From Desulfurococcaceae archaeon (GTDB lineage: Archaea > Thermoproteota > Thermoprotei_A > Sulfolobales > Ignisphaeraceae), in contig JAJHRF010000014.1 of NCBI GenBank assembly GCA_020832925.1, positions 1-36,884 of the forward strand: a DNA stretch of 36,884 bases, given 5' to 3'. Of this stretch, positions 1 through 36,884 are shown in pieces. The notes below the pieces were generated by a model. It saw only the letters and a list, made by a program, of their open reading frames with translations. It was not told where the DNA came from and ran no database searches. How positions within the stretch are numbered: the stretch's first letter is position 1; each line of letters begins with the position of its first letter. Made by a program: the position numbers and the translations under genes.

Positions 1-13
1 ATTTTCTATTGTT

Positions 14-90
14 TGGCGCCGCGGCCGGGATTTGAACCCGGGTCACGGGCTCGACAGGCCCGCATACTGGCCGGGCTATACTACCGCGGC
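14..90 (-). tRNA. tRNA-Asp: tRNA-Asp (GUC)
   Basis: The reverse strand folds as a full cloverleaf. The acceptor stem is GCCGCGG with CCGCGGC, the T-arm is CCGGG-TTCAAAT-CCCGG, and the anticodon stem is CGGGC/GCCCG around the loop CTGTCGA. This puts GTC at positions 34-36, so the tRNA reads Asp codons. The discriminator is G and the 3' CCA is encoded (14-16). There is no intron. A TATA-like element on the reverse strand (about 117-130) lies about 30 bp before the 5' end. Confidence 0.96.
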
Positions 91-116
91 ACTGTAATTT
101 ATTGGTGTTGTTCTTG

Positions 117-130
117 CTTATAAGCTTTAT
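117..130. promoter_or_regulatory. Shared TATA region between tRNA-Asp and the DHH gene
   Basis: An AT-rich element, TTATAAGCTTTAT, can be read as an archaeal TATA box on both strands. On the reverse strand it is about 30 bp before tRNA-Asp. On the forward strand it predicts a transcript start near 148, about 50 nt before the preferred ATG of the DHH gene. Spacing and sequence are the only evidence. Confidence 0.55.
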
Positions 131-200
131 GCGGTTTCTCTAGGTGTTGTTTAATAGCTTTTTAACTTGTTTCTACATTATTGTTTTATGGTGTTTAGTT

Positions 201-1217
201 ATGGTTGTAGGTGTTGTAGCTGATTGGGATGCTGATGGTGTTGTTTCAGCTGCTCAAATCCTTTATTCGCAGGAGGTTGTAGGTTTTTTCCCTCTCAAGA
301 GTAGGGAGAAGGTTTTGCTCATTCCTTCAGATGTTAGAGGTGTTGTTGATATTACTAGAGAAGTTGTTGGTAGTGGTGTTAATTTCGTTGTTTTTCTCGA
401 TATCGCTTACTCTAAATATGTGGATAAAGCTTTGAGATTTCTAAAGTCTAGAGGTATAGGTGTTCTATATATAGATCACCACATCTCGACAGCAATACAT
501 ATCGAATCTATAAAGCCTTTGGTAAATAATGTTGTTGTAGGTAAAACTTCTACAGCTATGCTTGTATATAATCAGCTAAGATCTGTAGGTATAGATGTTG
601 GTGAACGGTTGAAAGCGTTTATAGAAGCTGTAACAGCTATAGAGAGAGGTGGGAAGAAGGGATCGGTGAAGCAAATCCACGGTAAGCTTATAGATATAGT
701 TGCAAATCTATCGAGAATTTTATCAAGTACTAGGAGTAGAGATCTATGGGTAAAAGTAGTTAAGTGGTTGGCAGAGCCTCTACCTATGATATCCATACCT
801 TTCACGTCAGATATAACAAAATTCGCAAAACCTTCGTCTGAATATATAAAGGAGCTGAAAGCTATAGCAAACGAGATTGCTCTAAGTAGTAAAAAGATAT
901 TCACTGTAAGGTTTATCGATATAAGGAACAGCAAATACCCATACAAATCAACAGCTATTGCATCAGCTCTTCACAGATTACTAAGATCCCCTATAATCCT
1001 CCTTACGAAGAATAGAAGAGGTAGAGAACTACTTATAATAAAATCTAGTGATACCCTTGCCTACGACTTAGGACTACATCTGTACAGGAAAGGGGTTGCA
1101 GAAGATATTATGGGTCACCAAACATTGGCGTTAATACTCTTGAGGAAAGGGGTAGAGGTCGAGAAGATCGTAGACTACGTAAGGGAGTTTATTATTAATG
1201 GGCCCGCCGGGATTTGA
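201..1217 (+). CDS. DHH-family phosphoesterase (RecJ/NrnA-like)
   Basis: A 338-residue protein of the DHH superfamily, manganese-dependent phosphodiesterases that include RecJ exonucleases and oligoribonucleases. Seen: an N-terminal ADWDADG motif (DxDxDG metal site), a second conserved Asp in VVFLDIA, and the signature DHH in LYIDHH. Near the C-terminus GHQTLALILL stands where a DHHA1 domain has its GGH motif, so the substrate-binding part is only weakly conserved. I chose ATG 201 because the metal motif follows within a few residues. An upstream GTG at 144 would add a hydrophobic 19-residue stretch that the family does not normally have. The last codons run 19 bp into the tRNA gene on the other strand. 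The exact substrate (DNA, short RNA or cyclic dinucleotide) cannot be told from sequence. Confidence 0.85.
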   Translation: MVVGVVADWDADGVVSAAQILYSQEVVGFFPLKSREKVLLIPSDVRGVVDITREVVGSGVNFVVFLDIAYSKYVDKALRFLKSRGIGVLYIDHHISTAIHIESIKPLVNNVVVGKTSTAMLVYNQLRSVGIDVGERLKAFIEAVTAIERGGKKGSVKQIHGKLIDIVANLSRILSSTRSRDLWVKVVKWLAEPLPMISIPFTSDITKFAKPSSEYIKELKAIANEIALSSKKIFTVRFIDIRNSKYPYKSTAIASALHRLLRSPIILLTKNRRGRELLIIKSSDTLAYDLGLHLYRKGVAEDIMGHQTLALILLRKGVEVEKIVDYVREFIINGPAGI

Positions 1218-1310
1218 ACCCGGGACCACGGGGATCTCCGCCGAGGGGTCCCGAGTCGGGCACCCTTAACGGGTGTACCCCGCATCCTAGCCAAGCTAGA
1301 CTACGGGCCC
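1199..1310 (-). tRNA. tRNA-Pro: Intron-containing tRNA, probably tRNA-Pro (CGG)
   Basis: Outer parts are clear on the reverse strand: acceptor GGGCCCG/CGGGCCC, T-arm CCGGG-TTCAAAT-CCCGG, variable loop TGGTC, anticodon stem CGGGG/CCCCG, discriminator A, no encoded CCA. Between the two anticodon-stem strands lie 44 nt instead of 7, so 37 nt of intron must be removed. No single excision leaves a loop with T at position 33. The only convincing loop core inside is CTCGGG, which with a final T gives the tRNA-Pro loop with anticodon CGG and the expected G37. That requires two introns of about 22 and 15 nt, before position 32 and after 37. The first contains a strong CACCC/GGGTG hairpin. That this is a tRNA is secure; the isotype and splice sites are inferred. 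Confidence 0.85.
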
Positions 1311-1445
1311 AACCGTTAACTCTATAGATATAGACTTAGGTAATAAGCTTTCATATTCTGTAGTATTAAACGTAATAATAAAAACATATATATCTGTAAG
1401 AATGTTTATAAGATTTTCATAGCTTAGATCGTCAGGTGTAATACC

Positions 1446-1814
1446 TTGGCATGCTCTAGCGGTGCTGAAGAGAGATTGAAACAAGATTCTGAGCTTATCG
1501 ATATAGATATGTTTAGAAAGATCGATCTTAGGGTTGGTCTTGTTAAATACGCTGAAAAAGTTCAAGGATCTAGGAAACTGATTAAGTTGATTGTTGATCT
1601 AGGTTCTGAAGAGAGACAGATAATAGCTGGTTTAGCTGAGTGGTATAAACCTGAAGATCTTGTAGGTAAATACGTGGTTGTTGTAGCTAATTTAAAGCCT
1701 AAGAAGTTGATGGGTATGGAGAGCCAGGGAATGATACTTGCTACATGTGATAAAGAGAAGCCCGTAATAATAACTGTTGCTGAAGATGTTAAACCTGGTT
1801 CGAAGATATGCTAG
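1446..1814 (+). CDS. Stand-alone tRNA-binding OB-fold protein (MetRS beta/C-terminal type)
   Basis: A 122-residue protein matching the tRNA-binding domain (TRBD) found at the C-terminus of methionyl-tRNA synthetases and in Arc1p/CsaA-like proteins. Seen: DLRVGLV near residue 27, a basic KLIKLIVDLG strand, the RQIIAGLAEWY segment and VVVVANLKPKKLMGMESQGM, all typical of this OB fold. In many archaea this domain is a separate polypeptide called the MetRS beta subunit, which raises affinity for tRNA. The start is TTG, with AGGTG a short distance upstream. It precedes ileS in the same orientation, but ileS has its own TATA box. A general tRNA chaperone role is the alternative. Confidence 0.85.
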   Translation: MACSSGAEERLKQDSELIDIDMFRKIDLRVGLVKYAEKVQGSRKLIKLIVDLGSEERQIIAGLAEWYKPEDLVGKYVVVVANLKPKKLMGMESQGMILATCDKEKPVIITVAEDVKPGSKIC

Positions 1815-1839
1815 CAATTGATTATGAACGTACCTAAAC

Positions 1840-1903
1840 TTTATAAAGCTACGCAATTCCCTTCTATATAATGAATAAGATAACATGTTTTTTCGGAGGG
1901 TGA
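1840..1903 (+). promoter_or_regulatory. ileS promoter and Shine-Dalgarno
   Basis: TTTATAAAG at 1840-1848 is a good TATA box and predicts a transcript start near 1870. GGAGGGTGA at 1895-1903 is a strong archaeal Shine-Dalgarno. Its GGTG core ends 7 nt before the TTA codon at 1910. Other genes in the window (5140, 20548, 12593) show the same 7-nt gap before ATG, TTG or GTG. This motif therefore fixes the ileS start even though the codon there is not a standard initiator. Confidence 0.75.
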
Positions 1904-1909
1904 CCAACA

Positions 1910-4888
1910 TTATCTGAGGAACTTCCGCAGATCAAAAGTAGGTATGATCCGTTAGCTGTAGAGAGATGGGTATCGAATTTCTGGGCAAGGCATAGCATAT
2001 ATAAGAAAGTTGTAGAGGAGAGGTGTAGAGATAGCGATAAGATCTTTAGATTTCTAGAAGGTCCGCCAACAGCTAACGGATTTATGCACGTTGGGCACGC
2101 TAGGGGAAGAACATTTAAAGATGTTATGCTGAGATTTGCTAGGATGAATGGCTATTGCGTATGGGATCAAGCTGGTTGGGATACTCAAGGACTTCCTGTA
2201 GAGCTCGAAGTTGAGAGAAACCTTAAGCTAAAGTCTAAGAAAGATATAGAGGTGTACGGTGTAGAGAAGTTTATACAAGAATGCCAGAAACTAGTAGATT
2301 TCTACATAGATCACTGGAGAAAAGCAAGCGAAAGACTTGGTCTATGGCTTGACTATGACAGAGCTTACGAAACTAGGCATCCAAAGTATATAGAGATCGT
2401 ATGGAGATTCCTCAAAATAGCCTGGGAGAAAGGATGGCTCTACGAAGACTTTAGAGTAGTACCCATATGCCCAAGATGTGAAACAGCTCTAAGTTCGCAT
2501 GAAGTTGCTCAAGGTTACGAAGTTGTAGAGGACCCCAGTCTCTACTTCAAAATACCTCTAGAAGATGAGCAGAAGACCTACTTAATAGCCTGGACAACAA
2601 CACCTTGGACAATAATAGACAACGAAGCAGTGGCAGTTCATCCTAACGAGGTTTACGTCAAGATAAGGGTTGGGGATGAGTACTGGATACTAGCTGAAAA
2701 GAGGTTGAAACCATTTGTAGATGAGATAGGGTTGAAGGAGTACGAGGTTGTGGATAGATTTCCAGGTTCAGCAATCTTCAACAAAAGGTATGTACATCCA
2801 CTACTAGAAGAGGTGCCTGCTCATAAAAACCATGGCCAGGAGAATCATAGAGTTCTAGTAGCTGAATGGGTCAGCATGGAGGAGGGTACAGGAGTAGTAC
2901 ATATAGCTCCTGCACACGGTCCTGAAGATTTTGAGTTAGGTAAACAATACGGATTAATAGTGTTCAATAGTTTGCAGAAGAACGGCGTATTTAAAGAAGA
3001 AGCCGGTAAGTATAAAGCTCTATGGTTTAAACAAGCAGATAAATCCGTTATCGAAGACCTTAAGAAGAAGAATCTGTTATTATATTTGGGGAAGTATCAG
3101 CATGAATATCCACACTGCTGGAGATGCGGAACACCTCTGATGTTCTTCGCAGATAAGCAGTGGTTTATAAAAATCGACCCAATTAAAGAGATCATGCTCA
3201 AGGAGAACGATAAGATTGTTTGGAGACCTGATTGGGCTGGTAAAAGGTTCAGTGATTGGCTTGCGAACGCAAGAGATTGGTGTATATCTAGGGAAAGATA
3301 TTGGGGGACACCATTACCTATATGGACATGCCGTAGCTGTGGTTATAGAGTTGCTGTGAGTAGTGTTGAAGAGATAAAGAGGTTAAGCAAATCCGGCGAA
3401 CCTCCTCTAGATATTCATAGACCGTGGATAGACAGAGTTATTCTAAGATGTCCTAGATGTGGAGGGGATATGTATAGAGAACCTTACGTAGTAGACGTAT
3501 GGATGGATAGCGGTGTTGCTCATACAGCATCTCTTGTACAGATAAATGCTGAGCATCTATTCAGCATGTTATTCCCATACGACTGGATAACAGAGGCTGT
3601 TGATCAGACAAGAGGATGGTTCTACACGTTGTTATTCACATCAGCTGTTATGTATGGATGTACACCGTTTAAATCAGTTCTATGTCAAGGACATGTACTG
3701 GATAAGTACGGTAAAAAGATGAGTAAAAGTAAAGGTAATGTGATATATGCTCTAGACTTCATGGAGAAAAACGGAGCAGATATTTTAAGGCTTTATCTTT
3801 TAACAAAAGCAGCTCCATGGGATAGCGTAAACTTTGATCCAGATGAGATAAAGGATGTTAAGAGGGTCCTAGATATACTGTGGAACTCTGTAAACTTCGC
3901 TATAACATACATGGATCTAGATAAATGGGATGCAAGTAGGTTGGAGAACGATGTTAAGAATCTCAAAGCCGAAGATTACTGGGTTCTGTACGAATTGAAC
4001 AATATGTTGAAGAGTGTAAGTAGCAAGATATGGTCAGGAGATCTACATCTAGCAGCAAGAGAAATCCTGAACTTTATCGTGGAGATACTTAGCCATAGAT
4101 ATATAACTATTATAAGGCCTAGAGTATGGCTAGAAGAGGATGCACCAGAAAAAAGAGCTGCTTACGCAACACTCTACATAACGATATCATCGTTGTTAAA
4201 AACTTTAGCACCTTTCGCACCTTATATATCTGAGTATCTCTACCAAGCATTTGTAAAGAGGTATTCAGCAGGTACACTAGTTAAAGAGAGTGTACACCAA
4301 GAGTTATGGCCGAAGTTGCCAGAGGAAATACTCAGAGAAGATATGTGGAAAGCCGCAATGTTGATGTTTAAAGTAGCGGATGAGGTTCTAGCTATAAGGA
4401 ATAGCTATGGTGTTAAAAGGAGATGGCCATTAAAACAAGCGGTTGTTGTGGTTCCTCCGGAACAGCTAGAATTGTTTAAGAAATCAGCAGATATTCTAAG
4501 AATCTATGCAAACATTAAGAATGTAGAGGTAGTGGATAAAATTCTAGAGCTTCGTTTAGCTAAACCTGTAGAAGTAGATCTCAAGGATGTAAAGGCTTAC
4601 ATCGATATAGCTGTAGATGAAGAGATTTTGATGGAAGGTTTGGTCAGGGATATAGTTAGACGAGTTCAGATGCTACGTAAGGAAAAGAACCTACCGGTGA
4701 ACTACGTAGCCAAGAAGCTAGCTATATACAGCGATGCAGAGATCATTCGTAAAGCTGTTGAAAAGTATAGAGATTACATAGGAAGAGAAACGAGAGTTGA
4801 GGTTGTAGAGATATCGTTAGAGAAACACGAGAACGCTATCGAATATAATTTAGAGGAATACAAAGTATATATAGCTCTAGAACTATAG
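1910..4888 (+). CDS. ileS: Isoleucyl-tRNA synthetase
   Basis: Class I synthetase that charges tRNA-Ile. Seen: the HIGH motif as HVGH (residues 60-63 from the chosen start) inside GPPTANGFMHVGHARGR, the KMSKS motif at about 603-607, a large editing (CP1) domain with TTTPWT, zinc-binding CxxC pairs at CPRC and CRSC/CPRC, and a C-terminal anticodon-binding region. The length of 992 residues is normal. The frame is open and IleRS-like back to 1904 (residues ELPQIKSRYDPL are typical of the N-terminus), yet it contains no ATG, GTG or TTG before 2084, which would delete the N-terminus up to the HIGH motif. TTA at 1910 sits at the right distance from a strong Shine-Dalgarno and gives a normal Met-Ser-Glu start. 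An in-frame TGA at 1901 excludes longer versions. Confidence 0.95.
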   Translation, partial: LSEELPQIKSRYDPLAVERWVSNFWARHSIYKKVVEERCRDSDKIFRFLEGPPTANGFMHVGHARGRTFKDVMLRFARMNGYCVWDQAGWDTQGLPVELEVERNLKLKSKKDIEVYGVEKFIQECQKLVDFYIDHWRKASERLGLWLDYDRAYETRHPKYIEIVWRFLKIAWEKGWLYEDFRVVPICPRCETALSSHEVAQGYEVVEDPSLYFKIPLEDEQKTYLIAWTTTPWTIIDNEAVAVHPNEVYVKIRVGDEYWILAEKRLKPFVDEIGLKEYEVVDRFPGSAIFNKRYVHPLLEEVPAHKNHGQENHRVLVAEWVSMEEGTGVVHIAPAHGPEDFELGKQYGLIVFNSLQKNGVFKEEAGKYKALWFKQADKSVIEDLKKKNLLLYLGKYQHEYPHCWRCGTPLMFFADKQWFIKIDPIKEIMLKENDKIVWRPDWAGKRFSDWLANARDWCISRERYWGTPLPIWTCRSCGYRVAVSSVEEIKRLSKSGEPPLDIHRPWIDRVILRCPRCGGDMYREPYVVDVWMDSGVAHTASLVQINAEHLFSMLFPYDWITEAVDQTRGWFYTLLFTSAVMYGCTPFKSVLCQGHVLDKYGKKMSKSKGNVIYALDFMEKNGADILRLYLLTKAAPWDSVNFDPDEIKDVKRVLDILWNSVNFAITYMDLDKWDASRLENDVKNLKAEDYWVLYELNNMLKSVSSKIWSGDLHLAAREILNFIVEILSHRYITIIRPRVWLEEDAPEKRAAYATLYITISSLLKTLAPFAPYISEYLYQAFVKRYSAGTLVKESVHQELWPKLPEEILREDMWKAAMLMFKVADEVLAIRNSYGVKRRWPLKQAVVVVPPEQLELFKKSADILRIYANIKNVEVVDKILELRLAKPVEVDLKDVKAYIDIAVDEEILMEGLVRDIVRRVQMLRKEKNLPVNYVAKKLAIYSDAEIIRKAVEKYRDYIGRETRVEVVEISLEKHENAIEYNLEEYKVYIALEL

Positions 4889-5139
4889 GCTTTGCATATC
4901 TATAACAACTATTTCCAGTCCATACATTAACTCGCTAACTAAACCTTATTGTAGATACATACCCACCACCAACTTAAGCATTCCTTTACTTTTTATATAT
5001 CTTAGAACGTTACGAAGATACAGAAATTACAGAAATCTTTGTGGCAGAGTAATAGAAACAGTTACGTAGCTGAGGAAAGTCGCGATGAGACGAATTCATG
5101 TATACCTAATAATACATTGAACAATACGTGGTGTACGTT
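4889..5139 (+). promoter_or_regulatory. Intergenic region with TATA box and long 5' leader
   Basis: No coding sequence is visible in these 251 bases. TTTTATATAT at 4991-5000 is the best TATA box and predicts a start near 5020-5025. That leaves a leader of about 115 nt before ATG 5140, long for a window where most leaders are under 30 nt. The leader contains CTGA (5070-5073) followed by GCGATGA (5082-5088), resembling a D'/C' pair, and a small hairpin ATGTAT/ATACAT just before the ribosome-binding site. No complete RNA family could be recognised. Confidence 0.4.
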
Positions 5140-5688
5140 ATGAAGAGATACATATTGCCAGAAGAATTAAGGAAAACCTTAGCTTACATACATATCTATG
5201 CCAAGGAACATATAAATCCTATCACGGGTTTAAGAGATTTTATAGGTTTTAAGCTTCGTTCAGAGTTCTATGGGTATTTACATAGAGTTGCCGTGGTAGG
5301 TGATATAGTTTGCTCAACGTTTTTAGGATATGTAGGAGTTCCAAGGATATGTATAATCGACGGTAAAACGCTTAGAGAACTCTATAGTGGTGTTGATGTT
5401 ATTTCAAAGAGTTTCAGCTATATGTTAAGATGTACAAATCCTCCAGGCTCTATATCGGAGGAATGTATCAAAACTATAGCGAGAGCTCTCAATACTTTAT
5501 ATCCTGTGCTTGTAATGGTTGAGGGAGAAGAAGATTTATTGGCTCTAGCTCTATGTCTCATAGGTAAAGATATTGATTACGTAATCTACGGGATACCGAG
5601 GGAAGGGGTAGGAGTTATTGATGTAGAGAAATTTAGGGTAACAGCTATAAACCTTTTTACACAGTTTAAAGTTATCGAAGAACTCTAG
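5140..5688 (+). CDS. GTP-dependent dephospho-CoA kinase (DUF359)
   Basis: A 182-residue member of the archaeal DUF359/COG1909 family, shown in Thermococcus to phosphorylate dephospho-CoA with GTP, the last step of coenzyme A synthesis. Archaea use it in place of the unrelated bacterial CoaE. Seen: VVGDIVCSTFL (first metal-binding Asp), ICIIDGKTLR (second Asp region), CTNPPGSISEE, VMVEGEEDLLAL and YGIPREGVGVI, all in family order. ATG 5140 is preferred over GTG 5128 because GTGGTG stands 7 nt before it. It opens a run of same-strand genes leading into the hydrogenase maturation set, with only 20 nt to the next gene. Confidence 0.9.
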   Translation: MKRYILPEELRKTLAYIHIYAKEHINPITGLRDFIGFKLRSEFYGYLHRVAVVGDIVCSTFLGYVGVPRICIIDGKTLRELYSGVDVISKSFSYMLRCTNPPGSISEECIKTIARALNTLYPVLVMVEGEEDLLALALCLIGKDIDYVIYGIPREGVGVIDVEKFRVTAINLFTQFKVIEEL

Positions 5689-5708
5689 GCTAGAAGGAAT
5701 ACCAATTC

Positions 5709-6356
5709 ATGAAGTATATCAGCACAACGTTAAGCATTTTGCGTAAATACATGCTTAAACCTGGTAGCTTAGATGATGTCTGCTACACTCTCTATATGTT
5801 GTTTAAAGATAAAGCTATGAGTATAGCTTATGAAAAGCCGAACTGTTCTCATATGTTCATAGTAGGGACGAATTTCGAGATAAGGTTTTTCGTAAACTCT
5901 TTGAGAGAAGCACAACTAAATCTCTTAGTAGACTCGAACACTTCTATACTAGATAAAGCGCTGATCTGGGCTAGAAACGTTTTCTCCACTATAGATAAGA
6001 ATATATCTAAGTTCTGCGAGAAAGAAAGTAAAATACATGTTCTCTTAAGATCTACGCTTAGGTACAGAAGAGTAGATCTAGAAGAGATAGAGAAGATACT
6101 TAGTGGTATGGGTATAGCTATATGTTCTAGAGAGCTCCATACGGTTAGCGACATAGTTTTAACAGTTATTAGGGGTAAGACTGTGGGTAAAAATCTTAAA
6201 CGCTACGATATAACAGTAACAATTTTAGAGGATAGCGAATTAGAATTAAGCTTATCTATCGAAACAGATCTAGACGAAGATAGACCTCTAGACCAATTAA
6301 TCGAGATTCAGAACCTCTTGTACAACGTCATAGAGGTTTTTATGCTAAAACGATGA
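5709..6356 (+). CDS. Unrecognised protein between CoA kinase and hypA
   Basis: A 215-residue protein I do not recognise. It has no membrane segment, no signal peptide and no metal motif; three of its four cysteines are scattered. The middle (about residues 95-140) is charged and helical, and the C-terminal third (YDITVTILEDSELELSLSIE) alternates hydrophobic and acidic residues like a beta-sheet with an acidic face. It starts 20 nt after the CoA kinase and ends 50 nt before hypA, so it is probably cotranscribed with one or both. The ATG start has no clear Shine-Dalgarno. Whether it belongs to CoA synthesis, nickel maturation or neither is open. Confidence 0.7.
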   Translation: MKYISTTLSILRKYMLKPGSLDDVCYTLYMLFKDKAMSIAYEKPNCSHMFIVGTNFEIRFFVNSLREAQLNLLVDSNTSILDKALIWARNVFSTIDKNISKFCEKESKIHVLLRSTLRYRRVDLEEIEKILSGMGIAICSRELHTVSDIVLTVIRGKTVGKNLKRYDITVTILEDSELELSLSIETDLDEDRPLDQLIEIQNLLYNVIEVFMLKR

Positions 6357-6406
6357 AAAGATTCTCAAGAAGATACAGGATCTCTAAAAGGTTTAGGGGA
6401 TAGAGT

Positions 6407-6808
6407 GTGCATGAATGGGCATTAGCTGAAGCAGTTGTTGAAACAGTTAAGAGAAGAGCTCTTGAAAATAATATCAAGAACTTCTCCGTGTTGAAGATAA
6501 AATTAGGGATGTTGCAGCAAATAGATAAAGATGTTCTGTTGTTTGCTTTAGAAGAGTTACTAAAACTTGCTAGAGAAGAACATGGGGTATCTGTTGAGCA
6601 TATCGTTATAGATGAAGAGAAACCTGTTGCAGAGTGTACGAGGTGTGGGTATAGATGGGAGATAGATCTCCAGTCCATGGATGAGGAGTACAGGGAGTAT
6701 ATCCACTTTCTCCCGGAAACCATTCATATATACGTATCATGTCCTAGATGTAGATCTAAAGATTTCGAGATAGTTTCGGGTAGAGGACTCTATGTTGAGC
6801 TATACTAG
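6407..6808 (+). CDS. hypA: Hydrogenase nickel-insertion protein HypA
   Basis: A 133-residue HypA/HybF nickel metallochaperone that delivers Ni to the large subunit of [NiFe] hydrogenase. Seen: the N-terminal Met-His-Glu (MHEWALA) whose His2 is the nickel ligand, and a zinc site of two CxxC pairs (C77/C80 and C112/C115). Because His2 must directly follow the initiator, the GTG at 6407 is the start. The end overlaps the start of the next gene by 17 bp, which fits translational coupling with its partner ATPase. Confidence 0.96.
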   Translation: MHEWALAEAVVETVKRRALENNIKNFSVLKIKLGMLQQIDKDVLLFALEELLKLAREEHGVSVEHIVIDEEKPVAECTRCGYRWEIDLQSMDEEYREYIHFLPETIHIYVSCPRCRSKDFEIVSGRGLYVELY

Positions 6809-7565
6809 AAATTCTAGTGGGTACGTAGATCCGAGGTTATTCATAATACCTGAGAAGCTATCGCGATTTAAACACGTAGTAGCTGTGCTAAGCCCAAAGG
6901 GAGGGGTAGGTAAGACAACTATAGCTACACTCCTAGCAACCGCTCTAGGTAAATGGTGTAGAAGCACAGTTTTACTAGATCTAGATATAGAAAACCCTAC
7001 AGCACATATAATGTTAGGGCTAGACATAGACAATGTAAGGATTGAGGAGGATAGAGGTGTACTCCCTATAAAGATCTCAGAGAAAAACCTAGAGTTCATG
7101 TCTGTAGCAATCTTTACTAGAGGCAAGCTTCTACCTATAAGAGGAAAAGACATCGTTAATGTTGTAAGAGAACTTCTATCGGTAACGAGATGGAGAAGCG
7201 ATGTAATGGTTGTTGATACACCTCCAGGGTTCTCAGATGTAATTCTAGAGTTTAGCAAACTTGTTGAGAAGGTGAAGTACGTTATCGTTTCAACACCGGA
7301 TCCTCTATCCATATCCTCAACTAGAAGAGTTGTAGAATATCTACGTAGCGAAAACGTGTCGGTTATAGGTATTGTAGGTAATATGTGTAGAAATGAAGAC
7401 GATGATATACGGATACAAGAGCTTGGCAAATCTCTAGGTGTAGAAGTTATAACGTGTATACCGTGGATAGATAATATACATAGATACTACGGGAATCTCG
7501 ATGAACTTCTCAACATATTCCATGGAAACATTGTATCTATAATCAACAAGGTTGTTGGTTGGTAA
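6792..7565 (+). CDS. Mrp/MinD-type ATPase, probable archaeal HypB
   Basis: A 257-residue SIMIBI P-loop ATPase. Seen: the deviant Walker A KGGVGKTT (residues 36-43), a switch region LLDLDIENPT, and VDTPPG (141-146) as in Mrp/NBP35 proteins. It lacks the C-terminal CxxC of iron-sulfur scaffold Mrp proteins. In Thermococcus kodakarensis an Mrp/MinD-family ATPase, not the bacterial GTPase, acts as HypB, binding HypA and raising its nickel affinity. The direct overlap with hypA and the maturation protease downstream strongly suggest the same role here. A general ParA/MinD function is the alternative. Confidence 0.85.
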   Translation: MLSYTRNSSGYVDPRLFIIPEKLSRFKHVVAVLSPKGGVGKTTIATLLATALGKWCRSTVLLDLDIENPTAHIMLGLDIDNVRIEEDRGVLPIKISEKNLEFMSVAIFTRGKLLPIRGKDIVNVVRELLSVTRWRSDVMVVDTPPGFSDVILEFSKLVEKVKYVIVSTPDPLSISSTRRVVEYLRSENVSVIGIVGNMCRNEDDDIRIQELGKSLGVEVITCIPWIDNIHRYYGNLDELLNIFHGNIVSIINKVVGW

Positions 7566-7567
7566 AG

Positions 7568-8047
7568 ATGAGGTTTATGAGCATTGAGGAAGCGTGTAGA
7601 TATTTAGACAACAGTATACGTAACAACGCTACATTAGTTTGCATAGGTACATATATTCGATCAGATGATAGAGCAGCTCTAGAACTGTGCACAAAAATAA
7701 TCGAAAAACATGGTGATGCTGATGTTATTCTCTGTGAATATGGATTAGAGATGTGTGTAGACATCATTATCGAGAAGAGGAAGAACAAGATAGTGATATT
7801 AGACGCCATTATTACCCCTATACATACAAACTCGATAGCATTGCTATCGCTTAACGAAGTAGCTGATACATTACTCCTATCCACACACACAATACCTTTA
7901 GAAACAACCCTAGGTTACCTAAAGACATTTCTGGGAGATTTAGAGGTAGAGATCCTAGGAATACCTGTAAAAAATCTAGAGATAGGATTTGAAATGAGTT
8001 CAGAGGTCCGCGAACTCATAGATAAGCTTGTACAGTGTTTGAAATGA
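7568..8047 (+). CDS. Hydrogenase maturation protease (M52, HycI-like)
   Basis: A 159-residue endopeptidase of the M52 family, which removes the C-terminal tail of the [NiFe] hydrogenase large subunit after nickel insertion. Seen: CIGTYIRSDDRAA (the GNxLRxDD motif; Asp33/34 as first ligand), VILDAI (Asp79, second ligand), STHTIPLETTLGYL (His107, third ligand) and EILGIPVKNLEIG near the end, matching HycI order. ATG 7568 lies just after the ATPase stop; TTG 7559 would also be possible. It is cotranslated with the next gene through a 4-bp ATGA overlap. No hydrogenase large subunit is in this window. Confidence 0.87.
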   Translation: MRFMSIEEACRYLDNSIRNNATLVCIGTYIRSDDRAALELCTKIIEKHGDADVILCEYGLEMCVDIIIEKRKNKIVILDAIITPIHTNSIALLSLNEVADTLLLSTHTIPLETTLGYLKTFLGDLEVEILGIPVKNLEIGFEMSSEVRELIDKLVQCLK

Positions 8048-9153
8048 ACATCGCTATAGTAGGTATGGGGATATCGGGCCTCTTAACATCGCTACACCTT
8101 CTACTTAACAACCATGTCGATACCGTGACTATCTACGAGAAGAAATATAAAGAATTTCTGCCAAGGAAACACTGTACAGGTTTAGTATCTAAGGAAACCT
8201 TGGCTAGGATACCATATGCTGACAAGTTCATCAAAAACAGCTATAGCTATGTAGAGATAAGCACGGTAGAAGGTTTAGACGTAGTACTTATGTTTAACAA
8301 GGGCTCGATATACAGAATTGATAGAGTTTCCCATGAAAAATTCGTCGTGGATATCATCAGTGATAAAGGTGTTACTGTTAAGTATGGAGAAAATGTTGTA
8401 GGGGTAGAGAAGTTTGGGGATAGGTATAGAGTTCTAGGAAAAGATATTCATAATGAATTATTCGACGTAGTTGTGATTAGTGAAGGGTATCCCCCTAGGA
8501 TTTCAAAATCTGTAGGTTTAGAAGCAGTGTATAAACCATTGAAAGGAATTCAAGCAGATGTGGAGTTGAGTAAGAAACTTAAGTATGAGCAGATCGAGAC
8601 TTTATGTATATACCTAGGGGTAGACAGCGATGGTTTTGCATGGTTTGTTCCAGGGAGCGATAGAAGAGCTGTAGTAGGTGTAGCAGTTAAGAATACTCCT
8701 AGTTCTTACCTTAAGCTCGCTATAAAATTGTTCGAGAAGAAGCTTGGCTTAGATGTTGAAGAAATTGTAGATATCTACGGAGGTGTTGTGCTGAGAGGAT
8801 ATCCGAAAAAAGTTGTTGTAGAGAGGGTTCTGGGTATAGGTGATGCTGTAGCTATGGTGAAAAGTTTGAGTGGAGGAGGACTTTATGCAATCTCTATAGC
8901 GTCCAGAATCTATGGAGAGAACATTCATAGACTTGGAATCGCTGAGAAAGAGGTGGAATTATTGATCAGGGAGCTCAAGAATCAGTACATGTTGTTCAAA
9001 CTCGTTAGTAGAACACTACGTATACGAAGTGGTTATCAGAAAAAGAGGAAGATAGTTCTCGATATAGATGAGAGTCGCTTATACGATAACCATGTTGAGG
9101 TTCTTATCGAGTTCCTAAAGAAACCCCATATCTTGTTAAAATTCTTTGTCTAG
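8044..9153 (+). CDS. Geranylgeranyl reductase-like FAD oxidoreductase
   Basis: A 369-residue flavoprotein of the geranylgeranyl reductase / PHBH-like family. Seen: the N-terminal dinucleotide motif GMGISG (residues 7-12), KHCTGLVS (42-49) as in archaeal GGRs where a Cys sits near the flavin, and a second FAD motif GIGDAVAMVKSLSGGGLY near residues 265-282. Family members saturate isoprenoid lipids or quinone side chains. The ATG at 8044 overlaps the protease stop (ATGA). Whether it reduces archaeal lipids or a redox cofactor linked to hydrogenase metabolism cannot be decided; the location after the maturation genes may only reflect operon packing. Confidence 0.82.
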   Translation: MNIAIVGMGISGLLTSLHLLLNNHVDTVTIYEKKYKEFLPRKHCTGLVSKETLARIPYADKFIKNSYSYVEISTVEGLDVVLMFNKGSIYRIDRVSHEKFVVDIISDKGVTVKYGENVVGVEKFGDRYRVLGKDIHNELFDVVVISEGYPPRISKSVGLEAVYKPLKGIQADVELSKKLKYEQIETLCIYLGVDSDGFAWFVPGSDRRAVVGVAVKNTPSSYLKLAIKLFEKKLGLDVEEIVDIYGGVVLRGYPKKVVVERVLGIGDAVAMVKSLSGGGLYAISIASRIYGENIHRLGIAEKEVELLIRELKNQYMLFKLVSRTLRIRSGYQKKRKIVLDIDESRLYDNHVEVLIEFLKKPHILLKFFV

Positions 9154-9179
9154 TCTAACAGGTAGCTATGCTTATTTAG

Positions 9180-10526
9180 CTACTTCATCAGCGCTATGAA
9201 TACGTCGTTAACGTTTGTACCTGTATACCCTGTTATCACTGCCAACCCTAGTTTAGAGAAGAAGGTGTAGCTATCGTTGTTATCGAGGTATTTATTAGGA
9301 TCTAGACCTAGGTCTAGAGCTCTATCAACGGTTTCGCCATCAACAATAGCGCCGGTTGCAGGGCTAATACCGTCTACACCATCTGTAGCGAAACACGTTG
9401 CAACAGTATCTGGTAAACCTCTGATCTTCATAGCTAGCGATAAGCATAGCTCTTGATTTCTTCCACCGATACCTGAACCTCTAACTGTCACGGTGGTTTC
9501 TCCACCAGCGATCAGAGCTACAGGTCTTGATGTAGGTCTGCAGTACATATGTATACTCCTGATTATCGAGGCGAGAACTTTGCCTACTTCTTCGGCTTCT
9601 CCTTCGAGCATACTTGTAAGTATAAGAGGTTTAAACCCTAGTTCTTCAACTTTTTTTGCGAGTTCCTCTAGAACTATACGATTACTAGCTATTATCATGT
9701 TCTTAACTTTATTGAATAGCTTATCCCCAGACTTAGGGGTATCCAGGATCTCTCCAGACAATCCTTTCACGAAAACTTCTTTAACGTTCTCCATCAATTC
9801 GTCCCAAAGTCCGTACTTAACCATTATGTTGTAGGCATCTCTGAAAGTTGTTTCATCCGGTGCAGTAGGTCCTGAAGCGATTGTGTCTAGCCTATCTCCA
9901 ACAACATCGCTTAGTATCAACGATAACACATTCTTACTCTTTATCAACCGCAGAAGTTTACCACCTTTAACTTTCGAAAGCCTCTTCCTAACAGTATTCA
10001 GTTCAACTATATCCGCACCTCTCTTCATAAGCTCCTTAGATATGTAAGCTATATCCTCCAGCTTTACACCGTCTTCTGGTACCTCGAACAACGCAGATCC
10101 TCCTCCAGATATCAGGATTATCACGGTGTCCTCCTCGTGAACGTTGTTTAAGAGATATTCAATTAGTTTCTGTGAAGATCTATAGGTATTCTCCCTCGGT
10201 ATAGGGTGATCACCTTTAACAATCTCTAAAGGACCTAACGAACCTTCATCGCTAGGAGTTATAACAACACCTCCACAGATCCTATTCCCTAGAACATCGA
10301 TCAACGCTTCAGCCATTCTTTTCGAAGCTTTTCCAAAACCTACAACATGTACCTGTTTACCAAGCTCAACTATATCTCCTCTCACATAAAGCCTACCATC
10401 TTCAACCTTAATATTGTTAACAATAGCTTTATAGGGGTCAGCAACGCTAAGAGCATACTCTATTAATTCAACAGCTAGTTCATGTAGAGAGCTTTTCACA
10501 AGATCTCTCCTATTCTTTATATACAT
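9180..10526 (-). CDS. Glycerate 2-kinase (DUF4147/MOFRL type)
   Basis: A 448-residue glycerate kinase of the GckA/MOFRL family, which in archaea makes 2-phosphoglycerate in the branched or non-phosphorylative Entner-Doudoroff pathway. Seen: VVGFGKASKRMAEAL, ISGGGSALFEVP (glycine-rich loop), NTVRKRLSKVKGG, SDVVGDRLDTIASGPTAPD and, in the C-terminal MOFRL domain, IAGGETTVTVRGSGIGGRNQ and ATDGVDG. GAGGGGG stands just before the ATG, and TATATATA lies about 55-60 bp upstream. Length and motif order are complete. It converges with the flavoprotein gene. Confidence 0.93.
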   Translation of the reverse strand: MYIKNRRDLVKSSLHELAVELIEYALSVADPYKAIVNNIKVEDGRLYVRGDIVELGKQVHVVGFGKASKRMAEALIDVLGNRICGGVVITPSDEGSLGPLEIVKGDHPIPRENTYRSSQKLIEYLLNNVHEEDTVIILISGGGSALFEVPEDGVKLEDIAYISKELMKRGADIVELNTVRKRLSKVKGGKLLRLIKSKNVLSLILSDVVGDRLDTIASGPTAPDETTFRDAYNIMVKYGLWDELMENVKEVFVKGLSGEILDTPKSGDKLFNKVKNMIIASNRIVLEELAKKVEELGFKPLILTSMLEGEAEEVGKVLASIIRSIHMYCRPTSRPVALIAGGETTVTVRGSGIGGRNQELCLSLAMKIRGLPDTVATCFATDGVDGISPATGAIVDGETVDRALDLGLDPNKYLDNNDSYTFFSKLGLAVITGYTGTNVNDVFIALMK

Positions 10527-10659
10527 CGAACCCCCTCACAACTAACCGATTCCCGAAGTATTTCAGTGTTTATACTCCAGTTATATATAGCTCTACGCAT
10601 AGTCCAGCAGATGTAATCTATGTCTAGCCGAAGTTCTTCTCATCTTTATCTATGGCAAT

Positions 10660-11490
10660 CTATGTTTGAGGTCTTGGATTTGTTAACAAGATTAATTCAA
10701 GTATTTTAACAGCTTCTACAGCATCTCTAGCTGTAAACTTTATTGTTTTACCATCTACTCTTTCGATTGTCGGTAAAAGCTCTGCTACATCAGTCATCTC
10801 TGTACTTAAGAACCTCACCTTCACCTCCATAGGGTAGGAGCAGCGAAGAGGCTTCATAACCCCCTTCTTAAACATCTCTACAGCATTCTTAAGACCTTTC
10901 TCCAGATCCTTAAGGATCTTCGAAAGACTTGGACTTATACACGAATACCTAGATAGAGATTCTTTAAGAACGATCTTCTCTACCCACGGAGTATACTTAG
11001 CGACATCACCTTCTATCAAAGCTTTATCGCCTGCGACTAAGATTATCGGAACGCCGTAATGACCAGCTATGTAAGTATTGAATAGGTATTCGCTAACTTC
11101 AACACCGTTAACCTCGATTTTATCAACCTTAGCTCCGCTGAAGGTATGGTCAAATGTAGCTCTAGGTGTTCCAGCTTTAGCGTGGTATCCTAGAAAAATA
11201 GCTACATCTGCTCTCTCTACTCCTATAACCATGCTCATAGGTCTAGGCCAACCCCGTATAACGTAGACATACTCAGGCAGGTTATCTACATCTATTGTAA
11301 CCATGTATCCATGGCTATCTGCTATAAAAACCTCTTCAAAACCAAGTTTGTTAAGAATTTCAGCGGTGAATACGGTCAACTTAGTCATTATCTTTCTAGC
11401 TTCATTAAACAACACCCCTTTTAGACCTAGATGTTCTGGTGAGACTATGAAAGGCATACCCTCGAGATCAACAGAGATATACGCCTTCAT
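10660..11490 (-). CDS. dppA: D-aminopeptidase DppA (M55)
   Basis: A 276-residue zinc aminopeptidase of family M55. The residues known from Bacillus subtilis DppA are all visible at matching positions: Asp8 and Glu10 in SVDLEG, His60 in DSHG, His103 in GYHA and the catalytic His115 in FDHTFSG, with Glu131 or Glu134 as the last ligand. The family releases D-amino acids or processes peptides; bacterial DppA lies next to dipeptide transporters, but no transporter is adjacent here. The ATG follows AGGTGGTG. It is divergent from the JAMM gene, with both promoters in the roughly 100 bp between them. Confidence 0.92.
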   Translation of the reverse strand: MKAYISVDLEGMPFIVSPEHLGLKGVLFNEARKIMTKLTVFTAEILNKLGFEEVFIADSHGYMVTIDVDNLPEYVYVIRGWPRPMSMVIGVERADVAIFLGYHAKAGTPRATFDHTFSGAKVDKIEVNGVEVSEYLFNTYIAGHYGVPIILVAGDKALIEGDVAKYTPWVEKIVLKESLSRYSCISPSLSKILKDLEKGLKNAVEMFKKGVMKPLRCSYPMEVKVRFLSTEMTDVAELLPTIERVDGKTIKFTARDAVEAVKILELILLTNPRPQT

Positions 11491-11608
11491 AACACCACCT
11501 ACGTTTTTCGATATTGCAAGGGTAGTTTAAGGTTAATAATTCGAAAATATTTTTACGTTATAACGCGGTACAAATATATGTGTTTGTCGATGGATGGAGG
11601 GTGAGTTG

Positions 11609-12019
11609 TTGAGTAGACAGAAAATTATTATATCAATGAAGTTGATTAACAATATTGTGACAAGATGTACCGGTATTGATGAAGAGAAAGTCTTCGTAGG
11701 TGTAGGTGTTGCTGAAGGGAATGTGTATAGAGTTGAAGAAGTATTCGAGTGCAGAAATGTTGCACAAAACCCTACGGTTAAGTTTATTGCTGACCCTATG
11801 TGCTTATATAAGGTGTTTAAGTATGCCGAGGGTAAGGGTATGGATGTAGTGCTTCTAGCTCATAGTCATCCAGCGCTACCAGAGCCAAGCTCGGAGGATC
11901 TCAAAGGTATGAAATTGTGGAGGATACCCTGGTTAATAATCAGTAGTTTGAGTGGGGAGTACCGTGCATGGATACTATCAGATAACGAGCTGATAGAGCT
12001 AGAAGTTGAGCTAATATAG
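11609..12019 (+). CDS. JAMM/MPN metalloprotease
   Basis: A 136-residue JAB/MPN domain protein. Seen: HSHP (His85, His87) followed by SSED (Asp97), the JAMM zinc motif. The HxH-to-Asp spacing looks one residue shorter than the usual pattern. Archaeal JAMM proteases remove ubiquitin-like SAMP/Urm1 modifiers or process them; no such modifier gene is next door. I prefer TTG 11609 because GGAGGGTGA occupies 11596-11604 directly before it. An ATG at 11594 would place the Shine-Dalgarno inside the gene but would suit a nearly leaderless transcript from TTATAAC near 11557. Confidence 0.85.
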   Translation: MSRQKIIISMKLINNIVTRCTGIDEEKVFVGVGVAEGNVYRVEEVFECRNVAQNPTVKFIADPMCLYKVFKYAEGKGMDVVLLAHSHPALPEPSSEDLKGMKLWRIPWLIISSLSGEYRAWILSDNELIELEVELI

Positions 12020-12029
12020 TTTAAGAGCT

Positions 12030-12593
12030 TCATAAAGCTAGTTTATCAGCGATACTCTTAAGAGCTTCAAGAGCTAACTCTAGGAACTCATCCAACTTTA
12101 TACCTAGCAACTCTATCTCCTTTATCCTCTCTCTATCGACACCTCTAGCAAAATCTTTAGATCTAAACTTCTTCATAAGGGTCTCTAGCTTAACTTCAGC
12201 TAGCTTTTTATTAGGCATAACTAACGCTGTCGCTATAATCAATCCCGAAGCATGGTCTGAAGCTCTTAACGCGTGCACTAATTTCAAAGCTTTTTCGTTA
12301 ACTACTTTGAACCCATTATGCTCGTTATGACCAGCTATAGCTTCTAAAACTTCTGAAGGTAAACCTCTATTCTTCAGAATATTTAAAGCTTCCAAGCCGT
12401 GCTTACGCATATCTCTACCAACATAATCGTAGTCTATATCGTGGAGAAGACCTACCAACCTCCACAGATCCTCATCTTCCCCAAGCCTTCTAGCTAAATA
12501 CATCATTATAGCTTCAACAGCAAGGCAATGTTTAACCATCTTCTCATCCCTTAAATACTGCTGAAGGAGTTTCAAAGCCTCTTCCCTATTCAC
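12030..12593 (-). CDS. HD-domain phosphohydrolase
   Basis: A 187-residue HD superfamily hydrolase. Seen: His22, the HD pair His51-Asp52 in LLHDIDYD, His89 in IAGHNE and Asp113 in RASDHASG, the complete ligand set. Small stand-alone archaeal HD proteins of this type are mostly uncharacterised nucleotidases or phosphodiesterases. The GTG start is supported by GGTG 7 nt upstream. The C-terminal 60 residues are charged and helical. It converges with the JAMM gene 10 bp away. Confidence 0.85.
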   Translation of the reverse strand: MNREEALKLLQQYLRDEKMVKHCLAVEAIMMYLARRLGEDEDLWRLVGLLHDIDYDYVGRDMRKHGLEALNILKNRGLPSEVLEAIAGHNEHNGFKVVNEKALKLVHALRASDHASGLIIATALVMPNKKLAEVKLETLMKKFRSKDFARGVDRERIKEIELLGIKLDEFLELALEALKSIADKLAL

Positions 12594-12738
12594 ATATGTT
12601 CACCAAAGACAGAGTAGTAACTTAGTACAAAAGAAAAGCTTATCTAGAGATCATCATTTAGAGAACGTCATTTAAAGCTTTGTATAGCATAAAGTAGGGG
12701 TACGATCCTCTATCAGGGGTTTAATTAGCTTACTGTAA

Positions 12739-14040
12739 ATGAACGACTACAGCAGAGTTTATCAATACTCAAACAGAGTATTTCTCACGGTATTGCATGT
12801 GTTCAAAAGTAGCTCGAAGATATGTATAATATGCAAAGGTTATAGAAAGCTATGTGGTTTAAAAAGATGTCCTCTCATATCTTCAACTATATACAGATCT
12901 AAAGCCATATCGATGATTGATAGAGGCAACGTCGACGGCTCTACACCACCTACAGTTTTAGTTGGCGAATCTGGTTACCCTAATGTAAGGGTTTACCTAG
13001 GTATCCCTCCAGGAGTTAGAGGAGATAAAGCATCGTTTTATGACAATCCTAATCAATGGTTTGGGAGATTAGGGTTAGAAGATATAATAGATTTAAGAAG
13101 TAATCTCGTACTTACAGCGACACCTAAATTACATATACATCAAATACCGAAGACTCTCGACTTAGAGGTTCTACTAACATCAGTATCAACAAAACCTGTG
13201 GATATTGAGGCCGTCGTAGATAAGGTGATAAAAGCGTCAATTATGTTCGACTCTATTATACCTCCCTTAGGGCCATCAGTTATAGCCAAAGTTATTAGAG
13301 TTACAAGTAATCCTCAGGTACCTAAAGCTATTGAGAAGGTTATAGAGGATGATTTAAAAGCTTCAGAATCTGTCATTAGTTTATATAGTGGTGGTGTAGA
13401 TCTATACGTTATAACCAAAGCTTTTTCTCTAGGTCTTTTAGGAACGTTAAGGAATAGAAAAGCAGTGCCTACTAGATGGTCTGTAACAGCTGTTGACCAG
13501 ATTGTGGGGAACAATCTTCTCTTGACAGTTAAATCCAGACCTTCTATATCTGAGGTCCTGGTGTTCTATAGCGAGTACATGTACAACAAATACATTGTAG
13601 TACTTGCTCCAGGAAGCTATAGAGGTCTATGGATTGAGGTATGGCACCCCTCATCTGTTTTTAATCCAGGGTCTGTAACAGAGTATTTAGTTGTAGAAGA
13701 ATACGCTCTGGGGAAGTATACGTACATGGATGGAGGATATATAGCAGCTCGAACAAGTGTTGCAGAGTATCTCTACAAAATAGGTAAGCAAGCGAAAGTA
13801 GCTATCTTACGCGAGATCCTACCCCAGTACATATACCCTGTCGGCAGTTGGCAAATAAGGTTAAACGTTAAGAATGCTCTCGAAAAAGGTCCTGTTCTAC
13901 GCAATCCAAGTATAGACGAATTTAGGAGCTTCATAGAGTTGAAAATGGATATCCCTAAAGAAGTAGTGATTAACCTCATAGACTTTATCTATGGTATGAA
14001 GCAGAAAAAACTAGATAACTACTTCAGATCTACTCCTTGA
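12739..14040 (+). CDS. nreA: Nre-family DNA repair protein with PIP box (NreA)
   Basis: A 433-residue member of the archaeal Nre family, implicated in repair of damaged DNA in haloarchaea. Seen: an N-terminal four-Cys zinc site (C29, C32, C39, C44) in CIICKGYRKLCG, the conserved STPPTVLVGESGYPNV segment, AVPTRWSVTAVD near residues 246-257, and a C-terminal PCNA-interacting peptide QKKLDNYF (Gln422-Phe429), a near-ideal PIP box. So it probably acts at the sliding clamp. The first 24 residues before the zinc site are longer than in the second Nre protein of this window (31636-32877), so an internal start is possible. The 3' end overlaps the next gene on the other strand by 11 bp. Confidence 0.92.
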   Translation: MNDYSRVYQYSNRVFLTVLHVFKSSSKICIICKGYRKLCGLKRCPLISSTIYRSKAISMIDRGNVDGSTPPTVLVGESGYPNVRVYLGIPPGVRGDKASFYDNPNQWFGRLGLEDIIDLRSNLVLTATPKLHIHQIPKTLDLEVLLTSVSTKPVDIEAVVDKVIKASIMFDSIIPPLGPSVIAKVIRVTSNPQVPKAIEKVIEDDLKASESVISLYSGGVDLYVITKAFSLGLLGTLRNRKAVPTRWSVTAVDQIVGNNLLLTVKSRPSISEVLVFYSEYMYNKYIVVLAPGSYRGLWIEVWHPSSVFNPGSVTEYLVVEEYALGKYTYMDGGYIAARTSVAEYLYKIGKQAKVAILREILPQYIYPVGSWQIRLNVKNALEKGPVLRNPSIDEFRSFIELKMDIPKEVVINLIDFIYGMKQKKLDNYFRSTP

Positions 14041-14317
14041 CCAGCTTCTTAAATACATCTGTAAATATATCGCTAAAAACTTTCCACCTAATCCTACCGA
14101 ACTCCTCTGTATTCCAATCAAAACCTTCTATATGTAATCTACATGGAAATATTGAGCAGCTAAGGCAACTTTTAACGTTTTTCTGAATAGCGCATGATGC
14201 ATAGAAACACCTATCTACATGGATATCGCAACCAGGGCATTGGTTACTTAGATATGCTTTACATAGACTACATAAGATGCCGCAGTACCCGTACACAACG
14301 CCGTTTATCTTAGGCAT
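14030..14317 (-). CDS. Cys-rich DUF3795 protein
   Basis: A 95-residue protein with ten cysteines in about 50 residues: CGILCSLC, CPGCDIHVDRC, CAIQ, then SCLSCSIFPC. This matches the DUF3795 family of small probable zinc or iron-sulfur proteins, with the usual N-terminal YCGILCxxC. The remaining C-terminal third is helical. The function of the family is unknown. It overlaps the end of nreA head-on and precedes no other gene on its strand. Confidence 0.8.
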   Translation of the reverse strand: MPKINGVVYGYCGILCSLCKAYLSNQCPGCDIHVDRCFYASCAIQKNVKSCLSCSIFPCRLHIEGFDWNTEEFGRIRWKVFSDIFTDVFKKLVKE

Positions 14318-14341
14318 ACTCTAGACCCTAGGAGAGGTTTT

Positions 14342-15661
14342 CTAGATATAGGATAAAACTTTTCCTCTTAAATCGTAGAAAGTAGCGTTCTCAATTTTTG
14401 TGTAAGCTTGTCTCCCTAGCGCTTCTACCCCTACGTCGAGAACCACAGGTCTATAGTTAAAGAGTCTGCCTACAGCTCTCCCTCTACTCTTATCGATTTC
14501 TGTTATCCACACCTTAGCTACAGAACCTACATACTCAAGGTTAATACTGAGAGCAACAGCTTCGTAGACCTTCTCTATATAGCTACTCCTCATCTTCTTC
14601 ACGGGATCGGGGATTTGAGGCATTAGAGAAGACTTGGTTTGGGGTCTAGGGGAAAACCTGGCTATATGTACTCTATCAATTCCGTACATAGTTATCAGCT
14701 CAACGCTTTTAACGAAATCTTCCTCTTCTTCTCCTGGGTGTCCGACTATGATATCTGTCGCTATATGTATACCCTCAACTTTACTTCTAAGCTCTTTAAC
14801 TATGTCTATGAATAGCTCTATGCTATGCTTACGATTCATATACTCTAGAACCTTATTACTCCCACTTTGAACAGGTATATGTACATGCTTATACACACGT
14901 TTATCCTTTAAAATCTCGATGAGATCATCTAGGTAGAACACTAGGTGTCTCGGGTTCATCTGGCCAAGTCTGATAACAAATCCTTCTCTCTCAAGCTCTA
15001 AGATCCTCTTCAGCAGCTCTGGTAACACATACTTTCCGTAAAGATCGTAGCCATAGACCGAGAGATCTTGAGCTGTTATCTCTATCTCTATAGCACCTTT
15101 ATCTAGAACTTTCTTAACTACTTCAACAACTCTTTCTATAGGTACACTACGTAGATGAGGTCTAGCGATTTTCACAACACAGAAAGAGCATTCATCTAGA
15201 CAACCTTCTGCTACAGGTATAGTAGCTTTAACTCCTTCAACTATTTCGGGAAGAACATTAAAGCTCTTGAACTCATCGTAAAGGTAAACAGTGTTTACAC
15301 TTTCAATCGCTGTAACAATTTTATCAATGCTTTGAGGAGATATCATAGAGATAGAGCTATCTATAGCCTTAACTTTATACGGGTATACTCTGGTAAGACA
15401 TCCAGAAACTACAAGCTTTTTACCTATTTTAACAAGCTGTTCAATCCTTTTAAACATTCTAACCTCTGTATCGTATCTAACTACACATGTATTCAGTATA
15501 ACAACATCTGCTTCCTCAACAGACTCTACAATCTCGTAACCGTTCTCTACCAGTATTCTCTTCATGACTAGGCTATCAGCTTTATTCAGCGCACAACCGT
15601 AGGTCTCTATATAGACTTTAACCAAAGTATTCAACCCATTACATCGGTAGTGGTAGATCAC
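14342..15661 (-). CDS. Radical-SAM tRNA methylthiotransferase (archaeal MtaB/CDKAL1 type)
   Basis: A 439-residue MiaB-family enzyme that adds a methylthio group to t6A37 of tRNAs. Seen: the N-terminal UPF0004 domain with ETYGCALNKADS and LNTCVV plus VSGCLTR (three cluster Cys), the radical SAM motif CLDECSFC, ITAQDLSVYGYD, HIPVQSGSNKVLEYMNR, DIIVGHPGE and a C-terminal TRAM-like domain. It belongs with the archaeal and eukaryotic t6A-specific branch by length and DLSVYG. A TATA box at 15688-15694 places the transcript start at about 15665, so GTG 15661 would be leaderless; TTG 15625 would start right at the conserved VKVYIETYGC. Confidence 0.92.
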   Translation of the reverse strand: MIYHYRCNGLNTLVKVYIETYGCALNKADSLVMKRILVENGYEIVESVEEADVVILNTCVVRYDTEVRMFKRIEQLVKIGKKLVVSGCLTRVYPYKVKAIDSSISMISPQSIDKIVTAIESVNTVYLYDEFKSFNVLPEIVEGVKATIPVAEGCLDECSFCVVKIARPHLRSVPIERVVEVVKKVLDKGAIEIEITAQDLSVYGYDLYGKYVLPELLKRILELEREGFVIRLGQMNPRHLVFYLDDLIEILKDKRVYKHVHIPVQSGSNKVLEYMNRKHSIELFIDIVKELRSKVEGIHIATDIIVGHPGEEEEDFVKSVELITMYGIDRVHIARFSPRPQTKSSLMPQIPDPVKKMRSSYIEKVYEAVALSINLEYVGSVAKVWITEIDKSRGRAVGRLFNYRPVVLDVGVEALGRQAYTKIENATFYDLRGKVLSYI

Positions 15662-15687
15662 TATTCAAAGTATTCACTACTGAAATC

Positions 15688-15694
15688 TTTTAAA
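15688..15694 (-). promoter_or_regulatory. TATA box of the methylthiotransferase gene
   Basis: On the reverse strand TTTTAAAAG is centred about 26 bp before 15665. It predicts a transcript beginning within a few bases of the GTG start, that is, a leaderless mRNA. No Shine-Dalgarno is present, which agrees. Confidence 0.5.
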
Positions 15695-15859
15695 ACAGTA
15701 AAATATTTTTCATCGATAATTACATAAACACCTTATACCTTAGTCTTTATATGCTTAAAACATTTTAGCTATAGATACGATCTTTACGGCTCTATCGATT
15801 TGAAACAGGAGATAGATATGTACAACATCTTAAGCTATGCTTATGTCTTCCACATTAAG

Positions 15860-15896
15860 TTATAAGGTGTATCTCGATAATATTTACTAGTAGGTG
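15860..15896 (+). promoter_or_regulatory. Promoter and Shine-Dalgarno of the aIF2-beta operon
   Basis: TTATAAG at 15860-15866 predicts a start near 15889. AGGTG at 15892-15896 ends 6 nt before the TTG start of aIF2-beta. The leader is therefore only about 14 nt. The rest of the 241-bp divergent gap holds no recognisable gene. Confidence 0.6.
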
Positions 15897-15902
15897 TAGT
15901 AG

Positions 15903-16334
15903 TTGAGTGATAAAGAGATTATAATGTTGTACAACTACGAATGGATGCTCGAAAGACTCTACTCTATGCTTCCTCCGAGGTTATCTAGCAGAGCTTACGA
16001 TATACCATCTATAGAGATCGATTACATCGGTGAACATACGTATGTAAGGAACTTCGCTCAGATATGTGAAAGACTTAGAAGGGATCCTAGGATTACGATG
16101 AGGTACTTCTTGAAAGAACTAGGTAAACCCGGAGCTTTAGATGATAGAAATAACTTGATCATCTACGGAGCGATAAAGGCTCAGACAATAAGAGAGCTAT
16201 ACAATAGATTTCTAGAGACATACGTTAAATGTCCTACTTGTGGAAGCTACGATACGGAGCTGCATAGAGAGGGGAAGGTGTACTACATAAGGTGCTTAGC
16301 GTGCGGAGCAGTATCTTATGTAAAACCTATTTAA
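15903..16334 (+). CDS. eif2b: Translation initiation factor aIF2 subunit beta
   Basis: The 143-residue beta subunit of the archaeal initiator-tRNA carrier aIF2. Seen: the central alpha-beta domain with RNFAQICERLRRDP and YFLKELGKPGALD, then a C-terminal zinc ribbon CPTCGS...CLACGA. Length is normal for archaea. The TTG start is backed by a well-placed AGGTG. It heads a six-gene operon with initiation and ribosome-maturation factors, an arrangement conserved in crenarchaea. Confidence 0.97.
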   Translation: MSDKEIIMLYNYEWMLERLYSMLPPRLSSRAYDIPSIEIDYIGEHTYVRNFAQICERLRRDPRITMRYFLKELGKPGALDDRNNLIIYGAIKAQTIRELYNRFLETYVKCPTCGSYDTELHREGKVYYIRCLACGAVSYVKPI

Positions 16335-16346
16335 GTGGTGTATAGG

Positions 16347-16658
16347 TTGGGGAACTTATTCTACATGAAGACGCATAGACATCAAGGTTACCTAATGGTC
16401 GCGGTATGCGATGAAGAGATTCTCGGGAAAACCTTTAGACAAGGAGAGGTTATTCTCAATGTTTCAGCTAATTTCTATCAAGGGGAGAAGGTAGATGTAG
16501 ATAGAGTTGTTGAAGCTATAAAAGAAGCAGATATAGCTATTATAACGGGTAGAAGGATAGTAAGCGAACTTGCTGAAAGAGGGCTTATAGACAAAGATTT
16601 CGCGTTAGAGGTTGAGGGGCAGCTCCATATACAGATAATCAGAGAGGTTATAGAGTAG
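16347..16658 (+). CDS. DUF424 protein
   Basis: A 103-residue member of the archaeal DUF424 family (COG2412). Seen: VAVCDEEILGKTFRQGEVIL and YQGEKVDVDRVVEAIKEAD, then ITGRRIVSELAERG, the diagnostic order. The function is not known, but the gene nearly always stands beside aIF2-beta and NMD3, which suggests a role in initiation or 60S/50S maturation. TTG 16347 is preferred because GTGGTG ends 6 nt upstream; ATG 16365 also fits the family N-terminus. The stop shares one base with the next start. Confidence 0.87.
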   Translation: MGNLFYMKTHRHQGYLMVAVCDEEILGKTFRQGEVILNVSANFYQGEKVDVDRVVEAIKEADIAIITGRRIVSELAERGLIDKDFALEVEGQLHIQIIREVIE

Positions 16659-17521
16659 TGCCGAGATTTTGCGCTAACTGTGGAATAGATGAAAGTAGTG
16701 GAGTACCTATCATAGATAACCTTTGTTTAGATTGCTATGTAAAACTTAGAGAAGTTGTTAGAATACCGCACTCTGTAGATATACCTTCATGTAGAAAATG
16801 CGGGGCTATACTTATAGAAGGTAAATGGCTCTACCCTGCAAATTCTGACGAAGCTTTTGATATAATTAAAAGATACATAGCATCGACAGTTAAACCCCAT
16901 GACGATGTCGTTGTAAAGGATTTAGATGTAGAAATGATACCCCCGGATTTCTCAAGGGTGCACATACATGCAGATCTCTTAATCAAGGGTAGGTATAGCT
17001 ATAACTATGAACACGATATCGAGGTTAAGTGGGTTAAACAGCTATGTCCAGTGTGTTTCAGAAGAGCTAGTAGAGGATACGATGCTGTTGTTCAGTTGAG
17101 GTTCATTCATATGGATGAAAACGTTGAGATATTCAAGGATACTATTGAGAGTATGTTCCAGGATCAGCTGATAGAGGTTGAGGAAGTTGATAATGGATTC
17201 GATTTCAAAGTTGCATCACCTGGTATAGCTAAGAAAATAGCTACTATCGTTAAGAAGTACTGGAAAACAGTAAAGATAGTGGAGTCCTACGGCGATGTAA
17301 AGAGAGCGAAAGATGGTTCTAGAAAAGCTAAGCTGTATATATCTGTTAAAGTATTAAACCTAAGAGTTGGAGACTACGTTGTTATAGATGGTAAAGCATA
17401 CATTATTGAGAAGGTAGAGGAGAAAAACATTGTTGTTGTTGATAGTTCCGGTAATACCAGTATTATAGATGTAGACTACCTGTTAAACAGGTACGAAGGG
17501 TTTAGATCAAAACGTAGATAG
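16658..17521 (+). CDS. nmd3: NMD3 family ribosome export/maturation factor
   Basis: The 287-residue archaeal homologue of eukaryotic Nmd3, which binds the large ribosomal subunit during late maturation. Seen: four CxxC pairs making two zinc-binding modules (CANC, CLDC, CRKC, CPVC) in the first 140 residues, followed by the conserved RRASRGYDAVVQLR segment and a C-terminal eIF5A-like beta domain (LRVGDYVVIDGKAYIIEKVE). GTG 16658 overlaps the DUF424 stop. In archaea there is no nuclear export, so the role is presumably in subunit assembly. Confidence 0.93.
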   Translation: MPRFCANCGIDESSGVPIIDNLCLDCYVKLREVVRIPHSVDIPSCRKCGAILIEGKWLYPANSDEAFDIIKRYIASTVKPHDDVVVKDLDVEMIPPDFSRVHIHADLLIKGRYSYNYEHDIEVKWVKQLCPVCFRRASRGYDAVVQLRFIHMDENVEIFKDTIESMFQDQLIEVEEVDNGFDFKVASPGIAKKIATIVKKYWKTVKIVESYGDVKRAKDGSRKAKLYISVKVLNLRVGDYVVIDGKAYIIEKVEEKNIVVVDSSGNTSIIDVDYLLNRYEGFRSKRR

Positions 17522-17590
17522 TGCTTACGCTTATTACCAGGTTAAAGAGTTAGATCTAGGTGTAGAGTTTACTACAGTGTACTGGTTTCA

Positions 17591-17599
17591 GAGGTGGGA
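17591..17599 (+). promoter_or_regulatory. Shine-Dalgarno that sets the aIF1A start
   Basis: GAGGTGGGA is one of the strongest Shine-Dalgarno matches in the window. Its GAGGTG core ends 7 nt before ATA 17604. No ATG, GTG or TTG in the aIF1A frame stands at a usable distance downstream of it. The GTG at 17577 lies upstream of the motif and 14 nt after a weaker AGGTG. Confidence 0.65.
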
Positions 17600-17603
17600 A
17601 CCT

Positions 17604-17924
17604 ATATCGAAGAAAGCTCCTGAAGAACGTACAGCGAGAGATATTCCGTTACCCGGCGAAGGGCAGGTTATATGTGTAGTTGAGGAAATGATAGGGGCTG
17701 ACCATGTTAAAGTCAGATGTATCGATGGACAGACAAGGGTGTGCAGAATACCTGGGAGGTTTAGGAGGAAGAAATGGGTATCTGAAGGAGATGTAGTTCT
17801 AGTACTGCCATGGGATTTCCAGCCGACCAAGGGGGATATACTTCATAAATACGAGAAGGATGAGATAAGGAAGCTAATAAGTATGAATATAATCTCCAGG
17901 AAATTCATAGAGGGAGAAGAATAG
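17604..17924 (+). CDS. eif1a: Translation initiation factor aIF1A
   Basis: A 106-residue OB-fold factor that binds the A site of the small subunit during initiation. Seen: LPGEGQVICVVEEMIGADHVKVRCIDG, IPGRFRRKKWVSEGDVVLV, PWDFQPTKGDILHKY and DEIRKL, the complete family core. Homologues begin with a short basic tail such as Met-Ser/Pro-Lys-Lys some 15-20 residues before PGEGQ. Here that point is ATA 17604 (Ser-Lys-Lys follow), at the right distance from GAGGTGGGA. The only standard start upstream, GTG 17577, would add YWFQRWEP, unlike the family, and is poorly spaced. The identity is certain; the start codon is inferred. Confidence 0.95.
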   Translation: MSKKAPEERTARDIPLPGEGQVICVVEEMIGADHVKVRCIDGQTRVCRIPGRFRRKKWVSEGDVVLVLPWDFQPTKGDILHKYEKDEIRKLISMNIISRKFIEGEE

Positions 17925-17925
17925 G

Positions 17926-18774
17926 TTGTTTTGTTTAGATGATATAGAACGTGAAATCGATAGAGAGATGGCTAAGAGTTTTAAGGAGCCTAGAATTAAA
18001 GATAAAGATCTTTTTGAAGTAGTTGAAGAGGTATTTGATAAACCTACGGTTCTAGCTATCTTAGAGCTTAGGAAGAGAAAATGTTTGAAAACGTTGAAAG
18101 GGGTTGTATCAGCGGGTAAAGAAGCTCGTGTTTACTGGGCTAAAGCTTTCGATGGATCTGATCTAGCGGTAAAGATATACTTAACGGCTACAGCGGAGTT
18201 CAGGAAGAGCATCTGGAAGTATATTCAGGGGGATCCTAGGTATGAATGGGTTATATCGCTGCCTTCCCATAAACTTATGTCTGTATGGGCTAGGAAAGAG
18301 TTCTCAAATCTTAAAAGGATGTTCAAGGCGAGGGTCAACGTACCTGAACCTATATGTTTCCACCGGAATATAATAGTCATGAGGTTTATAGGTGAGAACG
18401 GTGTTAGAGCTCCTCTTCTTAAAGAAGTTCACGAAGCGGGTGAACTAGAAGAAGAACTAGCTATAAAGATATTTCAGAAACTTATCTACTTCGTTTACAA
18501 GCTGTATTGGGATGCAAAGCTTGTCCATGGCGATCTAAGCGAATACAACGTTATGGTATTCAACGGAGAACCCTATATAATTGATGTTAGTCAAGCAGTT
18601 CTTACAGATCATCCTAATGCTCTTGATCTTCTTCGAAGAGATATAACAAACTTGGTAAGGTTCTTCGGCGAAGAGGTAGGTCTTGAGATACCTTCTGTAG
18701 ATGAGATTATGGACTCAATACTCACAAAAAATCTTCAGGTGGTAGGTATAGAGCATGAAGATGAACGTAAGTAA
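17926..18774 (+). CDS. rio1: RIO1-type serine protein kinase
   Basis: A 282-residue Rio1 kinase, an atypical kinase/ATPase needed for final small-subunit maturation. Seen: the phosphate loop GVVSAGKEARVYWA, the catalytic-loop LVHGDLSEYNVMV and the metal-binding IIDVSQAV. An N-terminal helical region of about 45 residues precedes the RIO domain. The TTG start lies one base after the aIF1A stop. The gene sits between aIF1A and the KH protein, its known functional neighbour in 40S/30S assembly. Confidence 0.95.
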   Translation: MFCLDDIEREIDREMAKSFKEPRIKDKDLFEVVEEVFDKPTVLAILELRKRKCLKTLKGVVSAGKEARVYWAKAFDGSDLAVKIYLTATAEFRKSIWKYIQGDPRYEWVISLPSHKLMSVWARKEFSNLKRMFKARVNVPEPICFHRNIIVMRFIGENGVRAPLLKEVHEAGELEEELAIKIFQKLIYFVYKLYWDAKLVHGDLSEYNVMVFNGEPYIIDVSQAVLTDHPNALDLLRRDITNLVRFFGEEVGLEIPSVDEIMDSILTKNLQVVGIEHEDERK

Positions 18775-18823
18775 GCTTAATAACGTTTTAGAAGATAGTA
18801 AATACAAGGGTTAGAAAGTGGTC

Positions 18824-19555
18824 ATGTCGCAGGGAGAACAGTCTGAAGGTGGAGAGAAGGGAGAGAACATTTCTAAAGAGTTAATCGGTGTAGGTAGTAG
18901 TGTAGATGAGAGTGGTAGTCGTAGAGCTTCACCTCAACCACCGGTGGTAGTCAGTATTAGCAGGTTTCCACAATCTAGAACGTCTGTAGGTGTAACGAAG
19001 GTCTACGTAACGATCCCCCTTGAAAGAGTAGGAGCTGTGGTTGGAAAGAATGGAGAAACGTTGAAGAAGATTATGGAGGAGACTAAAACCAAGATAACAG
19101 TTGATAGTGTAAACGGTGTAGCCGTTATAGAGCCAGCATCGCCAAATACCTCTCCCTACGACATCATGAAAGCTCAGGATGTTATTAAAGCTATAGGCTA
19201 CGGATTCTCTCCCGAAAGAGCTTTCAGATTACTAGACGAAGACACGGTCTTGATAGTCATAGACCTTACACAGCATGTTAAAGACTCTGAAAACCACTTA
19301 GTGAGAGTGAAAGGCAGGATCATAGGGGAAAACGGTAAAGCTCGTAAAAACATAGAAGAAATGACCGATACCTACATATCGATCTACGGCAACTACGTCG
19401 CTATAATAGGGAATTACGAAAATGCGAATATAGCTAGAGAAGCTATAATGATGCTTATAGAGGGTAGACAACATTCAACAGTATACAAATACATAGAGAG
19501 ACTTATGAGGCAGATCAAAAGAGCACAGATAACGAAGCTATGGGAACAGCAATAG
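18824..19555 (+). CDS. Two-KH-domain RNA-binding protein (Dim2/Pno1-like)
   Basis: A 243-residue protein with a flexible Gln/Glu/Ser-rich N-terminus of about 55 residues and two KH domains. The first has VGKNGETLKKIMEET and the second IGENGKARKNIEEMTD and YISIYGNYVAIIG. This is the archaeal homologue of Dim2/Pno1 (also called Krr1-like), which binds the 3' region of small-subunit rRNA and partners Rio1. ATG 18824 is chosen over GTG 18818. Last gene of the operon; 88 bp to tRNA-Trp, which has its own TATA box. Confidence 0.92.
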   Translation: MSQGEQSEGGEKGENISKELIGVGSSVDESGSRRASPQPPVVVSISRFPQSRTSVGVTKVYVTIPLERVGAVVGKNGETLKKIMEETKTKITVDSVNGVAVIEPASPNTSPYDIMKAQDVIKAIGYGFSPERAFRLLDEDTVLIVIDLTQHVKDSENHLVRVKGRIIGENGKARKNIEEMTDTYISIYGNYVAIIGNYENANIAREAIMMLIEGRQHSTVYKYIERLMRQIKRAQITKLWEQQ

Positions 19556-19587
19556 GGGTTAAGGTTAACTAGTTCAACATACGTAAA

Positions 19588-19597
19588 CCTTATAAAA
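19588..19597 (+). promoter_or_regulatory. TATA box of tRNA-Trp
   Basis: CCTTATAAAA predicts a start near 19620, leaving a 5' leader of roughly 24 nt before the mature tRNA. It shows that the tRNA is transcribed independently of the ribosome-maturation operon. Confidence 0.6.
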
Positions 19598-19642
19598 CTT
19601 CAGTTAAATTACTTACTCAGAGCGAAACTAGATGATATATGG

Positions 19643-19783
<141 letters not shown>

Positions 19784-19804
19784 CAACACTTACATCAACC
19801 TTTA

Positions 19805-20527
19805 TCATTTGTTAACACAAGTAGATATATAGAGTATTCTCTTGTCGATTGGTGGATGAGGCGATAAAATTGCTCTCCATCCACTAACATCGCCATTCAC
19901 CATCTTTATTTTCCTAAGTATGTTGATGTAAGTGATGGTGTTATTTAACTTTGATACAGCTAAGCAATCAGCTTCAAGCTCGAATCTCTTTAGTATAAAC
20001 CTTGTTAAAATATAGATCGAGATGTACGATATTATTAAGAGAGGAATAGATATTCCAAGAGCTAAAGCTTCTTGTTCTAGCGATAAAACTATATATATGC
20101 ATATCAATGCTATTCCTAGCAATAACATCATAGAGAGGCTCATCAATTTCAGCTGATGTTTAAGTTTGCAATGAGCATATTCGTGTAGAAGAACAGCTTT
20201 TAATTCCTCGATATTGAGGAGCTCTAGTAATGTTTTCGTTAAGACTAGCGTTCTACATCTAAACCCGATAACAGCTGCGTTAGCCATGTAGAAACGAGGG
20301 CATATCTTTATATTCTTAAATGGTTTAATCCCCATGATTGCAGCTGCTTCTTCCGACACTCTATGAATTTCTTCATCATCTGTTTTCGAAGAGTAGAACC
20401 ACCATAAACATAACCTTATTTTCTCTATCTTTTTTCTAAAGTCTATAAACATCATATCTCTACACGCTATATAACTTGGTATTTTTACGTATACACATAT
20501 CTTAGGTAAGGGTATACCAGTTTTCAT
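19805..20527 (-). CDS. M48-family membrane metalloprotease
   Basis: A 240-residue HtpX/Ste24-like zinc protease. Seen: the active-site HEYAH preceded by LKAVLL, two closely spaced membrane segments (about residues 128-175) directly after it, and ELEAD, which supplies the third zinc ligand Glu. It lacks the N-terminal pair of membrane helices of full-length HtpX, so it is a short version. The active site should face the cytoplasm. No Shine-Dalgarno is seen, and the start is 20 bp from the divergent ASCH gene. A role in membrane-protein quality control is the family expectation. Confidence 0.85.
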   Translation of the reverse strand: MKTGIPLPKICVYVKIPSYIACRDMMFIDFRKKIEKIRLCLWWFYSSKTDDEEIHRVSEEAAAIMGIKPFKNIKICPRFYMANAAVIGFRCRTLVLTKTLLELLNIEELKAVLLHEYAHCKLKHQLKLMSLSMMLLLGIALICIYIVLSLEQEALALGISIPLLIISYISIYILTRFILKRFELEADCLAVSKLNNTITYINILRKIKMVNGDVSGWRAILSPHPPIDKRILYISTCVNK

Positions 20528-20547
20528 GAAAATCCAGGTGCGAAACC

Positions 20548-21249
20548 TTGAAGAAAGTATTTATAAGAAGGTATGTAATGGTTAAAGGGAAGTTCGCAAA
20601 GTTGATTCTAGAGGGTAAGAAAACAACTACTATTAGGTTAGGAAGGGTTATACCTAAGGCTAGGGAGATCATAATTCACAGCGAGGGAAGACCTATTGCC
20701 GAGGCTGTCATAACCAACGTTATATACAAGAAGGTTAAGGAGTTAACAGAGGAGGACGCTAAACATGATGGATACGAATCTTTAGATGAACTGTTAAAAG
20801 ATTTGAAGAACATGTATGGAACAGATATAAAGCCTGACGACGAGGTTACGATAATAGAGTTCTCAGTTGTAAAAAGATTTGACAATATCGATGCTACAGA
20901 TGTTTATTTAGGATTCTCACCTTTAACTATAGCGCTCCTAGCTAATAGGTACTTAAAGAATAAGTTAAGCGAGGAGGAGAGGAGGATTATAGACGCAATC
21001 CTAAGGTATAAAAGTATAAGAATTGTAGCTTTGAAGCTTTACAGATCGCTGAATAAAAGATGGATTGTGAGGAGAACTCTAAGATACCTACTAGCTAGAC
21101 TGGTCGATGAAGAGGTTGTTAAAGTTGATGAAGAATCTCTGAAGAAGTTAGCAAATATATCGAGTTTCTGGAGAAAGTATTTAGAGAAAAGAAAAGCTGG
21201 ACAGAGTACTGAACACAGATCGAATAAGGATTCAAAAACCAATATTTAG
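20548..21249 (+). CDS. ASCH-domain protein with helical C-terminal extension
   Basis: A 233-residue protein. Residues 1-110 are an ASCH domain, a PUA-like fold thought to bind RNA or modified nucleotides: KFAKLILEGKKTTTIRLG near the N-terminus, then IAEAVITNVIYKKVKELTEEDAKHDGY region and DEVTIIEF. The remaining 120 residues are basic and helical with a winged-helix-like stretch (RWIVRRTLRYLLARLVDEEVV), larger than usual ASCH proteins. The TTG start is supported by AGGTG ending 7 nt upstream. The function is unknown; RNA-linked regulation is the usual proposal. Confidence 0.8.
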   Translation: MKKVFIRRYVMVKGKFAKLILEGKKTTTIRLGRVIPKAREIIIHSEGRPIAEAVITNVIYKKVKELTEEDAKHDGYESLDELLKDLKNMYGTDIKPDDEVTIIEFSVVKRFDNIDATDVYLGFSPLTIALLANRYLKNKLSEEERRIIDAILRYKSIRIVALKLYRSLNKRWIVRRTLRYLLARLVDEEVVKVDEESLKKLANISSFWRKYLEKRKAGQSTEHRSNKDSKTNI

Positions 21250-21296
21250 ATTTGTATAAAAAATGTGTTAACTCGATTAACTTATTTACAATAACT

Positions 21297-22358
21297 TTAA
21301 GCTTTGGCTTTACCCCCCGATGATATGTCTACTACGTTACCTTGTTTACCTACAACGATATCGAATATCATCTCTGTAGCTGCGTGGAGATTATAGCATA
21401 TTAGCTGGAGTCTCTCGAAAAAGGCTTTCGCGTTTATATAATCTTCGAGAGATTTATACTTAGGTATTACATCTGTCTCTAACTTCGATATAAATTTCAT
21501 TGATTCTTGAGCATTATCTATAGTTCTACTCGCTATATAGACATCGTTCTTCGTCAACGTATCGCTCATAACATCTAACAGGTACTGTATATAGAGGTTG
21601 AGTTCTTCGAGTCTATCTTCTGTAGCTGTCTTCACTACCTCCATTAGATGAGGTTTAACTAAGAATATGTTAGCTGCTTGGGTTAAAGCATCTCCAGCAT
21701 CTTCTAGAGCTTTTATCAATGCCCTGTACTCCGTGATGAAAGGTGTTGAACCTAGGAGGCTAAGGACGTAGACATATCTTATAGCTAGTGCGTAAACCCT
21801 ATCCATCTCGACTTCGAGTTCTGTTATCTCTTTGAGGTACTCTATATTTCCACTTTTTATCGATACTGTAAGGAAGTTGAACATGTTCTTCAGTGTCGAT
21901 ATAGTTCTAGAAACTAACGCATCTAGGCTATACCTATTGATATCTACAAAAACCTGAATAACAACTTTACGAGGTTGTTGTTCAACGATTTCAGCCCCTA
22001 TTAACATCCTCACTAAGTTCCTTATAGACTGCATGTGGTTAGGTGTTAGATCACCGTCTACACATTCGATAACGATTCTATCGTATCCAGCTATATACGT
22101 TGCATATAGAGATCTTGTTAAAAGATCATCTGGAGCATTCCTGGATATAGAGATCTTCACCTCTTTACCTCTAATCTTCTGTTCTAGAAGTGTTTGAGGG
22201 ATAACTACGAGGGTTCCATCCTCTTTAACTTCTAGTCTAACCATATCAGAAGGCTTTAGATTCACAAGTTTAACCCATTCCGATGGCAAGGACACCATGA
22301 GTGTAGATTTACCAAATTTCTGAACTTTCCTTGTTTCAACAAATCTTATACTGCTCAT
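21297..22358 (-). CDS. AbrB-PhoU phosphate-uptake regulator
   Basis: A 353-residue protein combining an N-terminal SpoVT/AbrB-type DNA-binding domain (RKVQKFGKSTLMVSLPSEW, about residues 9-50) with PhoU-like helical repeats (about 135-335). This architecture is common in archaea and is annotated as phosphate uptake regulator. No Pst transporter is in the window, so the target is unknown. GGAGGT stands only one base before the ATG, unusually close; an internal start is possible but no other standard codon is near. Confidence 0.87.
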   Translation of the reverse strand: MSSIRFVETRKVQKFGKSTLMVSLPSEWVKLVNLKPSDMVRLEVKEDGTLVVIPQTLLEQKIRGKEVKISISRNAPDDLLTRSLYATYIAGYDRIVIECVDGDLTPNHMQSIRNLVRMLIGAEIVEQQPRKVVIQVFVDINRYSLDALVSRTISTLKNMFNFLTVSIKSGNIEYLKEITELEVEMDRVYALAIRYVYVLSLLGSTPFITEYRALIKALEDAGDALTQAANIFLVKPHLMEVVKTATEDRLEELNLYIQYLLDVMSDTLTKNDVYIASRTIDNAQESMKFISKLETDVIPKYKSLEDYINAKAFFERLQLICYNLHAATEMIFDIVVGKQGNVVDISSGGKAKA

Positions 22359-22461
22359 ACCTCCAAATACCCGTATATTTATACACGTAATAAGGTTAAA
22401 AAACGTTGATAATCTTATTCAAACACTTCAAACATACTTACACATATTTCGATATTATAAT

Positions 22462-22689
22462 CTAGCTGTATCTAGAGATCCCCTGTACAGATAATCCTAC
22501 AAGCTTACCATCTCTGATCTTCACGATCACACCGTTCTCTAGGAGTATAACCTCTTCAGCTTCTTCCTTGGACAAGCTTATGTGAAGAGTATCTGTTACC
22601 TGGTCGTAGACTATAGTAGCATTCTCGAGCATAGCTATATCTACTACAACTGTTCTCGATCTATACTGGGATTCGCTCTGCTCATTCAT
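22462..22689 (-). CDS. DUF2283 small protein
   Basis: A 75-residue protein with the DUF2283 pattern: ATIVYDQVTDTLHISLS followed by an acidic stretch, then NGVIVKIRDGKLVGLSVQG. The first 18 residues are an extra polar tail. ATG follows the stop of the M24-like gene directly, and GAGGTG inside that gene is its ribosome-binding site, so the two are translated together. Family function unknown. Confidence 0.75.
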   Translation of the reverse strand: MNEQSESQYRSRTVVVDIAMLENATIVYDQVTDTLHISLSKEEAEEVILLENGVIVKIRDGKLVGLSVQGISRYS

Positions 22690-23652
22690 CTAGTACACCT
22701 CAATATCTCTATTTCTTACAACGATAAGTTTTGGTACATATATCGTTTCATCAACTACTACCTCTAGTTGAACAACAGCACCACTATCTATCACAACATT
22801 TTCGTATAGACATTCGCTAAGAGAAGGATATTCACAGAATTCTGTACCTACACCGCAGATATCTACCCAAACTCTATAGCCTTGGCGTTGAAGTTGTGAT
22901 TTAAGATTTCTAACAAGATCTAAACAAGGTTTGGAATAGTAGTTCTTCGAAACCTTCTCAACATGATCTCCAATATTCTTAACCACATCTTCTACTTTCT
23001 TACTCAAAGCTATAGTCCATCTATAGTTAAGGATGTAAGGAGGTTTATCGAGGGTAATTCTGAGTGTAGCAAAGTCACTGGATCTATTGAGCAAACCTAG
23101 TCCTACGTAGTTGAAGATATCTAGAGCTTTAACAAGTATGCACCTCTCTACCTCTAAACCTTCGCTCCTACACATCTCGACAATCTTCTTAATGATGTTG
23201 TGTAGTTCTATCAATTCTCTAACCATAGTGTCTTCCTTCCTGTACCTCAGAACCCTGATATCCTTCGATAAATCTCTTAACCTCCAGAATTTAGATAAAG
23301 CCAAGTATGTCGGAGTATCTACGTAATTTAGAGGAACGCCTAACTCTTCCCCAGGTTTAGCAAAGGATTTCAAAACCCCTATCAAGGTATTGCTGAAGCT
23401 CTTCGTAATTACGTAACTGTGGAGTGGGTAAGAATCGTATGAATACTTAACAACTTCACATCTACTTGGTAAAAACTTTTCAAAATCTTTAGAAACCCTG
23501 ATAGGTATAACAATTCTACATTCATCGGTACTACCGCGGTAGATAACAGCTCCTTCATCTAGACCTAACTTGAAAAAGAACCTTAGGTTCGGCGAACCGA
23601 GAATGACTATAGTGTCTACAGATTTCGTTAATTCTCTAAGCAACTCCAGCAT
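22690..23652 (-). CDS. Degenerate M24 / aminopeptidase P-like protein
   Basis: A 320-residue protein whose layout matches Xaa-Pro peptidases. The N-terminal domain begins VDTIVILGSPNLRFFFKL like a creatinase N-domain. RYRKEDTMVRELIELHNIIKKI resembles the linker before the catalytic domain, and GVGTEFCEYPSLSE followed by VIDSGAVVQLEVVV resembles the M24 segment GxGxExHExPxLS and its following EP strand. The metal-binding Asp pair and the His are missing: YILNYRWTIAL replaces the DxxxxxxxxDxTR strand and Cys replaces His. If the relationship is right, the protein is a non-catalytic fold. GGTG precedes the ATG. It is coupled to the DUF2283 gene downstream. Confidence 0.55.
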   Translation of the reverse strand: MLELLRELTKSVDTIVILGSPNLRFFFKLGLDEGAVIYRGSTDECRIVIPIRVSKDFEKFLPSRCEVVKYSYDSYPLHSYVITKSFSNTLIGVLKSFAKPGEELGVPLNYVDTPTYLALSKFWRLRDLSKDIRVLRYRKEDTMVRELIELHNIIKKIVEMCRSEGLEVERCILVKALDIFNYVGLGLLNRSSDFATLRITLDKPPYILNYRWTIALSKKVEDVVKNIGDHVEKVSKNYYSKPCLDLVRNLKSQLQRQGYRVWVDICGVGTEFCEYPSLSECLYENVVIDSGAVVQLEVVVDETIYVPKLIVVRNRDIEVY

Positions 23653-23812
23653 TGAATCACCAGAGGACCTCTATGTTGAACAAGTTCAGCGGAGTTCATA
23701 AACCTAGAACAAAATTCAACTACTTTATGTAGCTAGTTCTTCACAGCATCTGTATATATAAACTCCGGGAGCAAAGCTTAGACGCGCTAAAAAATCTTCG
23801 GTTCGATTTGGA

Positions 23813-24238
23813 ATGTCTGAGTCTGGAAAAACAAAAGTTATAGATCTTAAACCTGGTATGGAGAATGTGAGTATTGATGTTCGTGTTATTGAAAATCTTG
23901 GTGTTAGAACTATTAATACTAAAGTTGGTGTTAGAACTCTTGGTGAATATATTGTTGGTGATGATAGTGGTAGAATAAAGTTAGTTGTTTGGGGATCTAA
24001 AGCAAGATCATTAACAACTGGAGAAGCAATAACAATTAAAAATGCATGGGTATCACAATACAAAGGAGAAATACAACTAAACGTTGGTAAGAATAGTGTT
24101 ATAGAGAAGTTACCTGACGAAAGTCTTCCTCAAGCTTCAGAGATACCTGAGGCAACACCTAAGGCTGAAGGTGGTGCAGCGGGTATGGGTATGAGAAGAG
24201 CTCCTGCTAGAAGAGGTAGAGGCAGGGGAAGAAGGTAG
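23813..24238 (+). CDS. ssb: Single-stranded DNA-binding protein (crenarchaeal type)
   Basis: A 141-residue protein with one OB fold (residues 1-110; KVIDLKPGMENVSIDVRVIE, YIVGDDSGRIKLVVWGSKA, WVSQYKGEIQLNVGK) followed by a flexible tail. This matches Sulfolobus-type SSB. The tail here ends in a run of Arg and Gly (RRGRGRGRR), whereas the Sulfolobus protein ends acidic. Early codons are strongly biased to GTT/GGT, fitting high expression. TATATATAAA near 23751-23760 is the likely TATA box. The next gene starts 5 bp after the stop. Confidence 0.92.
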   Translation: MSESGKTKVIDLKPGMENVSIDVRVIENLGVRTINTKVGVRTLGEYIVGDDSGRIKLVVWGSKARSLTTGEAITIKNAWVSQYKGEIQLNVGKNSVIEKLPDESLPQASEIPEATPKAEGGAAGMGMRRAPARRGRGRGRR

Positions 24239-24243
24239 ATAGT

Positions 24244-24531
24244 ATGGCGCTTCAGGAGAAAACTAGATGGAATGAAACCTATAGGAGAAAGGGGGTAGAG
24301 CTAGGCGAGGAGAGAGGAGAATTCATAGTAGCTCTAGATGAAGAGAAAGTCTATGCACTGGCCCCTATAGTGTTCTATATATGGGCTAAATGCGATGGAG
24401 AGACAACCGTAGGCTCTATTGTAGAAGATCTTACTCAGTACATTGAGGGCGCTACAGAGGACGTGGTTTACAACGCTGTTGTGGATATAATAGATAGACT
24501 TCTCGAAGTAGGTCTACTCGAGAAAGCATAA
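24244..24531 (+). CDS. PqqD-like protein (RiPP-recognition-element fold)
   Basis: A 95-residue protein matching the PqqD family: VALDEEKVYALAPIVFYIWAKCDGETTVGSIVEDL and DVVYNAVVDIIDRLLEVGLL follow the family pattern of a winged helix-turn-helix that binds peptide substrates of radical-SAM and other modifying enzymes. No modifying enzyme or precursor peptide is nearby. GAAGGT lies before the ATG. It is cotranscribed with ssb, 5 bp apart, so a link to DNA-bound processes is possible but unproven. Confidence 0.78.
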   Translation: MALQEKTRWNETYRRKGVELGEERGEFIVALDEEKVYALAPIVFYIWAKCDGETTVGSIVEDLTQYIEGATEDVVYNAVVDIIDRLLEVGLLEKA

Positions 24532-24532
24532 G

Positions 24533-24895
24533 TTACTCAAATTCGTTTTTCATCAACTCTTGTTTCTCATTTAGATACATACAGAGATCATTTAATACTT
24601 TAGCGAGAACTACAGCGTAGTTATCTTTAAACGTTATCTCGAAGTTATTAACATAGATCTTTATATCTCCACCTATGCACTGAGCTATGTACGTGAAGGC
24701 ATCCATGAATCTGGGGAAATTGGGGGATGGTATATAGTACCTGAAAAATCCGTGGAATTCTATCTTCACATTTCTCTGCATAGCTATTCGAGCCATAGAG
24801 ACTATCCTACGACAGTTAACGAGGAGATACCTTTCAACACTACTTCTTACACTATCTAGAGCTTCGGTAAGCAGTTCTTGGCTACATATAGACAT
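24533..24895 (-). CDS. Unrecognised 120-residue protein
   Basis: I do not recognise this protein. It has an N-terminal helical half with Cys4, Cys28, a central RNVKIEFHGFFRYYIPSP stretch, and a C-terminal half with strand GDIKIYVNNFEITFKDN followed by a helix. There is no membrane segment. It faces the PqqD gene head-on with one base between stops. Its first codons overlap the tail of the decayed flavin reductase upstream, which may once have been in one operon with it. Composition and codon use look like neighbouring genes, so it is probably real. Confidence 0.65.
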   Translation of the reverse strand: MSICSQELLTEALDSVRSSVERYLLVNCRRIVSMARIAMQRNVKIEFHGFFRYYIPSPNFPRFMDAFTYIAQCIGGDIKIYVNNFEITFKDNYAVVLAKVLNDLCMYLNEKQELMKNEFE

Positions 24896-25381
24896 CGTTA
24901 TTCAGCTTCGTAACCCCTGAATTAAACCATGCTAACAGGAATTCCTCAGGATCTCTATAAGCTTTGATAACCTTACCTACAACGATATGATCTCCTACGC
25001 TAAACTCTGTAACAAATCTGTACTCAAGGATTATAGGCATGTCTGGGATTATCTATACAGCAATTTTCTGTGCTTTAACAAGTTTCAAACCTGCTTCAGC
25101 AAATTTATCAGTATCTCTACTGCTTAAGCTTCTGAATACATTCAACACTACATCCTCATATCTTCTACATACAACGTGAATTGTAAATGCTTTGTATTCT
25201 TTTATAAGTTCGTATATATCTCTATAGAAACAGCTATTAGAGGTGGATCTCGTGAAACTCTTGAAAACCACTTAGCTGTCGTATCCCCTCTCTTACGAGG
25301 ATCCTCAGGATTGCCTACTGTCACTATAACAAGCGGATGAAGAACTATATCTAGAGCTTCGAAAACATCTAGATCTCTCAT
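24882..25381 (-). pseudogene. Decayed flavin reductase-like gene
   Basis: Three fragments together resemble an FMN-binding split-barrel flavin reductase. The first (from ATG 25381) reads MRDLDVFEALDIVLHPLVIV and ends DPPLIAVSI. The second, in a shifted frame, reads YELIKEYKAFTIHVV through RDTDKFAEAGLKLVKAQKI, and after an in-frame TAG at about 25053 the same frame continues PDMPIILEYRFVTEFSVGDH to about 24882. One frameshift (near 25220, where the usual SPxRYT piece is also missing) and one stop break the gene. The order matches intact family members of about 180-190 residues. Confidence 0.8.
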
Positions 25382-25462
25382 AACTAAACCTTTCATCCTA
25401 ACATAAGATAAACTATGAAACAACGTAAAAACTTTTTGTAACAGATACTAGGGGCTGTTCTT

Positions 25463-25765
25463 CTACAAATAAGAGGGTGCTTCTCCAATCTTTCTCAAGT
25501 TTTTCCTAATATCTCTAAGCATTAGATACCCTATGATGAGTAAGGCTATCACTAGCACAACGGATATGATCATGAGAGGGATTAATAGGGATGGCACTCC
25601 ATAACCAAAACATATAGGTATAAATAGTATAACTATACATCCAACTCCACTAACACTTGCAACACCACCGCTAACCATAAACAATATAGATAGTATAGAT
25701 ACTGCTATGAATATCAATGCGAACCCCACGAATATTAAGATAAAACCTGTTCTCATCCAGTTCAT
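25463..25765 (-). CDS. Small membrane protein related to DUF131
   Basis: A 100-residue protein with membrane helices at about residues 6-32 and 58-85 and a short hydrophobic segment GCIVILFIPICFGYGV between them. The last resembles the GGxxxIGPxPIxxG signature of the neighbouring DUF131 protein, so the two may be diverged duplicates. A basic tail (RDIRKNLRKIG) probably faces the cytoplasm. It lies 13 bp downstream of that neighbour on the same strand. Confidence 0.7.
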   Translation of the reverse strand: MNWMRTGFILIFVGFALIFIAVSILSILFMVSGGVASVSGVGCIVILFIPICFGYGVPSLLIPLMIISVVLVIALLIIGYLMLRDIRKNLRKIGEAPSYL

Positions 25766-25778
25766 CTAATGATCACCT

Positions 25779-26051
25779 TTACCTAAACAATATCATAGCC
25801 CTTGTTAACAACAAGAACATAATGATAGATACTATGGTGAGAATTATTGCGAGTATAATCAACATTTTGGATATCTTTTCACTAGTCCCTATAACTATAG
25901 GTAGAGGACCTATTATTATAACACCGCCACCTTCGATCTTAGATTCGCCGCTTCTAAGAGATCCTAGGAATAACATTATGAGACCTATGAACACCATGAT
26001 AATAGCGATAACTATTAAGGTTATCAAGATAAAGGTTATCATAGCTAACAC
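25779..26051 (-). CDS. DUF131/TIGR00304 small membrane protein
   Basis: A 90-residue protein with two membrane helices (about 4-31 and 63-86) separated by EGGGVIIIGPLPIVIGTS, the signature of the archaeal TIGR00304/DUF131 family. Function unknown. GTG 26051 and ATG 26042 are both possible starts. Transcription diverges from the multi-helix membrane protein at 26189. Confidence 0.8.
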   Translation of the reverse strand: MLAMITFILITLIVIAIIMVFIGLIMLFLGSLRSGESKIEGGGVIIIGPLPIVIGTSEKISKMLIILAIILTIVSIIMFLLLTRAMILFR

Positions 26052-26159
26052 CTATACTAAATACATAGCCAGATGTACTTTACAGTTCAGCATTTTTATG
26101 CTTTTTTAATATGGTGTCGAATTCTAAGAAAATGCATCTACACTTAATAGGTAGAAAGC

Positions 26160-26167
26160 TTTATAAA
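26160..26167 (+). promoter_or_regulatory. TATA box of the multi-helix membrane protein
   Basis: TTTATAAA is centred about 26 bp before 26189, so the transcript would begin at or next to the GTG start, giving a leaderless message. If translation starts instead at ATG 26201, the leader is about 12 nt. Confidence 0.6.
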
Positions 26168-26188
26168 TAGGGATACTTTTTTTAAATA

Positions 26189-27550
26189 GTGGGTATAGGT
26201 ATGATGGAGAGGTTGATTGACACATTAGTTAGTGTTGGGCAGCAAATCATTGCAGCGATACCCTCTGTAATATACGCCTTAATCATAATCTTGGTAGGCT
26301 ATCTCATAGCTGTAATCGTTAGGAAAGCTGTTAGCAAGCTCTTCGATATACTTGAGGGAAGGTTTATAGATAGAACAGCTTTTGGTAAAAGACTTAGAGA
26401 AGCTGGTATAGATCTAGGTGATGTTGTTGCAACATTTGTATTTGCGTTTATAATAGCTTTAACTATTATGGTAGCAATAACTGTGTTGAATATTCCTGGG
26501 GTAACATTTATAGCGGAGATCATGCGTATAGTTGTTAACATTATTGGTGGTCTATTGGTTATAGTGTTGGGGATTCCACTTGCTGTTTTAGCTTCTGAGT
26601 ATATAGCAAAACTTATTGTATCAGCACTTCGAGATAAACATGAAGTATTTATTGCTGTTGTATCTACAGTTCTAGCGATACTATTGATAGTATTTGTATT
26701 TGGTCTAGCTATCGCTATAATGTTTGGATCGACAACACTTCTACAGATGCTAACAATAGCTCTTCCATCAGGTGTTATGGCTGGTGTAATTATTGTTATT
26801 GGCTATATAGTTGGCGATCTTGTAGGAAAGTTAGTGAGAGATGTAACTGAGCGTTTAGCTAAACCGGTTGAGGATACAGATGTTGGGAAAGCGTTGAAGG
26901 GCATAGGTATTGATATGCCTATCCTCTTAGGAGGACTTGTTAAAGCAACAATAGTTGTTCTATCGATAGCTGTAGGCCTAGGTATGATAGGTGCAACAGG
27001 TATAGCTGGTGATATTCTTTCAACAGTTGCCTACTACCTACCTAGAATACTAGGTGCAGTAATACTATTAACACTTGGTCTAGCTTTAGTCCTGGTCCTC
27101 TCAAGATATATAGGCAAGGTATTTAGAGCAGTATTAAGAGAAAAATATGAACCTTTAGCAAATCTAATAGAAAACTTAATAGCCCTAGGTTTAATAGCGG
27201 CTTTCGTAGCAATAGCTCTTAACATTGTAGGTCTTCTTGGAAACCTAGTCTACGCTCTTATAATAGGTTCTGTAGTTATAGCTATAGGCATAATGATAAC
27301 AGAGACAGTAACAAGACTATTAACAGGTATACACACGACATTAGATAGACTAGGACCAGTGATAGGCGCTCTCATAGCTATCATATTTGCATATGTAGGT
27401 GTATCAGCAATATTATCACAGATATCAGGTTTAACAGAAGTATTAAAAACAATTGGATGGGGTATAGCAATAGCATTTGCAGTTATGCTAATACCGCTAG
27501 TATTCTACTTCATAAGAATAGCTTGGAGAGAAGCTGAAGCACTAAGATAA
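26189..27550 (+). CDS. TM-helix-repeat protein related to mechanosensitive channels
   Basis: A 453-residue integral membrane protein with about 11-12 hydrophobic helices. It contains a repeated unit: a helix such as SVIYALIIILVGYLIAVIVRKAV followed by an amphipathic basic stretch (KLFDILEGRFIDR; later VRDVTERLAKPVED; later IGKVFRAVLREKYEP). This is the conserved TM helix repeat (PF05552) seen next to MscS domains, but no MscS beta domain is present. The hydrophilic loops FGKRLREAGIDLGD and VGKALKGIGIDMPILLGG are clear duplicates, suggesting an internal duplication. A role as channel or membrane-stress protein is a family-level guess. Confidence 0.8.
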   Translation: MGIGMMERLIDTLVSVGQQIIAAIPSVIYALIIILVGYLIAVIVRKAVSKLFDILEGRFIDRTAFGKRLREAGIDLGDVVATFVFAFIIALTIMVAITVLNIPGVTFIAEIMRIVVNIIGGLLVIVLGIPLAVLASEYIAKLIVSALRDKHEVFIAVVSTVLAILLIVFVFGLAIAIMFGSTTLLQMLTIALPSGVMAGVIIVIGYIVGDLVGKLVRDVTERLAKPVEDTDVGKALKGIGIDMPILLGGLVKATIVVLSIAVGLGMIGATGIAGDILSTVAYYLPRILGAVILLTLGLALVLVLSRYIGKVFRAVLREKYEPLANLIENLIALGLIAAFVAIALNIVGLLGNLVYALIIGSVVIAIGIMITETVTRLLTGIHTTLDRLGPVIGALIAIIFAYVGVSAILSQISGLTEVLKTIGWGIAIAFAVMLIPLVFYFIRIAWREAEALR

Positions 27551-27706
27551 CCTCACCAAACATAACTATTTTTTATATTAGCCCTATATTAAAGCATGTT
27601 TTGTTCATAGATTTTGAAATAATATTGCAGTATTAAAATTTTATCCTCAGCATCTTTAGGTATGAATACGGAGCAAGGTTAGAGAATTGTATGTTGATGT
27701 AGAGCT

Positions 27707-28171
27707 ATGGTGTTTGAGAACAGGTTATGTCTATACTGTACACTATGTTGTAGAGGTACCGAGATGATATTGTTTAGAGAAGATATAGAAAGGATCTTAT
27801 CTCTAGGTTATGATCGCAATTATTTCGTTGAATATCGTGATGGATTTTACAGACTTAAGAACTTTAGAGGGAGATGCATATTCTTAAACGATGAAGGTAG
27901 ATGTATAATATATCAGCATAGACCACTTGGATGTAGACTATACCCCCTGGTATTCAGTAACAATGAAGGACCTCTACTAGATCCTGAGTGCCCTTTAACT
28001 AAAACATCTATGATCAAGTGTACAGATATTGTAGAAGGATTGAAGTTGCTGAGAAAAGTACTGAAATATATGGAGAACGAATACAAGGTTAAGATAAACT
28101 GGGGTAATTTAGACCGAGGATCGAAAAAACTTGTAAATATTTATTGTGAGAAAACTATGGAGACAAAGTGA
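27707..28171 (+). CDS. YkgJ-type cysteine-cluster protein
   Basis: A 154-residue protein of the YkgJ/UPF0153 family. Seen: CLYCTLCCRG near the N-terminus, RCIFLNDEGRCIIYQHRP followed by GCRLYP, and DPECPL. These cysteines are the family's zinc or iron-sulfur ligands. The family is widespread and uncharacterised; in some genomes it neighbours flagellin methylation or redox genes, not so here. The ATG has no obvious Shine-Dalgarno. It converges with tRNA-Val, 10 bp away. Confidence 0.85.
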   Translation: MVFENRLCLYCTLCCRGTEMILFREDIERILSLGYDRNYFVEYRDGFYRLKNFRGRCIFLNDEGRCIIYQHRPLGCRLYPLVFSNNEGPLLDPECPLTKTSMIKCTDIVEGLKLLRKVLKYMENEYKVKINWGNLDRGSKKLVNIYCEKTMETK

Positions 28172-28181
28172 ATGAATATGT

Positions 28182-28258
28182 TGGTGGGCCCGCGGGGATT
28201 TGAACCCCGGACCTCCGCCTCGTCAGGGCGGCGTCCTACCAGGCTAGACGACGGGCCC
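28182..28258 (-). tRNA. tRNA-Val: tRNA-Val (GAC)
   Basis: Reverse-strand cloverleaf without intron: acceptor GGGCCCG/CGGGCCC, anticodon stem CCGCC/GGCGG with loop CTGACGA (anticodon GAC), T-arm CGGGG-TTCAAAT-CCCCG, discriminator A, and CCA encoded at 28182-28184. An AT-rich TATA-like element lies near 28285-28295. Confidence 0.96.
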
Positions 28259-28382
28259 ACTACTAGTAGTCCTGTTGTCTGGTGAATTTAATTTTTATGC
28301 TTATATTTTCATAGAATACTTTGATCTCCCTCCTACCTTGAAGGATATAGGCTTTCAGTAATAGATTCTTCGTAAGGATATA

Positions 28383-28838
28383 TTATCTGAGGATTGATGA
28401 GTAAAGCTCTATAAGTTCTGCTATAGTTTCGGGATCTATTTGCTTCTTAAATAGCAGTTTCTTCTTTTTTATAGGGATTATACTTACTAACCTGCCTAGT
28501 AACGAAGAATCTATGCTGGTACCTCTTATAGGGGAAGTCATGAGCATTAATATGTTTGGGTTCGTAGTTGTGCCAATCAATAATTTTATGTTCTGTTCAA
28601 TCCATTTCTCATCTATACCTCTACTAAGGAATATCTTCTCTATATCTATTTCACCTAGAATTTTTTGTATTAATTTCTTAAGTGAGTCAAAGTTTTTACA
28701 TTCATAATACCCTGCAGAAGGGGTGTATAGGATGTTTTTATCCATGTCTATTAACAAGAACTTCTGATCTTTAGAAGGTATTTTCGAGAAGACCTTAGCT
28801 AAATATTTAGATATGCTCGAGATCTCTATACAATTCAA
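28383..28838 (-). CDS. Unrecognised 151-residue protein
   Basis: I do not recognise this protein. It is soluble, Ile/Lys-rich, with a beginning FLLIDMDKNILYTPSAGYY that looks like two beta strands with an aromatic turn, and a C-terminal helical end (DPETIAELIELYSSIL). No cysteine or histidine clusters, no P-loop. It is isolated, with more than 120 bp on both sides, and diverges from the pair at 29006-29747. Codon use is like the rest of the window. Confidence 0.6.
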   Translation of the reverse strand: MNCIEISSISKYLAKVFSKIPSKDQKFLLIDMDKNILYTPSAGYYECKNFDSLKKLIQKILGEIDIEKIFLSRGIDEKWIEQNIKLLIGTTTNPNILMLMTSPIRGTSIDSSLLGRLVSIIPIKKKKLLFKKQIDPETIAELIELYSSILR

Positions 28839-29005
28839 TGACGCTTTTAAACCTCTTACACATTATTATCACTATAAGTTCGAATCTACCTACAATATAT
28901 AGAAAATTATTAGGGTATTTATATAGTTATTGTTGAATTAGAAGGTTTTGTATAGTTATCTTAAAGATATAAACTTTAACCTGAATAAAGTCCTGAGGTG
29001 TATGT

Positions 29006-29338
29006 ATGAAGCTAAATGATAGTGAGATTGTAAAGTATAGAGCATATATTCTCTATGGAAGAAATGTTGAAAATATTCTCCAAAGAATTATTGCCTATGT
29101 TAACGGGTGTATCAATATAATAGCTGATTCTATTCTTGAACAAGCTCTAAACAAGCTTTGTAATGATAAGCCTACGATAATTGAGATACAGAGTTATAGA
29201 GATGTTGACGAAATAATTTCGAGAAGTATTGAAGGTAAAGCAGTGCTATTTATGGTTGAATCACCTAGGGTAGATATATATGCTGTTGCATTTATACCTA
29301 TAGATAAGTTTAATAAAAACGTTGTTAGAGGTGCTTAA
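29006..29338 (+). CDS. Unrecognised 110-residue protein, partner of the SecB-like gene
   Basis: I do not recognise this protein. The N-terminal half is helical (NVENILQRIIAYVNGC), followed by KPTIIEIQSYRDVDEII and the strand-rich AVLFMVESPRVDIYAVAFIP. The start is firm: GAGGTG ends 5 nt before ATG, and AAGATATAAAC near 28966-28976 is a suitable TATA box. Its stop is one base before the next start, and the Shine-Dalgarno of the next gene lies within its last codons, so the two are a translationally coupled pair. Confidence 0.7.
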   Translation: MKLNDSEIVKYRAYILYGRNVENILQRIIAYVNGCINIIADSILEQALNKLCNDKPTIIEIQSYRDVDEIISRSIEGKAVLFMVESPRVDIYAVAFIPIDKFNKNVVRGA

Positions 29339-29339
29339 C

Positions 29340-29747
29340 GTGCCTTCAATAGGTTTTAGAATTGATAGTGTTCGAGCAGAGAGATATAGCTATGAACCTG
29401 TACCACAGCTAAATATAAATATGAACATCGTCTTAGGGAAACCATCTAAAAAAGACAATAGCTATACAATGGATTTTATAATAAAAATTGATTGTACACC
29501 CCCTATAGCCTCCATAGACGTTAAGGGAGCTGTACTTATAACACCTATAAATCTTAATGAAGCAAAAAAACTAGACGAAGAGTTCTCCCAACCTTCACCG
29601 CCACAACCACTTATAACCGCAATTCTAACCTATACTCTTCCGATAATAGCACTCCTTTCAAGAGAACTAGGGATACCCCCACCAATTCAAGTAGCTCCTC
29701 CCACAATGGGCAAAAGTGCGATAGGAGGTTACGAATACCATACATAA
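29340..29747 (+). CDS. Probable SecB-fold protein
   Basis: A 135-residue protein. The first half, with QLNINMNIVLGKPSKKD, YTMDFIIKIDCTPP and IASIDVKGAVLITP, reads as long antiparallel beta strands as in SecB. The second half, with LITAILTYTLPIIALLSREL and GIPPPIQVAPPTMG, resembles the SecB C-terminal helix and the PYxRxxISxLxxxxGFPPLxLxPxNF region. Archaeal SecB-like proteins are rare (one is known in Methanocaldococcus); bacterial ones often serve toxin-antitoxin systems. GTG 29340 is chosen because GAGGTG ends 6 nt upstream; an earlier TTG lies before that motif. The assignment rests on pattern only. Confidence 0.5.
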   Translation: MPSIGFRIDSVRAERYSYEPVPQLNINMNIVLGKPSKKDNSYTMDFIIKIDCTPPIASIDVKGAVLITPINLNEAKKLDEEFSQPSPPQPLITAILTYTLPIIALLSRELGIPPPIQVAPPTMGKSAIGGYEYHT

Positions 29748-29869
29748 AAAACTAAAGCTGTGAACATCCTTTTATATAGAGCTACCTAAAGATGAATAAG
29801 CAGATTAGGTACTTCTATTCCACCTCTTAAAATGTAAAGTTCTAGATAACACATTGAGAACTATGCGTA

Positions 29870-30527
29870 GAGGGTGTAAATGTTCATTTCCTATCTAACA
29901 CTGCTAGACCTTCAGAAATGTTCTAATAACCATAGGCTACGCTATAGCTAATAAAGCAAAAATTCTCTAGTAAGTTTTAGAGCTTCACCTAAAAATATTG
30001 AGAACCACTATAGTGAAATGTTTCGAAGAGCTAGATATTAAAGATCTTAGGCTAAGGGATCTTTAGCTTACGTTCTTATTTTTAACTGAGGGCACATACT
30101 TAGATAAATACGTTCTTTTCAAAAGCTTTAATCCCTTCACTTTATCGAGTTCAGAATTAACAACACAGCTTATCGAAGCTATAGACAGTATTAATCCCGA
30201 TATAGTTGTACAACAAGCTTTCAACATCTTTGAAATGGCTTATAGACCTAAGCACTTCCCAGTTGATTATAATATTATAAACTATCTAAAGAGTAAAAAC
30301 ATATTAACAATATTACTCGTAATTAAATTCGATAACGATGTCTATAACTCTCTTGCAAGCTAACAGATGCTGTCTAGATGCTTAGATACAAGTTGGAAAA
30401 GAATATGCTAGTTAAAATGATATATATATGGAGAAGAGAAAGAAATTCTTATATAGTAACAGAGTATGATCTTCTAAGCTGTGGAAAAGATGTTGAAGAT
30501 ATATTAGGATCTGTACCTATAACCTAG
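29870..30527 (+). pseudogene. Decayed KaiC/RecA-like ATPase gene
   Basis: This 850-bp stretch looks empty, but fragments in changing frames join into one protein: ITIGYAIANKAKIL, then SFRASPKNIENHYSE, then FEELDIKDLRLRDL, a TAG at 30064-30066, LDKYVLFKSFNPFTLSS, TTQLIEAIDSINPDIVV, NIINYLKSKNILTILLV to a TAA at 30361-30363, and finally RYKLEKNMLVKMIYIWRRER to YDLLSCGKDVEDILGSVPIT ending at 30527. The order (LYVSFxxSP, strand with DIVV, LKxxxxxTxLLV, late basic strand) is that of archaeal KaiC-like ATPases. The P-loop region (29890-29930) is unrecognisable. At least three frameshifts or stops are present. The remaining bases up to 30603 hold nothing else I can see. Confidence 0.75.
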
Positions 30528-30603
30528 AATAAGATGTTCATTGAAGGTGGTATAACATTAATTTAACCTTGATTAATATGTTTAAATCGTTGGTGTAAAG
30601 CTC

Positions 30604-31608
30604 TTGGATAGAATAGACAAGAATAGAATTATTATAACTGTGTTCATAGTTTTAATATATTCAATGTATGTAAAATTCTTTCCTATATATACCCTAGGTC
30701 TTGATGTTAAAAGTATAATTGTTATAAATTCAGATGGGGTTGTCAATGTAACTATCACCCTCATCTTAGGTGAAGGTTTGAACAAAGTAGTACTACCTGT
30801 AGACCCAATTCCAATGACAATCATAGCTATACGCAATGGAGAGGATATCCCTGTTATATATGATGAGGGTTACTTATACCTATACCTAGATAAACTAGCG
30901 AATGTCTCGATAAGCTATATAGCTAATATTACCATAGAAAATAATGTATTCATACTTAACATAAAGACACCGGACATAGTTGAGCTGAGAATATCAAAAG
31001 AAGTTATACTCTTATCTTGGCCTGACGAAAATATAGTTGATATAGGCTATATTCAGGGTATGTTAACTCTATGGATTCGAGGACCAGTAAAAATAAGTTA
31101 TGTAACAAGGATATTTGCTACAGAAACTACGTCTCTCATTCCTCAGCCAACATCACCTATAACATATAAAACTCCTACCTCTACCTTAACTATAAAGACT
31201 TCGACACCATATACAAATACCCAGTTATCAACGGGATTATCTACATCTACAACAGGAATCCAGAAGCAGATAACAGCTACTAGTATATTGATATGGTTAG
31301 CTCTAATCCTAGGTGTGGTCAGCGTAGGTATTGGAGTTTTACTCTATTATATAAATACCTTAAGAAAGAAGAGAATCATAGAAGAACATCTCATAGATAT
31401 GCTTAGCGATATCGATAAAGCTATATTGAAAGCTCTTGAGGCACGAGGTGGTTCAGCACTTCAAACAGAGCTTCAAAATGATGTAAAAGCTCCTAGAACA
31501 ACTCTCTGGAGACACGTTAAGAAACTTGAGAAGATGGGTATAGTTAAGATTGAGAAGGTAGGGTTACAGAATAGAGTAAAACTTGTTAAGAAGATTAAGC
31601 TCGATTAA
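30604..31608 (+). CDS. Membrane-anchored winged-helix transcription regulator
   Basis: A 334-residue protein with clear zones: an N-terminal signal-anchor (about residues 9-27), a beta-rich ectodomain (30-165), a Ser/Thr/Pro-rich stalk (170-225), a membrane helix (about 228-250), and a cytoplasmic winged helix (265-330) with LSDIDKAILKALEARGG, APRTTLWRHVKKLEKMGIVKI. This is the archaeal one-component design in which an outside domain controls a DNA-binding domain inside. The ligand and targets are unknown. TTG 30604 is supported by GGTG 8 nt upstream. It follows the decayed ATPase and converges with the second Nre gene. Confidence 0.85.
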   Translation: MDRIDKNRIIITVFIVLIYSMYVKFFPIYTLGLDVKSIIVINSDGVVNVTITLILGEGLNKVVLPVDPIPMTIIAIRNGEDIPVIYDEGYLYLYLDKLANVSISYIANITIENNVFILNIKTPDIVELRISKEVILLSWPDENIVDIGYIQGMLTLWIRGPVKISYVTRIFATETTSLIPQPTSPITYKTPTSTLTIKTSTPYTNTQLSTGLSTSTTGIQKQITATSILIWLALILGVVSVGIGVLLYYINTLRKKRIIEEHLIDMLSDIDKAILKALEARGGSALQTELQNDVKAPRTTLWRHVKKLEKMGIVKIEKVGLQNRVKLVKKIKLD

Positions 31609-31635
31609 TAGCTCTAAATATTAATTGAGAGAATC

Positions 31636-32877
31636 CTAGGTCTGCTTTTTAATGAATCTATTGAGTTTGTACTCCTTCAATAATTTCTTCAATAAGTAAG
31701 ATTTTCTGATCCATGTGGAGGATTTCAATACACTGAATCTATCTAGAATTTCTATAGCTTCCTCTAAACTATCGATAGTATATGGTTTCTGGTTGTACAT
31801 AGCTCTTAGCTGTTCACGGACAAACCAAACACCTATAGGTATATCGAAACCAGGGTATATCTCCCTCAACACTATCGCTATAGCTTGACGTCTCACTCTA
31901 CATAGGTACTCAGCTGTAGCTAGTCTAGCTGCGTAATAGCATCCACCTATAGCTGCGTAGGTATCTCTATTAGCTGTAAACAGTTCGTGATCTCCTTCAA
32001 TAACTACCTCTGCACCCCCTATATTCCAAGTTGATCCAGGGAACCAAGCCTCCATCCACTCGAAACACCACTTACCCGGTACGAGTATCGATATAAACAA
32101 GTTTTTGTGTATAGATCTAACGAAAACCTGTACACTATTTATCGTTTCAAAATTCTTTATATACTTCTCCACCAGATACTTAGAAATAGCATTGTCAACA
32201 GCTGTTATAGCCCATCTCGTAGGTACAAACCGTCTAAAACCTTTCCTACCGAGTGCGCCAACACTTAAAAGCTTCTGTATATGCGAGATGGGGATCCCGT
32301 AGCGATATAGCTCGATAACAGCTTGCAAAGCCTTAACATCTGTATCGCTATAGAACTTCTCTACAGCTCTATACGAAGAGGTTGAGCCTACAACTCTTAA
32401 ACTAGTGAGGTTTGCTCTTGGACCTATAGGCGGTTCGTATTCCGAGAAAATAGCTCCTCTCGGTGGTTTATCGAAAATCATCTCGATATCGGTAGGCTTT
32501 ACACTGAGAACAAGTTCATGTATAGCTTGAGCAATTCTCGAATCAACATCTGTTACCATATGCCTTACTCTACCGAGGACTAGAGAGGTTCTGAACTCTA
32601 CAACTCTATCAATAGGTATGTCAGCCCAAGATTCAGGGAAATCATATCTCGATGTATCTCCTTGTTCTGGAGGAGCCATAGGCCCTACATAGACATAGGG
32701 ATAACCGTACCTACCTACGAAAACAGCCGGAGGGCTGGATCCGAACAACGATGTGGTATTTACAACTTTGCTAGTTTTAAACAGTACACGGTACCTTGTA
32801 AGTATCGGACAATAAGCTTTTCCACAGAGATTTCTACCACCTCTACATAGGATACAGAGAGCTGGGTCAACATTCAT
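31636..32877 (-). CDS. Second Nre-family protein, without PIP box (NreB-like)
   Basis: A 413-residue paralogue of the protein at 12739-14040. Shared: a Cys4 zinc site at the very N-terminus (CILCRGGRNLCGKAYCPI), SPPAVFVGRYGYPYVYVGPM, PIGPRANLTSLRVVGS and FVPTRWAITAVDNAISKYL. It begins directly with the zinc site, unlike NreA. The C-terminus ends EYKLNRFIKKQT: no Gln before the hydrophobic residues, so no canonical PIP box. It probably works in the same repair process without, or with a different, clamp contact. Confidence 0.88.
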   Translation of the reverse strand: MNVDPALCILCRGGRNLCGKAYCPILTRYRVLFKTSKVVNTTSLFGSSPPAVFVGRYGYPYVYVGPMAPPEQGDTSRYDFPESWADIPIDRVVEFRTSLVLGRVRHMVTDVDSRIAQAIHELVLSVKPTDIEMIFDKPPRGAIFSEYEPPIGPRANLTSLRVVGSTSSYRAVEKFYSDTDVKALQAVIELYRYGIPISHIQKLLSVGALGRKGFRRFVPTRWAITAVDNAISKYLVEKYIKNFETINSVQVFVRSIHKNLFISILVPGKWCFEWMEAWFPGSTWNIGGAEVVIEGDHELFTANRDTYAAIGGCYYAARLATAEYLCRVRRQAIAIVLREIYPGFDIPIGVWFVREQLRAMYNQKPYTIDSLEEAIEILDRFSVLKSSTWIRKSYLLKKLLKEYKLNRFIKKQT

Positions 32878-32975
32878 AACTATACATCACTTCTAAAGAT
32901 CTGTACACAACACAATACCTATTACAGTTCTTACTCCGTGTATATCTATATTTATTTTAATTAAAAGCTATAGAA

Positions 32976-33353
32976 TTAATGCGCTATAGGTATATATTTA
33001 ACTCTACTCCCCGTAGCCGTAAGTTCTCTATGAAGAGCTCTGACTTTCCTAGAATCCCCTAGGATAACCATTGTACATACACACCACTTCTCCACATGGT
33101 TATGAGAGTAACTCACTATTATATCTCTATAGTTTTCAATAAACCTCTCTACAACTCTACATTCACATGCTTCAACAACCATTACTCCACAGCATCTATG
33201 ATCACCTAGACTATGGCTGTGCTCCTCAATAAGATCAGTTACAGCTTTCTCGACGAGTTTAGACCTATCTATATTCATAGATTTAGCTATGTTATCGAGT
33301 TTCTCAGCTATCGCGGAATCTATAGCTATACCGAAACGTCTCTTCTTACCCAT
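32976..33353 (-). CDS. NikR-like ribbon-helix-helix metal regulator
   Basis: A 125-residue repressor-type protein. Residues 1-43 are a CopG/NikR ribbon-helix-helix (RRFGIAIDSAIAEKLDNIAK, SKLVEKAVTDLIEEH). The rest resembles the NikR ACT-like metal domain: VSYSHNHVEKWCVCTMVILGD matches the HxH...C segment, with His84, His86 and Cys91. The gap between the second His and Cys is one residue shorter than in NikR, and the first NikR His has no counterpart. Extra Cys/His (HSHS 45-48, C54, C55, C63, C65, C93) suggest another metal. The start overlaps the permease end by 8 bp, making it the last gene of the importer operon, and it likely controls that promoter. Confidence 0.83.
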   Translation of the reverse strand: MGKKRRFGIAIDSAIAEKLDNIAKSMNIDRSKLVEKAVTDLIEEHSHSLGDHRCCGVMVVEACECRVVERFIENYRDIIVSYSHNHVEKWCVCTMVILGDSRKVRALHRELTATGSRVKYIPIAH

Positions 33354-34230
33354 ACTTCCTCAACCTTTTTACAGCTATAGATATGAGGTACATAGCCAGG
33401 ATTATGAATCCTGTAGAACTTGCAGGAGCAAGGTTTAGCTTTATAGATAAGGAGAAGCCTAACAACGTGGCTATGGTGGAAATAAAGAGACTAGCTATCA
33501 TAACCTTTCTACCTCCTTCAACTAAGTTTATAGCTACAAGAGCTGGTAGAAGGAGGAGTACATGTTCAAGTATGTATCCAACAATCTTCAGAACAGCAAG
33601 CGTTGTTAAACCTATAACTGTGAAGAACAGGAAGTCGTATAGATGCACCATCCTACCATATATAAGTGTAGATGTATCTCTATCGATACCCATGTATATA
33701 ACAGCCTCGTATATAGCTATAGATACTACTACCACTACAAAAGTTAGCATAGCTAGCACGTATATATCTCGATGTGTTACGAGAAGTGGATCCCCTAGAA
33801 TCAAGCTCCATAAGCTATAGCTAACCCTGAACATCCTCAAAGCGATATACATAACCATAACGTTAGCTGAAACACTTCCAGCAGTAGCTATCGAGGTCGC
33901 TATATCGGGATCTACACCTCTATGTATAGCGTACCCCACGAGATACATAGATATAAGCCCTATAACTATAACCCAGAAAAACTCGTAGTTCACAGGGGTA
34001 GTATTCACAAGGATTATAGATAATGTAGTAGCGAGTAAAGCCATATGAGGATACTCGCTTGCTAAAAAATATAGCCTTCTAGCAGCTATCAAAGGACTCG
34101 CAATACCCATCATAACGGATGTTAGTAGAGCTACAGCTAAGTACTCAACCCTAGCTATAGCTACGATCCCTATAGCTAGAGATAGGAAGAGTATCGAGAT
34201 AAGAGTAGCTGTAATCTTGTCCAAATTCAT
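33346..34230 (-). CDS. ABC-3 family metal importer permease
   Basis: A 294-residue membrane protein with about eight to nine helices, of the ZnuB/MntB family (ABC-3). Seen: SVMMGIASPLIAARRLYFLASEYPHMALL near the start, a family hallmark, GYAIHRGVDPDIATSIATAG and ALVAINLVEGGRKVMIASL near the last third. It forms the translocation channel for zinc, manganese or a related divalent ion. It overlaps the binding protein gene by 4 bp and the regulator by 8 bp. Confidence 0.9.
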   Translation of the reverse strand: MNLDKITATLISILFLSLAIGIVAIARVEYLAVALLTSVMMGIASPLIAARRLYFLASEYPHMALLATTLSIILVNTTPVNYEFFWVIVIGLISMYLVGYAIHRGVDPDIATSIATAGSVSANVMVMYIALRMFRVSYSLWSLILGDPLLVTHRDIYVLAMLTFVVVVVSIAIYEAVIYMGIDRDTSTLIYGRMVHLYDFLFFTVIGLTTLAVLKIVGYILEHVLLLLPALVAINLVEGGRKVMIASLFISTIATLLGFSLSIKLNLAPASSTGFIILAMYLISIAVKRLRKYG

Positions 34231-35219
34231 CGCCTTTTAAACCTCAACCCCACTACAGCTATCATGATTATAATCGCAGATAACATAATGATAAGCTTAT
34301 TATAATCGATACTAGGACTGGTGTACCTAGTAGTTGTAGAGGTTAAGATCATCGCAGTCCTATTGTAGAAATCTTCTAGATATTCAGCTATAGAATCTGT
34401 AGATGTAATAGGGTTCGGTATAACTAGCAATTTAGCTCCGTATCTATGTGCAAAATCTTCTAAAAGATTTCGAGCAGGTGAATCTTCTGTTACAATTACT
34501 AACGTATTTTCTCTATATATACGAAGATATTCTTCAGCTTTCTCGATATCTTGAGGAGCTACAGGAACTCCATGCTCAGTAATCAAGATTTGTATAACTT
34601 CTGCTCCAAACCACGATGCTAAGTACTGTAGAGGTGGGGTATCTACGATAGTTTTCAAATCTTTTAAAGGTTTCGAAGACGTCTTCTCAATTTTATCTAT
34701 GAGTGTTCTTGATTTACTTAGATATACTTCTCTACATTGGGGTCTGAGGTGGGTTAGTATAGATGTTATGTTCTCGATGAAGATGGCGAAGTTGTTACCG
34801 TGGAAAAGAACTCCGTGATAATTAATATTACTAGAACCCGGTATTATTAGGAGAGATATATTGGTTATACTCGGTATCTCGATAAGCTTAGCCTTTAATT
34901 CCCCTGATAAAACCATTTCTCGTATCTTTAACTCGAAAGGTGTATGAGCTGTAGATACTATGAGATTTGCTCTAGATAAAATCTCGATATCTCTATACGT
35001 TAGCTGGTAATCATGAGGGTCTACACCTGGGGGTACGAGGTAGTAAACATCATCGTTTTCGCATAGGAGAGCTTCTATATCTTTGATCATGAAGGGGAAT
35101 GTTACAACGATCTTAACTCCTTGAATACCTTGGCTATGTACACTACCTACCCAGATAGCTAAGCTTATCATCAACAACACTAAGATTAAGAGTATCGTCA
35201 ATCTACTTATCTTGAGCAT
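34227..35219 (-). CDS. Metal-binding lipoprotein-like solute-binding protein (ZnuA family)
   Basis: A 330-residue cluster A-I binding protein. Seen: an N-terminal hydrophobic segment (about 7-26), PPGVDPHDYQLT with ligand His69, NYHGVLFHGN with His135/His140, ITEHGVPVAP with Glu215/His216, and VTEDSPARN with Glu245/Asp246. A C-terminal membrane helix (about 308-325) followed by Arg/Lys anchors it to the cell surface, as common in archaea. The usual His-rich loop of zinc-specific ZnuA is absent. GGTGG is 11 nt before the ATG, longer than in neighbours. Confidence 0.9.
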   Translation of the reverse strand: MLKISRLTILLILVLLMISLAIWVGSVHSQGIQGVKIVVTFPFMIKDIEALLCENDDVYYLVPPGVDPHDYQLTYRDIEILSRANLIVSTAHTPFELKIREMVLSGELKAKLIEIPSITNISLLIIPGSSNINYHGVLFHGNNFAIFIENITSILTHLRPQCREVYLSKSRTLIDKIEKTSSKPLKDLKTIVDTPPLQYLASWFGAEVIQILITEHGVPVAPQDIEKAEEYLRIYRENTLVIVTEDSPARNLLEDFAHRYGAKLLVIPNPITSTDSIAEYLEDFYNRTAMILTSTTTRYTSPSIDYNKLIIMLSAIIIMIAVVGLRFKRR

Positions 35220-35240
35220 CGTTGTATAGCCACCTTCTTA

Positions 35241-35248
35241 TGTGCACA
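35241..35248. promoter_or_regulatory. Operator-like palindrome, left copy
   Basis: TGTGCACA is a perfect 8-bp palindrome lying between the shared TATA box and the predicted transcript start of the binding-protein operon (near 35232-35236). With flanking bases it is ATGTGCACA, the exact reverse complement of the right copy with its flank. Confidence 0.6.
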
Positions 35249-35254
35249 AGAAAC

Positions 35255-35262
35255 TTTATAAG
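35255..35262. promoter_or_regulatory. Bidirectional TATA box of the metal importer
   Basis: CTTTATAAG (35254-35262) reads as CTTATAAAG on the other strand, so one box can serve both directions. The surrounding AAACTTTATAAGTTT is nearly palindromic. It predicts starts near 35285 (ATPase) and near 35232 (binding protein, permease, regulator). No second TATA box is present in the 75-bp gap. Confidence 0.65.
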
Positions 35263-35274
35263 TTTTTCAGTCTC

Positions 35275-35282
35275 TGTGCACA
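35275..35282. promoter_or_regulatory. Operator-like palindrome, right copy
   Basis: Second TGTGCACA, 34 bp from the first (about three helical turns) and directly before the predicted start of the ATPase transcript. The pair is symmetric about the TATA box, so a ribbon-helix-helix protein bound at both sites would block both directions. Confidence 0.6.
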
Positions 35283-35293
35283 TAGGGATCTCG

Positions 35294-36061
35294 TTGGTTT
35301 CGCTAAAACTCGAAGATCTAACGATAGGTTACGACAAACCAGTGGTTAGCGATATAGATTTAGAGTTGAGATCTCCAGCTTTAGTACAGGTTATGGGTCC
35401 TAATGGAGCTGGTAAAACAACGTTGTTGAAGACCATCATAGGTGTTTTAAAGCCTTTGAAAGGGAAAATCTTTGTAAACAATGATGATATTACAGGCGAT
35501 CCTGAGAAAGCTGGTAGGTACATAAGCTATGTACCTCAGATAGCTACGTATATCCTAGGCAATGTCTTCCCGATAACTGTGAGAGAATTTATAGAGTTCG
35601 AAGCTAAGGTCTATGCTAGGCGTACCAGGAGTAGAGTCGATGTGGATAAAGTTGTTGATGAGATTCTGGAAATAGTTGAAATACCTAAAGAACTTTGGTC
35701 TAAAGGTATAGACAAGCTATCAGGTGGTCAAAGACAGAGATTGCTAATTGCTCGAGCACTTATTGCTGATGCACCTATAATTGCTATGGACGAACCGCTA
35801 TCAGCTGTAGATGTTGAGGGTAAAGCATTGTTATCGAATACACTGGGCAAGCTTAAGGAGAGGAACAGGATAGTGATTATAACATGTCACGATCCGGAGC
35901 TCTTGATAAACTACACAGACTACATTATGCTCATCGGCAACAATACATATGTATTCGGAAAACCTGACGAAGTTCTTCAACCACATATACTTGCTAAATT
36001 CTATCGATCGAGTTTCATAGAGTTTGAGAAACATATACATATATGTGATTTCCATCTATAG
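35294..36061 (+). CDS. ABC transporter ATPase of the metal importer
   Basis: A 255-residue ATP-binding subunit of the ZnuC/MntA type. Seen: Walker A GPNGAGKTT (35-43), Q-loop SYVPQIA, signature LSGGQRQR, Walker B IIAMDEP and the switch His in ITCHDPE. TTG 35294 is chosen because the conserved start (SLKLEDLTIGYDKPVV) follows at once. An ATG at 35222 would translate through the operator and TATA box and is excluded. The predicted leader is about 9 nt. Confidence 0.93.
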   Translation: MVSLKLEDLTIGYDKPVVSDIDLELRSPALVQVMGPNGAGKTTLLKTIIGVLKPLKGKIFVNNDDITGDPEKAGRYISYVPQIATYILGNVFPITVREFIEFEAKVYARRTRSRVDVDKVVDEILEIVEIPKELWSKGIDKLSGGQRQRLLIARALIADAPIIAMDEPLSAVDVEGKALLSNTLGKLKERNRIVIITCHDPELLINYTDYIMLIGNNTYVFGKPDEVLQPHILAKFYRSSFIEFEKHIHICDFHL

Positions 36062-36086
36062 ACATAGAGCTAATTAATCAAGGTAC

Positions 36087-36794
36087 TTAACTCAGTTTCT
36101 TCTCCAAGACCTTTTCCCAATCAACTATAATCAGGAGCGTCATCATTATAGCTAATAGAACAGTTGTAACTACGAACGAAACAATATCACTTTCAGGACC
36201 TACAACTTCATACCATAGCCTACCCAAGACTATAGTAAGGTATGTCATCAATGTTTTACCGAGAACTGTAAAGGGGAGTAATCTCCACAAGCTGTACCTC
36301 ACGATCCCTAGCGGGAGGTATAGAGCTTTATCTGGGAGAAAAGTAAGCGAAAATATGAATGCGAGTAAAGGGAGAGCGATAGAGCCTTTGCGTTCTGCAA
36401 ATTTAAGTAAAGCATTAACTCTTTTAACATAGATAGAACCACTTAATGCTTGTGATGAAGCTCTACCTAGAACCCAGGCAACAGCTTCACCAAGTGCGGA
36501 AGCTATTCCTACAACTAAAGCTGTTATCAATGGATTTACATATGGAGCAACCCTAAACACTACAATCATATACGGTATAGGTACGATAGATAAACACGAT
36601 ACAAAGGATAGAAAGGATAGTCCTGCTAAGCCATAGGCTCGTAATAGTGTATACATTAAAAATTCTCTGTGTACGTATATAGTTATGCTGATCATTATGA
36701 GTAGTAGAAGCGATATATATAATCCGAGGATCTTCCTAAACTTCTCCCAATCTCTAACCATATACACCACAGTACTCAGCGACCCTCTTTTCAT
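36087..36794 (-). CDS. VTT/DedA-like (YqaA-type) membrane protein
   Basis: A 235-residue membrane protein with about five helices. The central part, with PYVNPLITALVVGIASALGEAVAWVLGRA and FLPDKALYLPLGIVRYSLWRL, fits the VTT (SNARE-associated, DedA/YqaA) fold with its two re-entrant halves and conserved Gly and Arg. These proteins are linked to lipid scrambling and proton-driven transport. ATG 36794 matches the transcript start expected from the TATA box at 36815-36822, so the message is likely leaderless; TTG 36806 is upstream. Confidence 0.75.
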   Translation of the reverse strand: MKRGSLSTVVYMVRDWEKFRKILGLYISLLLLIMISITIYVHREFLMYTLLRAYGLAGLSFLSFVSCLSIVPIPYMIVVFRVAPYVNPLITALVVGIASALGEAVAWVLGRASSQALSGSIYVKRVNALLKFAERKGSIALPLLAFIFSLTFLPDKALYLPLGIVRYSLWRLLPFTVLGKTLMTYLTIVLGRLWYEVVGPESDIVSFVVTTVLLAIMMTLLIIVDWEKVLEKKLS

Positions 36795-36814
36795 CTTGTT
36801 CTTCAATCTAAAGC

Positions 36815-36822
36815 TTATATAT
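36815..36822 (-). promoter_or_regulatory. TATA box of the VTT-family gene
   Basis: On the reverse strand GATATATAAGCTTT contains a TATA box centred about 26 bp before 36793, the first base region of the ATG. The rest of the window end (36823-36884) shows no gene. Confidence 0.55.
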
Positions 36823-36884
36823 CTAAAAACTACACCTTGTCACCTTGGTATATCTATATGAAAGTAAGAATAAAATTCTTTTCG

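Follow-up and report, generated by a model that had tools for sequence, protein, structure and literature searches.

The window, i.e., the whole stretch of 36,884 nucleotides of contig JAJHRF010000014.1 from a Desulfurococcaceae archaeon that was analyzed here, contains an open frame of 994 codons (1904–4888), which is preceded by a TGA stop codon at 1901–1903. The frame encodes an isoleucyl-tRNA synthetase (IleRS), whereby the TIGR00392 profile is matched over positions 4–850 of 861 at a score well above its cut-off of 621.4 bits. This is the only match above the cut-off in the genome, and ileS is present as a single, intact copy. From 1904 onward the codons read CCA ACA TTA TCT GAG GAA, and the next in-frame ATG, GTG or TTG is the ATG at 2084, 58 codons past the TTA, which is directly followed by the HIGH motif (HVGHA from 2087) and lies downstream of the proposed start. 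Thus, the first-pass annotation was right in that the frame is open from 1904 and that no canonical start codon occurs before 2084. Among the 41 coding ORFs of the window, ileS is the clear case of a gene that has a good Shine-Dalgarno sequence and lacks a canonical start. One further ORF, which ends at 17924, has a coding appearance over 17487–17577, ahead of its first canonical start (GTG at 17577), and no clear Shine-Dalgarno sequence was seen in front of it. The features of the ileS locus are listed in Table 1.

Table 1. Features at the ileS locus of the window (positions refer to the whole stretch).
Feature	Position	Strand	Remarks
Upstream gene, methionyl-tRNA synthetase beta subunit (C-terminal tRNA-binding domain)	1446–1814	+	TIGR00399, 147.1 bits; TTG start, gap 7
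TATA-like box TATATAA	1865–1871	+	About -45 to -39 from TTA; read in sequence
Shine-Dalgarno sequence GGAGGGTGA, strong	1895–1903	+	GGTG at 1899–1902 conserved in relatives
Overlapping -1 frame ATT ATC TGA (Ile Ile stop)	1909–1917	+	Conserved 7-mer ATTATYY at 1909–1915
TTA, inferred ileS start codon	1910–1912	+	Gap 7 from GGTG; kept in relatives
ileS, isoleucyl-tRNA synthetase, 992 residues if started at TTA	1910–4888	+	TIGR00392, 849.6 bits

From the position of the TATA-like box, the ileS transcript is predicted to start at about 1892–1897. TATA-like boxes are also found approximately 36–44 nt in front of the TTA in Sulfolobaceae and in relatives of family f7. The last three bases of GGAGGGTGA, TGA, are the in-frame stop codon by which the ileS frame is bounded on its 5' side. 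Reading this TGA at 1901 as a sense codon of a longer protein starting at ATG 1871 was set aside, as these bases belong to the Shine-Dalgarno sequence and no comparable peptide was seen in the relatives. The strong Shine-Dalgarno sequence with its GGTG 7 nt before the TTA was found as originally described. It had also been claimed that the same gap is used by other genes of the window, which holds for those at 12593 and 20548 (gap 7), but not for the gene at 5140, where the gap is 6. As a genome-wide control we used one Sulfolobaceae genome, G055 (2.0 Mb), in which start positions rest on a simple codon model. Ordinary starts in one genome of the order cluster at gaps of 6–8 from GGTG, and therefore the spacing of the ileS start is normal.

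For comparison of ileS starts among relatives, which the first-pass annotation had proposed as a check, IleRS loci were drawn from the genus, family, order, and class of the window and their start regions were read. In families f1, f3, f7, f10 (one genus), and f11, which we take to be the Sulfolobaceae, the consensus is GGTG, 6 or 7 nt, and TTA TCY. Over these five families, TTA is present in 49 of the 50 loci that bear the motif (48 from the tally of start regions plus L016), and the remaining one, the sister species L010, was counted apart and has TTG at the same site; since the sequences are related, these loci do not count as independent observations. Within f11, TTA occurs in 21 of 29 genomes, the other eight having ATG or GTG. 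Leaving L010 out, 32 TTA loci have no in-frame canonical start between the upstream stop and the TTA, and 19 of these also lack one within the first 12 codons downstream. Lineages without TTA have an ATG or GTG nearby (L086, L090, genus g24), and the motif is absent from those loci of f5, f6, f8, f9, and f12 whose start regions were read. In four loci of a further family, f2 (L036, L060, L062, L101), ileS seemingly starts at an in-frame ATT or ATC located 7 nt behind GGTG, and there is no canonical alternative at that place.

The phylogenetic tree places the window sequence (L009) and L010 as sisters with a support of 100. A very long branch connects the two IleRS clades that bear TTA, and no fewer than five gains or losses have to be assumed; thus, both shared ancestry and convergence are possible. 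The conservation over five families lends strong support to the earlier proposal that the start of an essential enzyme is marked by a UUA. The first-pass annotation had also considered that a TTG was misread as TTA by sequencing. Such an error, be it in sequencing or assembly, or a dead gene might be suspected since the assembly consists of 101 contigs and the sister species has TTG. However, 48 other loci have the same TTA, and they come from independent genomes, some of which are single contigs. This refutes the misreading as a general explanation, and the frame is intact in a single copy, so that we regard an error or a dead gene as exceedingly improbable. The evidence as a whole comes from the comparison of sequences, which establishes the position, register, and long conservation of this apparent start, and translation of ileS very probably begins at the site and in the register of the UUA at 1910–1912.

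The conserved unit turned out to be wider than the UUA alone and comprises the 7-mer A-UUA-UYY (AUUAUYY). The A in front of TTA is present in 49 of 49 loci, compared to 84 of 177 ordinary Shine-Dalgarno-led genes of G055 with an A at position -1, and none of the loci whose start regions were read in these families has a TTA at this spacing without the preceding A. TCC, TCT, and TTC are the only triplets that occur as codon 2, which applies to only 5 of the 177 ordinary genes. When changes were counted along a tree (length 11.4) of 42 TTA sequences, sites -1 to +4 (ATTAT) had none, which is partly so by construction, as the loci were recognized by ATTAT. Three changes at +5 and seven at +6, all between C and T, were counted at sites that played no role in selecting the loci, compared to 11–20 changes at each of the next ten sites and 16–18 at fourfold-silent sites. 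A change from C to T at +5 converts Ser to Phe in frame 0, whereas in frame -1 the codon remains Ile (AUC to AUU). This overlapping frame reads AUU AUY, i.e., two isoleucine codons in the gene of the isoleucine tRNA synthetase, and it ends within 2 to 16 codons; in the window and in L011–L014, the stop follows directly upon ATT ATC. In 18 of the 21 Sulfolobaceae TTA leaders (L072–L091, L093), a stop codon (TAA, TGA or TAG) is located in frame -1 directly before the ATT. Within G055, the 7-mer occurs behind GGTG at 22 sites, of which only the one at ileS stands at the beginning of a long gene. Open stretches of 144–251 codons follow upon five of the other sites.

Given the register, the GTG within the Shine-Dalgarno core might serve as start codon (GTG RTA NCA TTA TCY), with TTA being merely the fourth codon. 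Most f1 loci and all f3 loci have this GTG in frame, as do most other members of the window's genus. However, the spacer of the window and of L010 is one base longer than in the rest of the genus, whereby the GTG of GGGTG is thrown out of frame and the TTA or TTG remains in frame. Since such an extra base would have broken an essential gene that started at the GTG, the GTG is not the common start. It likewise falls out of frame in f10, in the gap-7 Sulfolobaceae of f11, and in each of the 11 f7 loci, and since its frame differs in these families and in the window, it was rejected as a common start. Moreover, the GTG would have no Shine-Dalgarno sequence of its own, and it would be odd for a leucine at a plain fourth codon to stay TTA throughout 50 loci but for a single synonymous change, when fourfold sites have changed 16–18 times. 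Overall, we consider a start at this GTG very improbable, and for the window it is excluded.

The reading that we favor, and which is probably correct, is that the UUA at 1910–1912 itself pairs with the initiator tRNA and is the codon at which ileS translation starts. A short leader, which would comprise about 13–18 nt, bears the strong Shine-Dalgarno sequence, and the latter would place the complex of the 30S subunit, aIF2, and Met-tRNAi such that UUA occupies the P site. The initiator tRNA would then put in methionine at UUA, giving a protein that begins with Met-Ser-Glu-Glu-Leu-Pro-. Direct acceptance of UUA by the initiator tRNA is presumed here, and the weak codon may have been kept since low or regulated synthesis of IleRS was favored. 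A special initiator tRNA with a UAA anticodon was considered and rejected, as no initiator-like tRNA-Leu(UAA) was found in G055, which has only the ordinary class II tRNA-Leu(UAA). There are several points that speak against a direct UUA start. Only one standard base pair is possible between UUA and the CAU anticodon, and neither the invariant A in front of the codon nor the restriction of codon 2 to TCC, TCT or TTC is explained. In addition, translation in f1 and f3 could still begin at the in-frame GTG located three codons before the TTA. As cited in two papers, aIF1 of S. solfataricus has been reported to discriminate against non-canonical start codons (PMC8211752, PMC6237735), which makes a direct start at UUA, as well as the alternative start at AUU described below, noteworthy.

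The wider conservation could be accounted for if initiation took place at the overlapping AUU (1909–1911, frame -1) and was followed by a +1 slip onto UUA/UCY. When Ile-tRNA is ample, the AUY codon would be read and translation would stop early (as M-I-stop in the window). When it is scarce, the AUY codon would be hungry, tRNA-Ser would pair with the overlapping UCY, and the ribosome would enter the IleRS frame. The product would be the same Met-Ser- protein, and synthesis of IleRS would respond to a shortage of its own product. Frameshifting at hungry codons is described in PMC8211752 and PMC5009743. Such a slip agrees with the maintenance of the complete AUUAUYY, including the A in all 49 loci and the exclusive C/T changes at +5 and +6, whereby the change at +5 alters the Ser of frame 0 and spares the Ile of frame -1. 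It also agrees with the rapid end of the -1 frame, with AUU being an accepted start in Sulfolobaceae, with the distance of 5–6 nt between GGTG and AUU, which is within the used range, and with the f2 relative L060, in which GGTG, 7 nt, and ATT TCC are in frame. However, the idea was formed after the alignment had been seen, and conservation of -1 to +4 is partly due to the recognition of loci by ATTAT. The initiator tRNA would have to move from a better pairing (AUU) to a worse one (UUA), no AUU starts were seen for fen1 and leuS of the window's own genus, and the Y at +6 is not accounted for by the Ile codon itself. We found no documented archaeal start with a slip, and one -1 case is reported in the review PMC8211752. 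On balance, an AUU start with a slip is the main rival to a direct start at UUA, but appears unlikely. The fuller claim, that the ileS start is a seven-base isoleucine sensor, in which AUU is a start in the wrong frame and the slip occurs only when Ile-tRNA is lacking, seems slightly less likely still.

Two other schemes would involve the same bases. An ATG or GTG located further upstream in the -1 frame (GTG 1900 in the window, ATG in f7) could open a leader peptide, with the +1 shift taking place in AUU AUY. In most f7 loci the -1 frame indeed reads ATG NNN ATT ATY, and in the window it reads GTG ACC AAC ATT ATC TGA. Nevertheless, a start in the -1 frame is lacking from most f1 loci, and the ATG or GTG codons in question lie at a gap of 0 from the Shine-Dalgarno sequence. 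As a general scheme, the leader peptide with a +1 shift was rejected on account of the -1 frame stop just before ATT in 18 of 21 Sulfolobaceae TTA loci, and we judge this arrangement to be highly doubtful, even more so than a start at the GTG. Alternatively, UUA could be the start and AUUAUYY could in addition be the target of a regulator, namely a protein, an RNA, or even tRNA-Ile, since UUAUC is able to pair with the GAUAA in the loop of this tRNA. The conservation of the 7-mer would fit to such a target, as would the tRNA-Ile(GAU) loop, which is CUGAUAA in G055. However, there is no Rfam match over 1400–2500, and local RNA folding around the ileS start is not unusually stable (z 0.27). A structured RNA element was rejected for these reasons, and a regulator target in general seems quite improbable.

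Unusual starts are not confined to ileS in the Sulfolobaceae. In G055, the TGA of a GGTGA forms the upstream stop of 77 coding ORFs. A canonical start is located at gap 7 in 35 of these ORFs, and 25 have none within six codons. The gap-7 codons of these 25 are ATT (nine), ATA (five), TTA (one, which is ileS), ACG (one), CTG (one), and others. The fen1 gene begins with ATA, ATC or ATT, followed by Gly-Val, in 18 of 18 Sulfolobaceae genomes (L231–L248; G055:C1:617953) and has a stop just upstream of this AUH start, whereas fen1 of the window's genus starts with ATG. To our knowledge, the Met-Gly-Val start of fen1 is universal. Considering the G055 ORFs without a canonical start together with the Sulfolobaceae fen1, this archaeal order tolerates unusual starts. 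Furthermore, the archaeal-type leuS starts with ATT, ATA or ATC in many Sulfolobaceae (G055:C1:1341859, which is L205; L206–L219) and with ATG in the window's genus. Most of the Sulfolobaceae genomes surveyed for leuS also contain a second, diverged LeuRS gene. From these comparisons, AUH-type starts appear to be a habit of the Sulfolobaceae, and the UUA of ileS appears to be distributed more widely.

About a dozen more Shine-Dalgarno-led genes of G055 have ATT, ATA, ACG or CTG at the start (1139898, 1077216, 1394836, 794889, etc.), among them genes that were named by eye as TATA-binding-protein-like (ATA), succinyl-CoA-ligase-like (ACG), and homoserine-dehydrogenase-like (ATT). Another observation concerns an FtsY-like gene on the minus strand near position 1248773 of G055:C1, where one frame reads TTG TTT TGA and the +1 frame, which encodes the expected protein, reads TGT TTT GAT AGA. 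Its GGTG is located at a gap of 6/7, and the two frames may be linked by a +1 shift at UUU UGA, unless the sequence contains an extra T.

If true, a conserved UUA start in an essential gene adds a codon that is barred by annotation programs and nearly dead in initiation models, and it would mean that archaea can select a start by the Shine-Dalgarno sequence rather than by the codon. Should the overlapping Ile codons be of importance, the site would act as a minimal sensor of an amino acid within an archaeal gene for an aminoacyl-tRNA synthetase, and we know of no precedent for this. The N-termini of ileS are probably mis-annotated in this order, and the same may apply to fen1, leuS, and other Sulfolobaceae genes. 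A literature search of limited journal coverage found no paper on a UUA start codon.

Among known systems, the bacterial infC gene, which encodes IF3, has an AUU start, and such a weak start can serve self-regulation. Both infC and ileS are essential translation genes in which a strong Shine-Dalgarno sequence precedes a conserved weak non-AUG start. However, the AUU of infC is in frame, whereas in ileS the UUA is in frame and the AUU overlaps it one base upstream. Moreover, ileS encodes an aminoacyl-tRNA synthetase and its regulation is putative. UUA is counted among the possible start codons of NCBI genetic code table 4 (mold and protozoan mitochondria), but this is an organelle code without Shine-Dalgarno context, whereas ileS is an archaeal chromosomal gene. 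The AUU, AUA, and AUC starts of Sulfolobaceae fen1 and leuS resemble the ileS start in their gap of 6–8 from GGTG and the in-frame stop just upstream, but AUU, AUA, and AUC deviate from AUG solely in the third base, and UUA deviates at two positions. The classic case of an autoregulatory +1 frameshift is prfB, which encodes RF2 (PMC5009743). Only if the AUU start with a slip is right would ileS be comparable to prfB, in that a short, very conserved cassette behind a Shine-Dalgarno sequence favors the +1 frame upon shortage of the gene's own activity; RF2 shifts at CUU UGA inside the frame, whereas the proposed ileS slip takes place at the first codon and would sense an Ile codon. Thus, weak conserved starts as such are already known, and what is new is the UUA with overlapping Ile codons in ileS.
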